Of a DNA stretch of 64,000 nucleotides, positions 1 to 64,000 are shown one piece after another (position 1 is the first letter of the stretch; each line of letters starts with the position of its first letter). The position numbers and the translations under genes were made by a program. This stretch comes from Pirellulaceae bacterium (GTDB lineage: Bacteria > Planctomycetota > Planctomycetia > Pirellulales > Pirellulaceae): assembly GCA_016784735.1 (NCBI GenBank), contig JADHUC010000005.1, positions 1 to 64,000 of the forward strand, read 5' to 3'. The notes beneath the pieces were generated by a model that worked only from the letters and a program-made list of their open reading frames with translations, had not been told where the DNA came from and did no database searches.

Positions 1-213
1 GCGGCCGACCTGTTGATCAAGGCCGCCAATGCCGAGCCCGGCTGGGAACGGATCCAAGCGACCAAGAACTGCATGGTTCTGGCCGAGAATCTCGCGGCAG
101 CCGGCAAGAAGAACGACGCGAAGAAGATCTACACGTATCTGCGCGACACCCGCAAGGACGCATCCGAGCAGTACGTATCCGAGGCGGCCGAGAAGGCTCT
201 GGCCGAGGCGTGA
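1..213 (+). CDS. C-terminal fragment of a repeat-type protein (partial)
   Basis: The frame is open from the first base of the window and ends at a TGA at 211-213, so only the last 70 residues are present. They read as amphipathic helices rich in Ala, Lys and Glu, with ATKNCMVLAENLAAAG and AKKIYTYLRDTRKD, like a TPR or HEAT-type helical repeat end. No catalytic motif is visible. The gene start lies outside the window, so a function cannot be assigned. A strong hairpin 70 bases downstream probably terminates it. Confidence 0.6.
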   Translation, partial: AADLLIKAANAEPGWERIQATKNCMVLAENLAAAGKKNDAKKIYTYLRDTRKDASEQYVSEAAEKALAEA

Positions 214-281
214 GTGATCGGCGCCTGGTGGCCCGATTCGATAGACCTATCGGCGAACGTAGAAATTGGTGCTACATGATG

Positions 282-313
282 ACGAGCCCCGTACGACCTC
301 GTGCGGGGTTCGT
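282..313. terminator. Hairpin between convergent genes
   Basis: Arms 282-296 and 299-313 pair over about 15 positions with wobble pairs. The core is CCCCG/CGGGG. It sits between the end of the partial + gene (213) and the end of the PilZ gene on the - strand (359), so it can serve both. There is no clear T run. Confidence 0.5.
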
Positions 314-358
314 CTATTCGCGATTTCAGCCCCCGAGCATCGACTCGCGAACCAGGGC

Positions 359-658
359 CTAGGCCATCGGCGTGCACTCGAACCCAACGATGTATTTGCC
401 ATCGCCACGGGGCTCAACGTGGCGGACTCTGGCTCTCATGAGGCTGTCAAGATAGGCGATCTTCACCTCCTGGCCGACACCGAATTGGGCGGCGTCTTCC
501 AGCACCAAACCGAATCCGCCAAGCGATTCATCGTGGACTTCGGCGGGCATTTCCTGCAACTCCGGATGAAAAATGACCGCATACGTGCTATCCGGATCTT
601 TGGCAAACCGTGTCGATTCGCGTTGCTCATCAACGTATGTGTAACCATGTCGCGTCAA
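359..658 (-). CDS. PilZ domain protein, probable c-di-GMP receptor
   Basis: This is a 99-residue single-domain protein. Both PilZ ligand motifs are present: RxxxR as RESTR (residues 13-17) and [D/N]xSxxG as DESLGG (about residues 43-48). They are followed by beta-strand segments VGQEVKIAY and RARVRHVEP. In this family the motifs bind cyclic di-GMP, so the protein is expected to be a cytoplasmic effector of c-di-GMP signalling; the target is unknown. The start is TTG at 658: an in-frame stop lies 10 codons upstream, no ATG occurs between, and AGGAGG sits 8 bases before the TTG. It is monocistronic, and its 3' end faces the hairpin at 282-313. Confidence 0.85.
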   Translation of the reverse strand: MTRHGYTYVDEQRESTRFAKDPDSTYAVIFHPELQEMPAEVHDESLGGFGLVLEDAAQFGVGQEVKIAYLDSLMRARVRHVEPRGDGKYIVGFECTPMA

Positions 659-769
659 GACGCTGCCCTCCTTTGCCTCTTCGAATCATGTCGGCGTGCC
701 TTCACATAAACATAGGCCACACTTTGGCTTTGATTGGGACTTGGTGACTGAGAGAGTTTCGCAGGGCGA

Positions 770-855
770 GAAGTAGGTCCCGCTTGCCGAGCGGGACCTC
801 GAATTCCAAGGTTACCAGCGTTTCCAGGTCCCGCTCGGCAAGCGGGACCTACTTC
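770..855. repeat. Perfect 30-bp inverted repeat, each arm also a hairpin
   Basis: Arms 770-799 and 826-855 are perfect reverse complements. Each arm is itself a hairpin: AGGTCCCGCT, then TGCCG, then AGCGGGACCT. The element lies in the 277-base gap between the PilZ start (658) and the stop of the HypE-like gene (936). I saw no gene elsewhere in the gap. Confidence 0.9.
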
Positions 856-935
856 TTCAGCAGCCTCCAGCGGTTAAACGACCAGGCAGGCCGTGCCTTC
901 GCTACGATCGACAGAATCCGTCGACCTTGAGCGCG

Positions 936-1949
936 TCATTGGAACAGACGAGTGATTTCATCGCGAGCAAATTCGGGCAGTGGTCGCAGCGTTCCGTCCA
1001 CGGAACGCATCCGGCAGCCTTGGTCGGCCGGCACCACCTCGCCAATCTTCGTTGCGGCGATCCCCGTATCGCCAAGTCGCTCCACGATCGCCTGCGAGCG
1101 ATCCGCGGCGGCAGATATCAATAGCGAACCCGACGCAATAACACCAAGCGGATCTAGCCCGAAATGGCGACACAGAATTTGGCACTCGGGGACAACCGGC
1201 AACTTCGGTTCATCAATCAGAAGCCCCACGCCCGCAGCATGCGCCAGTTCCCACAGCCCAGTTGCGACACCCCCTTCGGTCGGATCGTGCAATGCGTGAA
1301 CGCCGCCGACCTCCAGCGCCAGTTGTGCTTCGCGCACGACACTGATCCCCGGTTCGTGCAGGAATCGCGCACAACGCTGAAGCTCTTGCTCGGACATGGC
1401 GTCACGAAGTTCGCCGCTTTTTTCCTTGGCGATGATGGCGGTTCCTTCAATGGCAATGCCTTTGGTCAACAGAATCGCGTCGCCAACCTCTGCCCCAGTC
1501 GCCATCACGTACCGGTCCCGGTCGACTTCCCCGAGCATCTGCCCCACGACAATCGGCCGGTCGAGTCCGTAGGTGATCTCCGTATGACCTCCGCACAACG
1601 CGATGCCTAGCTGGTCGCAGGCTGCGGCGATTTGCCCGAAGATGGCCTGGACGACTTCTGGTGTCGTCCCGCTTTCGGGCAGCAGCAGAGTCGCCAGGAA
1701 CCAACGCGGGGCCGCGCCGCAGCACGCAATATCGTTGGCGTTCACGTGAACTGCGTACCAGCCGATCTCGTCCGTGGCAAAGGTAATCGGATCGGTCTTC
1801 GCTACGAGATATCGCTCGCCCATGTCGATGATCGCCGCGTCCTTACCGACGCCCGGCCCTTCGACAACTCGCGGGTCCGTTGGCCTATAACGATCAAGCA
1901 GTTCTTCGAGCAAGCGCGGAGGTAATTTACCAACTGGGATGTCGTTCAT
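936..1949 (-). CDS. AIR synthase-related protein, HypE-like
   Basis: This 337-residue protein has the PurM/HypE/ThiL fold signature: an N-terminal GPGVGKDAAII nucleotide segment, VNANDIACCGAAPRWF (the conserved ND near the ATP site), CGGHTEI, and a C-terminal HDPTEGGVATGLWEL glycine-rich ATP-binding element. HypE dehydrates a thiocarbamoyl group during hydrogenase maturation. No other hyp gene lies here and no C-terminal PRIC-type Cys is visible, so the substrate is open. The start was moved to the ATG at 1949 (MNDIPVG) with GGGAGAG upstream, because the longer frame adds 36 low-complexity residues. It is transcribed divergently from the NPCBM gene at 2178. SelD was considered and rejected. 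Confidence 0.8.
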   Translation of the reverse strand: MNDIPVGKLPPRLLEELLDRYRPTDPRVVEGPGVGKDAAIIDMGERYLVAKTDPITFATDEIGWYAVHVNANDIACCGAAPRWFLATLLLPESGTTPEVVQAIFGQIAAACDQLGIALCGGHTEITYGLDRPIVVGQMLGEVDRDRYVMATGAEVGDAILLTKGIAIEGTAIIAKEKSGELRDAMSEQELQRCARFLHEPGISVVREAQLALEVGGVHALHDPTEGGVATGLWELAHAAGVGLLIDEPKLPVVPECQILCRHFGLDPLGVIASGSLLISAAADRSQAIVERLGDTGIAATKIGEVVPADQGCRMRSVDGTLRPLPEFARDEITRLFQ

Positions 1950-2177
1950 TTGCGTTGTGTTCTCTCCCTGGTACGTCGCATCGGCAAAACCGGCCAACGT
2001 CCGCAATGTTGTGGCAGGGTCTCCCGACCCTGCCGCCGTCTGCGACCGAAGAAACATACGGCGGCAATCTTGACTGTTCCATCCGTCATTTTACCCTCTT
2101 AGGGAAGCTGTCCATTACAATTCCGCAACTTCAGACGGACAAGTGCCGGAAAAGGCAAACGCCCCACGAGGTATTTG

Positions 2178-4442
2178 ATGTCGATAAACATGGAACACGC
2201 TCCCCGCCGGTTCGCGGCTAAACGAGCCGCCGGGCTGCTTCTCCTTCTGGCAACGCCAATCGTTGCGGCCGACGGCAACGACCGCTATTGGGCAATGCTT
2301 CGCGACGGTACACAACTGACGGGCAGTGAGATCGGCGATTTGAACGATCCGAAGCAGCAGCCGACGCTCGAAGACGAGCCGCTGTTCGATCCGAACAATC
2401 CCGTTCGCGTCGTACGCGACATGACCATCCAATCGGCGCTGGATGGACCTTTCGTCGAATTCGCCAATGGCGACATCTTGCCGGGGAAAGTCATGCGGGC
2501 GAGCGATCCAACGTCAAACGAGCAGATCCATCCGCATCTGGTCGTCGTTCCCGAGGGAACGTTGCCCATTCCGGGCCAGCAACCGGGCGAAATCCGCGTG
2601 CGTCAGTCTTCAGTACGGCGGATCGCCCTGGTGCCCGGCCGGCAACGCTCAAATCGTCCGGGATTGATGGTCTACCGCAACGGAAGCGAAGTGACAGCCA
2701 AGAGCATGCGCTGGTTGGGCGCTGCCATTCGGGCACTTACCGAATCCGGCATCCTGACCGTCGGTCTGAACGAACTGGCCGAACTCCACTTGCCCGAACG
2801 TGATGCGGTCGAGGCCCTGTTGGACGATGCGACGTGGTCTGCCGTTGGGTCCGATGATCTGATTGTGAGCGTCCGCACGACCAGCGGCGGACGACTTACC
2901 TATCCACGCTCGATGGTCCAGACCAGCTTTAGCGACGGACGGAGAACCAAATCGCTGGCCGTTCAACCTGTCTGGGCGTTAGATGCGATCCGGCTGGCGG
3001 ACCAGGCCGTCGTTTTTCGCACCTACCGCCGTGCGGAAGAAATCCCGCTCTCGTTGCTTCCCGTTTCCAGCGTCGAGTATCGCACGGCGTTGCACCTCTG
3101 GCCCTGGGGCCGCAACCACAACGTGCTGGAGAAGACGTTGCGGGCCGGAGGAATCCTGGCGGACCTAGGCATCGGGACGCATTCGCACAGTGAAATTGCC
3201 TTTGATCTCCCTCCACACGCGCGCCAGTTCTATGGGATGGTTGGGCTGGACGATTCCGTAGCCGACGGAGGCTGTGTCCGGTGCAAGGTCTATCGCGACA
3301 CGGCGGACGGCACACCGTTGTTTGCGAGCGGTTTTCTGACAGGATCGCAAGACCCGGCGAAGATCGGGCCGCTCACCATCCAAGGCGCCCAGCGTCTGGC
3401 GCTGGTCACGGAATTCGGCCACGAGGGCCGGCCTGCGGACACCGATCCGCTTGACATCCGAGATCACGTGGACTGGCTGATGCCGTGGGTCAAAGTCGAT
3501 CTGACGGCCGTGAAAAGACCCGCGGCGGATCTTGCCCGCTGGTTTGCGCCGCTGGAAGGATGGAACGTCGACGACGCGATTCGCAAACGCATCAACGCCC
3601 GCCCTTGGTGGAATCGCAAAACGGGACGTTGGGTGATGGCACTGTCGCCCGACGCAAACAAGAACGTCGCCGATGTGGAACCGGTTGCTGCGACGCGACG
3701 CGAAAAGATAACGCTTTCCAACGCGTACATCTACATCGCAGCGGGCCGCGACACGACCGACTCGACGTACCACAATATCCAGTTACAGATCGGCGGTGAG
3801 CAGCATGCGACGACATTGAACGGGGATTTACGTACCAACGCCGGTCCGGGCAGTCTTCATGATCGCGTCTGGGGCTTGGGCGGGTATGTCGGCAAGGAAG
3901 CGACGCTTTCTTTGGTTCTGACTCCTCAAGGCGACGACAATGCGAAACCGGCCGGCATCGTATGGGGCACGGTGGCAATGCGACCGTTGATCGAGAACCT
4001 TCCCGAAGACGGCCAACCGATCAAGCCGGATGTTCCCTTGACCTCGCTGAAGCCCACGGCTGCCACGTATCGCGGGCGGCCGGTGGAGATCCTTGCGGGG
4101 AAGCTTCCGGACGGTACCTCGCTGAAGGTCCTTGGCTATCCGTTCTCGACAGGTTTCGGAGTTCGAGTGGGCACGTCGATCACTTACGAACTGGACCCAT
4201 CGTATCGTCGATTCGTTGCCGTGCTGGGGCTGGCCGACGGATGGCAAGCGGTCGGGCCGTACGAAATCCTGCTGGATGACGAAGTGTTTTGGACGTCGAG
4301 CGAGCCGAAAACGTTCGATCGCAACACACCAGGCTGCCAACTCGACATTCCGATCCCCGAGGGCCACAAGAACATCCAGTTTCGCCTACAAGGACGCGAC
4401 TCCAGCGGCGCGTGGGCCGCGGCCGGTTTCATGTTGGATTGA
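2178..4442 (+). CDS. Secreted NPCBM domain protein
   Basis: This 754-residue protein has a signal peptide (AAGLLLLLATPIVAADG, about residues 16-32). A central block (HSHSEIAFDLP to about residue 430) and the last 130 residues (GYPFSTGFGVRVGTSITYEL, FVAVLGLAD, VFWTSSEPKTF, IQFRLQGRD) both match the NPCBM/NEW2 beta-sandwich pattern of putative carbohydrate-binding modules. No catalytic domain is visible, so a cell-surface or periplasmic glycan-binding role is an inference. ATG at 2178 has GAGG 6 bases upstream and is preferred over the TTG three bases earlier. A terminator-like repeat follows the stop. Confidence 0.75.
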   Translation: MSINMEHAPRRFAAKRAAGLLLLLATPIVAADGNDRYWAMLRDGTQLTGSEIGDLNDPKQQPTLEDEPLFDPNNPVRVVRDMTIQSALDGPFVEFANGDILPGKVMRASDPTSNEQIHPHLVVVPEGTLPIPGQQPGEIRVRQSSVRRIALVPGRQRSNRPGLMVYRNGSEVTAKSMRWLGAAIRALTESGILTVGLNELAELHLPERDAVEALLDDATWSAVGSDDLIVSVRTTSGGRLTYPRSMVQTSFSDGRRTKSLAVQPVWALDAIRLADQAVVFRTYRRAEEIPLSLLPVSSVEYRTALHLWPWGRNHNVLEKTLRAGGILADLGIGTHSHSEIAFDLPPHARQFYGMVGLDDSVADGGCVRCKVYRDTADGTPLFASGFLTGSQDPAKIGPLTIQGAQRLALVTEFGHEGRPADTDPLDIRDHVDWLMPWVKVDLTAVKRPAADLARWFAPLEGWNVDDAIRKRINARPWWNRKTGRWVMALSPDANKNVADVEPVAATRREKITLSNAYIYIAAGRDTTDSTYHNIQLQIGGEQHATTLNGDLRTNAGPGSLHDRVWGLGGYVGKEATLSLVLTPQGDDNAKPAGIVWGTVAMRPLIENLPEDGQPIKPDVPLTSLKPTAATYRGRPVEILAGKLPDGTSLKVLGYPFSTGFGVRVGTSITYELDPSYRRFVAVLGLADGWQAVGPYEILLDDEVFWTSSEPKTFDRNTPGCQLDIPIPEGHKNIQFRLQGRDSSGAWAAAGFMLD

Positions 4443-4448
4443 CTCGCT

Positions 4449-4502
4449 GCCGTCCTGAATTCGTTGGGAAACAGGGCAAGGTCCCAACGGATTCAGGGCG
4501 GC
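4449..4502. terminator. 21-bp inverted repeat between convergent genes
   Basis: Arms 4449-4469 and 4482-4502 pair with two mismatches around a 12-base loop. The element lies between the NPCBM gene (ends 4442) and the YfhO-like gene (ends 4493); the right arm overlaps the last codons of the latter. Its position suggests bidirectional termination. Confidence 0.6.
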
Positions 4503-7285
4503 AACGAAGAAGACCGCTTCGCGATCCAGTATACGGCAGCGCCGGCCAAAGCGATCCACCCAATGACGCTGACGATCGCTCCGGCGTAGACCGTCTTCGG
4601 GCGATAGGCGAAGACGATGTACTGCCTGCCTGGTTCGAGATAGACGCCTCGCATGACGCGGTTCGTACGCAGGATGGGAGCCCGCGTCGGTGGGCCATCT
4701 GGCTGGCCGGTCACTTCGGCGATCCATCCGGGGTAATACAAATCGCTCAGGACAAGCAACCCGGGTCGTTTCACGTCGGCCACGACTTCAACGCAATGCG
4801 GTTCGTCAACGACGATTTCGCATGACGCCTCCGCCAAGTCCAGATGCACCGACGCAGCGTTTGAGATTTCGCCTGGCATAACGATCGGCGAGTCGGTTTC
4901 TACAACGGCCGTTTCGCGCAAATCTCGTGGTTGGCCATCGGGAAACAGCACTTCGTTTGTCCGGCGTTCTATTGACGCTGGATCCTCATGACGCAGTTGC
5001 GGCAACGTCACGATGTCGTGTACGATCCAGGCCCGCGGCAGGGTGTCGTGATTCAGCCACAATTCGGCCTTGGGCGGCTTGTGTTGATCGTCTCGCTGGT
5101 CGATCCGCTGCATTTGTGAAAGATGCAATCCATCGGGAGCAAGCACATACTTTGCTCCCAAAGCACCGATCACGGCCGGATGTAATTCGGCCACCCCATC
5201 ACTGCGTTTCGGACCATGCCGCCGCGCAGCCCCGAGAAACATCTGATACTCGTGAGACGACATCGTTCCAGTCGATTCGACCAGCGACAGGCCGGCGCGA
5301 AGGTGGTACTTGGGATACAGCGTATCGATCTCCCATCTGAGTCCTTCCCGCTGTCGCTCGGTTGAACTCGTCTCGGCCCACGATGAAGGCAGCCAATTCT
5401 GGGTTGTCCCGCGATAGACACGGAACGGTTCCGTTTTTCCGCGTTCTGCCTCACGTTCTGTTATCTGCCTCGCGACGCAGGAACTGTCTTGCCAATGCCG
5501 TATCGGCGCCGTAGGCAGCATCCAGCCATTGGCAATGGCCAGATCGACTGCCGTCAAGGCTATGAGAAGAGGAGCAATCTTGATCTTGTTTGAATTGAGG
5601 ATTCGGGAAAGCAGGCCCCAGATCAGCACGCCTAGCACCGCCGTGTGCAAGAATGCGATCCTCAGATCAGCGAGCGAGCCGCTTGCGTCGATCGGTCCGA
5701 ACAGTCCGTCCTTCGGAGCCGCGTCCAACCAGCGACTCCACGGCGACGCAATGGCGTACGTCGCCAGCATCGCCACAAGGCTCACACATGAAAGGCCAAC
5801 GACGACGCGCCGCAGCCCTTTGTGTCCGGTAGTGAACAGGCGGTCGAATCCGTGGGCTGCCAGGACGCTGAGCCCCAGTGAAGCGATCACCAACAGTTTC
5901 GCAGGATATCGAAAATAGGCGTACCCCGGAAACGTTGTCACCAGCAGCCAATAGAGTCCGCCAACCGGTTGGCCGATCAGTACGTCATCAGCCTCCGCAC
6001 CCAGCAGTGAATATCGGAATTCCTGAATCGCCCAACCCGCTCCGTACCAGCCCAAACCGGCCAGTATTGCCAACAGGGTCATCCACGAGGCCAAGCGAAC
6101 TTGGACCGCGCCGCCACGCAGTCGCCAACACGAGATCGCAAGAAGCAGTGGCAATAGCCCCATGTAAAGCGAAGGTGACCAGACGCGGCCTTCGGCGGGA
6201 ATGGCATTCGTCCAACGTCGATTGACAGGAAACAATCGTCCCGAGATGTTGGGCCAGACAAGCTCCGCCAGGTGCCACGGGGCAACGCTGAAATGGTAGA
6301 TGTGCTCGTGATGCGTTCCGCGCGCTGGAACGCCAAAAAGACCTTTGGCGATGGTTTCGCGATGTTTCGTATCACTGTCTCTCGTCAGATGTGTCGGGAT
6401 CTCGTACATGCTCCGCGGGGCCCGGAACGCCGCTCGCCCGCTGTGCCGTGACCATTCGATCGACGGCAGGATCTGTATTGCCGCCAGGATCGCTGCGCAG
6501 GCCGCTGCTGCGATGAGCAGAACAAAGCGGTTCTTCGACCAACCGCGCCAAGCGGAAAGTGAATCGTCTTGAGTCGCCGTCACCTCTGGTTTTTCGCCAT
6601 CGCCGTTGTCCTTGCGTGAACCACGTCGCTCTGTTCGCCATAGCAACAGGGCATACACTGCCGCAAGCAATCCCGCGTGGTAGGCCGCTTGCGGATCGCC
6701 GCCCAGGACCATCAACGCCAGGACCGCGGCAAGTGCCAGCGACCAGAGGAGGCAACGAGTAACCAGCATCCGATGGGCGGCCACAAGAGCCAACGGCAAC
6801 CAAGCGGCTCCGACCAGGAAGACGACGTTGCAGTATTGGAAGAGGACATTTCCGCCAAAGGCGTACGAAATGGCGCATAGCCCCGCCGCCCATCGAGAGG
6901 TCTGCCAGTGTCGCGCAAGGCAAAATGCTGCTGCCGCCGCCAGCAACACGTGCCCCACGATATACAGTTTGTACTTGGTGGCGAAATCCAGCGGCAGCAC
7001 GAAGAGCAGTTTGCCGGGATAGAACACGCTGGACGTGGCCTCGGCTGCTACCGGAACGCCGCAGTTCTCTTGCGGGTTCCACAGCGGGACACGCCCCTGC
7101 GACCATTGGTGGCTGGACCATTCGAACAGCGGATAGTAGTAGTGAGCCGCATCGCGAAACACAAACGATCGCTGCGTGAATAACGCCTTGCCAAAGAACC
7201 ACAAGAAAAGCCCTGCGACGACAATCGCGATCGCGAAGACGGTGAAAGCCGCTCTTCGCCGGTCTTGTTTTGGGCTTCGATTCAT
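4493..7285 (-). CDS. Large polytopic membrane protein, YfhO-like
   Basis: This 930-residue protein has many hydrophobic helices: AAFTVFAIAIVVAGLFLWFF near the N-terminus, then about ten more to residue 560, and a final one (VYAGAIVSVIGWIALAG) near the C-terminus. HYYYPLFEWSSHQWSQG and PLWNPQENCGVP form the conserved first extracytoplasmic loop of the YfhO/GT-C-like membrane family. In Firmicutes, YfhO is linked to glycosylation of lipoteichoic acid; the role here is inferred to be lipid-linked sugar transfer. The start is ATG 7285 (MNRSPKQD). The longer frame to 7357 reads through the inverted repeat at 7300-7382 and is rejected. No strong RBS is visible. Confidence 0.75.
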   Translation of the reverse strand: MNRSPKQDRRRAAFTVFAIAIVVAGLFLWFFGKALFTQRSFVFRDAAHYYYPLFEWSSHQWSQGRVPLWNPQENCGVPVAAEATSSVFYPGKLLFVLPLDFATKYKLYIVGHVLLAAAAAFCLARHWQTSRWAAGLCAISYAFGGNVLFQYCNVVFLVGAAWLPLALVAAHRMLVTRCLLWSLALAAVLALMVLGGDPQAAYHAGLLAAVYALLLWRTERRGSRKDNGDGEKPEVTATQDDSLSAWRGWSKNRFVLLIAAAACAAILAAIQILPSIEWSRHSGRAAFRAPRSMYEIPTHLTRDSDTKHRETIAKGLFGVPARGTHHEHIYHFSVAPWHLAELVWPNISGRLFPVNRRWTNAIPAEGRVWSPSLYMGLLPLLLAISCWRLRGGAVQVRLASWMTLLAILAGLGWYGAGWAIQEFRYSLLGAEADDVLIGQPVGGLYWLLVTTFPGYAYFRYPAKLLVIASLGLSVLAAHGFDRLFTTGHKGLRRVVVGLSCVSLVAMLATYAIASPWSRWLDAAPKDGLFGPIDASGSLADLRIAFLHTAVLGVLIWGLLSRILNSNKIKIAPLLIALTAVDLAIANGWMLPTAPIRHWQDSSCVARQITEREAERGKTEPFRVYRGTTQNWLPSSWAETSSTERQREGLRWEIDTLYPKYHLRAGLSLVESTGTMSSHEYQMFLGAARRHGPKRSDGVAELHPAVIGALGAKYVLAPDGLHLSQMQRIDQRDDQHKPPKAELWLNHDTLPRAWIVHDIVTLPQLRHEDPASIERRTNEVLFPDGQPRDLRETAVVETDSPIVMPGEISNAASVHLDLAEASCEIVVDEPHCVEVVADVKRPGLLVLSDLYYPGWIAEVTGQPDGPPTRAPILRTNRVMRGVYLEPGRQYIVFAYRPKTVYAGAIVSVIGWIALAGAAVYWIAKRSSSLPP

Positions 7286-7299
7286 GGAAGGCCACTCAT

Positions 7300-7382
7300 G
7301 TCCGAAAAAGGGGTCAGGACCCTTTTGTGCAAAGCACCCTCCGGGCCGTTCCGGCAAAAGGGTCCTGACCCCTTTTTCGGAC
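7300..7382. repeat. Perfect 28-bp inverted repeat (AAAAGGGTCCTGACCCC type)
   Basis: Arms 7300-7327 and 7355-7382 are perfect reverse complements separated by 27 bases. The element lies between moeA (stop 7387) and the YfhO-like gene (start 7285), both on the - strand. It would fold as a long hairpin in the mRNA and may terminate moeA. It also creates a spurious N-terminal extension of the YfhO-like frame. Confidence 0.9.
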
Positions 7383-7386
7383 CCAC

Positions 7387-8607
7387 TTAGTCCAACAACA
7401 AGACGCTGATGGGCTCCCCTTGTTCGAATCCTAGCCTTCCGGCCGGAAACATCGCAAGACCGTTGGCACGAGCCAGCGTCGGCAAATCGGCCGAGCCATG
7501 CCAGTCCAGCGGTTCGACCAGCGTTTCTCCGGAGTCTTCGCGAAGTACCGCCGGGAAATACGTAGGCCGGTCGCCACGCTGCCGGTGAGGGCGCGCCAAG
7601 CGAGCTTCGACGGTCGGCTGTTTGCCGGGCTGGTGGCCAGCCAAGGCTGCCAATGCTGGCCGTACAAACAACTCAAAACAAACCAAGCTGCTCACGGGGT
7701 TTCCTGGTAGTCCGAAAACCAGCGTGTTGGGGGCGGTGCCCGGAGCCACGCCAAACCACATCGGTTTGCCGGGCTTCAAACGCACCTTGTGAAAAACGGG
7801 TTCAACGCCAGCGTCTTGCAGCACCTTGGGAACGAGGTCCAGAACACCAGCCGAAACGCCGCCCGATAGAACGAGAACGTCTTCTTCCAGCCCCTGTTGA
7901 ACCAGTCGTGACAATTCCGCCTCGTCATCTCGCCCGATGCCCAAATCGACGGCCGTACCGCCTGCCTTGTCGGCCAGCGCACACAGCATGGGCCCGTTGC
8001 TGTTACGAATCTGTCCCGGCCCCGGCATTTGCTCAGACGGTACAAGTTCGTTGCCGGTTGCCAACACCGCGACGGTAGGCTGTGGGTAGACCAAGGCCTC
8101 GTGTCGGCCTACTTCCGACATGATCCCGACGTCGACCGCGGCGAGCCGACGTCCGGCTCGCAAAACCACATCTCCCTTGCGCAGCGACGTAGCTTGAGGC
8201 AGGATATTCTGACCCGCTTCGACCGCATCATCAGAAATACGCACGGTCGACGCATCGCCGGACTCGATCAGTTCCGTACGCTCGATAATCACCACCGCAT
8301 CCGCGCCGTCCGGCATTGGCGCGCCGGTCATGATGCGCGTGGCAGTACCCGAAACGACCACCTCGCGCGGCGTGTCACCAGCAACAACTTCCTCCAACAC
8401 CTGCAACTCGGCCGTGCCGCCGCGCATGTCTGCGGCAATGACGGCGTAACCGTCCATCAGCGCCTTGTCGTAGGGTGGCGAGTCAATATCGCTGGCAACA
8501 TCCTCGGCCAACACAAGTCCCGGTGTCTGGCCGACCGGCTTCATGGCGGGCGGTCGCGCGTCCGCTCGCTCCAAGATCAGTGAGAGGGCATCAGAAACGT
8601 CGATCAT
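7387..8607 (-). CDS. moeA: Molybdopterin molybdenumtransferase MoeA
   Basis: This 406-residue protein has the usual length for MoeA. It inserts molybdate into adenylylated molybdopterin to complete the molybdenum cofactor. Visible family motifs are DSPPYDKALMDGYAV (residues about 42-56), RIMTGAPMPDGADAVV, LATGNELV, SGGVSAGVLDLV, RLKPGKPMWFG and LPGNPVSSLVCFE. The start ATG 8607 (MIDVSDAL) overlaps the stop of the upstream amidotransferase gene as ATGA, so the two are translationally coupled. The longer frame to 9030 is the shadow of that gene. The gene is followed by a 28-bp inverted repeat. Confidence 0.95.
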   Translation of the reverse strand: MIDVSDALSLILERADARPPAMKPVGQTPGLVLAEDVASDIDSPPYDKALMDGYAVIAADMRGGTAELQVLEEVVAGDTPREVVVSGTATRIMTGAPMPDGADAVVIIERTELIESGDASTVRISDDAVEAGQNILPQATSLRKGDVVLRAGRRLAAVDVGIMSEVGRHEALVYPQPTVAVLATGNELVPSEQMPGPGQIRNSNGPMLCALADKAGGTAVDLGIGRDDEAELSRLVQQGLEEDVLVLSGGVSAGVLDLVPKVLQDAGVEPVFHKVRLKPGKPMWFGVAPGTAPNTLVFGLPGNPVSSLVCFELFVRPALAALAGHQPGKQPTVEARLARPHRQRGDRPTYFPAVLREDSGETLVEPLDWHGSADLPTLARANGLAMFPAGRLGFEQGEPISVLLLD

Positions 8608-9194
8608 GGCGATCCCTGCTGCAAGAAACGCCGGAGCAGTTCGTGGCCGCATTCGGTCAGGAAGCTCTCCGGATGGAACTGCCAACCTTCCAGCAAGTAC
8701 TCTTTGTGGCGGATCGCCATGATTTCTCGCTCGCCGCCCGGTGCATCGGCCCATGCCGACATCTCGAATTCGTCGCCGAGCGTATCCGGCTGGATGACCA
8801 AGCTGTGATACCGGGTAGCCGTGAAGGGATTTTCGAGCCCCTCGAACAAGCCCTTGCCGTCGTGATGGATGGCGTCCGTCTTGCCATGCATCAACTGCTT
8901 GGCTCGCACGATCGTGGAACCGGTCGCCTGGCCGATCGACTGATGGCCCAGACAGACGCCCAGGATTGGCAGCGTGCCGGCCATCCGGCCAATGCAATCG
9001 ACCGAGATACCGGCCTCGTTGGGAGTACACGGCCCGGGCGAGACGATCAGATGCGAAGGTTGTTTCGCTTGGATCTCGTCCACCGAGATCTTGTCATTGC
9101 GGTGAACTTCGATTTCAAGCGACGAGTCGATCTCGCCTAGCCGCTGCACGAGGTTGTAAGTGAACGAATCGTAGTTGTCCAGAACAAGGATCAT
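8604..9194 (-). CDS. pabA: Anthranilate/aminodeoxychorismate synthase glutamine amidotransferase subunit
   Basis: This 196-residue class I glutamine amidotransferase starts MILVLDNYDSFTYNLVQ. The oxyanion element SPGPCTPNEAG, the nucleophile Cys81 in GVCLGHQ, and His174/Glu176 in FHPES complete the catalytic triad. It supplies ammonia to TrpE or PabB; many bacteria use one amphibolic TrpG/PabA, and no synthase subunit is nearby, so folate versus tryptophan use is undecided. It is the first gene of a coupled pair with moeA (ATGA overlap at 8604-8607). The region 9195-9375 upstream is a divergent promoter region without visible genes. Confidence 0.93.
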   Translation of the reverse strand: MILVLDNYDSFTYNLVQRLGEIDSSLEIEVHRNDKISVDEIQAKQPSHLIVSPGPCTPNEAGISVDCIGRMAGTLPILGVCLGHQSIGQATGSTIVRAKQLMHGKTDAIHHDGKGLFEGLENPFTATRYHSLVIQPDTLGDEFEMSAWADAPGGEREIMAIRHKEYLLEGWQFHPESFLTECGHELLRRFLQQGSP

Positions 9195-9375
9195 CTCGGT
9201 GTTCTTTCAGCGACAGTAGGGAAATCGCGCCCAAGAACATCATAGCCTGATTTGCAGCGGAGTTTTAGCGGGCATGCGGGCGCCGGAGGATTGGGGTTCG
9301 CGCAGGCGGCAAATGTGTCTAATTTGGCGAAATCGTGGACGATCGTCGTAGGCGAGTCAAAATCGGAGGTTTCAG

Positions 9376-10290
9376 GTGTCAGTGTTCGGGTGTCGGGTAA
9401 GATGCGTCATTCCGTTGGCTCTTGCTGTGGGGCTTTGCCTGCACTGCGGAAAAGGCATGTCGCAGCAGAGTCCTTCCGTAGATGTCCCGGACGGGGACGA
9501 CGTAACGGATCGCGTTGACGAGCCGCCCACCCGCCTCGATCCGTCGCAACGATTTCAGCAACTGATCACGCGTATCGCCTTGGAGAACATCCCGCACGAG
9601 TACGTAGACAATAAGGATTGGGGCAAGACCACGGAAATCTGGGCCGGCATCAGAATTCGGCGTGAGGGCCTTCGCATTACCACCAAGCGGCGAAAGAAGC
9701 AGGTGAACCACGGGACATGGAAGCGATACCGCATCAGCCTAGTGGACCCCGAACAACGATTCCATGTACGCGTGGAAAACGTCCATGAGACGGCCGAGGG
9801 TCGTGTCGAGTTCGATGCCTGGGTGGACGCATCACTGTCCGTATTCGGTCGGCTGTCACAGTGGGAGCGTAGTGTGCAGCTTCTCAGCATCGGCGTCGAC
9901 GCGGACGCCCGAGTCCGATTGCGAGTGCATTGCAGCTTGGGCGTGGAACTGGATCCCATGAACCTGCCGCCGGACGTGGTATTGGATCCCGTCATTACCG
10001 ACGCCGATTTGAAGATTGTCGACTTCCGGATTCGTCGAGTTAGCGATCTCAGCGGGCCGATCGTACGGCCGCTGAGCCACCAGGTCCGTGAAGTGTTGGA
10101 AGACAGGATCGCCAAGCGGCGGGCTCGTTTGGTTGAGAAGATCAACCGGCAAATCGACAAGAACAGGGACGATCTACGTTTGTCCCTTCATGATGTGCTC
10201 GAATCGAAATGGGGTGAAGCGGCAGCCGAGCACCTCCAAGTCGAAGAGACGCCCTCAGTCGCGGCGGAAAACGTCGGGCAAGCCCCATAG
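9376..10290 (+). CDS. Secreted protein of unknown function
   Basis: This is a 304-residue protein of an unrecognised family. The N-terminus (CVIPLALAVGLCLHCGKG) is a signal peptide, possibly with a lipobox at Cys18 or Cys24. The mature part has regular beta segments in the middle (FHVRVENVHETAEGRVEFDAWVDASLSVFG) and a charged helical C-terminal third (VREVLEDRIAKRRARLVEKI). This resembles lipid-binding or DUF-type planctomycete envelope proteins, but no family can be named. The start is GTG 9376 with GGAGG at 9365-9369. It is convergent with the DUF11 gene across the terminator at 10347-10378. Confidence 0.7.
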   Translation: MSVFGCRVRCVIPLALAVGLCLHCGKGMSQQSPSVDVPDGDDVTDRVDEPPTRLDPSQRFQQLITRIALENIPHEYVDNKDWGKTTEIWAGIRIRREGLRITTKRRKKQVNHGTWKRYRISLVDPEQRFHVRVENVHETAEGRVEFDAWVDASLSVFGRLSQWERSVQLLSIGVDADARVRLRVHCSLGVELDPMNLPPDVVLDPVITDADLKIVDFRIRRVSDLSGPIVRPLSHQVREVLEDRIAKRRARLVEKINRQIDKNRDDLRLSLHDVLESKWGEAAAEHLQVEETPSVAAENVGQAP

Positions 10291-10346
10291 GAAGGGCATG
10301 CAGTCAAACAAGCCAGCCACAATCGCGCCGGAAAGACAAGAAAGAC

Positions 10347-10378
10347 GAAACCGCCGGTGCGAGTGCACCGGCGGTTTC
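10347..10378. terminator. 14-bp stem, 4-base loop terminator
   Basis: GAAACCGCCGGTGC (10347-10360) pairs perfectly with 10365-10378 around a GAGT loop. On the - strand the stem is followed by GTCTTTCTTG, so it best fits termination of the + gene by position and of the - strand DUF11 gene by its T-rich tail. It lies between convergent genes ending at 10290 and 10435. Confidence 0.75.
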
Positions 10379-10434
10379 TCGAGCGTCTGAGTTCAGAGGA
10401 AGTGTTGTCAACGGATGAAGGTAACCGCTCGGAA

Positions 10435-12300
10435 TTATTTCAAGCTGGATACGCGGGGTTCGTCTTGGCTGTCGTAGAAAAACGCGCTGGTCTCCGCACT
10501 CAGTGAATGCGACGGAGATTGGCTTTCCAGAATCACGCGGACGATGTGATCGCCCGGTTCGCGGCCGACAGCGCGGAACGTGAGCCTCTTGGTCTCGCCG
10601 ACGGCCAGGGTCATGGGCGAGAATGCAACCTCGTTGCCATCGGTGACATAGTCGTCGGAAATCGCGGCTGCGAGAGCCTCGGGGGTGATGACCTTGACGC
10701 GGAGACCTTCGGCGGCCTTGGTGCCCACGTTTTGCACACCGATTTGAAACTCCGTCGCGTCGCCCACTGCCAACGGACCGTCTCTGCTGGTGATGGCCAC
10801 GTTGATTTTCGGACGGCTCATCACTTGCGTCAATTGACGTGTGTCAGAATATAGCTCACGGTCGGCGCTGGCCGTAATCTCTTGGGCCAGTTCGCCCTCC
10901 GTAACCGCCCTCGCTTTGAACGGCAGCGTCTCGGTGCCGCCAGCAGCAACGCTTTCGAGATACCACGTCATAGTGTTCGTTCGGCGATCGAAATTGACCG
11001 GCCGGCCCAGCACCGTCAACTGCAGACCGGTGGGCAGCGAGGCCACCACCTTGACGTTCTCCGCAGCCGTATCGCCGGGATTCGACACACGGATCTCGTA
11101 CACGCCCTCTCGCCCCACGAAGTTCGTCCGAGGTCCGTCGGCAGCTACTTCGATCACCGCACGGCGGATACGGACTTTGGCATCGACGTTCGACTCGGAT
11201 CCACTGGCGTCGGCAACCGTAAACCGAGCCTCAAGGATTCCCGGGCCGATCGCCGAGGCGGTCACGGGCACCTTCTTCGAGTCGCCCGGACGCAGCCAAT
11301 CGAGCGGTAACGATTCGTTCGATTCCCGGTCCGGCAATGCGTGGGACGGCAACTGGGGTGTGACGACGATTCCATCGGCCACTCCATCGCCGACGTTTGT
11401 GACAACCAGCACAAACGTCACCTTGTCGCCGTAAATGGCTTCTTCGGGCGTTTCACAGGTCATTGTGACTTGAGGACGGCGTACGTGCATCGTGGCGCGA
11501 CGTGAAACGGAGAAGCTGGCCATAGCCGCCAAGTCGATTGCTCCGGTTTCGCGCGGCAACAATTGAAGCTCGATTAACCTGGATTCCTTGGCATCAAGGC
11601 TGCCCACGTCGAAATGCAGTTTGTCATCCGCTCTGTCTGTCGGCTGTGGAGTGGCTTCGATCAAGTCGACCTGCTTGGGCAACGTGGCGATAACCTGGAG
11701 ATTCTCCGCCGTGATGTCGCCGAGGTTCTTGACTGCGATCTGGTACTTGGCGGTTTTGCCCACATTGATTTCAACCGGGTTCGCTGTCTCGATCGAAATG
11801 ACCGGCAGCGCCGCGGTGACGTTCATATCAATGGGAGCGGAACCGTGCGTTCTGGGTTGACTCCGCCGCGGCGTGTTTGTCGAACCACTTGGTCGAGGTT
11901 CTGCGGACACGTCCAAGTCCAGCGGAGCCGGTGACAACGACGGGACAGTGACCGGCGGTGGCGAAGGCAAGCCCAAGTCTTTTGGATCTCTGCGGGGTTG
12001 CGGTTCGTTCGCGTTTTCCGGATTCTGCAACTGCTGCTTCGACGCGTCGACGGTGGTGCGGAGTACCGATCGAGCGGGAACAGCAGGCCGCTCGGCGACG
12101 AATCTTCGCGGACCGGTGGCCGCCAGCGGTTCGAGCGTGACTCGGTTGGCGTCCTCCAGTAGGCGCAAATCATCCGCAGGTTCCAGAACAACGGGCGTAC
12201 CGCTGACTTGCTGCGTAGTACCTTCGTCGGAATGAAGGCGCGATGTGAGAAGACAGACAATTGCCAACCAGGCGGCAAACCAAACCGTCCGTGCGTGCAT
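10435..12300 (-). CDS. Secreted DUF11 repeat protein
   Basis: This 621-residue protein has a signal peptide (ARTVWFAAWLAIVCLLTSRL), a Pro/Arg-rich low-complexity linker (about residues 70-170), and then four DUF11-type beta-sandwich repeats. Recurrent units are ISIETANPVEINVGKTAKYQ, VTMTCETPEEAIYGDKVTF, IEVAADGPRTNFVGREG and INVAITSRDGPLAVGD, each followed by an N-x-G-D/T turn and A[EA]NLQV-like strands. Such repeats are typical of planctomycete surface proteins. No enzymatic residues are visible. The start is ATG 12300 with GGAG 9 bases upstream; the longer frame to 12621 is rejected. Confidence 0.8.
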   Translation of the reverse strand: MHARTVWFAAWLAIVCLLTSRLHSDEGTTQQVSGTPVVLEPADDLRLLEDANRVTLEPLAATGPRRFVAERPAVPARSVLRTTVDASKQQLQNPENANEPQPRRDPKDLGLPSPPPVTVPSLSPAPLDLDVSAEPRPSGSTNTPRRSQPRTHGSAPIDMNVTAALPVISIETANPVEINVGKTAKYQIAVKNLGDITAENLQVIATLPKQVDLIEATPQPTDRADDKLHFDVGSLDAKESRLIELQLLPRETGAIDLAAMASFSVSRRATMHVRRPQVTMTCETPEEAIYGDKVTFVLVVTNVGDGVADGIVVTPQLPSHALPDRESNESLPLDWLRPGDSKKVPVTASAIGPGILEARFTVADASGSESNVDAKVRIRRAVIEVAADGPRTNFVGREGVYEIRVSNPGDTAAENVKVVASLPTGLQLTVLGRPVNFDRRTNTMTWYLESVAAGGTETLPFKARAVTEGELAQEITASADRELYSDTRQLTQVMSRPKINVAITSRDGPLAVGDATEFQIGVQNVGTKAAEGLRVKVITPEALAAAISDDYVTDGNEVAFSPMTLAVGETKRLTFRAVGREPGDHIVRVILESQSPSHSLSAETSAFFYDSQDEPRVSSLK

Positions 12301-12557
12301 CTTGCGAATCTCCGTATTCCCTAGGCCGTTTGAATTGCTGAATTGATCGGGGGTCAGGTTTGTTTTTCGTCCGTCACTCGCCGGGAAACGGCACGAAAAT
12401 CCGGCGAGTTTGCGGATCAGGTCATCGCAGCCGGCGTGTGCAAGGAACGATTCAGAAGTGCCGAAAGACGCGGCTGAGACTATCGCTCGCGTTGTCCCTG
12501 TCGGCACGGTTGCTCGGCGTCGAACGGCGATAGCCGTGAAATCCGCAGAAGCGGAGC

Positions 12558-12583
12558 AGAGAAAACAACCGCCAAGAGGCGGT
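12558..12583 (-). terminator. Rho-independent terminator of the HAD phosphatase gene
   Basis: On the - strand, ACCGCC pairs with GGCGGT around a TCTT loop (12568-12583) and is followed by TGTTTTCT. It lies about 50 bases after the stop of the HAD gene at 12631. The rest of the 330-base gap 12301-12630, upstream of the DUF11 gene, shows no gene. Confidence 0.7.
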
Positions 12584-12630
12584 GCTGTTCGTTTCGGAGT
12601 AACCGGCATTAAGTGCAACACGCACGGAAT

Positions 12631-13287
12631 CTATCCCTCCAGCAAATCCAGCAGTTCGCTGGGCCGGTGGATAACTGCCTTCGCGCCGCTCTGCTGTAAT
12701 TCTTCGAGAGAACGGAATCCCCAGAGGGCTCCCACCGCGTGCATGCCGGCGGCCGCCGCCGTCTTCATGTCAATGGCCGAATCTCCCAGGTAAAGGAACT
12801 CATCGGCCGGAACGCCCATCGCGTCAATGATCTCTAACGCCCCGGCGGGATCCGGCTTGCGTGGGATACCGTCGCGCTGGCCAAGGACCAATCGGAACTG
12901 GTACTCCGGTAGGTACTCCCGGACGCATTGTTTGGTAAACGCATCCGGCTTGTTGGACAGGACGGCCATCTCGACCTGCCGCGCCGTCAGCGCGTCCAAC
13001 AACTCTCGAATGCCGTCATACGGGCGCGTGCGGACATTCCACTCGCGGCCATACGCCACGCGGAAGCCTTCGGCGCAACTCGCCATGACTTCATCCGGGT
13101 CCACCTCTGCCGGAAGGGCTTTGCGGAAGAGCACGATCAGCCCTTCGCCGACGAACTGGCGATAAGCGTCAATGTCGTGCGTCGGATAGCCAAGTTCCGC
13201 CAGCACGCGGTTCGCCGAATGAGCAATGTCGGCCAGCGTGTCCAACAGAGTTCCGTCCAAGTCAAAGAGAACTGCAGAGAACCGCAT
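12631..13287 (-). CDS. HAD-family phosphatase, phosphoglycolate phosphatase-like
   Basis: This 218-residue protein carries all four HAD motifs: I, FDLDGTLLD (nucleophile Asp8, acid Asp10); II, VLSNKPD; III, the Lys in GIPRKPDP; IV, LGDSAIDMKTA. The helical cap between motifs I and II and the RKPDP motif match the Gph/PGP subfamily, which removes 2-phosphoglycolate formed by DNA repair or oxygenase side reactions. Substrate assignment within HAD is never safe from sequence alone. The start is ATG 13287 with GAAGGA 7 bases upstream. A strong terminator follows at 12558-12583. Confidence 0.85.
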   Translation of the reverse strand: MRFSAVLFDLDGTLLDTLADIAHSANRVLAELGYPTHDIDAYRQFVGEGLIVLFRKALPAEVDPDEVMASCAEGFRVAYGREWNVRTRPYDGIRELLDALTARQVEMAVLSNKPDAFTKQCVREYLPEYQFRLVLGQRDGIPRKPDPAGALEIIDAMGVPADEFLYLGDSAIDMKTAAAAGMHAVGALWGFRSLEELQQSGAKAVIHRPSELLDLLEG

Positions 13288-13341
13288 ATCGCATCCTTCG
13301 GCAAACGAGAGTATCAAGCGTTTCCGTCGACTGGCGCGACC

Positions 13342-13779
13342 TCATTCCAAGCGTGGCGGCCGAAAGGGGTGCTCGCCGGCAGCGAAAAGCAGTCGTCGCA
13401 GGTTCACCAATTCATCACGGTTCAACTTCAGTGCTTCGATCGTAGCGCGGCCAACAGGAGTCAAACCGATGATCAGTTCGTAGGAGTCATCCCAAGTGAA
13501 ATGCTTCTTCCACCGTTCCTTCCTCGGATTGAAGAGGGGGACGAACTGTCCAGTAATTGGATCGGGTGCTTCGACTTTGTTGTACTTGTGGTTGTTGCAG
13601 CCCTGGTACGCAAAGGCAAGGTTATCCAGCACGGTTTCGCCGTCGCGGCTGCGTGGCTTTATGTGTTCGAGCGAGAAAGGCTGGGTGGAATACCACGATT
13701 GACTCTGGCAATATTCGCAGCATCCGGCAGCGCGCAGCTCGACCTTCCGGCGCAAGGAGCTGCCTTCGTCAGGGGGCAT
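13342..13779 (-). CDS. HNH endonuclease
   Basis: This 145-residue protein has a zinc-finger CEYC (residues 21-24), LEHIKPRSRDGETVLDNLAFA with the catalytic His and the structural Asn, then QGCNNHK: a complete HNH betaBeta-alpha-metal core. The C-terminal half (PLFNPRKERWKKHFTWDD) is the usual accessory tail in the small stand-alone HNH family of cyanobacteria and planctomycetes. It starts 11 bases inside the preceding 134-residue gene, so the two form a coupled pair. There is no methylase or specificity subunit, so this is not a classical restriction system. Confidence 0.85.
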   Translation of the reverse strand: MPPDEGSSLRRKVELRAAGCCEYCQSQSWYSTQPFSLEHIKPRSRDGETVLDNLAFAYQGCNNHKYNKVEAPDPITGQFVPLFNPRKERWKKHFTWDDSYELIIGLTPVGRATIEALKLNRDELVNLRRLLFAAGEHPFRPPRLE

Positions 13780-14173
13780 CGGTGGGCTCCCCGATTTGCA
13801 GTTGGCGCGTCAATTCCGACACGGCTACACCCCGAACCGACGCGAGTTGCGTCAGTGCCTCGACTCGTGAAGTATCGAAGGCTTCCGTTTCTTTGGTGAG
13901 CCGTCGCAGGTCGTCATATTCCTGTTCGCTCAGCGTTTCTGCGTCGCGTTTCTGAATCAACGCGTCATACTGACTCTGCACGTCATTCGGGAAACGAGCG
14001 TTGATCCTTCGTAGCAACTCGGCCTCCTCCATCGACACACTCGGTGCACTACGCCTAGCACGCAACGCCAAAACCGCTGCCGTGAGCTGCCCGAGGTCCT
14101 CTTCGCTCAACTGCTCCGCAGCCTTGACCATGACGTCAACACTCACATCAGCCTGGATATTGATAGTCGGCAT
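13769..14173 (-). CDS. Small helical partner protein of the HNH gene
   Basis: This 134-residue protein starts with a short beta segment (PTINIQADVSVDVMVKAAEQLS) and continues as predicted helices with many charged residues (EDLGQLTAAVLALRARR, ELLRRINARFPNDVQSQYDALI). No enzymatic motif is present. It precedes and overlaps the HNH endonuclease by 11 bases, an arrangement seen in small two-gene modules. An antitoxin-like or loading role is an inference. The start ATG 14173 (MPTINI) is chosen over the frame start at 14191. Confidence 0.65.
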   Translation of the reverse strand: MPTINIQADVSVDVMVKAAEQLSEEDLGQLTAAVLALRARRSAPSVSMEEAELLRRINARFPNDVQSQYDALIQKRDAETLSEQEYDDLRRLTKETEAFDTSRVEALTQLASVRGVAVSELTRQLQIGEPTDAP

Positions 14174-14363
14174 GCGACGGCTCCCTGGCACTTATCTGGA
14201 AACGTAATCTCCCTTATCAGTATACCGTACGGACCGGTAGCCGAAACTACACCTTTCCCGTCGTGCTTAACATCACGCTCGCGCATGGCACGACTTTGCT
14301 CGATTCCTGCAGGACCCTCCGGTCCCAAAGTGCGAACGGTGCCTATCTCACCGTACTGTCCGC

Positions 14364-15161
14364 TTACTTCTTCTTCGTCCGGCGCTGCCGGATCCGCTCG
14401 AGGATCTGTTGCTCGTACTTCAACGCTTCTTCGGGAATCGCCATTGGCTCGACAGGCGTACGGTCCAGTTCGTCGTCCTCGCCCAGCGTCCGAAGCTTAA
14501 TGCCTCGATACGAAACTGGATCGCCGTGATCCTGAAACAACAAGTTTCGTCCACGGGCTGTCAGGTCGGCTCCGCGGATGCTAAGCCGCTCCACATCAGC
14601 CGCGTATTTCGGATCGCTGTAGTCCATGTCGATGACCTTTTCGCCGTTCAGCCAATGCTGAACCACCGTGCCTTTGCAGACGACTCGACCGCAATTCCAC
14701 TGGCCGACCGGTTTGGTCGCGTCTTTCGACGGGGCTATGCAGAAATACAACGAAGCAGCGCTCGTACGCGGATTTCGGCCGTCGCGGTGCCGCTGGTTGT
14801 CGAGGATCTGGTATTCGTATTGCCCTGGCCGGTAATACACGCCGCTGTTGCTGCCCTCGCCCACTTTCCACTCGAAACGTAATTCGAAATCGTCCGGGAT
14901 CATCTTGGCCGGATAAGTCAATCCGCCGCCTTTCTTGGCCCGCGAGATGGCTCCGTCCTCGACGATCCAATTGCCACTTTGCTGCCAGCCGTCCAGCCCC
15001 TTGCCGTCGAAGAGCAACTCGAATCCGGCCTTCTTCTCTTCCTCGGTCACAACGTTCGGGTCATTAGCCTCGCCCGCAAATGCAAGTGCCATGGGGAACA
15101 CGATCGCCGACGCTATCGAAACGAGCAGGAAGCTCCTGCAGTGTCCTCGTTGCCTAATCAT
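14364..15161 (-). CDS. DUF1080 (3-keto-disaccharide hydrolase-like) secreted protein
   Basis: This 265-residue protein has a signal peptide (FLLVSIASAIVFPMALAFAG). The single DUF1080 domain begins GFELLFDGKGLDGWQQSG, a hallmark of the family, and continues with DDFELRFEWKVGEGSNSGVYYRP and EYQILDN. The fold is a LamG-like jelly roll; some members hydrolyse 3-keto-glycosides. The stop of the upstream FAD oxidoreductase gene is 17 bases before the start, and AAGGAGAG lies in that space, so they are co-transcribed. An oxidise-then-cleave sugar pathway would fit the pair but is inference. Confidence 0.88.
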   Translation of the reverse strand: MIRQRGHCRSFLLVSIASAIVFPMALAFAGEANDPNVVTEEEKKAGFELLFDGKGLDGWQQSGNWIVEDGAISRAKKGGGLTYPAKMIPDDFELRFEWKVGEGSNSGVYYRPGQYEYQILDNQRHRDGRNPRTSAASLYFCIAPSKDATKPVGQWNCGRVVCKGTVVQHWLNGEKVIDMDYSDPKYAADVERLSIRGADLTARGRNLLFQDHGDPVSYRGIKLRTLGEDDELDRTPVEPMAIPEEALKYEQQILERIRQRRTKKK

Positions 15162-15178
15162 GGTCCACTCTCCTTTCT

Positions 15179-17482
15179 TCACTTTTTCGCCGGTGGCGGT
15201 TTGGGGCCGCCGTAAACCTCGATTTCCCAAATGCGCGATATTTCAACCTGCGTCTCGGTCACCCACAGGCGAATGCGACTAGTCTTGATGGGCGGAAAAC
15301 GAACGTGCCAATCGACCGCCCGGTTGCCTTCGGCTTGCGTATCGTCGACATCCCGCCAATTGTCGCCGTCGCCGGACTGTAACACAAACTTCTGAATCGG
15401 AGCGACTAACTGGCCGTCGCCGTCGCGAAACCCGGAGATGACACGGACGGCTGAAATAGTCTGAGGCTCGGACCAGACGAGTTCGACCCAATTCGGCGTT
15501 TGTGGATCGCTGAGCCACCGTCCGTCATTGTCGGTCACGGCCGCCTTTCCATCGTTCAATAAGTCCGGGGCATTCGTGTCTGTCTTCAAACAACCGGACA
15601 CCTGGACTTTGGCCTTCCGCGCCAGGTTCTCCCCGGCCGCGGCCAGCCATTCCGGTGGCTCGATCGACGTGATCAATGGAGGCAACTTCCCCACGCCCTG
15701 CTGCATCAACTCCTTCAATTCGTCCAGATGGTCTTTGTACACGTCACGCGGGGCGACGTCGTGCTCCTTGCACAGCGAGGCGGCCATGCCGACGATCTCG
15801 CCCATGCAACCTCCGGTACGCATCACGCGTACCGATCCCAGCGCGTCGTGCGTAACGCTGATGTCGCGGCCGGCCATGAACAGATTCGTCACATTGCGCG
15901 AGTAGAGGCAACGATAAGGGACCCAGTAGGGCGTCTTGTAGCGAGTGAAGTGAGCCTTCGCAATGAACGCGTCGCCTTCGAATCCGGCCTCGTAACGCGG
16001 GTCCGGCAAGTGCAGGTCGATCGACCAGCCGGTTGGAACGCAGCCGTCCGGGTATTCCTTGCCGTCCAGCAGGTCCTCTTTTGCCAAAATGACGTCGCCC
16101 AAAAGCCTGCGCGATTCGCGTTTGCCGGAAACATAGGCGGACCAATTCAGTTTGTAGTTGGCATATCGCCCGTCGACATTCTTCAGCGCATCCCAGGCGC
16201 CGTACATGGCTCGAAGGTTCCAATCGCGAATGTACTCGCTCTTGTCGAACGGATCGTGGTCGAAACCGCTTTCCCAGTACCAGCCGCCAAGAGATTCGAT
16301 GCTGCGCGAATTGTCCGTGCCGGCAGTCCCCGGTTTCGCTCGCCCGGGAAACGGTTTATCGGTCAGATCCAGCGCCCAGACACATCGCTGAAACGGAGCG
16401 GGCTTGCCAGTGTCGATCACGTTCCACAGATTACAGCGGCCCATGTGGCCTTTGTCAGTCAGTTCGTGATCGGCCCCGGCCAAATGGCCAATGCAGCCGT
16501 CGCCCGTGGAATCAACGAACCAACGCCCCACAAACCGGCGACGCTCGCCGGTCGTCGTATGTTGGGCAATCACGGCGCACAATCGACCGTCGTCCGTCTC
16601 GACGGCGTTCGCGCGGTGACAGAGGAATAGCGAAATCCCAGGTTCGGCCCGGACGATGGCAAGCTTGTTTTCGTCCTCGTACAAATCGGCAGTATTTGAC
16701 GGGCCGTAATGAGCATGGCGTGCTTGCTCCAGTTCTCGAACGACATCGCCGACGCGCGGATACGGTTCTTTATTGCGAGCGCCTTGGAGCCAGACGCGGA
16801 CTTCCGAACTGTTGTTCCCAGCCAGGACCGGGCGATCCTGAATCAACGCCACGGTTAGACCCAACCGAGCAGCCGATAGCGATGCGCACGTACCGGCAAT
16901 TCCACCTCCAACGACAACAAGGTCATATTCGCCAGCCTCCGGCGGTTCGTCGGGCAGTCCGAGCAGCTTGCGACGGAATTGGCCCATCGCAGGTTCTTGG
17001 TTGGGAGGCGTGAAATCCGCTTCGGTGGTCAGGACGATCGCGTCACAGCGGCCTTCGAAGCCGGTCAGATCGTGTAAAGCGACAGCCACCGCTTGCTTCG
17101 CGATTTCGACCGTGCCCCCATCCTGCCAATGCCATTCGGCACCTTCCGCGCCGAACTGAGTCTCCAGCGTCTTTCCGTCGATAAGCACTTGGAACTTGCC
17201 CGGAGCCCCCGGGGCATTCCAAGTCGCCACCCAGTCACGAGTCCGCACCCAAACACGGTAGGTGCCGGCCTCCGGAAGATTCACCGTGGTTGTGGCATCA
17301 CTCACGGCCACACCCAGACCGTGAGCCAACAAGTAGGGCGACCCCATCTGGTCCATGAATTGCGCATCGACAACCCAGCCGCCGAGGTCGTCAAACCGCT
17401 CGGTCTCTAACAACACCGTCTCGGCCGCCGCCGGCACGACAGCGGCCAGAGACAACACAATAGTCCAAAAAACGCGGTACAT
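15179..17482 (-). CDS. Secreted FAD-dependent oxidoreductase with discoidin-like C-terminus
   Basis: This 767-residue protein has a signal peptide (VFWTIVLSLAAVVPAAAE). An N-terminal beta-sandwich (about residues 22-150) resembles golvesin-type modules. A FAD-binding domain follows with a Rossmann motif VVVGGGIAGTCASLSAARLG, ENKLAIVRAEPGIS, STGDGCIGHLAGAD and the C-terminal NLFMAGRDISVTHDALGSVRVM. The last 140 residues look like an F5/8-type carbohydrate-binding domain. The central part matches the FAD_oxidored family common in planctomycetes. The substrate is unknown, probably a sugar given the domains and the DUF1080 partner downstream. The start is ATG 17482 with GGGAG 5 bases upstream. 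Confidence 0.88.
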   Translation of the reverse strand: MYRVFWTIVLSLAAVVPAAAETVLLETERFDDLGGWVVDAQFMDQMGSPYLLAHGLGVAVSDATTTVNLPEAGTYRVWVRTRDWVATWNAPGAPGKFQVLIDGKTLETQFGAEGAEWHWQDGGTVEIAKQAVAVALHDLTGFEGRCDAIVLTTEADFTPPNQEPAMGQFRRKLLGLPDEPPEAGEYDLVVVGGGIAGTCASLSAARLGLTVALIQDRPVLAGNNSSEVRVWLQGARNKEPYPRVGDVVRELEQARHAHYGPSNTADLYEDENKLAIVRAEPGISLFLCHRANAVETDDGRLCAVIAQHTTTGERRRFVGRWFVDSTGDGCIGHLAGADHELTDKGHMGRCNLWNVIDTGKPAPFQRCVWALDLTDKPFPGRAKPGTAGTDNSRSIESLGGWYWESGFDHDPFDKSEYIRDWNLRAMYGAWDALKNVDGRYANYKLNWSAYVSGKRESRRLLGDVILAKEDLLDGKEYPDGCVPTGWSIDLHLPDPRYEAGFEGDAFIAKAHFTRYKTPYWVPYRCLYSRNVTNLFMAGRDISVTHDALGSVRVMRTGGCMGEIVGMAASLCKEHDVAPRDVYKDHLDELKELMQQGVGKLPPLITSIEPPEWLAAAGENLARKAKVQVSGCLKTDTNAPDLLNDGKAAVTDNDGRWLSDPQTPNWVELVWSEPQTISAVRVISGFRDGDGQLVAPIQKFVLQSGDGDNWRDVDDTQAEGNRAVDWHVRFPPIKTSRIRLWVTETQVEISRIWEIEVYGGPKPPPAKK

Positions 17483-17547
17483 GGCTGCTCCCTTGTTCAG
17501 GATGCTCTCCATCTTGAGTCCCCAAGAAATATCAAATCTCACAATGG

Positions 17548-18243
17548 CTATGCGTAGAAGGCCGAACCAATCCGTACCAATGTCGCACCTTCTTCGATGG
17601 CTACCTCGAAATCACCGCTCATCCCCATCGACAGTTCGTCCAGCGAGATCTCCGGCGGACACGCCGTCGCAAGTTTATCTCGCAGCTCGCGCAGACGGAT
17701 GAAGTCTTGTCGCGCTTCATCCAAACTGCCGCCCCAACTGGCCATGGCCATCAGGCCGCGGATTCGCAGGCCGCTTAGTTCAGCGAGCTTCGGCAGAAGC
17801 GGTTCCACTTCGTCGTGTGCAAATCCGTGTTTGGTCGCATCTCCGGAGACGTTCACCTCGACTAATACATCCGTGACTCGCCCCGCTTCTTGCGACAGCC
17901 GATCGACGGCCTCCAGCAGACGCAGACTGTCGCCGGCGTGCAACAAGGTGACATAGGGCAATGTGCGACGCGCCTTGTTCCGCTGCAGGTGGCCGATCAT
18001 GTGCCAGTGAATGGGCCGACCCTGTAACTGGTCCGCCCGGTCCCACAACTGCTGCGGGCGGTTTTCGCCCATCTTCGTACAGCCGGCCGCAATCAAGGCG
18101 TCGATTTCCTCGATGCCCACGTACTTGGTCACAGCTATCAGCGATACCTCCCCCGCACGTCGCCCACTCCGCATTGCGGCATCGGCGATCGACTCGCGAA
18201 TGCGAGCCACGTTATCAGCAATACGTTCTGCCGTCACGGTCAT
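17548..18243 (-). CDS. yggS: YggS-family PLP-binding protein
   Basis: This 231-residue protein of the usual length has LIAVTKY with the PLP lysine (Lys40), GENRPQQLWDRADQL, HMIGHLQRNKA, VNVSGDATKHGF, GLMAMA and SMGMSGDFEVAIEEGATLVRIGS. It binds pyridoxal phosphate in an alanine-racemase-like barrel and helps keep PLP homeostasis; it has no known catalytic turnover. It lies between the SGNH hydrolase and FAD oxidoreductase genes on the same strand, but a functional link is not evident. Confidence 0.93.
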   Translation of the reverse strand: MTVTAERIADNVARIRESIADAAMRSGRRAGEVSLIAVTKYVGIEEIDALIAAGCTKMGENRPQQLWDRADQLQGRPIHWHMIGHLQRNKARRTLPYVTLLHAGDSLRLLEAVDRLSQEAGRVTDVLVEVNVSGDATKHGFAHDEVEPLLPKLAELSGLRIRGLMAMASWGGSLDEARQDFIRLRELRDKLATACPPEISLDELSMGMSGDFEVAIEEGATLVRIGSAFYA

Positions 18244-18272
18244 GTTACGTCAGCCAAGGACGGTCGTTTCAT

Positions 18273-19415
18273 TCAATCCAGGATCTTCCGCAGAACTGGC
18301 TCGTACGCGTCCGCGTATCGCACCATCCCCAAGTCGTTGGGATGCGAACCGTCGGTGGCCGCCTCGCCATCGTCGCCCAGCAACACATCGCCTTCCAGAT
18401 AGTATAAGTGCTGAACATCGGCAGCAATCAGGTTATCGTAAGCCTTTCGCAACGCGGCGCGGCTGGTCGCGTGACGGTCGCGGGCCGATTTGCGGAATGG
18501 GGCGTAAGTGTACGTCCGATCCTCGACCAGGAGGATGGGCGTATCTGGTCGTGCTTTCCGTAGTTGCCGTACCAGCGGCTCGGCTCGTTCGGCGACCGCA
18601 TCAGCCGCCATGTTCGGTAGGCAGTCGATAACGTAGACGGACGCATCCAATTCGGCCAGCAATTCGCCCACCTCGGCCTCCATCCTGCCGTTGCCGGAGA
18701 ATCCCAAGTTGATCACCGGTCGATCAAGGCGACGGCCCAGGATGCCTGTCATGGATATTCCGGGGCGCGAAGCGCAGGCACCGTGCATAATCGACGTGCC
18801 ATAGAACACGATTGGTTTGTCGGTGCGCGGCGGTATGGGCCGAAATTCTACCTTTGTGTCGACGCCGATCTCCAGTGATTCGACGCCGTTGTACAGGGGC
18901 AGGTACAGCGTATACAAACGCGGCTTCGCATCGGGCAACGGGTCGACGCCTGACACTAACTGCAGCTTCATTTGCTGTGCTGACGGCCGAGCGACGGCCA
19001 GCCAGCGGTCTCGGCCCTGATCGTCGCGAGCGTAAAGATCCAAGCCACTGACGCCCGTTGCGGGCATGTGCGGCATGGCCAGGCCGCCGGACAGCAGCGA
19101 ATAACGTGCGTGAATCGAGGTTGCGTTGGTTTCAAACCTGACGAGCATGCCGGCCGAATGACGGCTCAGACTCCACACGGCCGATCGCACGGTCTTCTCC
19201 GCCTTGGCCGGCAAGCGATCGAAGTAGCGAGCCGTATCCGAAAAACCTTTCCCTTCGACACCCCAATCACACACGTCGCGCCATGCGATATCTCCTTCGA
19301 CCTTTGGCGTCACGTTCGAATCGGCCGCAAAGGATGCCTTGCCCAGTGTGCTGGCGAGAACAACGACCAAGATGACAACAAAGCGTTTTCGATTGGTAGA
19401 CAATGGTGTTGGCAT
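18273..19415 (-). CDS. Secreted SGNH/GDSL-family hydrolase
   Basis: This 380-residue protein has a signal peptide (FVVILVVVLASTLGKASFAA). An N-terminal beta-sandwich (about residues 40-185) is followed by the SGNH core: block I YGTSIMHGACAS (nucleophile Ser), block II NLGFSGNGRME (Gly), block III with DCLPNMA (Asn), and block V DGSHPNDLGM (Asp-x-x-His). Complete blocks suggest an active esterase or deacetylase, possibly on acetylated polysaccharide. The start is ATG 19415 with AAGGA upstream. The next gene upstream is the ABM protein, 67 bases away. Confidence 0.88.
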   Translation of the reverse strand: MPTPLSTNRKRFVVILVVVLASTLGKASFAADSNVTPKVEGDIAWRDVCDWGVEGKGFSDTARYFDRLPAKAEKTVRSAVWSLSRHSAGMLVRFETNATSIHARYSLLSGGLAMPHMPATGVSGLDLYARDDQGRDRWLAVARPSAQQMKLQLVSGVDPLPDAKPRLYTLYLPLYNGVESLEIGVDTKVEFRPIPPRTDKPIVFYGTSIMHGACASRPGISMTGILGRRLDRPVINLGFSGNGRMEAEVGELLAELDASVYVIDCLPNMAADAVAERAEPLVRQLRKARPDTPILLVEDRTYTYAPFRKSARDRHATSRAALRKAYDNLIAADVQHLYYLEGDVLLGDDGEAATDGSHPNDLGMVRYADAYEPVLRKILD

Positions 19416-19481
19416 GGTATTCCTTTGCTTTCTATCCAAAAAGTCATTGGACATTGATACTTGGGCATTGGTCATTCGCCA

Positions 19482-19790
19482 CTAAACAGGCTCCAGTATC
19501 TGCAACTGCGTCCCAGCAACCATATCCTTCACCTTCCCGCGGTACTCCATCATGTGCGGTGCTATCAGGTGGTCTTCGAGAGCTTCGATGCTTTCCCATT
19601 TTTCGACAACGGTCACGACGTTCTCGCGCACGTCCGCTTGAGCCGAGATATTGGTTTCAACGTCGACTGTCGGACCGTATTCCAGACAGCCTTTCTCCTC
19701 TCGCACCAGAGGCACGATCTTGCGGAACTCGTCGAGAAAATCGTCTCTTCTGCCTTGCTTCAGTTTTACCGATGCAATCACGTAGATCAT
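19482..19790 (-). CDS. Antibiotic biosynthesis monooxygenase (ABM/YgiN-like) protein
   Basis: This 102-residue single ABM ferredoxin-like domain reads MIYVIASVKLKQGRRDDFLDEF, CLEYGPTVDVE, VTVVEKWESIEALEDHL, HMMEY. Members oxidise quinols or aromatic compounds without a metal cofactor, or act as small-molecule binding proteins. The start was set at ATG 19790 with GGAGAG 4 bases before it; the longer frame adds 14 residues without an RBS. It is divergent from the carbamoyltransferase gene at 19965. Confidence 0.85.
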   Translation of the reverse strand: MIYVIASVKLKQGRRDDFLDEFRKIVPLVREEKGCLEYGPTVDVETNISAQADVRENVVTVVEKWESIEALEDHLIAPHMMEYRGKVKDMVAGTQLQILEPV

Positions 19791-19964
19791 CGTTCTCTCC
19801 ATTGGCCAGACGCGTGCGTACGATCGGGTCATTTTGGGTTAGATGTCGAGTGCACGCAAGATCCCAGCATATGGCTTCGGGCCATTATCCGAATTGTGTC
19901 CCTCTGTTATACTGCGAAGGAATCACTGCTCGTCCACCGAGTCTCGTTTGAACGGCTCATCAAA

Positions 19965-21803
19965 ATGACCACGGTTTTAGGAATCTCGGCCTTCTACCAC
20001 GACGCGGCAGCGGCCTTGGTCGTCGATGGCGAGATCGCAGCCGCCGCTCAAGAGGAACGATTCACTCGCAAGAAGCACGACGAGCGGTTCCCTACCCACG
20101 CCATCGAGTACTGCCTGCAGGAAGCAGGTATCGAGCCCGGCGACTTGGACTACGTCGGCTTCTACGACAAGCCCTTTCTGAAATTCGAGCGATTGCTGGA
20201 GACCTATCTGGCATTTGCACCAGCCGGTTTTCAATCTTTCTTGAGTGCCATTCCGGTTTGGTTGAAGCAGAAGTTGTATCTGCGACGCGAGCTGAACCGC
20301 GGCCTGAAACATGCGTACAAGAAACGATACGTCTTCACCGAGCACCACGAGTCGCACGCGGCCAGTGCTTTCTTCCCTTCGCCATTTTCCGAGGCCGCGA
20401 TCCTGACCGTGGATGGCGTCGGCGAATGGGCGACCGCCAGTTACGGCTTCGGCAAAGAGAATCGCATCACGCTGACGAACGAACTGCACTTTCCGCACTC
20501 GCCGGGCCTGTTGTATTCGGCCTTCACCTACTTCTGCGGTTTCCGCGTCAATTCCGGCGAGTACAAGCTGATGGGGCTGGCACCCTACGGCGAGCCGAAA
20601 TACATCGATTTGATTCTGGACAAGTTGATCGACCTGAAAGCGGACGGCTCGTTCCGCATGAACATGTCGTACTTCAACTACTGCCAGGGCCTGACAATGA
20701 CATCGCGCCGCTTCGATCGGCTGTTCGGTGGTCGGCCACGGAGGCCGGAATCGCCGCTCACCGAGCGCGAGATGGACATGGCGGCGTCGATCCAGGTTGT
20801 GACGGAAGAAATCATCATGCGCATGGCTCGCCATGTGCATGACGAAACGGGACTGGACCGTTTGTGTCTTGCCGGCGGCGTGGCACTGAACTGTGTGGCC
20901 AACGGCCGCATCCTTCGCGAAGGCCCGTTCGGCGACATCTGGATCCAGCCGGCAGCCGGCGACGCAGGCGGTGCGTTGGGAGTCGCCTTGTTCATTTGGC
21001 ATCAACTGCTCGACAAGCCTCGCCATCCAAATCCGTTGGATCACCAGAAGGGATCGTATTTGGGTCCAAGGTTCTCTGAAAAGGAGATCAAGTCCTTCCT
21101 GGACGACATCGGCGCTCGGTACCGATATTTCGACGACGAGGACCAGTTGTGTGACCACGTCGCGGATCTGATATCCCAGGACAAGGTCATTGGCTGGTTG
21201 CAGGACCGCATGGAATTCGGACCACGGGCACTGGGGGCGCGCAGCATTCTGGGCGACGCGCGGAGCCGCAAGATGCAGTCGGTCATGAATTTGAAGATCA
21301 AGTTCCGCGAGTCGTTTCGTCCGTTCGCTCCGTCCGTGTTGGAGGAACATGTGGACGAGTATTTCGAGGCGCGCCCGCACGAGCCAAGCCCGTACATGCT
21401 GCTGGTGGCACCAGTGAATCCGGACAAGCGAGCGAAGCTGAGCGACGACGACCTGCAACTTCACGGCATCGACAAACTGAAAACGTGCCGATCGGTGATT
21501 CCCGCGATTACTCACGTGGACTATTCGGCTCGCGTACAGACGGTCGACGCCGACCGCCACGGACGATACTACCGGCTGCTGAAGCGATTCGAACAGAAGA
21601 CGGGTTCGGCGGTTGTCATCAATACCAGCTTCAACGTTCGCGGCGAACCGATCGTCTGCACGCCGGAACACGCCTACCGCTGTTTCATGGCTACGAACAT
21701 GGACGTTTTGGTGTTGGAACGGTTCGTTCTGTCGAAGGACGAGCAACCGAACGCCAAACAGCACGAGATCGACGAATACCTGGAGCAGTTCGAGCTGGAC
21801 TAG
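19965..21803 (+). CDS. Carbamoyltransferase (NodU/TobZ family)
   Basis: This 612-residue protein starts MTTVLGISAFYHDAAAALV. The N-terminal Kae1-like domain has EHHESHAASAFFPSPF with the metal-binding His residues, and LTVDGVGEWATAS. LCLAGGVALNCVANGR and the C-terminal YrdC-like domain with FGPRALGARSILGDAR, KFRESFRPFAPSV and NTSFNVRGEPIV complete the family pattern. These enzymes carbamoylate a hydroxyl on sugars or antibiotics using carbamoyl phosphate and ATP. No acceptor-synthesis genes are adjacent. The ATG at 19965 is chosen because the longer frame to 19461 reads antisense through the ABM gene. Confidence 0.93.
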   Translation: MTTVLGISAFYHDAAAALVVDGEIAAAAQEERFTRKKHDERFPTHAIEYCLQEAGIEPGDLDYVGFYDKPFLKFERLLETYLAFAPAGFQSFLSAIPVWLKQKLYLRRELNRGLKHAYKKRYVFTEHHESHAASAFFPSPFSEAAILTVDGVGEWATASYGFGKENRITLTNELHFPHSPGLLYSAFTYFCGFRVNSGEYKLMGLAPYGEPKYIDLILDKLIDLKADGSFRMNMSYFNYCQGLTMTSRRFDRLFGGRPRRPESPLTEREMDMAASIQVVTEEIIMRMARHVHDETGLDRLCLAGGVALNCVANGRILREGPFGDIWIQPAAGDAGGALGVALFIWHQLLDKPRHPNPLDHQKGSYLGPRFSEKEIKSFLDDIGARYRYFDDEDQLCDHVADLISQDKVIGWLQDRMEFGPRALGARSILGDARSRKMQSVMNLKIKFRESFRPFAPSVLEEHVDEYFEARPHEPSPYMLLVAPVNPDKRAKLSDDDLQLHGIDKLKTCRSVIPAITHVDYSARVQTVDADRHGRYYRLLKRFEQKTGSAVVINTSFNVRGEPIVCTPEHAYRCFMATNMDVLVLERFVLSKDEQPNAKQHEIDEYLEQFELD

Positions 21804-21823
21804 CGCGGCGCCGCGACTTCCCC

Positions 21824-21911
21824 GTTTAACCCGATGCCGCAGGCGATGGCGGGCGCTACGCGTTGACGATCCATCCCACTGCCCGCCATCGCCTGCGGCT
21901 TCGGGTTAAAC
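21824..21911. repeat. 31-bp inverted repeat, GTTTAACCCGAAGCCG family, copy 1
   Basis: Arms 21824-21854 and 21881-21911 pair with one mismatch. The outer 20 bases and the AGGCGATGG core match the repeat at 61617-61706, so the two are one family. It lies 20 bases after the carbamoyltransferase stop and may terminate transcription. Confidence 0.9.
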
Positions 21912-22017
21912 GACCTGACTGCGCGGCCTCAATGGCACATAGGCGCGCAGCCAAAGACGCGGTAAAAGAGAAGTAGAGAATTGGCAACGCAGCGAAGAAC
22001 CTGTCAAGAGAGACTCT

Positions 22018-22980
22018 ATGAAAAAGCAAGTCAACATCGACGGCGTCAACTTGCAGTTGAGCCAAACGCAAGATGCAAAGGGCGAGTGGATCGGGCAGCA
22101 GGAGACCCTCCAGCAACTACTGGCTTGCTGGCTGGTGGTCAGCGACGACGATCTGCCGCTCACGCCGAGGATCATCGGTGTACCCGGAATCGGAAAAACG
22201 GCATTGGCGATGGCCGGGGCAGAGGCGAACGGGCGGGAGCTGTACGTCTATCAATGCACCGCCGATACGCGTCCGGAGGACTTGTTGATCACGCCCGTGT
22301 TGGCCGAGAGCGGCAAGATCGCTTATCACGCTTCGTCTTTGGTCACGGCCATGATTCGCGGCGGCGTGTGCATCTTGGACGAGGGCAACCGGATGAACGA
22401 GAAATCCTGGGCCAGCCTGGCGCCGCTCTTGGACCATCGCCGATACGTGGAATCGGTGGTGGCGGGCGTTACCGTGCGAGCCCATCCGGATTTTCGCTGC
22501 GCCGTGACGATGAACCAAGACGACTCGACCTACGAGATTCCCGACTACATTCTCAGCCGATTGCAGCCGACCCTGAGCCTTGGATTCCCCTGCAAGCAAG
22601 ATGAATTGGCGATCCTCCAATACCACTTGCCCTTTGCCGAGACTGACATGTTGGCCATGACGGTGATGTTCCTGCAGCAGTCTCACGCGTTGAACCTGGA
22701 CTTCTCGCCTCGCGACGGCATCAATATGTTGCGGTACGCCATGAAACGATTGCGGCAGAACTCCGATCACCCAGCAGCAAAAGACGCCGCGTGGCGCGAG
22801 TCGCTCGAAGCGTGTTTGGGCGAGGACGCTATGGATTTGGAGTCATTGGCCGAACGCCGTTCACGGACGCTGGGCGGGGATGCGGTGCCGTTGGGACTGG
22901 GAGATTTCTTTTTTGATCCGACCGATCCGTTGCATCCCGACCGGCAAGAGGAAGACGAAGACGACGACATTGAGTTCTAA
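22018..22980 (+). CDS. MoxR-type AAA+ ATPase
   Basis: This 320-residue protein has Walker [10 protein letters not shown] (Lys60, Thr61), Walker [10 protein letters not shown] (Asp120, Glu121), sensor 1 AVTMNQDD, and the arginine finger region [12 protein letters not shown]. It ends in an acidic tail ([10 protein letters not shown]). MoxR ATPases act as chaperones that load metals or remodel partner proteins, usually encoded beside the ATPase. The start is ATG 22018. The next gene encodes a 698-residue protein of unknown family, with a composite repeat between them. Confidence 0.9.
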
Positions 22981-22987
22981 TGGAGGA

Positions 22988-23140
22988 GTGTGCCACTGCT
23001 GGGAATCGAACGTGCTATCCATGGTACGAGACTCACCACGATTCCCAGCAGTGCTGCGCCGCCCGCCAGCGCAACACTGCTCGAAACGATGGAAAGCGAC
23101 CGCACATGGTGGGCCCTCGTCGTTTCGAGCAGTGGCACAC
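22988..23140. repeat. Composite double-hairpin repeat (CACTGCT type)
   Basis: Two hairpins with 15-bp stems and 30-base loops lie in series: 22994-23008 with 23039-23053, and 23075-23089 with 23120-23134. All four arms share CACTGCT/AGCAGTG. The outermost 13 bases (22988-23000 and 23128-23140) also pair, as do the two inner arms (23047-23059 with 23069-23081, one mismatch). The element covers the first 50 codons of the longest frame of the following gene. Confidence 0.88.
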
Positions 23141-25086
23141 CGCGCAGAACTGGCGAGTTACTTTGGCACACGTTACTGCGAGCAAGTGACGAGCAACCCA
23201 TGTTGCACGACGCACTGAAAATCGGGCCCCGCATCACGGCGTTGCCGATCATCTACGGCAGCGGCGATTTTGCGCTCGAAGTGCGCCGCGTGATGCTCGA
23301 CCACCGTTTCGATTGTCTGGCCGTGCCACTACCGCCTTCGTTCCAGTACGACGTGGAACGAGCGATCGAGCTTCTGCCCACGCCCACTTTGGTCACGCAA
23401 GCCGAGAACCCGCTTTTTCGAACCGAGTGGACACCGGAGTCCGACCTGGACCCAGATGACGACGACGAGGGCGATCGAACGCTCAGCTATGTGCCGATCG
23501 ATCCTTGTCAGGGCGTAATCATGGCCCTGCGCATCGCGATGGGGGAACACTTGCCGCGCCGGTTCGTCGACCTGGAGACATCGCAGTTCGAGCCGCACAG
23601 CGCCGTGCTTCCAGATCCGTACGCCTTGAAGAAGGTCGCCATCGAACGATTCGCGGCAGCCCTGCTACCGCACATCGGCCGATTGCCGTCCGGACAGCCG
23701 CAGGATCGTGTTGTTCACATGGCCGAGCGACTGCGGGACTTGGAGAAGCGTTACAAATCGATCCTGTTCGTGTGTTCCGTGTTGGATTGGCCGTGGGTCC
23801 GAGAAGCGTACATGGAGCGTACGCCGTCGGTCGCCGAAGACGACGTGGTGGAATCCACGGTGACGTATCAAGCCAGCCTGCGAACACTGGTTTTCCTGCT
23901 GGGCGAGTTGCCGTTCATCACGGGACTGTACGAACGGGCGCGAGCCGAATTGGAGGACGACGAAAACCTGTCGATAGACGGCGTGAAGGAGTTACTGCTC
24001 ACCGCACGCTCCTCCTATCTGGCCGAGTTCAAGGGTCGCGCACGTAAAATCACACCACATCTGTTGTCGCAGTGCCTGAAGTACATCCGCAACCTGTCGT
24101 TGATCGAACGACGCATGACGCCCGACTTGTACAACCTGGTGATCGCCTCCAAACAGGTCTTCGGTGACCAGTATGCAATTCACGTGGCGGAAAGGGCCCG
24201 CGACTATCCGTACGAAGAAGACACGGAATTCGAAACGGTCAAACTGGGCATCGAGCAAGCCGAATTGCCCGACGGCGACATTGTCGAACTGGTCAGCCGT
24301 TTGCCCGGTCCGCCCGTCGTCTGGCGTAGCTGCGATTTGCGGCGCCGTCCGGAGCGCGAGGAAGTCGAACGCTGGAGCATGCAATGGAACCCGTTCTCGC
24401 AATGCAGTTGGCCGCCGGAGGATGATCTGATCGAGGACTTCCGCACACATGTCTTCGATCGCGCAAAGACGGTGATGGGCGCCGATTTGGCCCGATCCGA
24501 GAAATTCACCACCAGCGTCATGGACGGCATCGACATCCGAGAGACGTTGCGACACTGGTACGATGGCGACATCTACGTCAAAGTGCTACCCCCTGCCCGT
24601 GGCGACCTTGATTGCGCAGTCATGCTGTTCGATTCGCCAGCCGACCCTCGCGATTATCCTTGGCGGACCACGTGGTACGCCGAGCACGACATGGAGTCGA
24701 CGCTGGCCTTCTTTGCCACCGACTTTCGCCAAGAGCCGGTTGGACCGGGCATTTGCCTGGCCACCTACGGCGGGGCGCTGTTCCTGTATCCGCCGGTCCA
24801 CATCGACGACGTGTGGACCGACCGCCGACTGGACTTCACCGAAACGATGGAGGAACGGTTGCTGGCTGCGGCTTGCCTGCACAGCCGTTCGAAGCACATC
24901 GCATTGCTCAGTCCCCTGCCGCCCGGCGCCGGGTGGCGACGGCTGGCACGACGCTTCAAGAAGAACTGGGTCCATCTGCCGCTCGGCCAGTTCAGCGACT
25001 CGACGGTTCAGCAATTGCGGATCGTCCACGTGCTGAACGGCAAGCAGGTCCGCAGCTACGCAGCCCAGTTCATTCGGCGGGCGTGA
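22990..25086 (+). CDS. MoxR-associated protein of unknown function
   Basis: This is a 698-residue protein in the longest frame (GTG 22990). The first ~50 residues are encoded by the repeat at 22988-23140, so ATG 23200 (MLHDALKIG, 628 residues) is a plausible true start. The segments LDHRFDCLAVPLPPSFQYDV, YVPIDPCQGVIMALRIAMG and RFVDLE resemble the TraB/ChaN/DUF5682 type fold, which also pairs with MoxR ATPases; this is weak similarity by eye. The rest is alpha/beta without metal-binding or catalytic motifs I recognise. The 3' end overlaps the convergent carbonic anhydrase gene by 17 bases. Confidence 0.7.
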   Translation: MPLLGIERAIHGTRLTTIPSSAAPPASATLLETMESDRTWWALVVSSSGTPRRTGELLWHTLLRASDEQPMLHDALKIGPRITALPIIYGSGDFALEVRRVMLDHRFDCLAVPLPPSFQYDVERAIELLPTPTLVTQAENPLFRTEWTPESDLDPDDDDEGDRTLSYVPIDPCQGVIMALRIAMGEHLPRRFVDLETSQFEPHSAVLPDPYALKKVAIERFAAALLPHIGRLPSGQPQDRVVHMAERLRDLEKRYKSILFVCSVLDWPWVREAYMERTPSVAEDDVVESTVTYQASLRTLVFLLGELPFITGLYERARAELEDDENLSIDGVKELLLTARSSYLAEFKGRARKITPHLLSQCLKYIRNLSLIERRMTPDLYNLVIASKQVFGDQYAIHVAERARDYPYEEDTEFETVKLGIEQAELPDGDIVELVSRLPGPPVVWRSCDLRRRPEREEVERWSMQWNPFSQCSWPPEDDLIEDFRTHVFDRAKTVMGADLARSEKFTTSVMDGIDIRETLRHWYDGDIYVKVLPPARGDLDCAVMLFDSPADPRDYPWRTTWYAEHDMESTLAFFATDFRQEPVGPGICLATYGGALFLYPPVHIDDVWTDRRLDFTETMEERLLAAACLHSRSKHIALLSPLPPGAGWRRLARRFKKNWVHLPLGQFSDSTVQQLRIVHVLNGKQVRSYAAQFIRRA

Positions 25087-25744
25087 CCGCGGCGGCCGAC
25101 TCGGCAATCCGGGCAACAGCCGCCTCACAACGAGCTGCAATGTCGTCCTCGCCCGTCAGGCAAACATCCAGGTCTCTGAGCAACCCGTCTTTGATGTCGT
25201 AGATCCAACCGTGCAGCGCCGTTTGCTGACCGCGAGACCACGCATCTTTCACGATGTTTGTAGTGCACAGATTGTCGACCTGCTCGATTACGTTCAACTC
25301 GCAAAAAATGTTCGCCTTCAGATCGGCGTCAGCGACCGACTCCAACAAGTCGCGGTGCTTCTCCCGGACATCGACGGCGTGTTGGAGCCAATGATCGATC
25401 AATCCCATGCGGTCATTCCGCAGGACCGCGAGTAGTCCGCCGCAACGATAATGGCCGCAGACAATCACATGTTTAACCTGCAGGACGTCCACCGCATATT
25501 GGAGGACCGAAAGACAGTTCAGGTCCGTATGCACAAAAAGGTTGGCCACGTTGCGATGCACGAAAAGCTCGCCCGGCAACAGGCCCACTATTTGATTGGC
25601 CGGAACGCGACTATCCGAGCAGCCGATCCAAAGGATCTCCGGGAACTGTCCTTCCGCGAGACGCTCGAAAAACGTGGCGTCTTTCGCGAGCATTTGTTCA
25701 ACCCACGCTCGGTTGTTGTCAAAAAGGTGCCTGAGCTGCCGCAT
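25070..25744 (-). CDS. can: Beta-class carbonic anhydrase
   Basis: This 224-residue protein is similar in length and sequence pattern to E. coli Can. Zinc ligands Cys42, His98 and Cys101 are in CSDSR and CGHYRCGG, and the Asp44-Arg46 dyad is intact. FVHRNVANL and HTDLNCLSVLQYAVDVL complete the signature. It interconverts CO2 and bicarbonate. The gene is convergent with and overlaps the MoxR-associated gene at 25070-25086. Confidence 0.96.
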   Translation of the reverse strand: MRQLRHLFDNNRAWVEQMLAKDATFFERLAEGQFPEILWIGCSDSRVPANQIVGLLPGELFVHRNVANLFVHTDLNCLSVLQYAVDVLQVKHVIVCGHYRCGGLLAVLRNDRMGLIDHWLQHAVDVREKHRDLLESVADADLKANIFCELNVIEQVDNLCTTNIVKDAWSRGQQTALHGWIYDIKDGLLRDLDVCLTGEDDIAARCEAAVARIAESAAAVTPAE

Positions 25745-26077
25745 GGTTCTAGCCGCCTATAGTAGGGTTCATGTGCCAGGCCGTTTTCGAATCTCATTTA
25801 CAGTCGTCAGCGGTGGCGGTATTCTTGGCGGACGTAGGGGAGCGTGTCAAGATCAAGGCATCCAAAGTCCGGCGATTGTCTATCGAAGGAATCGTCGATA
25901 TATATGTGTCAACTTTCGCGTGAAGGTTGCGAAATCCTGGAAGCGGATAGTCGCCGTGTTCTCCGAACTCGGTGTCTTCCCTCACCGACCTCGGAGAGGA
26001 CGGCGACAAACGTGGCAGCTTCTTCTCGGCCAATTCTAAACCACTGCCGACGTAGAGACAGAAGGAGGTTAAGTACC
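25745..26077. other. Divergent intergenic region, no gene seen
   Basis: This 333-base region lies between the starts of the carbonic anhydrase (-) and the beta-helix gene (+). I see an 8-bp hairpin with one wobble pair at 25910-25929 (CAACTTTC/GAAGGTTG) and an AT-rich TATATATG just before it, which could be promoter or leader structure of the + gene. Short frames here show no family features. Confidence 0.4.
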
Positions 26078-27829
26078 ATGAGCGTGATTCGATGTGACCG
26101 AGTACTTATCACTGTAGCGATGGTGTCTTGCGCCGTTTGTGTTTGGCAAGCCCTGCTTCCCAGCGGAACGACGGCAGCGGAAGAGAATGGTGCGCATGGA
26201 GTGAATTTGAAGGCGCTAACACGTATCGGTGCGGACGTTGACGAAAACGGTTGGACCGCATTCAAGACGAGCGACGATACGCGGGTGATCCACGTCAGCA
26301 GTTCTCAGGGAAACGACGAAAACGACGGGCAAACGCCCGACAAGCCAATGAAGACGCCGGCCAATGCCCTGGCCCTTCTGCGAGACGGCTTTCCCGATTG
26401 GGTTTTGTTGCGGCGAGGCGACGTGTGGTTCGAACCGTTGGGCAGAGTGAACGTATCGGGCCGCAGTCCGCAGGAGCCGATTCTCCTTGGCGCATACGGC
26501 GATACCGGCGATCGGCCGAAACTGATGTTGGGCGACCACAAGTCCGGTTTGGACATCACCGGGCGGCAGACATCGAACATTGCCATCGTTGGGATCCACT
26601 TCTACGATCACAAGGGCGACCCATCGACCGAGCACTTTGTCCGCGATCGCGCAAAAGTGAACCACGGCGTCTGGTACTACAGCTTGGGCGAGAACATCCT
26701 GATCGAGGACTGCCGGTTTCAGATGCTCCGTGGCGTGACTGGGCTCGGCAGAATCTGGGTGCCCGAAGGGCAACCCACGCCGGAATGGGGAATGCGGAAC
26801 ATGCAGGTACGGCGGTGCGTGGTAGACGGCGCGTGGTCGACCAGCGGGCATTGCCAGGGATGCTTCTTCAACGAAGTCCACGGGCTGCTGTTGGAGGAAA
26901 ATGTCCTGGATCACAACGGCTGGAATCTCGAAACCGGCGATCTGCCCACCGTGTTCAATCACAACGTCTACATCACGACGCAGTGCGACAACGTCGTGGC
27001 ACGCGGAAACATCGTTTCGCGCGGATCGACCACTGGTTTGTATTGCCGCACGAACGGCATCCTCGAAGGCAATCTGTGTGTGGACAACAGTCCAGCGCTG
27101 AATCTGGGACGCATCACCAAGTTCAGGCCCGGTGGTGTGACGGGGCGCATTTCGGGCAATGTCGTGATCGGTGCGCCGACTCGTGAGGGACACAAGGGTA
27201 TCCGCATCGCCAGCAATGGGATCGAGGTGGGCAATATCAATCGCGGGGGTGTTGTCGTCGAGGATAACATCGTTATCGGCACCAATGGAGCCGAGGGCTA
27301 TGCTCTGAAGATCAGTCCCCTTGGCGTCGGCGTGCACAACGCTATGTTTCGGCGAAACGTCGTTTACAATTGGCCGCGCATGTTGAACTGGGTGGGCGTA
27401 CCAGGAAACGAGCTGGCAAAGCAGCAGCTTTCGGACATTGTGTTTGCCAGCAACAGTTTTCAGCTTCAACAGCACAGCGATGCGGAGTCCCCGTCCATAC
27501 GGTGTCGAGACACGGAGACGAGCGAAGGCATGACCTTTCGAGACAATCTCCTCTATCACGAACCTCCAGACGCCAAGTGCGTCGAGTTGAAGGAGAGGCA
27601 GTTAACATTCGCTGAATGGTTGGACGAGATCGAGGATTCCGGCAACAGAATGCAGAAGGCCGAGTTTGCCGCTCCGAACCGCACCGTGGGCACGTATCAC
27701 GAAACACTTGGCAAAGAAGCAACACTCGAAGCGTTCTTGCTGGAAGCCCGCAAACAGTCCAAGCACAACTGGCGCAAAGAGTACACAGCTAAGGCTGTCA
27801 TCGAGTACATTCGCGACGGGTTCCGTTGA
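26078..27829 (+). CDS. Secreted right-handed beta-helix protein
   Basis: This 583-residue protein has a signal peptide (RVLITVAMVSCAVCVWQALLP). The pattern VIHVSSSQGNDENDGQTP with PMKTPANAL, the usual opening of polysaccharide-lyase-like beta-helix proteins, is followed by many coils of N/D-rich turns (ILIEDCRFQMLRG, LLLEENVLDHNGW, NVVARGNIVSRG, VVVEDNIVIGTNG). A role in polysaccharide cleavage or binding is inferred; catalytic residues cannot be placed by eye. ATG 26078 has AAGGAGG 9 bases upstream and is clearly better than the frame start at 25844. Confidence 0.8.
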   Translation: MSVIRCDRVLITVAMVSCAVCVWQALLPSGTTAAEENGAHGVNLKALTRIGADVDENGWTAFKTSDDTRVIHVSSSQGNDENDGQTPDKPMKTPANALALLRDGFPDWVLLRRGDVWFEPLGRVNVSGRSPQEPILLGAYGDTGDRPKLMLGDHKSGLDITGRQTSNIAIVGIHFYDHKGDPSTEHFVRDRAKVNHGVWYYSLGENILIEDCRFQMLRGVTGLGRIWVPEGQPTPEWGMRNMQVRRCVVDGAWSTSGHCQGCFFNEVHGLLLEENVLDHNGWNLETGDLPTVFNHNVYITTQCDNVVARGNIVSRGSTTGLYCRTNGILEGNLCVDNSPALNLGRITKFRPGGVTGRISGNVVIGAPTREGHKGIRIASNGIEVGNINRGGVVVEDNIVIGTNGAEGYALKISPLGVGVHNAMFRRNVVYNWPRMLNWVGVPGNELAKQQLSDIVFASNSFQLQQHSDAESPSIRCRDTETSEGMTFRDNLLYHEPPDAKCVELKERQLTFAEWLDEIEDSGNRMQKAEFAAPNRTVGTYHETLGKEATLEAFLLEARKQSKHNWRKEYTAKAVIEYIRDGFR

Positions 27830-27908
27830 TGATCGGCTCTCGAAGGGCCCCGCCTGCGATCGCCGCAGGGCCATTTACTTCTTCACTTTGCGGATACGGA
27901 TGTGTCGT

Positions 27909-27965
27909 AACCCGAAGCGTAAGCGAGGGACTTCTCCGAGGATTCCCTCGCTTACGCTTCGGGTT
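27909..27965. repeat. Perfect 22-bp inverted repeat, AACCCGAAGCGTAAGCG family, copy 1
   Basis: Arms 27909-27930 and 27944-27965 are perfect reverse complements with a 13-base loop. Translated, the arms read TRSVSEG or NPKRKRG, peptides that recur in spurious planctomycete ORFs. A related imperfect copy is at 55348-55415. It follows the beta-helix gene by 80 bases. Confidence 0.9.
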
Positions 27966-28070
27966 TCGATGCTGTCACAGACTGTGTAGCTTGAACAAAT
28001 CAAATGCCCTGGCGATCGCCGGTCAATTGTGGACGAGTCCAGGCTGACATGGTAGGGTGAATGGCATGGC

Positions 28071-28094
28071 GAGGATGGCTTGGAGCCAATCCTC
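28071..28094 (+). terminator. Weak hairpin followed by CTTTTC
   Basis: GAGGATGGCT pairs with AGCCAATCCTC with one bulge around TGG, followed by CTTTTC. It could end transcription before the FG-GAP gene. Apart from this and the repeat at 27909, the 378-base gap 27830-28207 shows no gene. Confidence 0.35.
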
Positions 28095-28207
28095 CTTTTC
28101 TGGCCGTAATGCTAGTCTGACGCGTTAGTCCAAATCGAGTTGGCAGGACGGGGCGTTCCCGCCCGCGATGGTTTCACCGTTCCCCCGGATAATGTGAGGA
28201 GTTGAGC

Positions 28208-29449
28208 ATGCGTTCTGTTATGGTTTTCTCGGGTGCGGCAATCCTGGCCGCCTGGGCGTTGGTCGCCGAGGCGGGGGAGTTGGCTGCACCGGTCCACGTG
28301 ATGTCCGACGGCCAGCCGCTTGACGTCGGCGGCATCGGATATGCCGCCCCGTTCATGGGCGACTACGACGGCGACGGCGTGCGCGATCTTTTGGTGGGTG
28401 TGTTTTCTGAAGGCCGATTGCGGATCTATCGCAATCTTGGCACAAACGCGAAGCCGAAGTTTGGCGGCTACGAGCAGTTCAAGGGCGGGGCCGAAACCGG
28501 TCGCGTCCCGGCTGGATGATGCATCGGTTTCACTCCCATGTTGGGAGATTTCGACGCCGACGGTGATTTGGACGTGCTTTCGGGATCGTATCCAGGGGAA
28601 CTGTATCTATTTCGACGAAACGCAGACGGCTCGTTCGCAGATGGCGAGACGCTGAAGGACCGCGACGGCAATGCCATCAAGGCAGACAAGGCATCGACCG
28701 TCTTCTTGGCCGACTGGGACGCCGACGGCGATCTGGACATGGTACTGGGCAGCATTCGAGGCGATGTGTACTTGGTCATCAACGAAGGCGCCGCCAAAGC
28801 GCCGGAATTCGGCAAGCCGGTCAAGTTGGACTTGGATTTGGCGGGTAGCAATTCGGGACCGATCGTGGCCGATTGGGACGGCGACGGCTTGGCTGATTTG
28901 TTGGTCGGCCTGAGCGACGGCAGTGCCCATTGGCTCCGCAACGTCGGCACCGCCGAAAAGCCCAAATTCGCTTCGAGCGAGACGCTGGTGGAAAAGAGTG
29001 GCTTTGGCTTCCGATTCGAGGATCGCAAGCCGGGACAGTGGGGGGCTCGGGTCAAACTGTGCGCAACGGATTTCAACGGCGATGGACGACTCGACTTGCT
29101 CTTGGGTGATCGCTCTGGTGACGTCGTTGAACCCGAGATGACGGACGAGCAGCGGCAGGCCTACGATAAAGCGAAGCAACAAATGGCCGAGCTTATGAAA
29201 CAGCGTGCCGAGGCCTCGGCCAAGTTGATCAAACTGCAACGGGAGAGTCGGAACGCGGAGAAGCCGGCGACTGACGAAGATCGTCAGCGGGCGAAGGAAA
29301 GAGCCAGCGAACTGCAAGAGTTGGTGAAAGGGTTGCAGAAGCTGAACACCGAATACGCCGCTTGCAGCCAGAAGCTCCGTGAGTTCGGCCCACAGAAGGT
29401 CAGACACGGTTTCGTCTGGTTCTTCCAGCGCAAGCCGAAAGCCGAGTAA
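28208..29449 (+). CDS. FG-GAP/VCBS repeat protein, candidate selenoprotein (in-frame TGA at 28517)
   Basis: This frame of 413 codons has a signal peptide (VMVFSGAAILAAWALVAEAG) and FG-GAP calcium-binding loops DYDGDGVRD, DFDADGDLD, DWDADGDLD, DWDGDGLAD and DFNGDGRLD. A coiled-coil C-terminus starts near residue 310. The single in-frame TGA is codon 104, in GRVPAG-TGA-CIGFTP. Both sides keep the same frame and domain rhythm, and the next codon is Cys. A 6-bp stem with a UGU loop starts 14 bases after the TGA (28533-28547), near the bacterial SECIS format. So it may be read as selenocysteine; a nonsense mutation is the alternative. GAGGAG lies 6 bases before the ATG. Without readthrough only 103 residues are made. 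Confidence 0.7.
28533..28547 (+). promoter_or_regulatory. Candidate bacterial SECIS hairpin
   Basis: CTCCCA (28533-28538) pairs perfectly with TGGGAG (28542-28547) around a TGT loop. The loop starts 20 bases after the TGA at 28517-28519 and has G as its second base. Known bacterial SECIS elements have a short stem within roughly 16-37 bases of the UGA and a G among the first loop bases, so it fits. A stem this short can occur by chance. Confidence 0.45.
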
Positions 29450-29520
29450 CTTCTGTGGCCAAGGATGGCGGAGACGAATTGAAGGCAAAGCAGCCCCGGA
29501 GAGTTTTGGGATGGGCCGTG

Positions 29521-29643
29521 TTGTGTCGCGGTCTCCCCTGTTGTGTCGCGGTCTCCCGACCGCGACACGCGTGCGACCGCAGGTCTCCAAGAATCCGGGG
29601 AGACCTGCGGTCGGCGAGTGGTCCGGTCGGGAGACCGGACCAC
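29521..29643. repeat. Cluster of three hairpins with a 17-bp direct repeat
   Basis: A 17-base direct repeat (29521-29537 and 29541-29557, TTGTGTCGCGGTCTCCC) leads into three perfect hairpins: 29543-29553 with 29558-29568, 29574-29588 with 29599-29613, and 29618-29628 with 29633-29643. All share GGTCTCC/GGAGACC-like cores. It fills the gap between the FG-GAP gene and the gene starting at 29678. Confidence 0.9.
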
Positions 29644-29677
29644 AACCAGGGAGCCCACAATGCGGAGGAAGGAACTG

Positions 29678-31381
29678 ATGGACACAAGGCTGGCGACTAT
29701 TCAATGGTCTTCCCGCATGTTGGCCACTGCTGTGTACGTGTGCTTCGGAACCCTCACCGCTACCGCAGCGGACGCGCCGTCCTCATCGCTTGACGACCCG
29801 AAGTACGATGGTCTCAAGGCGGAGTTTCTGAACTTGGATCCGGCGTATTTCTCGGAGGTGGTTTTCTCCGATCACTTTTCCGATGCATCGCAGAATTACG
29901 CTAGCGCCGACGGCGCGAACAGACTTGAGCTGAGGATCAACGAAGGCGGGTTCATGGGATGGCACACCTTCGGCGGCACGTATTGGGCCGACAATTCGCT
30001 CCACGGGACAAAGTCGCTCGCACGCTACATGACCGGCGGCAGTCCCCACAACAATGGGCCCGTTGGCGGGTCGAGTGTGGACAATGATCACCTCACGGCG
30101 ATCAAGCATCCGGACCGCATCTACAAGCGGGATACATGGGCGACCGGCTCCGGCACGCGGCTGTGGATCGGTGCCGGTTTCAGGCAGACATTTCTTCTGC
30201 CGCTCTTCAAAGGTCTCGAGTACGGTCCGGCCAACCGAATCTGCTTCGAAGTCGAATTACCGACGGACCGTATGCGCTTCTCGTCTCAAGGCCGTACGCG
30301 CGACGGCGGCGATCCGGGCAGAGCTCAACTGGTGAACCCCGAAGTGGCCCACGACAATCTCGACTGGGTTCGAGCCGAGATGGGTACTTACACTTCGGTG
30401 TATGGATCGGACCTGCTGAACTGGACCAACAACCCGGAGACGGGCGGCACCTTCAACCGCGGTGGGTGCCATTTCTATCACAAGCCCGCGTCGTACCAGC
30501 GCTACCCGCTGGACAGAGCTTACGCGCTGAGCAAAGACACGATCGTCTTCTGCTTTGGGCCGGCACCGAGTGGCGTTCGCAGTGGTATGCGCCCGCCCTT
30601 TTGCATCAACCCGTTGCTGACCGTCATGGGCGACAACTCCGAGGGCCTCACCGACGCCTACCAGTACATCTCTTACCTGACCCGCGTCTACTTCGACATC
30701 CTGTCGACCGAAACGAAACACCCGGCGACCGCCAAGTACAACAAGGTGTGGGTCATGTACGAGCCGAATGACATCCAAGCGCTCAGCGGACGGGGCTCCG
30801 TCCTGGGTGTAGACATGGTGACTCGGGACGAGCCCGCGATTCATCCCTTTACGATCTTCAACGATGCCCCAGAAGCGCGGACTTACCGGATCACGATGAT
30901 GGCCGGTGGCAACTTGGCCTTCGAGTCGGCAAACGACTCGTTCCGCATTTACGTAGACGCAGACGCGAACGAAGCCCACGACGCCGGCGAGGACACTGAA
31001 CTCGTGCCAGCCGGCACGGTGACGCTAGAGGCGAAGACGGATCTGGACCTCGTAGCCACCCAAAAACCCAACTGGGACAGCACTTACGATACAAACGAGC
31101 GTTTCGGCCGTCGTTTCGCCCCGGCGGGTATCACGCTCCAGGAAGTGGGACGGATGCGGATGACATCTTACGCCTTCCGCACCTGGCTCGGGACTGCCGA
31201 AGAGGTAGCGAAAAAGGAAACGCTCATCAACGAAATGCGTTATCCATCGCCTGACAGCATTTACGCGACGCAGGCCCAGTGGAACCAGGACAAGCCGGAC
31301 AACCCCCGACTCGTCCGCAACACGCCCGACTACCAGATGGCCCTCCGCAAGCTGGCCGTACGGCGTCGAACAGGCAGATGA
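29678..31381 (+). CDS. Secreted protein of unknown family
   Basis: This 567-residue protein has a signal peptide ending near TATAADA. The body begins EFLNLDPAYFSEVVFSDHFS and is rich in aromatic residues and Gly (GGFMGWHTFGGTYWADNSLHG, HFYHKPASYQRYPLD). A late beta-sandwich segment has a calcium-loop-like DADANEAHDAGED. I do not recognise the family. Features fit an extracellular binding or structural protein. ATG 29678 has GGAAGGA upstream and is preferred to ATG 29660. Confidence 0.65.
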   Translation: MDTRLATIQWSSRMLATAVYVCFGTLTATAADAPSSSLDDPKYDGLKAEFLNLDPAYFSEVVFSDHFSDASQNYASADGANRLELRINEGGFMGWHTFGGTYWADNSLHGTKSLARYMTGGSPHNNGPVGGSSVDNDHLTAIKHPDRIYKRDTWATGSGTRLWIGAGFRQTFLLPLFKGLEYGPANRICFEVELPTDRMRFSSQGRTRDGGDPGRAQLVNPEVAHDNLDWVRAEMGTYTSVYGSDLLNWTNNPETGGTFNRGGCHFYHKPASYQRYPLDRAYALSKDTIVFCFGPAPSGVRSGMRPPFCINPLLTVMGDNSEGLTDAYQYISYLTRVYFDILSTETKHPATAKYNKVWVMYEPNDIQALSGRGSVLGVDMVTRDEPAIHPFTIFNDAPEARTYRITMMAGGNLAFESANDSFRIYVDADANEAHDAGEDTELVPAGTVTLEAKTDLDLVATQKPNWDSTYDTNERFGRRFAPAGITLQEVGRMRMTSYAFRTWLGTAEEVAKKETLINEMRYPSPDSIYATQAQWNQDKPDNPRLVRNTPDYQMALRKLAVRRRTGR

Positions 31382-31466
31382 AGTGCGCGTTATTCGGATC
31401 GCGCTCAATCGCAGACGAGCCCCAGTTTTTCGACGTGCATCTTGGCTCGGCCGAAGGCCGCAGCGT

Positions 31467-31757
31467 TCAACCCGCAGCCGAAGACGCAGGTATTGATGTT
31501 GCGCGTTTTCCGCCCTGTTCCTCGCTGAGCCGCTCACCAGCGGCAAACCCGTGGGGCTTGGTGGCTACTATAAGGGTGGCTGGCGTCGATGAATACTCCT
31601 TCAACCCCAGCCGCTGAATTTCGCGACGCGGCAACACCACCCCACCATTGAACGCGGTGTCAACCCAAACGAGAACGGTCGATTCTGGACCGTTCGGCGT
31701 ACTGCCGATTTGCACTTCGAGTAGTGCCCGAAGATCGTCATCGACGGTTCCATTCAT
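31467..31757 (-). CDS. Truncated clan AA aspartic protease (retropepsin-like)
   Basis: This 96-residue frame starts MNGTVDDDLRALLEVQIG. It has the retropepsin core VLVWVDTAFNGGVVLPRREIQRLGL with the catalytic DTA. After about residue 62 the sequence (ATKPHGFAAGERLSEEQGG) no longer resembles the family, whose members run to about 120-130 residues with a second hydrophobic motif ending in LLG. The gene therefore looks truncated or fused to foreign sequence. Its start overlaps the stop of the upstream small gene as ATGA, the usual arrangement for this two-gene module. Confidence 0.55.
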   Translation of the reverse strand: MNGTVDDDLRALLEVQIGSTPNGPESTVLVWVDTAFNGGVVLPRREIQRLGLKEYSSTPATLIVATKPHGFAAGERLSEEQGGKRATSIPASSAAG

Positions 31758-31987
31758 CGAATCATCACTCCAAGATGGAGTGCGGCGGCATGAGTCAGAC
31801 GGTCCGGATGGTTGCGGCGGGCGGATCGCGTAGCCTCGTTTAGCGTCTTGCCCAAGAGGTAATCGCCGGATTCGGGCTCTATCACCACAAACTCATCAAC
31901 GTGTTCGGGCTCCAGAATCGCCCGCAATCGGTTGGCATAAATCTCTTCTGCTTTTCGCACGAATTCGTCAACATCCGATTCTGTCAT
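31754..31987 (-). CDS. Small partner protein of the aspartic-protease module
   Basis: This 77-residue protein (MTESDVDEFVRKAEEIYANRL) has the segments HVDEFVVIEPESGDYLLGKTLNEATRSARRNHPD. It matches, from memory, the small protein that commonly precedes clan AA aspartic proteases in cyanobacteria and planctomycetes. Such pairs are annotated as toxin-antitoxin-like, but the roles are not established. A start at 32014 is possible; 31987 has a GAGAG upstream. It is coupled to the protease gene by ATGA. Confidence 0.65.
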   Translation of the reverse strand: MTESDVDEFVRKAEEIYANRLRAILEPEHVDEFVVIEPESGDYLLGKTLNEATRSARRNHPDRLTHAAALHLGVMIR

Positions 31988-32134
31988 TGCTTGTCTCTCA
32001 CCGTCCGATATCATGGTTCATTGTACGCCCGGCTGGTGAACTCCGGCAATACCGACCAAATCCGGCGCCGAGAATGCCGACGGACCATCCATCCGTCTCT
32101 TGCAACGTTCTAACCAAGATCACATGCGGCTGCG

Positions 32135-32437
32135 ATGGCTAAAGATTCAAACAAACACAGGGTCCTCGTTCGTCGCAAAAAGGAACTCGATCACGCGCTC
32201 AAGAATGATCTTGCTCCGGCTGCGATAGCACGTCGCGCGGAGAAAGTCAGGGCTGCTGCTATCGCTGTAATAAAGAAATACCGCGGGTCATTCGCGCATC
32301 TCGAAGGGGGGCCGGGTAATAGAGAATGGAAAGAGCTGAAAGAAAGATGGGATCAGCTTACAACCGATGAAATCGTAGAACTTGTTCGGCAGTGGCCGCC
32401 GAGACCCGCTATCCGAGACGTTCGCTTGATGGATTAG
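32135..32437 (+). CDS. Small hypothetical protein
   Basis: This 100-residue basic protein (MAKDSNKHRVLVRRKKELDH) is mostly helical: IARRAEKVRAAAIAVIKKY and WKELKERWDQLTTDEIVELVRQW. It has no signal peptide and no recognised family. No clear RBS precedes the ATG. It lies after the aspartic-protease module on the opposite strand, in a small-gene region, and could be a toxin-antitoxin component or DNA-binding protein; this is speculation. Confidence 0.45.
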   Translation: MAKDSNKHRVLVRRKKELDHALKNDLAPAAIARRAEKVRAAAIAVIKKYRGSFAHLEGGPGNREWKELKERWDQLTTDEIVELVRQWPPRPAIRDVRLMD

Positions 32438-32459
32438 CCTTTCAATCGGGGACCAACGC

Positions 32460-32529
32460 GTGGGGCACGTTTCTAACGTGCCGATGTCCATAAGGTCGTC
32501 TGATACGGCACGTTAGGAACGTGCCCCAC
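32460..32529. repeat. 24-bp inverted repeat, GTGGGGCACGTT family, copy 1
   Basis: Arms 32460-32483 and 32506-32529 pair with one mismatch. The same arms, with small changes, form the repeat at 63129-63206. The element ends 21 bases before the DUF4838 start, so it lies in the leader of that gene. Confidence 0.9.
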
Positions 32530-32550
32530 AGTCATTAAGGGAGGTGGACG

Positions 32551-34914
32551 ATGAGGAACATTTGTGCGGTCTTAGGTTGTGGAATCATGATGGTGAGTAT
32601 GCTGGCGGCGGTGGGTCGTTCGGCAATGGCTGCACCGCAGGGCGTGACGCTGGTCAAAGACGGTCGATCCCACACAGCGATTTACGTTACCGAGCGCATT
32701 ATGGCCGAGGATAAACAGACGCAGGGGCAGAAGCGTCAGGCCGTCAAGCTGGAGCAACAGCGTCGTCGCTTGCGGGAATCGGTGCGCGACTTGGCGCGGT
32801 ACATGGAAAAGATGTCCGGTGGCTCGGTGAAGGTCCATACGGGCGAACCGACCGAGTCCGAGAAGACCCTGGTTCCCATTTTCATCGGCGAACTGGCCCA
32901 AGAACGCTTTGGCCAGCCGCAGAAGAAGTGTGTATACGACCAGGGCTTTCGTATCGTTGTCAAAAGCGATGCGGTCGGCCTGATCGGCGAATCGGACCTG
33001 GCGACAAGCTATGCGATTTACACTCTTCTCCACGATTTGGGCTGTCGGTGGTACGTGCCCGGCGAGATCGGCGAAGTCATCCCACGAGAAGCAAGTATTG
33101 TCTTGCCCAATCAGGATACCGCCAACGCACCGTTTACATATTATCGCGGGATCTGGTATGCCGACGACGCCTATAAACGTCGCAATCGAATGGGCGGTCT
33201 GCGTCTGAACGCCGGCCACGCGCTGGAGCGGTATATCACGGCCCAGCAACGCGAGGAGCATCCCGACTGGCAGGCCACCATTAACGGCAAGCCTCATCAC
33301 AGCCGTCTCAAGTGGAGTCATCCCGGCGTGGCCAACGCCATCGCCGATGAGCTGATCGCGCGACAGGATAAGGACCGTGTTGACAGCCTGTCGCTTTCAC
33401 CCGGCGACGGGGCTGCGTTCGACGAATCGGCCGAAGACCGGGCGCTGGACGCCGGCGACATCGACCCGACGATGAACGTGGTATCCCTGACCGATCGTTT
33501 TCTTTCGCTGACGAACCGCATCGCGGAGAAGGTCACGGCCAAGCATCCCGAGACGCTTTTCGGCATGCTCGCGTATGTGCAGTACACACGTCCGCCACTG
33601 CGTGAAAAGGTTCATCCGGCGATTATTCCGCAGATCGCGCCGATCACCTATTCGCGGCATCGCCCGATGAGCGACACGCAAAGCCCCGACGGCAAGAATT
33701 TGCTTGAACTGGTCGAAGGCTGGGGCCGGAAGGCGCGGTTCACGTCGTATTACGCCTATGCGTACAACCTCGCCGATACCGGTACGCCCTGTCCGTTCCT
33801 GACCAAGTGGGGCACGGACACGCCGATCGTCTTCGCCAACAACTGCCGCCTTTGGCAGCCCGAAACCACGCCGAATTTCGAAACGGCCATGCACGCTTTG
33901 TATATGGCCAATCGTCTCGCCTGGGATCCCAGCGAAAAGCCACAGGAGATCTACGACGAAATCAACGCAAACTTCTACGGTGCTGCTGCCGAGCCGATGA
34001 GCCGTTACTGGAAGATCATTGACGACGCGTGGATCATGCCTGACGATCACTCCGGCTGCACGTTCGGCCACCTGCGACGCTTCACACCCGAAGTGATGAA
34101 AGCCGCCCGGCAGGCCATCGACGACGCCGTCGCGGCGTGTAAGACCGTGACCGAGTATCGTCGCGTTGAAATGGTCGACTGGTCGCTGCGGATGCATGAA
34201 CTGTTTATGAAAATGAAGCGGGACCTTGCCGAGGGACGGTTTGCGAACCTCGCCGCCGACGCGGATCTTTACATGGGCACGATCAAGGGCCTGGCCAAAC
34301 GCTATGCCGACAACTACGCCTTTTCCGGTGCACCCTGGACCCGTGACGATTGCAGCGTCAACGTGCGGTATTTCAAGTGGTTCAATCTCAAGACATACGA
34401 AGACGCGACTCGCATCGCCGACCGTCGCAGCTTCGCCATGCTGACGCGCAAGCCCCTGCGCGACTGGAAAATCCAGTCTGACCGAGACGACAAGGGGCTC
34501 GATGCGGGCTGGCAGAAGGTTGATTTCGACGACAAGTCATGGGGAACGACCGACGTCGCTGTCGATACGTGGTCGGCGATCGGTTACCACGATTACTTCG
34601 GAACGATGTGGTATCGCACCGCCGTCCAAACGCCCGCCGCCCCCAAGGACAAGAAGGTGTATCTCTGGATCGCCGCTACCGACGGTCCGGTTCGCGTGTT
34701 TGTTAACGGCAAACACGTTCCGTTTATCAATGACGATGGCGAGTCGCTCGATGAGGCTACCGGCTACTGCAAGCCGTTCTCGTTCAATATCACCAGCGTG
34801 GTCGAACCCGGGCAGCAGAACGTCATCGCCCTACGCTGCACGCGAGCCGTCCCACCTAACGAAATCGGCACCGGTGGGCTGCTTGGACCCGTAGCGATCT
34901 ATCGACAGAATTGA
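32551..34914 (+). CDS. Secreted DUF4838 protein, glycosidase-like
   Basis: This 787-residue protein has a signal peptide (GCGIMMVSMLAAVGRSAMAA). An N-terminal alpha/beta domain (YVTERIM, LARYMEKMSGG, IFIGELAQERFG, GFRIVVK, ATSYAIYTLLHDLGCRWYVPG) is the GH20/GH67-type N-terminal fold. The DUF4838 core follows (HPDWQATINGKPH, SLSPGDGAAF, FGMLAYVQYTRPPL, DIL-like AFGAPWTRDD). The last 150 residues (WQKVDFDDKSWGTTDVAVDTW, VRVFVNGKHVPF) are a galactose-binding-like domain. It is probably a glycosidase, but no catalytic acid can be assigned. GGGAGG lies 8 bases upstream, and the sialidase-like gene follows after 10 bases. Confidence 0.85.
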   Translation: MRNICAVLGCGIMMVSMLAAVGRSAMAAPQGVTLVKDGRSHTAIYVTERIMAEDKQTQGQKRQAVKLEQQRRRLRESVRDLARYMEKMSGGSVKVHTGEPTESEKTLVPIFIGELAQERFGQPQKKCVYDQGFRIVVKSDAVGLIGESDLATSYAIYTLLHDLGCRWYVPGEIGEVIPREASIVLPNQDTANAPFTYYRGIWYADDAYKRRNRMGGLRLNAGHALERYITAQQREEHPDWQATINGKPHHSRLKWSHPGVANAIADELIARQDKDRVDSLSLSPGDGAAFDESAEDRALDAGDIDPTMNVVSLTDRFLSLTNRIAEKVTAKHPETLFGMLAYVQYTRPPLREKVHPAIIPQIAPITYSRHRPMSDTQSPDGKNLLELVEGWGRKARFTSYYAYAYNLADTGTPCPFLTKWGTDTPIVFANNCRLWQPETTPNFETAMHALYMANRLAWDPSEKPQEIYDEINANFYGAAAEPMSRYWKIIDDAWIMPDDHSGCTFGHLRRFTPEVMKAARQAIDDAVAACKTVTEYRRVEMVDWSLRMHELFMKMKRDLAEGRFANLAADADLYMGTIKGLAKRYADNYAFSGAPWTRDDCSVNVRYFKWFNLKTYEDATRIADRRSFAMLTRKPLRDWKIQSDRDDKGLDAGWQKVDFDDKSWGTTDVAVDTWSAIGYHDYFGTMWYRTAVQTPAAPKDKKVYLWIAATDGPVRVFVNGKHVPFINDDGESLDEATGYCKPFSFNITSVVEPGQQNVIALRCTRAVPPNEIGTGGLLGPVAIYRQN

Positions 34915-34924
34915 AGGGAATGGG

Positions 34925-36580
34925 ATGATGGAATTATTGGCGTTGTTCGTCGCATTGGCCGCGACACCCACGTTTACCTACGATGCGGAAGTGTTGCCGA
35001 ATCAGGCCAGGCCGCCGTGGTCGTTTCGCGAGACCACGAACTGTTCGGCTGCGGTCGAGGACGGCGTGCTGCACGTGCGGGACGACGGCACCGCGCAGGG
35101 CGAACTGCAGTTCATCAGTTTCTCGTGGGCCGCAACCGCCGATCGGCCTCACAGTGTCGAGGCTCGGGTCAAAGTGGCAAGTTGCTCCGGTCCGTCCGGA
35201 GTGATCATTCTGGCCGCGGATGGTGTCCGCGAAGTTGGATTGACACTGTTCCCCGATCGCATTGAAAGTCACCGGCTCGAAGCCCGCGCCGAAGTCGATC
35301 TGGCCGATGACTTCCACGTCGTACGGCTGGAGATGGTTGGCGACGACGCTGTCGTTAAAGTGGACGGCCACGTCGTGCTTGATCTGACGGGCAAGTCGAC
35401 GTGGGAGGCGCATGCGGGACGGAACGTGGTCGGCTTCGGCAGTCTGAGCTCCGCGGCGACGGGCGAGGCTTGGTGGGATTACGTGACCTGGTCCGCGGAA
35501 CAACCAGAAGTGGAGATCTACTCGCACGCCGAACATCATATCGTCTACAAACGCGAGGATGTCTACGCCTGCTTCCCTAGCCTGCATCAGTACGAAGACG
35601 GCTCGCTTGTCAGTGGTTTTGGCACGCGAGTGCGGCGAAGCCACATCGACAACACCGGCGGGGCAGCACGGATGGTCAGTCGTGACGGAGGCGTGACGTG
35701 GGAGAAAGCCGATGGGACGGCGCCCCATCACAATCCGAATACAGTTCGCGCCGACGGTCATTTGGCCAACGCTAACGCGATCGGTTGGCGTTACGTGGAC
35801 GAAGGCGAGATGGAGCGATTGAAAGCCGAAGGCCGGACCGTGCGCGCTGTGCGACCGGGTACGGTGGCCTATCTGAGCGGCGCCCGTTTCACGGTTCGTA
35901 GCATCACTGGCGAGACGATTCGCCCCTGGGCGGAAATCGACGTACCGCCTGGCGGTGGAATGATGAATTTTCACCAGGCGGCTTACCTGAATCTGGGCAA
36001 CCGTGTACGGCTGGTCGGCATTTACGATACGGGGCCAGACGGGCACCGCAGCGCCCACGTGCTACGCACAGAGGATGATGGCGACAGTTGGACCTGTCTG
36101 CCATTGGCGTTGGGCGACGAACAGATGAGTTTCAACGAGACGGCACTGGGAGCCAATGCCGAAGGGCACGTGATCGCGCTGATGCGGACTGCGGAATCGA
36201 CGAACAAGAAACAGGCCGGTTTTCTCTATCAGGTGGCGTCAACGGATCGCGGCAAAACTTGGTCCGAGCCGGTCGATACCGGTATCTGGGGCTATCCGGC
36301 TCACTTGCTGTTGCTGCCCGATGGCCGGCTGGTGGCGACTTATGGCTATCGCCGAGCACCCATGGGGATTCGAGCTTGCTTCAGCCACGACGGCGGTCGG
36401 AGTTGGGACATCGAAAACGAGATCATCCTGCGTGCCGATGGTTTCGGCAGTGGCAGCGATCTTGGCTACCCGATTACGCAACGGCTGAGCGATGGGACCT
36501 TGGCGACGATCTACTACTTCAATGGAATCGACAACATCACCCACATCTGCCTGACGCGTTGGACACCGCCGATCAGGTAG
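34925..36580 (+). CDS. Sialidase-like BNR-repeat protein with jelly-roll N-terminus
   Basis: This 551-residue protein has a short hydrophobic N-terminus (LLALFVALAATP). Residues about 20-195 form a LamG-like domain. A six-bladed propeller follows with four visible Asp-boxes: SRDGGVTW, TEDDGDSW, STDRGKTW and SHDGGRSW. This is the exo-alpha-sialidase/neuraminidase superfamily; whether it cleaves sialic acid is unknown because the Arg triad cannot be placed confidently. It starts 10 bases after the DUF4838 gene and was probably recruited with it and the following sulfatase to one polysaccharide target. Confidence 0.82.
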   Translation: MMELLALFVALAATPTFTYDAEVLPNQARPPWSFRETTNCSAAVEDGVLHVRDDGTAQGELQFISFSWAATADRPHSVEARVKVASCSGPSGVIILAADGVREVGLTLFPDRIESHRLEARAEVDLADDFHVVRLEMVGDDAVVKVDGHVVLDLTGKSTWEAHAGRNVVGFGSLSSAATGEAWWDYVTWSAEQPEVEIYSHAEHHIVYKREDVYACFPSLHQYEDGSLVSGFGTRVRRSHIDNTGGAARMVSRDGGVTWEKADGTAPHHNPNTVRADGHLANANAIGWRYVDEGEMERLKAEGRTVRAVRPGTVAYLSGARFTVRSITGETIRPWAEIDVPPGGGMMNFHQAAYLNLGNRVRLVGIYDTGPDGHRSAHVLRTEDDGDSWTCLPLALGDEQMSFNETALGANAEGHVIALMRTAESTNKKQAGFLYQVASTDRGKTWSEPVDTGIWGYPAHLLLLPDGRLVATYGYRRAPMGIRACFSHDGGRSWDIENEIILRADGFGSGSDLGYPITQRLSDGTLATIYYFNGIDNITHICLTRWTPPIR

Positions 36581-36652
36581 CCCCGCGACAAGCGTCATGA
36601 GGGATCAGGGTTTCTATCAGTCTGACGAAATCGCTTCTTTGGGGGACTCGCC

Positions 36653-38164
36653 GTGGCATCGTTCAACACCTACTTCATTCGATACTTTGTGCCGGTACTC
36701 TTCTGCGCGGTTTGCAGCGATTCGTTTGCGGCCGAGAAGCCGTCCAGGCCGGACGTCCTCCTGATCATGCCCGATCAGATGCGAGGCGACTGCCTCTCGA
36801 TTCTCGGGCACGCGGCGGTTCGCACTCCGCACCTGGACGAACTGGCCCGGCAGGGAGCGCTGTTTCGTCGAGCCTATACCACCGTGCCGTCTTGCATCCC
36901 CGCACGTCACGCGTTGTTGACTGGTTTGTTTCCTCAGACCAGCGGTGTAGTAGGATACGCGGGAAGGCCGCTTTCCGCTCCGACCATGCCCCAATTACTG
37001 CGCGACGCGGGTTATTCGACCGTGTTGGTGGGCCGGAACATGCATCAGATTCCGCGCGCCGAATCATACGGCTACCAAACGCGGATTCTTTGCTCCGCTT
37101 ACGATGACGGCGACGACTATGATACCTATCTGAAGAAGATCGCGCCACAAACGGACACCGTGCGCAAGCTGGTCGACCATCTGGGCCTGTCGTACAACGG
37201 GTGGGAGGCCAAACCGTGGCCGTTCGCCGACGAACACCATCGCGTGGCCTGGATTGTCCGGCAGGCCCGCAGGGTCCTTGCCGAAAGCACGGCCGAGAAG
37301 CCGCTGTTTCTGACGGCGTCGTTCGTCGCACCGCATCCACCGCTGTTCCCTTCGAAGAAATACTTCGATCATTATTCCGCGGCCGATCTTCCGCGACCGG
37401 CGCACGGCGACTGGGTGGATTGGGAGGCGTTATCCCCCAAGGGCGACCGTGTCGGGCACCGGGTCCTGCTGGAAGGAGAGCCCCTACGCGCCGCGCAGGC
37501 CGGATACTTCGGACTGATCGAGCAACTGGACGACGAGATTGCACCGCTGATCGAAGAATTCAAATCGCGGAGCAACCAAGCCGGCCGGCCGTGGCTCGTC
37601 TGGGTCATCGCAGACCACGGCGAGATGCTCGGCGACCACGGCTACTTCCGCAAGTGCGAGCCGTACGAGGGGTCGGCTAACATTCCTTTCCTTGTCGCGG
37701 GCTCACAGGAATTGGGCTTCCGCTCCGGTCTGCGATCGCATCAGCCGGTTTGCCTTGAGGACGTCATGCCGACACTATTGGAACTGGCAGGCGCCGCACC
37801 ACCCGTGGTTCTGGACGGCTGCAACCTGGTGCCGGTTCTGCGGGGCGAGAATCGCGTGATTCGCCCGTGGCTGCACTTAGAACACGCTCCGTGTTACAGC
37901 AAGGCGCAGGCATTCCATGCACTGACCGACGGTCACTTCAAGTACATTTGGCGTCCCACCGACGGCACCCAGCAACTGTTCGACCTGAACAAGGATCCAC
38001 GCGAGGAGCACGATCTTTCGAAGGAGGCTGCCCATCGCCAAACACTGAACACCTGGCGAGCCACTCTCGCGGAACGACTTGCCCACCGGCCCGAAGGTTT
38101 TTCAGACGGCAGTCAATTAGTCCCAGGCCGTCCCTATCGGCCCCTGCACGCGCCGCGGCCGTGA
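36653..38164 (+). CDS. Secreted sulfatase
   Basis: This 503-residue protein has a signal peptide (YFVPVLFCAVCSDSFAAE). It opens with RPDVLLIMPDQMRGD (metal Asp41), and the activation motif SCIPARHALLTG has Cys81 in the C-x-P-A-R form, to be converted to formylglycine. IADHGEMLGDHG supplies the second metal-site Asp/His. It is a type I sulfatase of the alkaline phosphatase superfamily, expected to desulfate glycans. GTG 36653 has GGGGGA upstream. It follows the DUF4838 and sialidase-like genes on the same strand. No anaerobic or FGE maturase is in this window. Confidence 0.93.
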   Translation: MASFNTYFIRYFVPVLFCAVCSDSFAAEKPSRPDVLLIMPDQMRGDCLSILGHAAVRTPHLDELARQGALFRRAYTTVPSCIPARHALLTGLFPQTSGVVGYAGRPLSAPTMPQLLRDAGYSTVLVGRNMHQIPRAESYGYQTRILCSAYDDGDDYDTYLKKIAPQTDTVRKLVDHLGLSYNGWEAKPWPFADEHHRVAWIVRQARRVLAESTAEKPLFLTASFVAPHPPLFPSKKYFDHYSAADLPRPAHGDWVDWEALSPKGDRVGHRVLLEGEPLRAAQAGYFGLIEQLDDEIAPLIEEFKSRSNQAGRPWLVWVIADHGEMLGDHGYFRKCEPYEGSANIPFLVAGSQELGFRSGLRSHQPVCLEDVMPTLLELAGAAPPVVLDGCNLVPVLRGENRVIRPWLHLEHAPCYSKAQAFHALTDGHFKYIWRPTDGTQQLFDLNKDPREEHDLSKEAAHRQTLNTWRATLAERLAHRPEGFSDGSQLVPGRPYRPLHAPRP

Positions 38165-38339
38165 TTCGAATCGCCTGAACCAAGCGTTCCACATGATCGA
38201 CATCGTTCCGATCGTCGCATGTCCAACCGGTCTCCAGTGGCTGGTTGGGCATATTCCCGATACTCCCGGTTTCGGGCTGAAGCTGGTGTGAACTCCGCTG
38301 CGCGTTGCGATGTGAAGCGGAGTGGCATTCGATACCGAC

Positions 38340-38552
38340 TCACGGCTCGGACTCGAATGGTTCCGGCAGGCCGATGTGCGAGTAGGTGACGCTGAAATGC
38401 TGGGCGAGATGTTCGCGGTACGGTGTGACGAACCGTGCGACACGATTGCCTTGAGCGACAAGGTGTTCAAGAACTCGTCGCGATACCGTGTGCACGTCGT
38501 GCAGATCGATGATGCACTCGGGCACGTCGATCGTGAGCGACTCATAAATCAT
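38340..38552 (-). CDS. Small protein coupled to an RHH antitoxin
   Basis: This 70-residue frame (MIYESLTIDVPECIIDLHDV) continues with HTVSRRVLEHLVAQGNRVARF and ends EPFESEP. The start ATG overlaps the stop of the upstream RHH protein as ATGA (38549-38552). Alternating hydrophobic/charged composition supports a real protein. It does not match PIN, RelE, MazF or other toxins I know. As the downstream gene of an RHH protein, it occupies the toxin position. Confidence 0.55.
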   Translation of the reverse strand: MIYESLTIDVPECIIDLHDVHTVSRRVLEHLVAQGNRVARFVTPYREHLAQHFSVTYSHIGLPEPFESEP

Positions 38553-38839
38553 CTCGCTTGCTCGTCGATAACGAGTGGATCGGGCAGAGGCGGGTCGGCG
38601 TGCCGAGACGTCACGCGCAGTGACGGACCGGAAAGCGGCAGATCGCACGGTGGCGAGACTTCCTCGCTGTATATGAGTTCCGGCAGGCGGTAGTCCTCCG
38701 CAGCCTTGGCCGGAATGCCCAGGCTGTCCGCGAGAATCTGTTTCGCCTCTTCCGACACACTCCGCCGAGCCTCCGACGCCCGCCGGACGAGCGTCTCGTA
38801 AAGCTGCGCGGATAGATCTTCGACCGAGAGCGTGGGCAT
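38549..38839 (-). CDS. FitA-type ribbon-helix-helix antitoxin-like protein
   Basis: This 96-residue protein starts MPTLSVEDLSAQLYETLVRR. Its N-terminal 40 residues have the ribbon strand and two helices of the FitA/Arc type (TLSVEDL, ASEARRSVSEEAKQILADSL). Such proteins bind their own promoter and neutralise a toxin with the C-terminal tail. Start at ATG 38839 rather than 38860, since the strand begins there. It is coupled by ATGA to the 70-residue gene downstream, and not to a PIN gene as usual for FitA. Confidence 0.7.
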   Translation of the reverse strand: MPTLSVEDLSAQLYETLVRRASEARRSVSEEAKQILADSLGIPAKAAEDYRLPELIYSEEVSPPCDLPLSGPSLRVTSRHADPPLPDPLVIDEQAR

Positions 38840-38896
38840 GGACCAGCCTCCATTGTTCAAATTCCCCGATCACACCATATAGTTATACTGCATCCA

Positions 38897-39100
38897 ATGC
38901 CGCTAAACCAATTACGCCGCGAGAGATCCGGAAAGGTAATCGTCGTCAACTATGGACACATACTGGATACGCCCGTGCCCGCTCGCTACGCTAAGTACAA
39001 GAGCAAACCGCGTCAGGCGGTGTGCGTGACCGAAGTGCGGGCATTGAAGTTCGTCAAATACGAGCCGTTTGACATCCGCATCGCGCTGCCGGACCATTAA
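38897..39100 (+). CDS. Small hypothetical protein
   Basis: This 67-residue basic frame (MPLNQLRRERSGKVIVVNYG) ends VKYEPFDIRIALPDH. It is divergent from the RHH gene. It has no known domain, no convincing RBS, and could be a remnant of a larger gene. It is kept because its composition is protein-like and no other gene covers the stretch. Confidence 0.35.
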   Translation: MPLNQLRRERSGKVIVVNYGHILDTPVPARYAKYKSKPRQAVCVTEVRALKFVKYEPFDIRIALPDH

Positions 39101-39266
39101 CCGCGGTCGCTGATGCGTTTCGTTGTTTCGACGTCAAGTTCGGTTATCGTCTCACGTGGAGTCATGTCACATGGACCGTCTCTTAGTGACAAAGCGACCT
39201 TCGTGGTACCGGCGCACGCATCGCTCGCAAGGAATATGCCACGGGTTTTGGTCAGGAGTTGCCCTC

Positions 39267-40364
39267 ATGTGCTCCTTGTCACGGTTCGGCTTGTGCGTTG
39301 CCTCAATCGTCGCTGCAAGTGCTTCAGACGCGGAGGACGAACAGTCTGGCATTCGCACTCGTGCCGACCTTGATGCGGCCATTGCCCAACTCGGCAGCAA
39401 GGAAACGCGGTCGGCTGCGCTTGAACGCCTTATTCCATACGCCTCGATGCGGGTATTTCAGGTCGGTTCGGTGTTTGGTCATAGTGGAGATGCCGAGAAA
39501 GATGCGCTCATCGGCAATGCCGCCGAGGTCATCGCGCAGTACCGCGACTTCGAGACCCTCAGCATGGCCGTCAATTCATCGAGCGAGACGCTCCAGTACT
39601 GGGCGTTATTCCGGTTTCCCGTTCCTCCATTTGACAGCGATGATCCTTGGGAGAACCTCCTTCCGCGACTTCGTGATCTGGCAACGACTGGCAGTTCGCA
39701 AATCCGGGGATCAGCGCAGGACCGCCTTGCCTGTTACGACGATCAGCGAGCATTCCTCGGCGAGTGCCTGGAGAGAGACACGTCGGCGGCCAACGTGATG
39801 AGATTGCTGTACCACTTGGATCGTTCGACGTACCGTCAGCGAATGAGTTCGCATATTCTCCACCTTCTTTGTCACGATGAACAAGCAGTTCGCCGCAGTG
39901 CGTTGGTGTTTGTGGGGAGCAATTCAGATAGCGCCCCGATGTGGCAGTTCAACTTCAGTGGTCAGGTGCTTGCCAGAGTCCTTGAACTCTCGCGATCCCC
40001 GAGCGCCGTGGAGCGCGGTTCCGCAGTGTCTGCCCTAACCGAGCTGCGCAAGCAATATCATCTGCGCAAGCAGTATTCCGACGCAATCCGCAATCGGATG
40101 TTCAAGCTTGCCGACGACCCATCCGCGGATGTGCGTTGGCGCGTTCCCTTGGCTCTGCGTGATGAGATCGAACGCCCGGACGTGCATGCCGTCCTTGCCG
40201 ACCTTCTCCAGGACGAATCACCGCTGGTGCGATATTTTGCCATTTTGGCGATGGGGCCTAACAAGCACATGGACGAACTCCGCGAACTCGCTTCCAACGC
40301 CGACAAGAAGGTGGCAGAATACGCTACCGGGCAGTTGAAAAACCTTGAAAGGAAGAGACCGTAA
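39267..40364 (+). CDS. Secreted HEAT-repeat protein
   Basis: This 365-residue protein starts at ATG 39267, with AGGAG 8 bases upstream and a short signal peptide (SLSRFGLCVASIVAASASDA). The rest is helical-repeat: LRDLATTGSSQIRGSAQDRL, LSRSPSAVERGSAVSALTEL, LADDPSADVRWRVPLALRD, LLQDESPLVRYFAILAMG, the usual D-P/S-x-V-R pattern of HEAT repeats. A scaffolding role is likely. The frame start at 39123 (TTG) is rejected. A small hairpin follows at 40371-40389. Confidence 0.75.
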   Translation: MCSLSRFGLCVASIVAASASDAEDEQSGIRTRADLDAAIAQLGSKETRSAALERLIPYASMRVFQVGSVFGHSGDAEKDALIGNAAEVIAQYRDFETLSMAVNSSSETLQYWALFRFPVPPFDSDDPWENLLPRLRDLATTGSSQIRGSAQDRLACYDDQRAFLGECLERDTSAANVMRLLYHLDRSTYRQRMSSHILHLLCHDEQAVRRSALVFVGSNSDSAPMWQFNFSGQVLARVLELSRSPSAVERGSAVSALTELRKQYHLRKQYSDAIRNRMFKLADDPSADVRWRVPLALRDEIERPDVHAVLADLLQDESPLVRYFAILAMGPNKHMDELRELASNADKKVAEYATGQLKNLERKRP

Positions 40365-40370
40365 TTGCGG

Positions 40371-40389
40371 GCGAATCCTGTTGATTCGC
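40371..40389. terminator. Short 7-bp hairpin after HEAT gene
   Basis: GCGAATC pairs with GATTCGC around CTGTT, 7 bases after the HEAT-repeat stop. There is no T run, so terminator function is only suggested. Confidence 0.35.
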
Positions 40390-40451
40390 AGCCAGGGCAT
40401 TGAGCAACGGCAGAGGTCTCCGCATTCGATGGACGTGCAACGGATAATTGA

Positions 40452-40559
40452 ATGGACAAGCCAACCGTCTATCTAGACACGAACATCATCTCGGCCTACT
40501 GGTACGAAGGCGATGACGTCGCGGCACAAGCCCGGCGGTTCCACACACGCCAGTGGTGA
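40452..40559 (+). pseudogene. PIN-domain (VapC-like) toxin remnant
   Basis: ATG 40452 opens MDKPTVYLDTNIISAYWYEG, the N-terminus of a PIN-domain nuclease with the first catalytic Asp (LDTN). After 35 codons the frame ends in TGA at HTRQW, where intact PIN proteins usually have WW followed by an acidic helix. Reading on gives DTEWRQFGALRL and then non-PIN sequence. The gene is therefore a fragment. No antitoxin precedes it. Confidence 0.65.
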
Positions 40560-40592
40560 GATACGGAGTGGCGTCAATTTGGTGCGTTGCGG

Positions 40593-40919
40593 CTAGGAGA
40601 TCTCCGCGACCAGTTCGAGCCGCAAGCCAAGGGCGTGGGCCAGCGCGGCGACGTCCGATAGTTTTGCGTCCGAGCCATATTCGATGTCGCGGACCGTTTC
40701 TGCATCGCAGACGCCGGACCGCTCGGCGAGTTGCTCAAACGTCAGGCCTTGTGCCTTGCGTGCGTCGCGGATAGCCAACGCAATGCGTCCCTTCTCCGAC
40801 GGTCCGCTGGCCGGTTCCAGGGGCGGGAAATCTTCTTTCGCTTTGCGGCGGATTTCGTCGTATTCTTGCTTTTGCTCGACGGTCAGTCTGCGACTAGCAC
40901 GGGTAAACTTCTCAGTCAT
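40593..40919 (-). CDS. XRE-family HTH antitoxin-like protein
   Basis: This 108-residue protein has a C-terminal helix-turn-helix (IALAIRDARKAQGLTFEQLA, ERSGVCDAETVRDIEYGSDA, LSDVAALAHALGLRLEL) and a charged N-terminal helix (LTVEQKQEYDEIRRKAKEDF). It lies 15 bases after a small BrnT-like gene in the same direction. The toxin-first, HTH-second order is that of HigBA-like systems. It would autoregulate the pair. Confidence 0.8.
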   Translation of the reverse strand: MTEKFTRASRRLTVEQKQEYDEIRRKAKEDFPPLEPASGPSEKGRIALAIRDARKAQGLTFEQLAERSGVCDAETVRDIEYGSDAKLSDVAALAHALGLRLELVAEIS

Positions 40920-40934
40920 CGGCGGATTTTCCTG

Positions 40935-41177
40935 TCAAGGTTCGGGGACTTCGTAGGCAGTCACAGGGTAAATCGTGTCTTCGTCGATTTGGTCGTAGAT
41001 GACGATAACGTAGCGCCCGTCTTCGGTGTAACCGAAAACGCAGGGACGATCCGAGGAGCGGCTGTCGCCTTCTGATTCGTAGTTTGCCAGTACATATTCG
41101 ATTTCCTCCGGCAGCAAACCGTGTTCGGCAATGTGCTCAACGTTCTCCCCCGGCTCGTCGTTCCAGATAATCCACAC
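40935..41177 (-). CDS. BrnT/DUF4258-like toxin candidate
   Basis: This 80-residue protein starts at a GTG: VWIIWNDEPGENVEHIAEHG. The HGLLPEEIEYVLANYESEG pattern and FGYTEDGRYVIVIYDQ strand resemble BrnT-type RNase toxins and DUF4258 proteins. GAGG lies 9 bases upstream. It forms a two-gene unit with the HTH gene at 40593. Assignment is by pattern only. Confidence 0.65.
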   Translation of the reverse strand: MWIIWNDEPGENVEHIAEHGLLPEEIEYVLANYESEGDSRSSDRPCVFGYTEDGRYVIVIYDQIDEDTIYPVTAYEVPEP

Positions 41178-41472
41178 GGTGAACCGCCTCGCGCACGATT
41201 AAGGAGCCCCTCAATTCCGACCACCGCCACCTGCTCGCGATCCTCAAGGGAAAACACCCAGCAATTCGATTGTACTCGATTTCCGTACTGGCCGGGAAGT
41301 CGCTGTGAAAGATCACGATGACGAAAGTCCGGCAACCATCGAGGTTTGCACGACTTTGGCGTTTCTCCAACGGCCGCCGGGAATGCCTACAAGCCGTTTG
41401 ACGGGAACGGCTTGAACTGGCACAATCAGGTTTGTCGTGAGTATTGTGCATAGTCACACGGTCGCGTAGCTG

Positions 41473-41655
41473 ATGAACGACGTCATTGTGAAAGAAGTCA
41501 GACGGGTCCGCGAAGAGCTGATCAAACAGTACGGTGGCATTGACGGATACTTCAAGAGATGCCAGGCCCAAGAGCAACCCTCGACTGGTCGCTCGAAACC
41601 GAAACAACGTAAGCAGCGGACTGCTACGGGCCGAAAGCCCCGGAAGGCGTCATAG
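41473..41655 (+). CDS. Small orphan antitoxin-like protein
   Basis: This 60-residue protein opens MNDVIVKEVRRVREELIKQY with YFKRCQAQEQ. This helical pattern matches the short proteins that precede toxins in cyanobacteria and planctomycetes. The C-terminal part is Arg/Lys/Thr-rich and may be readthrough into non-family sequence. No toxin follows. The gap 41178-41472 holds nothing I can assign. Confidence 0.45.
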   Translation: MNDVIVKEVRRVREELIKQYGGIDGYFKRCQAQEQPSTGRSKPKQRKQRTATGRKPRKAS

Positions 41656-41915
41656 CTTCCACGCCTGGGCACGCCAAGACCGCACGATAGAACCTCGCCA
41701 TTTCTGCATCGATGGCTATCGCGCCAGAATACGCGTTATTTTAGCGTAATAGGCCCTTGCCTCGGCCTGGCCTTCGAACTCGTCCGACGTCAAGTGACCG
41801 ATCGAAACGATTCGATCAGCAGATGAATCCTGGCCAAGCATTGACAGTCCCCAAGGACCGTGTCTAATCCTTTGACTTGGCCCGCATACTACCGTTTTCC
41901 ATCAGGGAGCTTCCC

Positions 41916-44900
41916 ATGAAGTGCGTACGCATCCTGTTGTTCAGCACGCTCGTTTTCGCTGCAGCCGTTTGGGGTCAGTCGCTGCCGCTGCTGTTTGTCG
42001 CGCCGGCGGTGTCTGCCGCGGAGACGCCCGACCTGTCGGTGCCGTTGCCGCCGGGCGAGACGCTGCTGGCCGATATCGGCACGTATCGCGTGTTTTGGCA
42101 GTCGTACGGCCAGAAGCCTGTCGCCATGCCCGTCTCGTGGTCAGGGCACTTTGAACCGCGAGCAGGGATTTCTTATCAGGACTGGGGCCGCGTTCTGGAT
42201 CGGCGGGCGCTGCTGTTGCACTCGCCGTGGCACATGCCGCCAGGCAAGACTTGGGCGGACTATGAACTCGCGTTGCCGCGTGTGGCGCCGATCCGGCTGA
42301 AATTTGGCATCGCGATGGGACCGGACGTGGCGCAGCCCGACCGCAGTGATGGCGTGACCTTCTCGTGTTACTTGACGGTCGACGGGCGCGAGCAGGAGTT
42401 GTTGCGCCGGCATCAAGCCGAGGCCCGCTGGGCGGACTTCGATTTCGACTTGACGCCATACGCGGGCAAGACGGTTGCGCTCCGATTGCAGGTCGAACCG
42501 GGGCCGAAGAACAACGCCTCGTACGATTACTCGTTCTTTGGCGACGCTCGAATCGCGGTCGGCGATGGGACACCGCAGCGATCAGAGGTCCTGCGGCGAC
42601 TGACCACGACGCGAGCTTACCAGGCCACCGCCCAGGCGAACTTGACCAAACTGGCCAACCGCGCCGATCAAGGCGTCCTGCCCGGCAATCTCCTGCCGTA
42701 CAAGAACAGTCTGGAGCAGTCGGACACGGGGTGGCGATTCACCTACGACGGCGACGATTGCCGTGTGGTCTACGAATGGACGCCGGCAACCGGCACACTG
42801 GACGACTTCCGCGCCCGGGTCGATGACGGTCGGCTGGTAGCGCCGGCAATGGGCGGCGGCGCGATAGCCGCGGTTAGGCGCGCCGACAAGACGAAAGAAG
42901 TCGCGCTCGGTGGCGGCCGGGCAGTCGAGGTCAAACGTGAGCGAGAGCAACTGCACGTGCTTTGGGAATACGATGTGCCGGGCCAAGCGGTGCGAGTGGC
43001 TTGGACCTACCGGATTCTCGGCAAAGCCCTGGCGATCTCCGCACGTTGTGACGAACCGCTGGTGAGCCGATTCTCACTGGGCGATGTCGGCCTGGCGCCG
43101 TTGCGCAGGACGTTCCCCGTGCCCTACCTGGCTGGCCATGTCGTGTATCTGCCGGCGCAGAATGTGTTCGTCGGCCGCTATCTGGATTGGACGGCATCTC
43201 ACGCCTCGCGCTGCCCGCAGGGCGTAGCCGATTACGACACGAAGACCGACGGCACGCGCAATCCCCTGGTCGAGACCGGCTATGTCGCCGTGTCGCCGGA
43301 CGTGGGCGAGGTGTTGCCGAACATCCCGCATCCGCCTTCGTCCTATCTGGACCTCTTGGGCCCGCGTATCATGCTGGACGTCTGGGGCCATCATCGGGGC
43401 ACGTATCGGGGCGACGCGGAAAACCTGTTAGCGCTGAAAGACCATGGCGTCAACCACTTGGCGATCATCTCGCACGTCTGGCAGCGGTACGGCTACGACG
43501 TGAAGCTGCCCGACCATCTGCCGGCCAACCCGGCGTTTGGCGGCGACGAGGGCATGATCGCCTTCGGCAAAGCAGCCAATCAGTGCGGATACATCTGGTC
43601 CCTGCACGAAAACTACATCGACCTGTACCCGGATGCGCCGTCGTACGATCCCGCGGCGCGCGTGCTGCGGGCAGACGGAACGCCTTCGCCGGCCTGGTAC
43701 AACGCGGGCACCAAGGTGCAAAGCTTCGGCCTGAAGTGCAACCGGGCGCTTGGTTATGCCAAACAAAACGCGCCCGAGATCCACCGGCGATTCAACACCA
43801 CGGCGGCTTACTTGGACGTGCATACCTGTGTGCCGCCGTGGCACCAGTTGGATCACGAGGCCGGCCAGTCGCTGGCCGCCATGGCGCTGGCCAAGGTGAA
43901 GCACGACACCGAGTTGTTTCAATTCATGCGGGACACGCACGACGGGCCGCTGTTCGGTGAAGGATCCAATCACTTCTACTGGGCCGGCCAGTGTGATGGC
44001 GTGGAAGCCCAAGTCCGTGGCGGCGAGGACCACGCGCCGCTGGTCGACTTCGACCTGCTGAAGATCCATCCGCAGATGGTGAACCACGGCATGGGCTACT
44101 ACGAACGCTGGTTCCGCCGTGGGTACGATCATCGCTGGGGCGACGACACGGGCAGCATGGAACAGATCGACAAGTACCGCGCTCAGGAATTAGCCTACGG
44201 CCACGCCGGCTTTATCGGGGCGGCTCAGGTGGACAATTTCCCGTGGGTCATACGCGAGCATCACCTGATGCACCCAGTCCAGCGAATGTACGGCACAACC
44301 CGGCCTGTAGAAATCCGCTACGAGGTGGATGGCCAATTCGTGACGGCCAGCGCGGCGCTGGTCGCGGGTGACACTTCACGGCAGCGTATCCGTTACGACA
44401 GCGGGCTGAGACTGTGGGTCAACTGGCGCGCCGAGCCGTGGCAAATCGAAGGCCGCGTGCTGCCGCAATGGGGCTTCCTGGCCCTGGGGATGGATACCGA
44501 GGTCAGCACCACCCTGCGCGAGGGCAAGTGGGCCGACTACGCCGAGTGCCCGGAGTACGTCTTCGCCGACGCCCGCACCGACTTCCCGATGCCTTATCGG
44601 CACTCACGGAAAGACATCGAACCACGGCTGCGCGAATTCAAGTACCTGGGCGGGAACCGAGTCCAGGTGACGTACGAGTGGCTAGTGAACGACACCTTGG
44701 ATCGAGACTATCACTGCTTCGTTCACGGGATTCACACAGACAGTCTCAGCCCGGAAGACATCCACTTCCAACAGGATCACGCCTTGCCCAAGCCGACCGA
44801 CAAGTGGCGTAAGGGCGACGTGATCGTGGACGGGCCGTACGACCTATCGGTGTCCGACAAACATGATGTCTACGACTTGGTCATGGGATTGCATCGCGGC

Positions 44901-45365
44901 CAGCGCGTGAGGCTGAAGGGAATCCAAAGCGGCGGCGACCGCATCCTGGTCGCGCGGTTGAAGCTGGAAAGGCAGGACGGCAAGATCACCAAAATCACCG
45001 CGGACAATCAGCCGAAGGGCGAAGCGGAAGTCGATTTCACCGCCCACCTGAATGCGTCTGGAACTTGGATTGATTTCGGCAAAGTAGCCACGGACGGTTC
45101 CGCCAAGATCCAGCGAGAGCCGAAACGGCTGATCGTCTTTCCCTATCCTCGCGACAAGCGATTCTGTGTGAGCTTCGACTTGCAGGCTCTGGCACCTTCG
45201 GCCGATCCCAAGCACATCCAAGTCCTGGCGTTGGCGGCCGGCACCCAGCAGCCACTGGGCGCGGCTGAATTCACCTGGGAGAACGACCGCCTGGTGTTGA
45301 CCGTCGGAACGGCCGGCGCCGGCCGCTACGTAGTGACCTGGAAACCGAACGTGACCGCCGACTAG
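41916..45365 (+). CDS. Giant secreted glycoside hydrolase-like protein
   Basis: This 1149-residue protein has a signal peptide (CVRILLFSTLVFAAAVWGQS). An N-terminal jelly-roll (about residues 80-215) precedes a beta-sandwich resembling a GH-type supersandwich domain (about 215-450). A TIM-barrel-like region follows with IMLDVWGHHRGTYRGDAENL, VNHLAIISHVWQRYG, YIWSLHENYIDLYPDAP, TTAAYLDVHTCVPPWHQLDH and PLFGEGSNHFYWAG. The last 400 residues are beta-sandwiches. This layout recalls GH101/DUF5696-type enzymes. YLDV and GEGS are candidate catalytic acids. ATG 41916 has GGGAG 6 bases upstream. A C-terminal paralogous fragment lies at 51869. Confidence 0.75.
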   Translation: MKCVRILLFSTLVFAAAVWGQSLPLLFVAPAVSAAETPDLSVPLPPGETLLADIGTYRVFWQSYGQKPVAMPVSWSGHFEPRAGISYQDWGRVLDRRALLLHSPWHMPPGKTWADYELALPRVAPIRLKFGIAMGPDVAQPDRSDGVTFSCYLTVDGREQELLRRHQAEARWADFDFDLTPYAGKTVALRLQVEPGPKNNASYDYSFFGDARIAVGDGTPQRSEVLRRLTTTRAYQATAQANLTKLANRADQGVLPGNLLPYKNSLEQSDTGWRFTYDGDDCRVVYEWTPATGTLDDFRARVDDGRLVAPAMGGGAIAAVRRADKTKEVALGGGRAVEVKREREQLHVLWEYDVPGQAVRVAWTYRILGKALAISARCDEPLVSRFSLGDVGLAPLRRTFPVPYLAGHVVYLPAQNVFVGRYLDWTASHASRCPQGVADYDTKTDGTRNPLVETGYVAVSPDVGEVLPNIPHPPSSYLDLLGPRIMLDVWGHHRGTYRGDAENLLALKDHGVNHLAIISHVWQRYGYDVKLPDHLPANPAFGGDEGMIAFGKAANQCGYIWSLHENYIDLYPDAPSYDPAARVLRADGTPSPAWYNAGTKVQSFGLKCNRALGYAKQNAPEIHRRFNTTAAYLDVHTCVPPWHQLDHEAGQSLAAMALAKVKHDTELFQFMRDTHDGPLFGEGSNHFYWAGQCDGVEAQVRGGEDHAPLVDFDLLKIHPQMVNHGMGYYERWFRRGYDHRWGDDTGSMEQIDKYRAQELAYGHAGFIGAAQVDNFPWVIREHHLMHPVQRMYGTTRPVEIRYEVDGQFVTASAALVAGDTSRQRIRYDSGLRLWVNWRAEPWQIEGRVLPQWGFLALGMDTEVSTTLREGKWADYAECPEYVFADARTDFPMPYRHSRKDIEPRLREFKYLGGNRVQVTYEWLVNDTLDRDYHCFVHGIHTDSLSPEDIHFQQDHALPKPTDKWRKGDVIVDGPYDLSVSDKHDVYDLVMGLHRGQRVRLKGIQSGGDRILVARLKLERQDGKITKITADNQPKGEAEVDFTAHLNASGTWIDFGKVATDGSAKIQREPKRLIVFPYPRDKRFCVSFDLQALAPSADPKHIQVLALAAGTQQPLGAAEFTWENDRLVLTVGTAGAGRYVVTWKPNVTAD

Positions 45366-45866
45366 CACCACTACCTGACGCTGGGCGTTGGGCTCGCACT
45401 GACCGACATGGCGAAGCCATACAACGAAGGCTGGACCGGCGCGGACAGTTCCTTCACCGTGGTGATCTCTGGGGACACTCGATGGGCGGTCGCGTGATGC
45501 AAGATTTCGTTCGTTTCAGGCCGTCGCGCGTTTTGGCCTTCTGGAGATCAGTAACACCACGGAGCAATTCATCATCATGGCGCCGCGTGCAGCCAAATCC
45601 CTCACCGCATCACTGGTCGCAGAATTGGAGGACCCTGTCACCGGTCGTATCGCTTTCTCCCCCGTGACCATCTCCGACGTCACGACCAACGGGTACGGAC
45701 TTTTGTTTCTGTGCGGCGATCCGAGTGATTGCATGAGGCGTTACGGTCGACGAGAATGCTTCTACCACCCGTACCTTGACCCTCTCCCGCCAGTGGGAGA
45801 GGGGACGCAGTTGAGCGCGTTCAATTCAAATAGACGCGTAGCCTCGCGAAGAAAGCAGACAGATCT
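45366..45866. other. 501-base gap with degenerate coding traces
   Basis: Directly after the glycosidase stop the same frame continues HHYLTLGVGLALTDMAKPYN to a stop near 45497, which looks like a gene remnant of unknown family. CCTCTCCC/GGGAGAGG (45781-45802) is a perfect 8-bp hairpin with loop GCCAGT. The ORF at 45577-45870 has no family features. I see no intact gene here. Confidence 0.4.
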
Positions 45867-47441
45867 ATGAGTTTCGGACGACGTGCACTCCCGTTTGTTT
45901 CATTATTCGTTGCCTTTTCGGCGGCCTTCCCCGTTGAGGCAGAAGACGTCGTTGCATACGAGGATTACGGTGCAGTGGGTGATGGCGTACATGATGATCT
46001 GCCCGCAATATGCAGAGCGCACCAGCATGCCAATGCCCATGGGTTACCCGTCAAGAGCAACCCCAGCGCAACGTACCATCTCGGCAGCAATGCCTTGACT
46101 GCGATCATCGCCACCGACACCGACTGGAGCACGTCGCGTTTCGTGATCGACGATACGGAGGTCGAAAACCACAGAAAGCCGCTATTCGAAGTGCGCAGCC
46201 TGCTCGGCCCTGAGAAATTGAAGATCGATCGACTACATCGAGATCAGAAGCAGTTGGACATGCGGCTCGGGCGCGACTGCTATGTCGCTGTGACGGATCA
46301 CAAGATAAAGCGTTTCATCCGGCGCGGCCTCAACCAGAACTCCGGGACCTCCCAACGCGATTGCTTCATCCTTCATCGCGACGGATCGATCGAGGGCGAC
46401 ATCGACTGGGACTACGACGACGTCAGCCGTGTTGAGGCTCGCCCGATCGATGAGAAGCGGCTCTTCCTGCGTGGTGGTGTCTTCACAACGACCGCGAATC
46501 GAATGAAGCAGGAGGTTGGCTACAACTACTGGGCCAGGAACGTTCAGATCACTCGGTCGAACACGGAAGTTGACGGGCTGACACACCACGTCGTCGGAGA
46601 AACCTCGGTCGGGCATCCTTACTCGGGCTTTATCAGCGTAGGCAGTTGCGCCAGCGTTACGCTGCGCAACTGCTTTGCCACTGCCCACAAGACCTATCGA
46701 ACGATCAGTGCGGTGGGCAAGCCGGTCAGCATGGGGTCTTATGATTACACCGCCAACAGCGTGGTCAACTTCACGATGATCAACTGCCGAATGGACAATA
46801 TCACCGATCGTACCCGCTGGGGCGTCATCGGGACGAATTTCTGCAAGAACATCCTGCTCGAAGACTGCACGCTCAACCGAATGGATACACATATGGGCGT
46901 TTCCGGCAGCTACGTGATCCGCCGCTGCAAGCTCGGCTATATGGGGCTGAACGCCATCGGTCGCGGCCTCCTCTCGGTGGAAGACTCGACATTGTGCGGC
47001 CGTGCACTGATCAACTTCCGTAGTGATTATGGAAGCACGTGGGACGGCAATGTTGTCATTCGCAATTGCCGTTGGGTTCCGGACTGCGGGAGAACGTGCC
47101 GTCCGCAAATGTTCGGCGTGCGCAACGACGGCACGCACGATTTTGGATACGACTGCTTTATGCCGCAGCAAATAACGATCGACGGACTGTACGTTGACGA
47201 CTCGAATCATCCGGAAGATTACCAGGGCATGTACCTCTTCGGTGACCCCGGGGGAAGCGATCCGACGAAATCTCCTTTCCCGTACACATGGTGCCAAAAG
47301 GTCACGGTCGGGAGGCTTACGACTGCCAGCGGGAAGATGCCTCGTGTTTCGCCAAATGCCCAACTCGCAGCAAGTGTCGTTGTCCTTCTCGAAGGAACCA
47401 CTCAGGGTGAAACGTCAAAGAATAGCGAGCGATATGATTGA
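45867..47441 (+). CDS. Secreted pectate-lyase-superfamily beta-helix protein
   Basis: This 524-residue protein has a signal peptide (LPFVSLFVAFSAAFPVEAED). YEDYGAVGDGVHDDLPAI is the classic opening of the Pectate_lyase_3/GH28-related beta-helix family. Later coils include VTLRNCFATAH, FTMINCRMDNI, ILLEDCTLNRMDTHMGV and YVIRRCKLGYMG. It probably acts on polysaccharide or serves as a surface adhesin. The stop codon overlaps by 8 bases the start of the 54-residue ORF at 47434, which in turn overlaps the radical SAM gene, so the three are one transcription unit. Confidence 0.85.
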   Translation: MSFGRRALPFVSLFVAFSAAFPVEAEDVVAYEDYGAVGDGVHDDLPAICRAHQHANAHGLPVKSNPSATYHLGSNALTAIIATDTDWSTSRFVIDDTEVENHRKPLFEVRSLLGPEKLKIDRLHRDQKQLDMRLGRDCYVAVTDHKIKRFIRRGLNQNSGTSQRDCFILHRDGSIEGDIDWDYDDVSRVEARPIDEKRLFLRGGVFTTTANRMKQEVGYNYWARNVQITRSNTEVDGLTHHVVGETSVGHPYSGFISVGSCASVTLRNCFATAHKTYRTISAVGKPVSMGSYDYTANSVVNFTMINCRMDNITDRTRWGVIGTNFCKNILLEDCTLNRMDTHMGVSGSYVIRRCKLGYMGLNAIGRGLLSVEDSTLCGRALINFRSDYGSTWDGNVVIRNCRWVPDCGRTCRPQMFGVRNDGTHDFGYDCFMPQQITIDGLYVDDSNHPEDYQGMYLFGDPGGSDPTKSPFPYTWCQKVTVGRLTTASGKMPRVSPNAQLAASVVVLLEGTTQGETSKNSERYD

Positions 47442-47598
47442 ACCGCGACGAGTCTTCACGACGGACAGTGGCGGCCGAGCGGCTGAATTGGCGTTGCCTG
47501 GTATCCGTATCCGGTTTTCAAAGTTGGAAGCCGATTTCACGCCTTCAGTTTTCTTGAAGGTGACTGGAATCGACGTCTCTTGGGAGTGGCAATGCTGA
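47434..47598 (+). CDS. 54-residue peptide, possible radical SAM substrate
   Basis: The ORF opens MIEPRRVFTTDSGGRAAELA and ends VTGIDVSWEWQC. It overlaps the beta-helix stop (47434-47441) and the radical SAM start (47592-47598), the tight spacing expected for translational coupling. It has no signal peptide. A single Cys is the last residue, and the C-terminal Trp-x-Trp-x-Cys could be a modification site. The ribosome binding site is weak (GAGCGAT). It could also be an accessory protein or a chance frame. Confidence 0.5.
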   Translation: MIEPRRVFTTDSGGRAAELALPGIRIRFSKLEADFTPSVFLKVTGIDVSWEWQC

Positions 47599-49637
47599 AA
47601 CTGCGGTCGCTTGCATTGGAGCTGACTCCTCGCTGCAATCAGCAGTGCCTGTATTGCTACAACCCCTGGCGAAGTGAACCGGCCCGCGCCACCGAGGAGT
47701 TCTCGACGGACGAGATATGCGGGCTCGTCGACCGGGTCCTCGAACAGGCCGAATTGGAGCACCTGACGCTCACCGGCGGCGAACCCCTGATGCGTCGGGA
47801 TCTGTTCGAGATTGTGGACTACGTCAACGGTCGCGGCCTGTCGGTCGTTCTGATCTCTAACGGAGGGCTGATCGATGAAAAAGCGGCCCAGATGCTTGCA
47901 GACCGCGATGTGCGGTACGTGCAGGTGACCTTTGCCGGTCCGGAGGCTCACATACACGACGCCCTATGCGGGATGGGCAGCTTTCGGGGAGCGTCGAGCG
48001 GGCTGACGAATCTCGTCGCGGCGGGCGTGCCGGTGGGCGGCTCGTTCCTTTGCACGCGGAAGAATTCTCTTGTGGCCCAGACGACGCTGGAGTGGATGTA
48101 CCGGAACGGCGTGCGCAGCCATTTTGCCTTCAACCGGTTCAATCCGTCCGGGTATGGTGCGGGGCATCTCCGCCAACTGATGCCGACGCGTTCGAACGTC
48201 CTATCGGCGCTGGAGCAGGCGGAACGATTTGCCGCCGCACACGAGGTGAGAATCCACTGCACGATGCCCATTCCTCAGTGCATGATCAACGAGCAGGACT
48301 ATCCGCAGGTCCGCTTTGGCCAATGCTCGGCTGGGACGGATCGCGCCGAGTACGCCATCGATCCAAGAGGACGGCTCAAGCTGTGCACGCTGCAACGGCA
48401 TACGATTGGCAGCGTGCTGGAGAACCGTCTCGCGGACCTGATCGCCGACGAGTCGATCGCTCGGTTTCGGGTGTCGATCCCTGTGTTCTGCGAACCCTGT
48501 CCACATCGTGCCGGTTGCCTCGGCGGATGTGGTGCGGCGGCGGAATGGACGTTCGGAGATCCCGCCCAACTGGACCCCTTTCTCGCCCAGCACGTGATGC
48601 CCGATTTCGCTGAGCGTCTTGTTGATCGTCACAACGTGTCGCCACCTTTGGACGTGTCGCCGAATCTCGGAGGCGGGATTTCCAGACCCGCATTGCGTGT
48701 GCGGATCAGTCTCTGGTACGACCTGGTCTACCACGTCCTCTCCTACCTGCCGCTGCCGCGGTTGGATGCATCGACGTTGTTTGACGAAGCGTACGTCCGT
48801 TGGTGTGATCGTTGGTTTGACGAACACGCCGCGGAGGACCAATCGACGCCTCGGACTGTGGCCGAAGATGCAGTGATCCTGGCCCGGCTGTATACCGACT
48901 CTGAACGAGGTTCCCTGCTTCACGCCTGGCCCTTGTTGCACGACGGTGTCGACGATTTTCGTCGATACATCCAAGACGACTTCGCGACCTTGGCTTGGTC
49001 TTCGTCGCAGCGCATGGTTCTGGCCGACGAGATTGGCCGCGGCACGGAACCCGCGCTGCCGGATCTGTTTCGGACAGCTCTTTGGAGCGAACTGGTCAAC
49101 GGGTACGATGCGTTTCACAAGGAGCGAATCGCGCCCGTGGCGGAGGCGTATCGTGAGAGGTTCACACGGCAGTTGACTGAACTAGCAGTGGATTTGCCGG
49201 CACTATCACAGCCCGTCTGGGCCCTGTCGCATCCGCTGCGGCGTCACGGTCGCCTGCTCTGGCCGTCACCGGCCACCCCGGTCATCGCCGTAGGCGTCGC
49301 CGACGATGAGCTTTTCGTTTCCGAGTCGGCGCCGGTGATGCAGGGCTGCCACGAGTATTTTGTTTTGAAGGCACAGGCCGCGCTGCCAGCAATCGAGAGC
49401 GGTTCACCCGCGGCCGGACAGTCAGGTCACGAGGCGTTTCAGATTTTGGAAAACGCCGCATTGACTCTGGGCGCCCGTTTCTTCGCCAACAGCCCGTGGG
49501 AAGAAGCTCATCAAGAGTGGCTCCGCTGCATCTTCCCGGCCCAATCGCCCAGCGAAACGGCTGCCCGTCTGGCCAGTGGCGAAGCAGTTCCCAAGGCCGT
49601 GGCTGCCGCCATTGCCGACGTGATGAACCAACCGTAA
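47592..49637 (+). CDS. Radical SAM/SPASM protein with a large C-terminal domain
   Basis: This 681-residue protein carries the radical SAM motif RCNQQCLYC (Cys15, 19, 22), the GGEPLMRRDLFE SAM-binding element, and a Cys-rich SPASM segment (FGQCSAGTDR, IDPRGRLKLC, PVFCEPCPHRAGCLGGCG) near residues 245-315 that holds auxiliary iron-sulfur clusters. SPASM enzymes mostly modify peptides or proteins. Residues about 350-681 form an extra domain of unknown family, and such a fusion is unusual. ATG 47592 has GGGAG 5 bases upstream, overlapping the 54-residue gene. It is convergent with the B12 radical SAM gene across a nested repeat. Confidence 0.88.
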   Translation: MLKLRSLALELTPRCNQQCLYCYNPWRSEPARATEEFSTDEICGLVDRVLEQAELEHLTLTGGEPLMRRDLFEIVDYVNGRGLSVVLISNGGLIDEKAAQMLADRDVRYVQVTFAGPEAHIHDALCGMGSFRGASSGLTNLVAAGVPVGGSFLCTRKNSLVAQTTLEWMYRNGVRSHFAFNRFNPSGYGAGHLRQLMPTRSNVLSALEQAERFAAAHEVRIHCTMPIPQCMINEQDYPQVRFGQCSAGTDRAEYAIDPRGRLKLCTLQRHTIGSVLENRLADLIADESIARFRVSIPVFCEPCPHRAGCLGGCGAAAEWTFGDPAQLDPFLAQHVMPDFAERLVDRHNVSPPLDVSPNLGGGISRPALRVRISLWYDLVYHVLSYLPLPRLDASTLFDEAYVRWCDRWFDEHAAEDQSTPRTVAEDAVILARLYTDSERGSLLHAWPLLHDGVDDFRRYIQDDFATLAWSSSQRMVLADEIGRGTEPALPDLFRTALWSELVNGYDAFHKERIAPVAEAYRERFTRQLTELAVDLPALSQPVWALSHPLRRHGRLLWPSPATPVIAVGVADDELFVSESAPVMQGCHEYFVLKAQAALPAIESGSPAAGQSGHEAFQILENAALTLGARFFANSPWEEAHQEWLRCIFPAQSPSETAARLASGEAVPKAVAAAIADVMNQP

Positions 49638-49714
49638 CTGAATGCGCGAGAATTCAGGAGTCCCGGCGCGACTCGCCGAGCAGGCGGCGAGCCTCGGCGT
49701 CTTCGACTAGCCAA

Positions 49715-49860
49715 GGCGTCGCGTCAAAATAAGTTGACGATTTTTCGTTGGAGGGTGGCACGCTCTGAGCACAGCGAAGGGCGTGGATTGCTGCCTCGCC
49801 ACGCCCTTCGTCCCTCAGGGCGCGCCACACAACCTCATCAACTTATTCTGACGTGGCGCC
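49715..49860. repeat. MITE-like nested inverted repeat between the radical SAM genes
   Basis: Terminal arms 49715-49737 and 49838-49860 pair over 23 bases with three mismatches. Inside, GAAGGGCGTGG (49776-49786) pairs perfectly with 49799-49809. Arms in between (GTGGCACGCTCTGAG type) also pair imperfectly. The 146-base element fills the space between the convergent radical SAM genes ending at 49637 and 49860. Confidence 0.85.
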
Positions 49861-51347
49861 TAAGTTTGTTCCTGGCCGGTCAGACGACGCCAGAGATGGT
49901 AATCGGCCAGTGTGCGCGATCGCCGCTCCGGCCCAAAGTCTTCGCACGCCCGGTCGACGCTTCGGCGAAAGTAATCGACCGCCGGTCCGCGGTAGGCGAA
50001 GCGTTTCGCGATGCCCTGGACAACTGGCTCGAACAGTCGCGCTGTCGCGCTCTCTCGCTGACGATAGTCCAGCTCGGCCGACGGGTCGACCCACTCGCTG
50101 GTAAACGACTGCTCGGAGTAGTTCCACCATCGCGGACGGTGAATCCGAGCGCCAAAGGTCTGCTCGTAGTATTGACGGCGCCGGTCGATCAGAGACCCGG
50201 GATAGAACCGAAACGGATCGACGGAGAGCAAACCGGTCGGGTTTTCGGGTCCGAGGAAGAGGCTGGATACCAAGCGGGCGGAACGCTCGAGGCTTTCTTC
50301 GGTCTCGCCCGGATGGCCGACGATCATGTTGGCTCCCCAGGGCAGACCGACCACGGCTGCTTCCTCTGCCAGCTCTCGAAATCGACCGTGAAATGCATCG
50401 GGATTGCGAGTCTTGCCCATGAGCGCCAGGATGCCGGGATCGCCCGATTCGAGTCCGACACCGATGCCGAATCCCGCCCGTTGGTATCGCTCGACGTCGC
50501 CCGTGTCTATCAGGTCGATGCGGGTCAGCGTCCAGATCTTGTCGAGGCCAGTATCCAGCCGGGCAAGCCGCTGGAGCATCTCGCGCCGCCACGCTGGTTT
50601 CAGACCGAAAACGGCGTCGGCAATGAACAGCTTCCAACCCTCCAGGCCGAGCCACCGGTGGACTCGCAGGAGTTCCTCTTCGGCACGCCCGGGCGACCAC
50701 GCCCGCCAACGAGACTCGCCCTTGACACGCTCCGTGCAGAAGCTGCATTGAAACGGGCAGCCGCGACTGAACGGAAGGTTGAACTGCCCGCCGATTGATC
50801 TCGCGACGTCGCGGTAACGATCCAGAAGGTGCCATTGCTGCGGCGGCAAGTCGTCCAGGTCGTCGATCGGCTCGGGACCCAAGATTTTTTCCGGCAACCT
50901 CTCCCCCCGAGCCGCGGCGGCAACGATCCGCGCCATCGGCAACTCCCCCTCGCCGACCACCACGTGATCGAAGGGCGACAATTCGTTCAATTCGGAGCCC
51001 GGCACATTGAGAAAATCGCCGGGACGCGAACTCGGGTGATAGCCGCCGGCCACAAGGATCGCGCCCGGGTTCCGCTCGCGGATCTCGCGGCCGAGATAGT
51101 ACGCCGTCAGGTAGTCGTACGAGCTGTAGCAGGACAGTCCGACGACGGCAAAGTCTCGGCTGAATATCCGCAGCGGATCGCGCGAGGGGAGGAAGCGTTC
51201 GTAGGCCAGATCGATAACTTCAACCCGGGCACCCGTCCTTGCCTGAAGATACGATCCGATCGAGACCAAGTGGGAATTGCCAAAATTCCCGGTGAGTCGG
51301 CAACTGCTGCCCGGAGAGAGGAGGAGAACCGACACAACCCCTCCCAT
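49860..51347 (-). CDS. B12-binding domain radical SAM protein
   Basis: This 495-residue protein has an N-terminal cobalamin-binding domain (VLLLSPG, VEVIDLAYE, FAVVGLSCYSSYDY, AILVAGGYHPSS, FDHVVVGEGE, about residues 5-135). The radical SAM core has RGCPFQCSFC (Cys197, 201, 204), LTRIDLID, GVGLESGD and ANMIVGHPGETEES. Class B radical SAM enzymes methylate unactivated carbons, rearrange or cyclise. The ATG at 51347 shares its A with the stop of the lipoprotein gene (TGATG), so it is coupled to it. The longer frame to 51428 is rejected. Confidence 0.9.
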   Translation of the reverse strand: MGGVVSVLLLSPGSSCRLTGNFGNSHLVSIGSYLQARTGARVEVIDLAYERFLPSRDPLRIFSRDFAVVGLSCYSSYDYLTAYYLGREIRERNPGAILVAGGYHPSSRPGDFLNVPGSELNELSPFDHVVVGEGELPMARIVAAAARGERLPEKILGPEPIDDLDDLPPQQWHLLDRYRDVARSIGGQFNLPFSRGCPFQCSFCTERVKGESRWRAWSPGRAEEELLRVHRWLGLEGWKLFIADAVFGLKPAWRREMLQRLARLDTGLDKIWTLTRIDLIDTGDVERYQRAGFGIGVGLESGDPGILALMGKTRNPDAFHGRFRELAEEAAVVGLPWGANMIVGHPGETEESLERSARLVSSLFLGPENPTGLLSVDPFRFYPGSLIDRRRQYYEQTFGARIHRPRWWNYSEQSFTSEWVDPSAELDYRQRESATARLFEPVVQGIAKRFAYRGPAVDYFRRSVDRACEDFGPERRSRTLADYHLWRRLTGQEQT

Positions 51348-51739
51348 CAATCGCCCTCTCGGATCGAAAGGCAAACCGTCGGCTCTGGTTTTGGAGGCGG
51401 TTGCGGCGGCTCCACGACTTTCAGGCACGGTTCCGGTCGGGGTTCCGGCGCGGGAGGTTCAGAAAGGCACGGTTGCGGCCGGGGAGGCTCGACCTCCAAG
51501 CACGGTTGCGGCTCCGGAGGCCCGACGTCCAGGCACGGCTGGGGTTCCGGCTCAGGAGCGACAGAAAGGCACGGATCGGGAGCGGCTGAAAGGCATGCCT
51601 GGGGCTGGCAGCCGGAGACGACGGCCCCAAGGCCGGCGCTGGCAAGAGTCGATTGGATGAGAAACCGCCGCCGGTGCAGGATAGCCTCGGTGTCCTCCTC
51701 CCGTCTTTTGGGATCGTCACTTTGCGGCTGGTCGTCCAT
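51347..51739 (-). CDS. Tat lipoprotein with seven Cys-Leu repeats, candidate radical SAM substrate
   Basis: This 130-residue protein has a twin-arginine signal HRRRFLIQSTLASAGLGAVV followed by the lipobox SGC (Cys44). The mature part is almost only Pro, Glu, Val and the repeated unit [PAV]-C-L-[SDEK]: Cys49, 57, 69, 80, 91, 105 and 123. Spacing grows from 8 to 18 residues. The next gene, the B12 radical SAM enzyme, starts within its stop codon (TGATG), and GGGGAG precedes ATG 51739. This looks like a substrate of the enzyme exported folded by Tat and anchored by lipid. The function is unknown. Confidence 0.8.
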   Translation of the reverse strand: MDDQPQSDDPKRREEDTEAILHRRRFLIQSTLASAGLGAVVSGCQPQACLSAAPDPCLSVAPEPEPQPCLDVGPPEPQPCLEVEPPRPQPCLSEPPAPEPRPEPCLKVVEPPQPPPKPEPTVCLSIREGD

Positions 51740-51868
51740 GGCGTTCTCCCCTTCACTTTGTCTCAGACGAGTGTTTCGGAAAGTGGCATGGGTCTGCGAC
51801 ATGGGCTATTGATGCCACGGCCATATAGCCATGTTAGCTGATCCCACACAGCCCAACAAGCTTGCGTA

Positions 51869-51968
51869 GCCGATCACCTGGGAGAACAGCCGCCTGGTGT
51901 TGACCGTCAGAACGCCAGACGCAGGGCGCTACGTGGTGGGTTGGAAACCAAACGCGGCAGCGGACTAG
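51869..51968 (+). pseudogene. C-terminal fragment of a paralogue of the 41916 glycosidase-like gene
   Basis: The + frame reads ITWENSRLVLTVRTPDAG and ends GWKPNAAAD-stop. It matches the end of the 1149-residue protein, FTWENDRLVLTVGTAGAG and TWKPNVTAD-stop, at 24 of 31 positions. Nothing upstream continues the gene; the - strand lipoprotein and radical SAM genes sit there. So a second copy of the giant gene once stood here and was lost or cut. Confidence 0.75.
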
Positions 51969-51995
51969 CCGGTATTTCGCACCAGTCACAAAAGT

Positions 51996-52046
51996 CCGAC
52001 GCGCAAGCGAGGGATGGCGGGCGGTTTGCCCTCGCTGGCGCGTCGG
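51996..52046. repeat. 18-bp inverted repeat, CCGACGCGCCAGCGAGGG type
   Basis: Arms 51996-52013 and 52029-52046 pair with one mismatch around 15 bases. It lies 27 bases after the stop of the glycosidase fragment. Confidence 0.85.
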
Positions 52047-52107
52047 GCTTGTGTCAACACACTGTCGCGGTTTCCCGGCCTGGTGAGAAATGTTCGTCAA
52101 CATCGCC

Positions 52108-52184
52108 GAATCAATGACTGGAGTTTCTCCTGGCCCCTCGCCCTGCCCTCTCCGGGCGAGAGTAGACCGGACACTCATTGATTC
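52108..52184. repeat. Nested inverted repeat after the PQQ-propeller gene
   Basis: GAATCAATGA (52108-52117) pairs with TCATTGATTC (52175-52184), enclosing a CTCGCCC/GGGCGAG hairpin. It sits just past the stop of the - strand gene at 52193, so it may work as a terminator. Confidence 0.65.
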
Positions 52185-52192
52185 GCCGTCCC

Positions 52193-55156
52193 TTACTGCC
52201 CCAGGCACGCCACGGAGCCGTCCTCCAGACAGACGATCGCTCGGTCGGGCACCACGCAGACGCCGTGATGGACAGGCGCTGCGGGCAATAGGGTTTCGGC
52301 GACTGGACGGCCATCCTTTTTGCTCAGCAGCGTGAGGAAGCCGTGCATCTTCTGCGGATCGCTGTCCCACACGCGCCCGGCGGCCACCAGCGAGTTCGCG
52401 GCCAACGCCATCACTTCGACTTGGCGCTGGTTGGGGCAGGCCCAGGTCCAGGCATAGGCGGGTTGCTTCGGGTCGGCCTGATCGGCTGCGGCGCGGTCAA
52501 TGGCGAATACCTTGCGTCCCGGGCCGGAGCCGAAGTACCGTGCGTCATCCCAGACCACGACATCGGCCGTCAGCTTGCCCACGGGGAACTTGCCGCCGCG
52601 ACGCGTGCCCAACCACGTCCACGTGCCATCGAGCAGGCCGTCCAGATTCTCGCCCCGATTTTCCTTGCGGTCGGTCGCCTGCATCGCTCCACTGGCCGGA
52701 TCGAAAATCCAACGCTGCATGGCAATCGCGCCCGCGCGCCAGGCCAGCACATCACAGCGGCGTCCGGGTGTTGCCGAGGCCCTCCTCGCCCAGTGCGTCG
52801 CGCCGGTGGCGGGATCGAAGGCCAGCACTGCGCAGCCGCCGTCCATTTCCGTAGAACGCCCGGCGATGGCATAACCGACATTGCCGACGACCAGGGGTGA
52901 ACCGACGACCGGCCACGCCGACTCGACCTGGCCGAACGCGACCACACGCCGCTCTTCTGGCGCGACGCGCGTGCGCCAGACCAGTTTGCCGGTGTCCGAG
53001 GCGAAGGCGTACAGATATCCGTCGTGACTGCCTGTCAGGCACAGCCCGCCATGCACGGTTGGCGGACTGTCGATCCGCGCGCCCGTCGCCGCGCGCCATT
53101 TCTCGCGACCCGTCGTCAGGTCCAACGCGACCACTTCGCCTTCGCAACAGGCCGCCACGTAGACCGTGTCGTGAGCTACCACCGGCGCGCTGAGCCTGGG
53201 TGCCAGTGCGTCATGCCAGACCGCTGCCAGCGGCGTCGACGTGTCGGGAAGTATGGAGACCCGCCACGTGATCGGTAACGCCGTCGGCGCGGCCGACGGG
53301 CAGGCGCCGGAACGTTCCGCGTTGCCGCGGAACGTAGACCATTCGGCTGCCGCGCCAGCAGCATTCGCCGGCGGAACTGGGACGGCCCCCGACTCGACCA
53401 GACGCCGAGCCTGAAACGCCTCGTCCGTCGGCAACGTGGCGTGGCCCAGCGCCATGAACCCGGGCACTTGTCCCGGCGCGCAGCGGCACCAGTTCTGGGC
53501 GATGTACATCTTCCCGTCTGTCGCGGCAGCACCCTGCACGCACGAACCGCGCACTCCGCCGGAACGGAAACGCTGTCCGGTTTTCACGTCCGTCCACTGG
53601 CCGCCGCGCGGCGTGCCGCCCACATCGCCCAGCAGTATCGGCGGTACGCACATCCCGGAGGTGATCCGCAGGGGACTGTTGCCCAGAATCTTGCCCGAAC
53701 CCGGCTCGAATCGCTTCGAGCCGAACCAGATCTCGTCATCAACCAACAGCGCCATGGGGCCGCCGTCGCTCGGCGCTTCCCACCGCTTCTTGCCGTCGCT
53801 CAGCGAGAGGACCACGATCTGTTTGCAGCCCACACCCGCCCCTGCCGAACCTGTCTTATGACGGCCGAGCACCACCGAGTCTTTACCCAGGCACATCAGG
53901 AACAGGTCCGCGCCGCCCGTCAGGTCTTCATGCGTCGTCCGCCAGCGGAGTTCGCCCGTTTCTAACGCACGCGCCACTACTGCCTGTTCCTTGACCGGAT
54001 ACGCGCCTTGCGTCAGGTAGACGACCGTGTCGTCGGTCGCCAAAACCTGCTGTGCGGCGACTGGGTCCTTCCAGAGTAGCTTGGCTGTGGCTGCCTCGAA
54101 GGCCTCCACCGCGCCCTGGCCGGTGCCGCCGAAACGGACATCCCATAGCGAACTTTTCGGTTCGTTCACCGGATCCCACATCGCCTTCCTCCCGACGGAC
54201 TCCCAGCCGGCCGCGACCGTGATGCCGCCCGAGAAGACGAGCCGGTTCGTCGGAAACTCCACGGGGAAGGGTCGCAAGATCTCGCCGTCCGCTGCATTCA
54301 CGGCGACCAAGCCCTTGTCTCTCGCCACCAGCACGACCTTGCCGTCGGTGGCCAGTGGCAGCGAGTTGAGAGTGTTCAGGTCCGACCTGGGATCTTCCGT
54401 ACCGAGCGGGAGTTTCCACAGCGGCAGCCCGCTGGCCGAACTGCGCGCCGTCAACCATTGTTGCTTCGCCTGATGGTTGCGGGGGTCGGTCAGCAGGTTT
54501 TCCGACTCGGTCATGCTGATGCTGAACACGCGGCCGTTGGCGGCGACGTACGAACGCGCCGAAGCCCAGTGAACGATGTTCAGTGGCAGACCATCCTGCC
54601 AGCGTACGCCGACGGGAAAGGTCACGGCGGCGGCGGTCACGCGGTTTCCATCCGGTCCGCCCAACGGGTGCGTCCAGGGCCGCCCCGGATGGAACGGCTT
54701 GACCGTTTTCTTCCATTGGCCGTCCGCCTTCTCCAGCAGCACGCCGCCGGGCGCTAAAACGCGGGCCAACTCGGCCGCGTCGATCCCGGCCGACTGCAAC
54801 GCGGTGGCGTTTTCGACGATCATCAAGTCGGCCAGGTCATCAACGTACGGCAGCGACTTGGTAGTGAGCTTCTCGACCTGTGCCTGGCCTTTGACGCCCT
54901 GCTTTCGGATCGAAATTCGCGCGCGATCGCAGGCAGCGTCATCGAGCGCCAAGCCGTGGACCAGCATTTCGCTGGAAGCGGCCAAGTCCGCCGTCCGGCC
55001 TTCGCCGTCCGACTGGCCGCAGCCGAGGTGTAGACACAGCCCCTGTTTGACGCCGGCCTGATCGAGTAGATCCGTGGCGTTCTCTGCCGCCGAAGCGAAA
55101 GCAACCAATGTCAAAACAAACACCGAGTAGGCAACCAAGCGAGACGCGGTTCGCAT
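52193..55156 (-). CDS. Secreted PQQ-type beta-propeller with N-terminal methyltransferase-like domain
   Basis: This 987-residue protein has a signal peptide (LVAYSVFVLTLVAFASAAE). Residues about 30-150 resemble a SAM methyltransferase fold (GLCLHLGCGQSDGEGRTADL, LVHGLALDD, DLADLMIVENA, ELARVLAPGGVLL). The rest has PQQ-like propeller strands: VVALDLTTGREKWRA, GYLYAFASDTGKLVWRT, VLAFDPATGATHWAR, with recurrent Trp at blade ends. A secreted methyltransferase is unexpected, so that domain may be a relic or a binding fold. ATG 55156 has GGGAG 9 bases upstream. Confidence 0.82.
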   Translation of the reverse strand: MRTASRLVAYSVFVLTLVAFASAAENATDLLDQAGVKQGLCLHLGCGQSDGEGRTADLAASSEMLVHGLALDDAACDRARISIRKQGVKGQAQVEKLTTKSLPYVDDLADLMIVENATALQSAGIDAAELARVLAPGGVLLEKADGQWKKTVKPFHPGRPWTHPLGGPDGNRVTAAAVTFPVGVRWQDGLPLNIVHWASARSYVAANGRVFSISMTESENLLTDPRNHQAKQQWLTARSSASGLPLWKLPLGTEDPRSDLNTLNSLPLATDGKVVLVARDKGLVAVNAADGEILRPFPVEFPTNRLVFSGGITVAAGWESVGRKAMWDPVNEPKSSLWDVRFGGTGQGAVEAFEAATAKLLWKDPVAAQQVLATDDTVVYLTQGAYPVKEQAVVARALETGELRWRTTHEDLTGGADLFLMCLGKDSVVLGRHKTGSAGAGVGCKQIVVLSLSDGKKRWEAPSDGGPMALLVDDEIWFGSKRFEPGSGKILGNSPLRITSGMCVPPILLGDVGGTPRGGQWTDVKTGQRFRSGGVRGSCVQGAAATDGKMYIAQNWCRCAPGQVPGFMALGHATLPTDEAFQARRLVESGAVPVPPANAAGAAAEWSTFRGNAERSGACPSAAPTALPITWRVSILPDTSTPLAAVWHDALAPRLSAPVVAHDTVYVAACCEGEVVALDLTTGREKWRAATGARIDSPPTVHGGLCLTGSHDGYLYAFASDTGKLVWRTRVAPEERRVVAFGQVESAWPVVGSPLVVGNVGYAIAGRSTEMDGGCAVLAFDPATGATHWARRASATPGRRCDVLAWRAGAIAMQRWIFDPASGAMQATDRKENRGENLDGLLDGTWTWLGTRRGGKFPVGKLTADVVVWDDARYFGSGPGRKVFAIDRAAADQADPKQPAYAWTWACPNQRQVEVMALAANSLVAAGRVWDSDPQKMHGFLTLLSKKDGRPVAETLLPAAPVHHGVCVVPDRAIVCLEDGSVACLGQ

Positions 55157-55347
55157 GTGAAGTATCTCCCAATTGAAAGTACTGCTGCTTCTGACCATTG
55201 CAGGTCCACCCAAATCCCAAAGCAAAAGCGACTTCGCCGACAGGCCAAAGTTTGATCGGGGGACACGGCTAAATCAAGATGGCCGGGGTGGCGGCCGCGG
55301 CCGTCCTTGCTCGAATGGTACGAGATCAAGCGGCGAAGCCGCTCACG

Positions 55348-55415
55348 CGTAACCCGAAGGTAAGCGAGGACGAAGCGGTTTTCAGCCTCATTCCTCGCTG
55401 ACGCTTCGGGTTACG
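55348..55415. repeat. Imperfect inverted repeat, AACCCGAAGCGTAAGCG family, copy 2
   Basis: CGTAACCCGAAG-GTAAGCGAGGA (arms 55348-55370 and 55392-55415) pairs with one gap and one mismatch. It is the same family as 27909-27965. It lies in the 420-base divergent gap 55157-55576, where I see no gene. Confidence 0.85.
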
Positions 55416-55576
55416 ATGCCATCAAAGCTGCCAATACTCTCATACTCGCACCATGCGTCCTTCCTTGGCCGGACTCCTTGATACACCAATCTTCCCCGGC
55501 TAGACTCACCCCGTTCGCACAAATCATATTTTCCATCAGTTATCAATTGGCCGTCTTTCCAGAAGGAGACCGTGCC

Positions 55577-57820
55577 GTGACGCGTCGCATGCTCCTGTTC
55601 GTCGTGTTGGGAAGCGTCGCCGCGCCAATTCCGCCAGCCCCCACGGCCGAGCCGCCTGTGCAGGCCGATATGGACCCCGAGTCGCGGCATCTCTTCCGCC
55701 TCGCAACCGACCCGGTCTACCGCCAGCGGATTGAGGCCGAGGAAGGTATCGAGCCGATCCCCAACCTCGCGAAGTTCAAGAATGCCGTGCAGAACATCGA
55801 GCGGGTGTCCACCGAGAAGCTGCCGGAGCTCAAGGCGGCCCTCGGCCGGATCCGCGAGCGGGCGTTCAAGAAATGGAAGTACATCGAACGGCTGATCCAG
55901 CGTCAGAAGCTGGTCACGGTGACGTACAAGCTGCGGCTGGCAACTCATACGTTGCGCTGCTTTGAACTGAAGAACGAGCGTGACGCGCGGGTCGCGGAGA
56001 TCCACCAACGCGAGAACGAGGCCTACCTTGCCCAATTCCCCGGCGACGACCCGCCCCACAGCAACCTCGGCTCGCCGAATCCTCGCGACTTCGCTGAATG
56101 GCAGAAGACCGCAGCGTACCGGCGGTTCCGCCAGGAAGAGCAAGCCGTGGAGATGTGGCTCGCCGGCGAATACGAGAAGGTTCTGAAGGAGGCCAACAGC
56201 GGCTGGTCCGAGGCCGAGCGCCAGATCGACCGCCTCCGCCACGAGGTCCTTGGCGAATACCGCTTTATTGTCGAGGCCGTGCGCACCGTCCAGGAGGAGA
56301 TCGAGCGTCGCGAGGCCGGCCGCCAACGCCAACAACAGATCGAGGAGCGGATCAAGGGGCTCAAGTTCCGCACCAACGCCGACAGTCTCATCCGCATGAA
56401 GGTGGGCGAGGTCAAGGAGATTTGGTTCTGGATCGAGAAGGGCGCCCCGCAGTACCGGATCAACGTGCAGCGGCCCGAAAAGAAGGACGCCTTTCTCCTC
56501 ACTCACGCCGAACGAGCCGGCCCGATCATGCTTCCCTTCTCCTTCCGTGAGCCAGGGCGGTACGTGCGCCATTTGCAGGTGGTCGACCGTTACGCCGAGA
56601 CGGCCACCGTGACACTGACCTTCGACCTCTCGGAAGACGCCAAGCCGCCTGAGCCGCCCGAACCGCCGCCGAGCGGGAAAGACCCGCCCGCCCAAGCCAA
56701 ACCGCCCGCGAAGCAGACGCCTTCGAAGCTGCCGACAAATCCTCCGCCACCCACAGTCAGCCCGAAACCAATCACGTCCACCATGCTGACCGGCCGCTTT
56801 CACGCACGGCTGTGGGACGCTTCTTCTGGCCCCGGTTGGTTGCGAAGTAGCGATTATTCTTACACGCCGCTGATTGTATCGATCGATCCCAACGGTGCCA
56901 TCAGCGGCAAGGCCAACTACGATTTGCCACTCGACCATTTCAACCCAGGCTGGGCGCAACGCCGAACGGCGTACAGCCAAAACCTCCGCTTTACGCTTGA
57001 TGGATTCACCGATCCGACATCGGGAAAGACAACCATCAAGCTCACGGAGGGCCGCCGGGAACTGCATCACGTGCAGAAGGGCAACAATCGACGGATCGAG
57101 CAAATCATGGAATTCAATACGACTCTTCAAGGCTGGCGCGCTCCCAGCCCACGTGACGAGGATCTGCTTGCGAACGCGTATATTGATGGCATGGGACGCA
57201 CAGGGCAAGCACAGAAACAGAAGGACTTTCCGAACATCGGAGCCGGCCAAGATGGAAAACCAGCATTCGTGCAGAAAGGTTTCTTCAACCACATGGGCAT
57301 CGATCCTCAGTTTGAGCCCGGGACGTACCACGTCACGAAGAACGTCAATTACTGGCAAAACGAGAGCGAAGCCGGAGCGATCGACGACTTGAAGAGCACG
57401 GGCCCGACAAAGACTCCCGTGGGCGCCTGGTTTCTCGAGATCCTCGGACCAGCCGATGATGACGATTCCTCAGATCGAGAACTGCTGCTGCTTGCCATCT
57501 GGCCTCGATCGCCTGTGCGCTGCACGGGCAACACGGTCCAGCTCACCGCGAACGCCGTCTATTCCGACAAGGTATTCGAGGCCGTCAACGTGACCGACAG
57601 AGCGACCTGGCGACAGACGCCAGGACTGCGGCCGGCGAAAGGCACCAAGGGGCGCTTCGAACTGACGCAATCAGCTTATGACGAGCAGGGCCGGCCGCGC
57701 TCGCAATACGTTCGCGCAGGTATCCGTAAAGGCATCGATTGGACGGCCGATACGGTCAAGGTTGTGCCGACGGCACCGTCGCAGGTCCAAATCGGCGAAC
57801 AACCGGAATCGCCCGAGTGA
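55577..57820 (+). CDS. Secreted coiled-coil protein of unknown function
   Basis: This 747-residue protein has a short signal peptide (MLLFVVLGSVAAPIPPAPTA). Residues about 50-300 are long charged helices (KAALGRIRERAFKKWKYIER, EEIERREAGRQRQQQIEERI). A beta-sandwich of Ig/PKD type (about 300-395) is followed by a Pro-rich linker (PPEPPEPPPSGKDPPAQAKP) and a C-terminal beta domain. The start is GTG 55577 with AAGGAG 8 bases before it; the frame start at 55478 is rejected. It is followed by the PDZ-Sel1 gene after 75 bases. A large antisense frame across it is a shadow. Confidence 0.7.
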   Translation: MTRRMLLFVVLGSVAAPIPPAPTAEPPVQADMDPESRHLFRLATDPVYRQRIEAEEGIEPIPNLAKFKNAVQNIERVSTEKLPELKAALGRIRERAFKKWKYIERLIQRQKLVTVTYKLRLATHTLRCFELKNERDARVAEIHQRENEAYLAQFPGDDPPHSNLGSPNPRDFAEWQKTAAYRRFRQEEQAVEMWLAGEYEKVLKEANSGWSEAERQIDRLRHEVLGEYRFIVEAVRTVQEEIERREAGRQRQQQIEERIKGLKFRTNADSLIRMKVGEVKEIWFWIEKGAPQYRINVQRPEKKDAFLLTHAERAGPIMLPFSFREPGRYVRHLQVVDRYAETATVTLTFDLSEDAKPPEPPEPPPSGKDPPAQAKPPAKQTPSKLPTNPPPPTVSPKPITSTMLTGRFHARLWDASSGPGWLRSSDYSYTPLIVSIDPNGAISGKANYDLPLDHFNPGWAQRRTAYSQNLRFTLDGFTDPTSGKTTIKLTEGRRELHHVQKGNNRRIEQIMEFNTTLQGWRAPSPRDEDLLANAYIDGMGRTGQAQKQKDFPNIGAGQDGKPAFVQKGFFNHMGIDPQFEPGTYHVTKNVNYWQNESEAGAIDDLKSTGPTKTPVGAWFLEILGPADDDDSSDRELLLLAIWPRSPVRCTGNTVQLTANAVYSDKVFEAVNVTDRATWRQTPGLRPAKGTKGRFELTQSAYDEQGRPRSQYVRAGIRKGIDWTADTVKVVPTAPSQVQIGEQPESPE

Positions 57821-57895
57821 CAGGGTCGGGTCCACACGAAACGACGAAAACAAGAACAATCTCTTGTTCAATACTCTCGAAGAGGGGACTTATTG

Positions 57896-59776
57896 ATGGC
57901 GCGCTGTGTGGGAGTGACTTGGTTTGTCGTTCTGATGGTCTCTTTGACGCTGGCTCGGGCGGAAGACGTCGGCGGCGTCGTGGCTGAGGTAGACGGCCAA
58001 AAGGTGAAGATCGAGGCCGATTTCGAGTTCCTGCCTGGTGAAGGCGAACGCCTGGAGATCTACGTCGAAGTGCCGGACGTGGGCGTCGCTGTGGTCGCGA
58101 CTGCTGTGGTGACCGGCATCGAGGGCGATTTCGTGTTGGCCCGCGTGGAAAAGGCCACGGGAAAAGTGAAGGCCGGCCAGAAGGTCCGTTCGCGCGGCGG
58201 CGAAACCACCACTGACCCCATTCCCACCCGACCTCCAGAGGAGCCCGAGCCAGCGTCGCCACCTGTGGAACCGCCCAAGGCGGCGCCCCCAAGCGCGCCG
58301 ACGGGCGAGAAATCCTACTTCGGCGCTTCGGTTCGCAGCATAGACCGGCGTCGTGCCGAGGCCGCCGGATTGCCTCGCACCTATGGCGTCTACATCGTCG
58401 ACCTGTTGCCCGGGGGACCTGCCGAGCGCAGCGGATTCGCGGCGGGCGACATCGTGTTGAATCTCGACGGTCGATCGGTTTACCGGCCGTCGCAGTTTGT
58501 CGCGATTATCGTTCGAATACCTCCGGGCAGCAAAGCGCTGGTGGAGTACCTGCGCGGTCAGGATAGGCGGCAGGCGGATATCGAGCTTGCCGCGAAACCG
58601 GACGAACGAGAGTTCTACCGAATATGCTTGCCTAAGGCGAATGCCGGCAATGCGTGGGCTCAGGCTGTGATAGGGCAGTGTATCCAACAAGGTTTGGGCG
58701 TACAGAAGAGTCCGGAGATGGCGGTCAAGTGGTTCCAGGCGTCGGCGAAGCAGGGCGATCGTGACGGGATCTTCCAGTTGGCCAGTGCGTACCACAACGG
58801 AAACGGCGTCGAAAAGGACAGCGCGAAAGCAGTCGAGTTGTTGCGGCAACTGGCGGACGCCGGGTACTCGCTGGGCGAACACAACCTCGGCACCATGTAT
58901 GCATTCGGCACTGGCGTTACCCAGGACTATCAACAGGCGTTCCAATGGCTACGCCGTGCCGCCGAAAACGACTGCTGGGAGGCACAAGTGCAACTTGGCG
59001 TTCTCTACCTGAACGGATGGGGCGTGGAAAAGAGTTTGCATGAAACCGTCCGCTGGTATCGCAAGGCGGCCGAGGCCGAACTGGCCGATGCGCAATACCG
59101 GCTGGGCCAGTTGTACGAGAACGGTGTGGGAGTATCGCAGGACGTTACGGAAGCCCTCACATGGTACCGTCGCGCCGCGGACCAAGACTATCCTGCGGGC
59201 GTCTACTCGGTGGGGCTGATGTACGCCAACGCCAAAGGCGTGACGCGCGACGACACGGTCGCCGCCCAGTGGATTCGCAAGGCGGCGGACGGCGGCTATG
59301 CACTTGCCCAGAACGATTTGGCGACCATGTACGAGTTGGGACGCGGTGTCGCCCAGGATTTCGGTCAGGCACAGAGCTGGTATCGAAAGGCGGCCGAAGC
59401 AGGCCACGCGATGGCCCAGACTAACCTGGGCGCCATGTATCAGGCCGGCCGCGGCGTAGCCAAGAACGACGAGATCGCCGCGGAATGCTTCAAGAAAGCG
59501 GCCATTCAAGGATACATCGTGGGGCAACACAATCTGGCGGTCATGCTGGCGGAGGGACGTGGTGTTCCGCGCGACTATGGCGCGGCAAGGAAGTGGTTCG
59601 GAGAAGCAGCCGATAAGAACTACGCGCCGTCACAGGTTTACCTTGGCTACATGTGCGAAAACGGCCTTGGTGTAGATCGCGATCGGCAGGCAGCCATCAT
59701 CTGGTATCGACGAGCCGCTGCGCAGGGCGACGAGACGGCCAAAAGCAACCTGCAAGCGCTGGGCGTGCAGCCGTAA
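57896..59776 (+). CDS. Secreted PDZ domain plus Sel1-repeat protein
   Basis: This 626-residue protein has a signal peptide (GVTWFVVLMVSLTLARAED). After a beta domain and Pro linker, a PDZ domain (about 140-230: YIVDLLPGGPAERSGFAAGD, IVLNLDGRSVYRPSQF) precedes about ten Sel1-like repeats of 36 residues (A[WL]YRRAAEQG-like: WLRRAAENDCWEAQVQLGVL, WYRKAAEAELADAQYRLGQL, WYRRAADQDYPAGVYSVGLM). Both are protein-binding modules, so it probably scaffolds secreted or envelope proteins. The joining of PDZ with Sel1 repeats is unusual. ATG 57896 has GAGGGG 8 bases upstream. Confidence 0.85.
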   Translation: MARCVGVTWFVVLMVSLTLARAEDVGGVVAEVDGQKVKIEADFEFLPGEGERLEIYVEVPDVGVAVVATAVVTGIEGDFVLARVEKATGKVKAGQKVRSRGGETTTDPIPTRPPEEPEPASPPVEPPKAAPPSAPTGEKSYFGASVRSIDRRRAEAAGLPRTYGVYIVDLLPGGPAERSGFAAGDIVLNLDGRSVYRPSQFVAIIVRIPPGSKALVEYLRGQDRRQADIELAAKPDEREFYRICLPKANAGNAWAQAVIGQCIQQGLGVQKSPEMAVKWFQASAKQGDRDGIFQLASAYHNGNGVEKDSAKAVELLRQLADAGYSLGEHNLGTMYAFGTGVTQDYQQAFQWLRRAAENDCWEAQVQLGVLYLNGWGVEKSLHETVRWYRKAAEAELADAQYRLGQLYENGVGVSQDVTEALTWYRRAADQDYPAGVYSVGLMYANAKGVTRDDTVAAQWIRKAADGGYALAQNDLATMYELGRGVAQDFGQAQSWYRKAAEAGHAMAQTNLGAMYQAGRGVAKNDEIAAECFKKAAIQGYIVGQHNLAVMLAEGRGVPRDYGAARKWFGEAADKNYAPSQVYLGYMCENGLGVDRDRQAAIIWYRRAAAQGDETAKSNLQALGVQP

Positions 59777-60017
59777 GAATGGTTGGGTTCTCTCGATATC
59801 GCCAGGAATCTGGATTGCCCTAGTTGATCATGTCTCGGACAGACGGCGGACCAGCTTGCACGCGTCGGTTCCGTATGGCTCTCGTTCCTCTCGACGCCAG
59901 GGTGTACACTCTACGTTGGCCCCGGCGCCATGCGATTGTGTGCGGATAACAGCGATCGTAAAATGAGTGGATTCACCTATGCGCGTTGCGCTGTCCAATT
60001 ACGCTGGAACGAACAAC

Positions 60018-61601
60018 ATGAATAGATGCTTGGTTGTCGTTGTTATCGTGGCAGCGGCTCTGGCCGGGACGGCCGAAGCCGGATCGCCGGTACCCCCTTT
60101 TGAAAGCGATGCCGATCCGACTGCCCAAAGCCGAATTGATGAACTGGTTGTTGGCAGGCTAAAGCAACTGGGCATTGAGCCGGCCAAAGTGTGCTCCGAT
60201 GGCGTCTTCGTGCGCCGCGTCTACCTGGATGTTACCGGCACGCTACCCACGGCCGACGAAGCGCAACAGTTCTTGAACGATAGCGACCCGGCCAAACGCC
60301 GAAAGCTCATTGATCGCTTGTTGGGGCGAGAAGAGTGTGTCGACTACTGGACGATGAAGTGGTGCGATTTGCTGCGCGTCAAGTCGGAATTCCCAATAAA
60401 CCTGTGGCCCAATGCAGTGCAAGCCTACCACCGCTGGATTCGGACGTGCGTCAAAGAGAACGTCCCGTACGACAGGTTCGTCCGGGAGATGCTCACCGCC
60501 AGTGGCAGTAATTTCCGCAAGCCCCAGGTGAACTTCTATCGCGCGGTTCAAAGCCGGGAGCCGCAGGCCATCGCGCAGGCCGTGGCGCTCAGTTTCATGG
60601 GCGTGCGGCCGGAAAGCTGGTCCAAGGAGAAGTGGACGGGCACGGCGGCATTCTTCTCGCAGATCGCCTTCAAGCCCACCGGCGAATGGAAGGAAGAGAT
60701 CGTCCTGTTCGATCTCGAACAGGCCGCCACAGAGGCGGCCGCCAAGACATTGCAGACGGGCAAGTTTCCCGACGGAAAGCCGGCCGAATTGTCGCCGGGT
60801 AAGGACCCTCGCGAGGCCTTCGCCAACTGGCTATTGGCTCCGAAGAACCCCTCGTTCGCTCGCAACATTGCCAATCGTGTCTGGTTCTGGCTGCTGGGGC
60901 GCGGGATCGTTCACCCGCCAGACGACATTCGGCCGGACAACCCGCCGGTGAATCCGGAGTTGCTTGCCTTCCTGGAGCAGGAACTAGTAGCGTCCCAATA
61001 CGACCTGAAGCATCTGTGCCGGCTGATTCTGAATTCGACGACCTATCAGCGTTCCCATGTCTCGCCAACCGAAGATTCAAAGGGCGAGACGAATTTCGCC
61101 TGCTATCCTGTGCGCCGATTGGAGGCCGAGGTGATGATCGACGTCCTGTGTCAGATCACTGACACGAGAGAGCAGTATTCCAGCATCATTCCAGAGCCCT
61201 ACACGTTCATGCCCGAAGATCAGCGCTCGGTGGCCATGGCCGATGCCAGCATCACCAGCCCATTCTTGGAGAAGTTTGGCCGGGCTTCGCGCGACACCGG
61301 TTTGGTGTCGGATCGCAGCAATCGTACCACGGCGGCCCAGCGGCTGCACATGTTGAATTCCAGCCATATCCGACGGAAGATCGAAGGCGGTCCCAAGATA
61401 CAACCCCTAATACATTGGACCCGTGAAAAGAACGCCGAGTCCATCACCGAGCTTTATCTGATGATCCTCTCGCGATTCCCGACGGAGGAGGAGCTAGAGA
61501 GCGTGAAAGCGTATCGCGACGCTGGCTCTGGAACCGGGAGGGTGTTGCGCGATCTCGCTTGGGCATTAATCAACAGCCCGGAGTTTTCCTTCCGACATTA
61601 G
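60018..61601 (+). CDS. DUF1549/DUF1553 planctomycete secreted protein
   Basis: This 527-residue protein has a signal peptide (CLVVVVIVAAALAGTAEAG). The N-terminal DUF1549 has IDELVVGRLKQLGIEPA, FVRRVYLDVTGTLPTADEAQ and LIDRLLGREECVDYWTMKW. The DUF1553 half has NPSFARNIANRVWFWLLGRG, NPPVNPELLAFLEQEL and NSTTYQRSHVS. No cytochrome or PSCyt1 heme motif is present. It is followed by the DUF1501 gene, the standard planctomycete pair. The biochemical role is unknown; an envelope location is inferred. ATG 60018 is preferred over upstream Met codons for the signal peptide. Confidence 0.88.
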   Translation: MNRCLVVVVIVAAALAGTAEAGSPVPPFESDADPTAQSRIDELVVGRLKQLGIEPAKVCSDGVFVRRVYLDVTGTLPTADEAQQFLNDSDPAKRRKLIDRLLGREECVDYWTMKWCDLLRVKSEFPINLWPNAVQAYHRWIRTCVKENVPYDRFVREMLTASGSNFRKPQVNFYRAVQSREPQAIAQAVALSFMGVRPESWSKEKWTGTAAFFSQIAFKPTGEWKEEIVLFDLEQAATEAAAKTLQTGKFPDGKPAELSPGKDPREAFANWLLAPKNPSFARNIANRVWFWLLGRGIVHPPDDIRPDNPPVNPELLAFLEQELVASQYDLKHLCRLILNSTTYQRSHVSPTEDSKGETNFACYPVRRLEAEVMIDVLCQITDTREQYSSIIPEPYTFMPEDQRSVAMADASITSPFLEKFGRASRDTGLVSDRSNRTTAAQRLHMLNSSHIRRKIEGGPKIQPLIHWTREKNAESITELYLMILSRFPTEEELESVKAYRDAGSGTGRVLRDLAWALINSPEFSFRH

Positions 61602-61616
61602 TTGTTCTAGGTAACT

Positions 61617-61706
61617 CGTTTAACCCGAAGCCGAAGGCGATGGCGGACAGCGGAATCGATTGTCGAGACGTAGCGCCCACCATCGCCTTCGGCTTCGGGT
61701 TAAACG
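61617..61706. repeat. Perfect 27-bp inverted repeat, GTTTAACCCGAAGCCG family, copy 2
   Basis: Arms 61617-61643 and 61680-61706 are perfect reverse complements around 36 bases. The arms share their outer part and AGGCGATGG core with 21824-21911. It lies between the DUF1549 and DUF1501 genes. Confidence 0.92.
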
Positions 61707-61732
61707 AATGGAACTAGCAGCAAGGGGAGAAA

Positions 61733-63121
61733 ATGAACACAAGACATCCGTCGGTTGCGACACCCTTAAACGTTGGCGAAGTCGATCGAGTCGCGCCGAT
61801 TTCGCGGCGCGAGGCGATGCGCTGCGGACTGGCCGGCGCGGCAGGGTTGCTGATGGGAGGCCGTGCGTCGGGCGCGCAGCCGCCGAAGGCCAAGGCCAAG
61901 TCGGTCATCCAGATCTGGGCGGCCGGCGGCCCCCCGCACCTGGACACCTTCGATCCGAAGCCGGAGGCGGGCAACGACTACTGCGGTCCGTTGATTAAAC
62001 CGATCCAGACCAACGTGGACGGCATCCGGATCGGAGAATTGCTGCCGATGCTGGCGAAGCAGGCGGACAAGTATTCCATCATCCGCAGCATGACCCACGG
62101 CAACAACGGACATGAGACGGCAGCCTACCTGACGCAAACCGGCCGGCGCCCCGGCGATCGGCTGGTCTATCCCTGCGCCGGCGCCGTGGTCTCGTTGTTC
62201 AAAGGCTATGATGCCGGTTACAAGGGCATGCTCCCGCCCTACGTCATACTGACCCAATCCCAGGGGCGGTTCTCCGAGGCCGGCTTCCTGGGTCCGCGGT
62301 ATCTGCCCTTTGCCACCGGCGGCGATCCGACGCAGTCCGTGTTTGCTGTGGAAGGCGTCGTCTCCCAAGGCATCTCCCAGGAACAGCAGAAAGATCGTCG
62401 CGACCTCTTGCGCAAGCTCGACACATTCGGCCGCAGCGCCAAAGGCAACACGGAGCTGGCGACCTTCTACGAATCGGAGGACAAGGCCTACGACATGATT
62501 GTGGGCGACGGTGCCAAGGCGTTTGATCTGTCACTGGAGGATGCGGCGCTGAGAAGCCGGTACGGCCACATGCCGTGGAGCGAGACGGCACTCACCCGGT
62601 TCGGCCAAGCCTGCCTTGTCGCGCGGCGTCTTGTCGAGCGCGGCGTTCCCTACATCACCATCAACTTCGGAGGATGGGACACTCACACAGAGCATTTCCG
62701 GAAAATGCAGCAACTGTTGCCGGAGTTGGACCAGGGAATGGCGACGCTGATCGAGGATCTGTCGGACCGCGGCCTGTTGGACAGCACGATCGTCTGGTGG
62801 AGCGGCGAATTCGGGCGCACGCCCAAAGTCGACTGGAAACCGCCTTGGAACGGCGGACGCGGCCACTACGGCCAGTGCTTTTCGGCCCTGGTCGCTGGCG
62901 GCGGATTCAAAGGGGGAAGCGTGGTGGGCGCGTCGGATGCGAAGGGGGAAGAGGTCCAGGATCGCCCCGTCTACCCCTGTGACCTGATCGGCAGCATCTA
63001 TCAGTTGCTGGGGATGGACCCCGACGCGGCGCTGCCCAATCCGTTGGGCCTGGCATTGACCGTGACGCCAAACGCTACGGATGGAATTCCCATGGCCGGT
63101 CGCCTGAAGGAGGTCATGTGA
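61733..63121 (+). CDS. DUF1501 protein with Tat signal
   Basis: This 462-residue protein has a twin-arginine signal SRREAMRCGLAGAAGLLMGG. It belongs to the DUF1501 alkaline-phosphatase-like family: VIQIWAAGGPPHLDTFDPKP with the metal Asp, SIIRSMTHGNNGHETAAYL, YITINFGGWDTHTEHF and WWSGEFGRTPK. These residues form a phosphatase-type metal site, but the substrate is unknown. It follows the DUF1549 gene, as in most planctomycetes, with a repeat between. Confidence 0.9.
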   Translation: MNTRHPSVATPLNVGEVDRVAPISRREAMRCGLAGAAGLLMGGRASGAQPPKAKAKSVIQIWAAGGPPHLDTFDPKPEAGNDYCGPLIKPIQTNVDGIRIGELLPMLAKQADKYSIIRSMTHGNNGHETAAYLTQTGRRPGDRLVYPCAGAVVSLFKGYDAGYKGMLPPYVILTQSQGRFSEAGFLGPRYLPFATGGDPTQSVFAVEGVVSQGISQEQQKDRRDLLRKLDTFGRSAKGNTELATFYESEDKAYDMIVGDGAKAFDLSLEDAALRSRYGHMPWSETALTRFGQACLVARRLVERGVPYITINFGGWDTHTEHFRKMQQLLPELDQGMATLIEDLSDRGLLDSTIVWWSGEFGRTPKVDWKPPWNGGRGHYGQCFSALVAGGGFKGGSVVGASDAKGEEVQDRPVYPCDLIGSIYQLLGMDPDAALPNPLGLALTVTPNATDGIPMAGRLKEVM

Positions 63122-63128
63122 AAGGCGG

Positions 63129-63206
63129 CGTGGGGCACGTTTCCAACGTGCCATACCTTGCCAACTTCCAAGACGAGACATTGGCACGTTAGAAACGTGC
63201 CCCACG
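63129..63206. repeat. 25-bp inverted repeat, GTGGGGCACGTT family, copy 2
   Basis: Arms 63129-63153 and 63182-63206 pair with one mismatch. It is the same family as 32460-32529. It lies between the DUF1501 stop and the next start, 12 bases upstream of ATG 63218. Confidence 0.92.
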
Positions 63207-63217
63207 TGGAGGATGGA

Positions 63218-64000
63218 ATGAGCCGATCTCGACGTTTGATGGCGCGGGAGCTGTGGGTCCTGGTTACGGGGCTCTGCCCCGTAACCCGCTGCTGGCGAGG
63301 CTCCGCCTCGAATCCGGCCGGCAGAGCCGGCAAGACAGTGCGTTCCCAGGCGGGAGCCTGGGAACGAGTGCCTCGACGTATGATGGCGTGTGGCCTGGCG
63401 ATCTTGCTGACCTCCCTTTCCGCCGCATGGGCGCAGGAAATTACGCCACGCCTTGGATACGCATACCCGGCTGGCGGGCGCCAGGGTACCACGTTCGAGA
63501 TCACGCTGGGCGGGCGGTACCTGGACGATATCAAACACGTGATCTTCTCCGGTTCCGGCGTGGAAGCCAGAGTGCAGGGCAAGATCGAGCCCCTGAAATC
63601 GGACGAGGTCAACGCTTTGCGGCAAGAGCTAACGAAACTCACGAGACTCCCGAAAGACAAGCTGGACGCAAAAGCCCGCTCGGAGATCGCCAGGATCGAA
63701 AGAAAAATCGCCCGCTACAACGGCGAGACAACGAGAAGGCGGGCCCAGCCTGCCATCAGCGAGGCCATGGCGCTCGAAGTCACCATCGCCGCGGACGCAA
63801 AGCAGGGCCAGCGAGAAATGAGAGTGGAGTCGGCGAGGGGCTTGTCGAACCCAATCCGGTTCTGCGTGGGTCGGCTGCCCGAGTTCTGCGAGCAGGAGCC
63901 GGGGCTCGACCCGGAAGCGCGGGACTACCCAAGCCCGCTCCGCTTCCCGCCCAAGGTGACGACGGATATTGCACTGCCGGCCGTGGCCAACGGGCAACTC
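63218..64000 (+). CDS. Secreted pre-peptidase-type protein (partial, 3' end outside)
   Basis: A frame is open from ATG 63218 to the window end (261 codons). Residues 55-75 (MMACGLAILLTSLSAAWAQE) form the signal peptide, so ATG 63380 or 63383 may be the working start. PRLGYAYPAGGRQGTTFEIT, GRYLDDIKHVIFSGSGVEAR and LSNPIRFCVGRLPE are typical of the large planctomycete protein with IPT/PPC domains that follows DUF1501. The first 50 codons are covered by an inserted hairpin cluster (63229-63388). Confidence 0.82.
   Translation, partial: MSRSRRLMARELWVLVTGLCPVTRCWRGSASNPAGRAGKTVRSQAGAWERVPRRMMACGLAILLTSLSAAWAQEITPRLGYAYPAGGRQGTTFEITLGGRYLDDIKHVIFSGSGVEARVQGKIEPLKSDEVNALRQELTKLTRLPKDKLDAKARSEIARIERKIARYNGETTRRRAQPAISEAMALEVTIAADAKQGQREMRVESARGLSNPIRFCVGRLPEFCEQEPGLDPEARDYPSPLRFPPKVTTDIALPAVANGQL
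63229..63388. repeat. In-frame hairpin cluster flanked by 16-bp direct repeats
   Basis: TCGACGT(T/A)TGATGGCG occurs at 63229-63244 and 63373-63388, 144 bases apart (15 of 16 identical). Between them are four hairpins with 3-4 base loops: 63262-63272/63276-63286, 63296-63301/63305-63310, 63317-63322/63326-63331, and 63342-63351/63356-63365. The length equals 48 codons and keeps the frame. Confidence 0.85.

Follow-up and report, generated by a model that had tools for sequence, protein, structure and literature searches.

An FG-GAP propeller family with a putative selenocysteine-cysteine pair in Planctomycetota

Known selenoproteins and the locus analysed

Adjacent cysteine and selenocysteine (Sec) residues are found in mammalian thioredoxin reductase, which carries a Cys-Sec pair in the motif GCUG. 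The selenoproteins SaoC, SaoL, HgcA, and MbdU also have adjacent Sec and Cys residues (CU or UC), as is predicted for the proteins described in this work; the folds differ and the motif alone is alike. A propeller tied to selenium and to thiol chemistry is represented by SELENBP1, a copper-dependent thiol oxidase (PMC10362175), which differs from the family described here in that its selenium is bound post-translationally, with no UGA-encoded Sec, and with which no homology was seen. The catalogue of May 2026 comprises 119 prokaryotic selenoprotein families, none of which is an FG-GAP or propeller protein (PMC13188914). According to the bacterial SECIS (bSECIS) model given there, the hairpin has a loop of 3-9 nt with a G within the first two positions, a spacing of 16-37 nt, and an MFE <=-7.5. 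Concerning planctomycetes, the main text of a previous report names fdhA, fmdB, and others as selenoproteins and does not mention FG-GAP (PMC4807772). We found no relevant literature linking selenoproteins or selenocysteine with FG-GAP, a mention in supplementary tables or in Haft and Tolstoy 2025 being possible.

Within the window (i.e., the whole 64-kb stretch of Pirellulaceae DNA that was analysed), a first-pass annotation had indicated one gene as a candidate selenoprotein, and the coordinates that it gave are exact. A single frame of 413 codons runs from the ATG at 28208 to the TAA at 29447-29449, with a sole in-frame TGA (28517-28519) whose next codon is TGC (28520-28522). The features of the gene are the following:

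28196-28201, forward strand: Shine-Dalgarno-like GAGGAG, 6 nt 5' of the ATG, read from the sequence
28208-29449, forward strand: predicted coding sequence of 413 residues with the UGA as Sec (U104), from the frame, the FG-GAP scores, and the homologues
28208-28273, forward strand: N-terminal hydrophobic stretch, residues 1-22, from sequence reading and the low-confidence N-terminus of the AlphaFold model; probably an export signal
28283-29137, forward strand: five FG-GAP blades, residues ~26-310 (Pfam PF13517 and PF01839; AlphaFold2)
28517-28519, forward strand: UGA putatively read as selenocysteine (U104), from the TGA-TGY (147 loci) and Cys-Cys (13) counts at this column
28520-28522, forward strand: TGC, vicinal Cys (C105) of the putative Sec-Cys pair, from the sequence and the homologue column
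28533-28547, forward strand: bSECIS-type hairpin of 6 bp with loop UGU, from the fold, the family comparison, and the limits of PMC13188914
29144-29386, forward strand: helical hairpin inside blade 5, residues 313-393 (AlphaFold2 secondary structure)
29393-29425, forward strand: C-terminal strands apparently closing blade 5, with the motif HGFVWFFQRK (family consensus HGWVWLYLRK)

As the first reading had it, the TGA has FG-GAP repeats before and after it, with scores above the Pfam cut-offs (PF13517, 93 bits; PF01839, 43 bits), and protein-like sequence is kept on either side; indeed, the amino-acid identity with the closest relative (L070) is 63% and 62% on the two sides, and third-position changes are in excess on both. 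The repeats place the protein among the FG-GAP/VCBS propellers (PF13517, PF01839), from which it departs in its five blades, in the helical insertion of blade 5, and in the Sec-Cys or Cys-Cys pair before blade 2. The genome from which the window comes (G000) harbors more than one U-C FG-GAP gene, that is, four paralogues including the window gene, the others being:

G000, contig C1, 8016-9194: U-C FG-GAP paralogue
G000, contig C8, 14649-15968: U-C FG-GAP paralogue
G000, contig C266, 6407-7315: U-C FG-GAP paralogue

Recurrence of the UGA and the downstream hairpin

Homologues were collected from one order, from a 392-genome sample of the phylum, and from a named collection of loci. At the column of the window's TGA, distinct loci have TGA-TGY in 147 cases (137 TGA-TGC and 10 TGA-TGT), Cys-Cys in 13, and few others, these counts including about 80 additionally fetched stretches plus the named loci; the other residues are a handful, in divergent members. 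The alignment is gapless around the site, with conserved flanks, and no stop other than TGA recurs at the column. This is in agreement with the pattern that had been anticipated for a Sec codon, i.e., UGA or Cys between conserved flanks. In the order sample (146 genomes), the best homologues have exactly one stop, which is TGA, falls at one column, and is invariably followed by Cys in the UGA forms, while Cys-Cys takes its place in four genomes (G127, G066, G055, and G037). With a profile built from eight members, the UGA form was retrieved in at least 92 of the 392 phylum genomes, representing at least 34 family-level groups; the form is also present in the class sample (G533), and its carriers include one-contig genomes (G504, G521, G533).

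The named relatives belong mostly to Planctomycetota. Beyond this phylum, UGA forms occur in bins that bear, as their depositors' own names, Akkermansiaceae (L093), Verrucomicrobiales (L096, L111), WOR-3 (L088), and Aegiribacteria/Fermentibacteria/Sabulitectum (L095, L099, L108, L125), and Cys-Cys forms in Kordiimonas gwangyangensis (L116) and in a gammaproteobacterial bin (L090). The idea of a Sec codon found support, and what the first-pass annotation understated is its extent, which is not a single gene but about 150 genes across the phylum plus a few other phyla. The Sec-Cys pair is not universal in the FG-GAP family, since three relatives have UGA on this column or close to it without the adjacent Cys (L072:9241, L076:2976, and L100:9208, with U-D, U-G, and C-U-A).

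These data bear on the possibility that the gene is a pseudogene or contains a sequencing error, the TGA being a nonsense mutation or a base-call error. The source bin (11.66 Mb, 78.7% complete, 5.5% contamination) is indeed fragmented into 450 contigs, and the 103 N-terminal residues alone would form no propeller, as a disrupted gene would have it. However, TGA followed by TGY is found in 147 loci, some of them from one-contig genomes, conservation is equal on either side of the TGA, all four paralogues of the window's genome carry it, and the hairpin described below is selected in TGA genes only. Because the TGA recurs at one column, this explanation is already refuted, and we assign to it a minimal probability. 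The normal terminator is itself TGA in 61 of 145 UGA-form genes, which implies that the recoding is local and the genetic code standard.

The 6-bp stem with a UGU loop that had been noticed at 28533-28547 lies exactly there: CUCCCA (28533-28538) pairs with UGGGAG (28542-28547) around the loop UGU (28539-28541). It begins 13 nt past the UGA, the distance from the UGA to the loop being 19 nt, and the loop G (28540) lies 20 nt past the UGA. With a fold of -14.1 kcal/mol over 46 nt, the hairpin falls within the bSECIS limits for loop, spacing, and energy. Among 200 dinucleotide shuffles, 18 were as good (z -1.6), so that the hairpin does not reach significance when taken alone, and its synonymous z of -1.4 indicates only moderate stability; the evidence for a SECIS comes from comparison.

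In the family, offsets 16-21 (counted from the T of the TGA) pair with offsets 27-32, and the loop G (G23) is present in 94%. The 3-nt-loop register of the window was rejected as the family register (48% paired), a register with a 5-nt loop, wider by two bases, being the common one (92% paired). In the window gene, Met-Leu-Gly takes the place of the Gln-x-Val seen in most members, yet the hairpin re-forms two bases narrower than the family register with the offset of the loop G unchanged. Synonymous codons were resampled over 27 nt, holding constant the protein and each gene's codon use; the mean z reached -2.40 for the 150 genes whose column has TGA, whereas the 13 Cys-Cys homologues gave +0.40 and 360 corresponding positions taken from other blades of the UGA genes gave -0.08. 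The Mann-Whitney p-values of these contrasts are 1e-54 and 5e-9. The wobble base of Pro is associated with the residue encoded by the opposite arm (Val accompanies CCA in 83 cases and CCG in 4, Ala accompanies CCG in 26 and CCA in none; p=1e-21). All these p-values are too small, as they ignore the relatedness of the sequences, and it is the direction of each contrast that counts. Pair counting on 28 diverse sequences gave 94% paired, with 16 cells changed on both sides and a covariation count above 500 of 500 shuffles and above every slid register. The hairpin is lost in L163, a Cys form nested among UGA forms, and a stable one is retained in the three relatives having UGA and no adjacent Cys (L072, L076, L100), which suggests that Sec may work there without a neighbouring Cys. 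As judged from these sequence comparisons, the hairpin is conserved at the RNA level in UGA genes, beyond the need of the protein.

Selenocysteine machinery and the history of Sec and Cys forms

The window itself harbors no Sec machinery, as had been observed, and ARAGORN finds no tRNA within its 64 kb; the machinery is present in the genome, which possesses a tRNA-Sec with anticodon UCA (Rfam, 69.9 bits; ARAGORN), selA (558 bits), and selD (356 bits). The latter has its own Sec-UGA in GUAAKLGPGDL and serves as a positive control, since this site is already known from selenoproteins:

G000, contig C57, 25796-26719 (L264): selD, containing a UGA

Of the four genes whose search had been suggested, selA, selD, and the tRNA-Sec gene (selC) were thus recovered, and no selB (TIGR00475, PF09107) turned up in the bin, which is 78.7% complete. 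The three genes found and the window, which belongs to contig C38, are on separate contigs of similar G+C (0.58-0.60). A weak SelD-family match (78.8 bits, under the cut-off) is located in the window at 1164-1928 on the reverse strand; its product is probably an AIR-synthase-type relative.

The distribution of the machinery follows that of the UGA form. In the 392-genome sample, selB is present, among the matches listed, in 83 of the 92 UGA-form genomes vs. 152 of the 300 others (p=5e-13), and in one (G331) of the seven Cys-Cys genomes. In the order sample, selA or selB exceeds the cut-off in 14 of 14 UGA genomes and in none of the four Cys-Cys genomes.

The same comparisons speak to a different possibility, namely that the TGA is a true stop, either read through in a regulated manner (e.g., as Trp) or followed by reinitiation at the ATG at 28538, with the production of two polypeptides. 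An ORF of 303 codons does start at this ATG downstream of the TGA. Nevertheless, the residue at the column in non-UGA relatives is Cys and not Trp, the Sec machinery is found in UGA-form genomes and is mostly absent from Cys-form ones, protein-level conservation extends over the codons from the UGA to the ATG (I/V-G-F-x-P), and the hairpin is within the bSECIS limits; we consider read-through or reinitiation extremely improbable. The comparison with other genomes revealed the recoded column and the hairpin of SECIS type, together with the co-occurrence with selB and, apart from selB, the machinery in the genome; it is nearly certain, in our opinion, that Sec would be inserted at the UGA at 28517-28519. 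This would occur through the standard bacterial route, relying on tRNA-Sec, SelA, SelD, and SelB, with the hairpin 13 nt past the UGA directing the insertion.

In a tree built with the Sec column masked and rooted at the midpoint, the Cys-Cys forms make up three clades (with 10, 2, and 1 members) nested in the UGA forms, and parsimony assigns UGA to the root with five changes in total. Sec is apparently the usual and ancestral state of the family, and it outnumbers Cys about 10:1 in the sampled sequences. A small side branch has either lost the pair (L042, L074, L079) or retained UGA with no Cys after it (L072, L076); L100, an NW-type member, has Cys-Sec-Ala. The dominance of Sec and the emergence of Cys inside Sec clades are the reverse of the pattern described for most families, so that the reasons for which a lineage retains Sec might be tested here.

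The family resembles the selenoproteins of the bSECIS/SelB type in its in-frame UGA, in the loop G about 20 nt further on, in the presence of tRNA-Sec, SelA, and SelD, and in having Cys homologues, and it differs from the 119 catalogued families in its FG-GAP fold and in the excess of Sec over Cys in the sampled sequences. Furthermore, no model of NCBIfam 20.0 scored over its cut-off for six members (the window protein and five others). The initial suggestion of a new selenoprotein family is in agreement with its absence from both resources; as far as checked, the mechanism of Sec recoding is known, and the family, its carrier fold, and its Sec-dominant distribution are new. Selenoproteins would thereby gain a large family, with a fold for which Sec had not been listed before. 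Annotation that takes TGA as a stop would divide each such gene into a short N-terminal piece and a truncated propeller, and the family would have been hidden in this way.

Propeller, fusions, and possible function

AlphaFold2, run on an 8-row alignment, returned a five-bladed propeller (mean pLDDT 85, pTM 0.78) with a helical hairpin within blade 5 and C-terminal strands that apparently close the ring. In this model, U104-C105 would lie in a long loop (residues 91-110) that leads straight into the innermost strand of blade 2 and has the lowest confidence of the whole propeller (pLDDT ~68-78). In propellers, the loops before the innermost strands open onto the central channel. His45 is conserved near the start of another inner strand, and, in subfamilies only, the same is true of Cys162 with His215 or of the Cys in AKIC. 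The best Foldseek and profile matches are FG-GAP/VCBS proteins (integrin alpha, ITFG2, CRTAC1). The nearest solved structures are five-bladed glycoside hydrolases (GH43, GH62, GH32; VIA-align Z 16-18.5), a similarity that we take to reflect the blade number and not the function.

According to Pfam, the window protein consists of FG-GAP domains alone, with no DsbD_N, thioredoxin, or peroxiredoxin domain. C-terminal fusions with DsbD_N (PF11412) or AhpC-TSA (PF00578), domains to which FG-GAP itself is unrelated, are present in several other members. A C-terminal domain of the DsbD N-terminal type, with a motif like C-x(3-5)-C-x-PP, occurs in eight members spanning several branches, one Cys form included; it is above the Pfam cut-off in four (L235, L174, L188, L083), below it in L043, and assigned by eye in L220, L225, and L226. 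One of the eight also embeds a peroxiredoxin domain:

L235 (genome G339, contig C7), 6081-8384, reverse strand: FG-GAP with U-C, DsbD_N-type domain, AhpC-TSA peroxiredoxin

The AhpC-TSA domain of L235 (111 bits when read through) has a second UGA at the expected active-site Cys (FYPKASTPG-U-T), so that this protein is a candidate three-domain double selenoprotein. Through the fusions with DsbD_N and with the UGA-peroxiredoxin, selenium may be connected in a concrete and testable way with the redox chemistry of the envelope in Planctomycetota.

Two roles might be imagined for the pair. One might be non-catalytic, with the Sec-Cys holding a soft metal or an organometal (of mercury, copper, or arsenic) on the surface of the cell. 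A vicinal CU is known from the organometal-related selenoproteins SaoL (MerB-like) and HgcA of the catalogue, FG-GAP propellers are frequently binding scaffolds, and a conserved operon partner is absent, all of which would suit such a role. Indeed, an all-against-all BLAST of the ORFs around 100 UGA loci disclosed no conserved neighbour genes or operon; what it returned amounted to shadows of the gene, antisense or in another frame, and to sporadic housekeeping genes. However, the same comparison of neighbouring ORFs revealed no recurrent metal-resistance genes, and the DsbD_N domains of eight members, one with a UGA-peroxiredoxin, speak for thiol-disulfide or peroxide chemistry. We judge a purely binding role rather unlikely.

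Since DsbD_N and a UGA-peroxiredoxin are found fused to the propeller, an envelope redox role is favored over simple binding, and we lean towards the Sec-Cys pair being a redox centre in an exported propeller. On this redox reading, the product would be an exported five-bladed FG-GAP propeller whose pair, placed before the inner strand of blade 2, might alternate between the selenol/thiol and the selenenylsulfide states; it might reduce a periplasmic substrate (a peroxide, a disulfide, or a metal/organometal species), with electrons supplied by a DsbD-type relay. Considered as a whole, it is very likely that the window gene encodes a selenoprotein, i.e., an exported FG-GAP propeller with a vicinal Sec-Cys pair, belonging to a family spread throughout Planctomycetota. 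Our confidence is evenly divided on the broader proposal that these would be the first propeller selenoenzymes, with Sec-Cys at the mouth of the channel, a DsbD-type relay, and an ancestral Sec, and that they may be among the commonest selenoproteins of Planctomycetota.

As regards the surroundings of the gene in the window, a beta-class carbonic anhydrase (Pro_CA; 25070-25744, reverse strand) and a DUF4838 protein (32551-34914, forward strand) are encoded, with no selenium link seen for either. Inverted repeats flank the gene, upstream at 27913-27967 (CCCGAAGCGTAAGCGAGGGA plus its complement) and downstream at 29524-29640 (of the GCGGTCTCCCGACCGC type).
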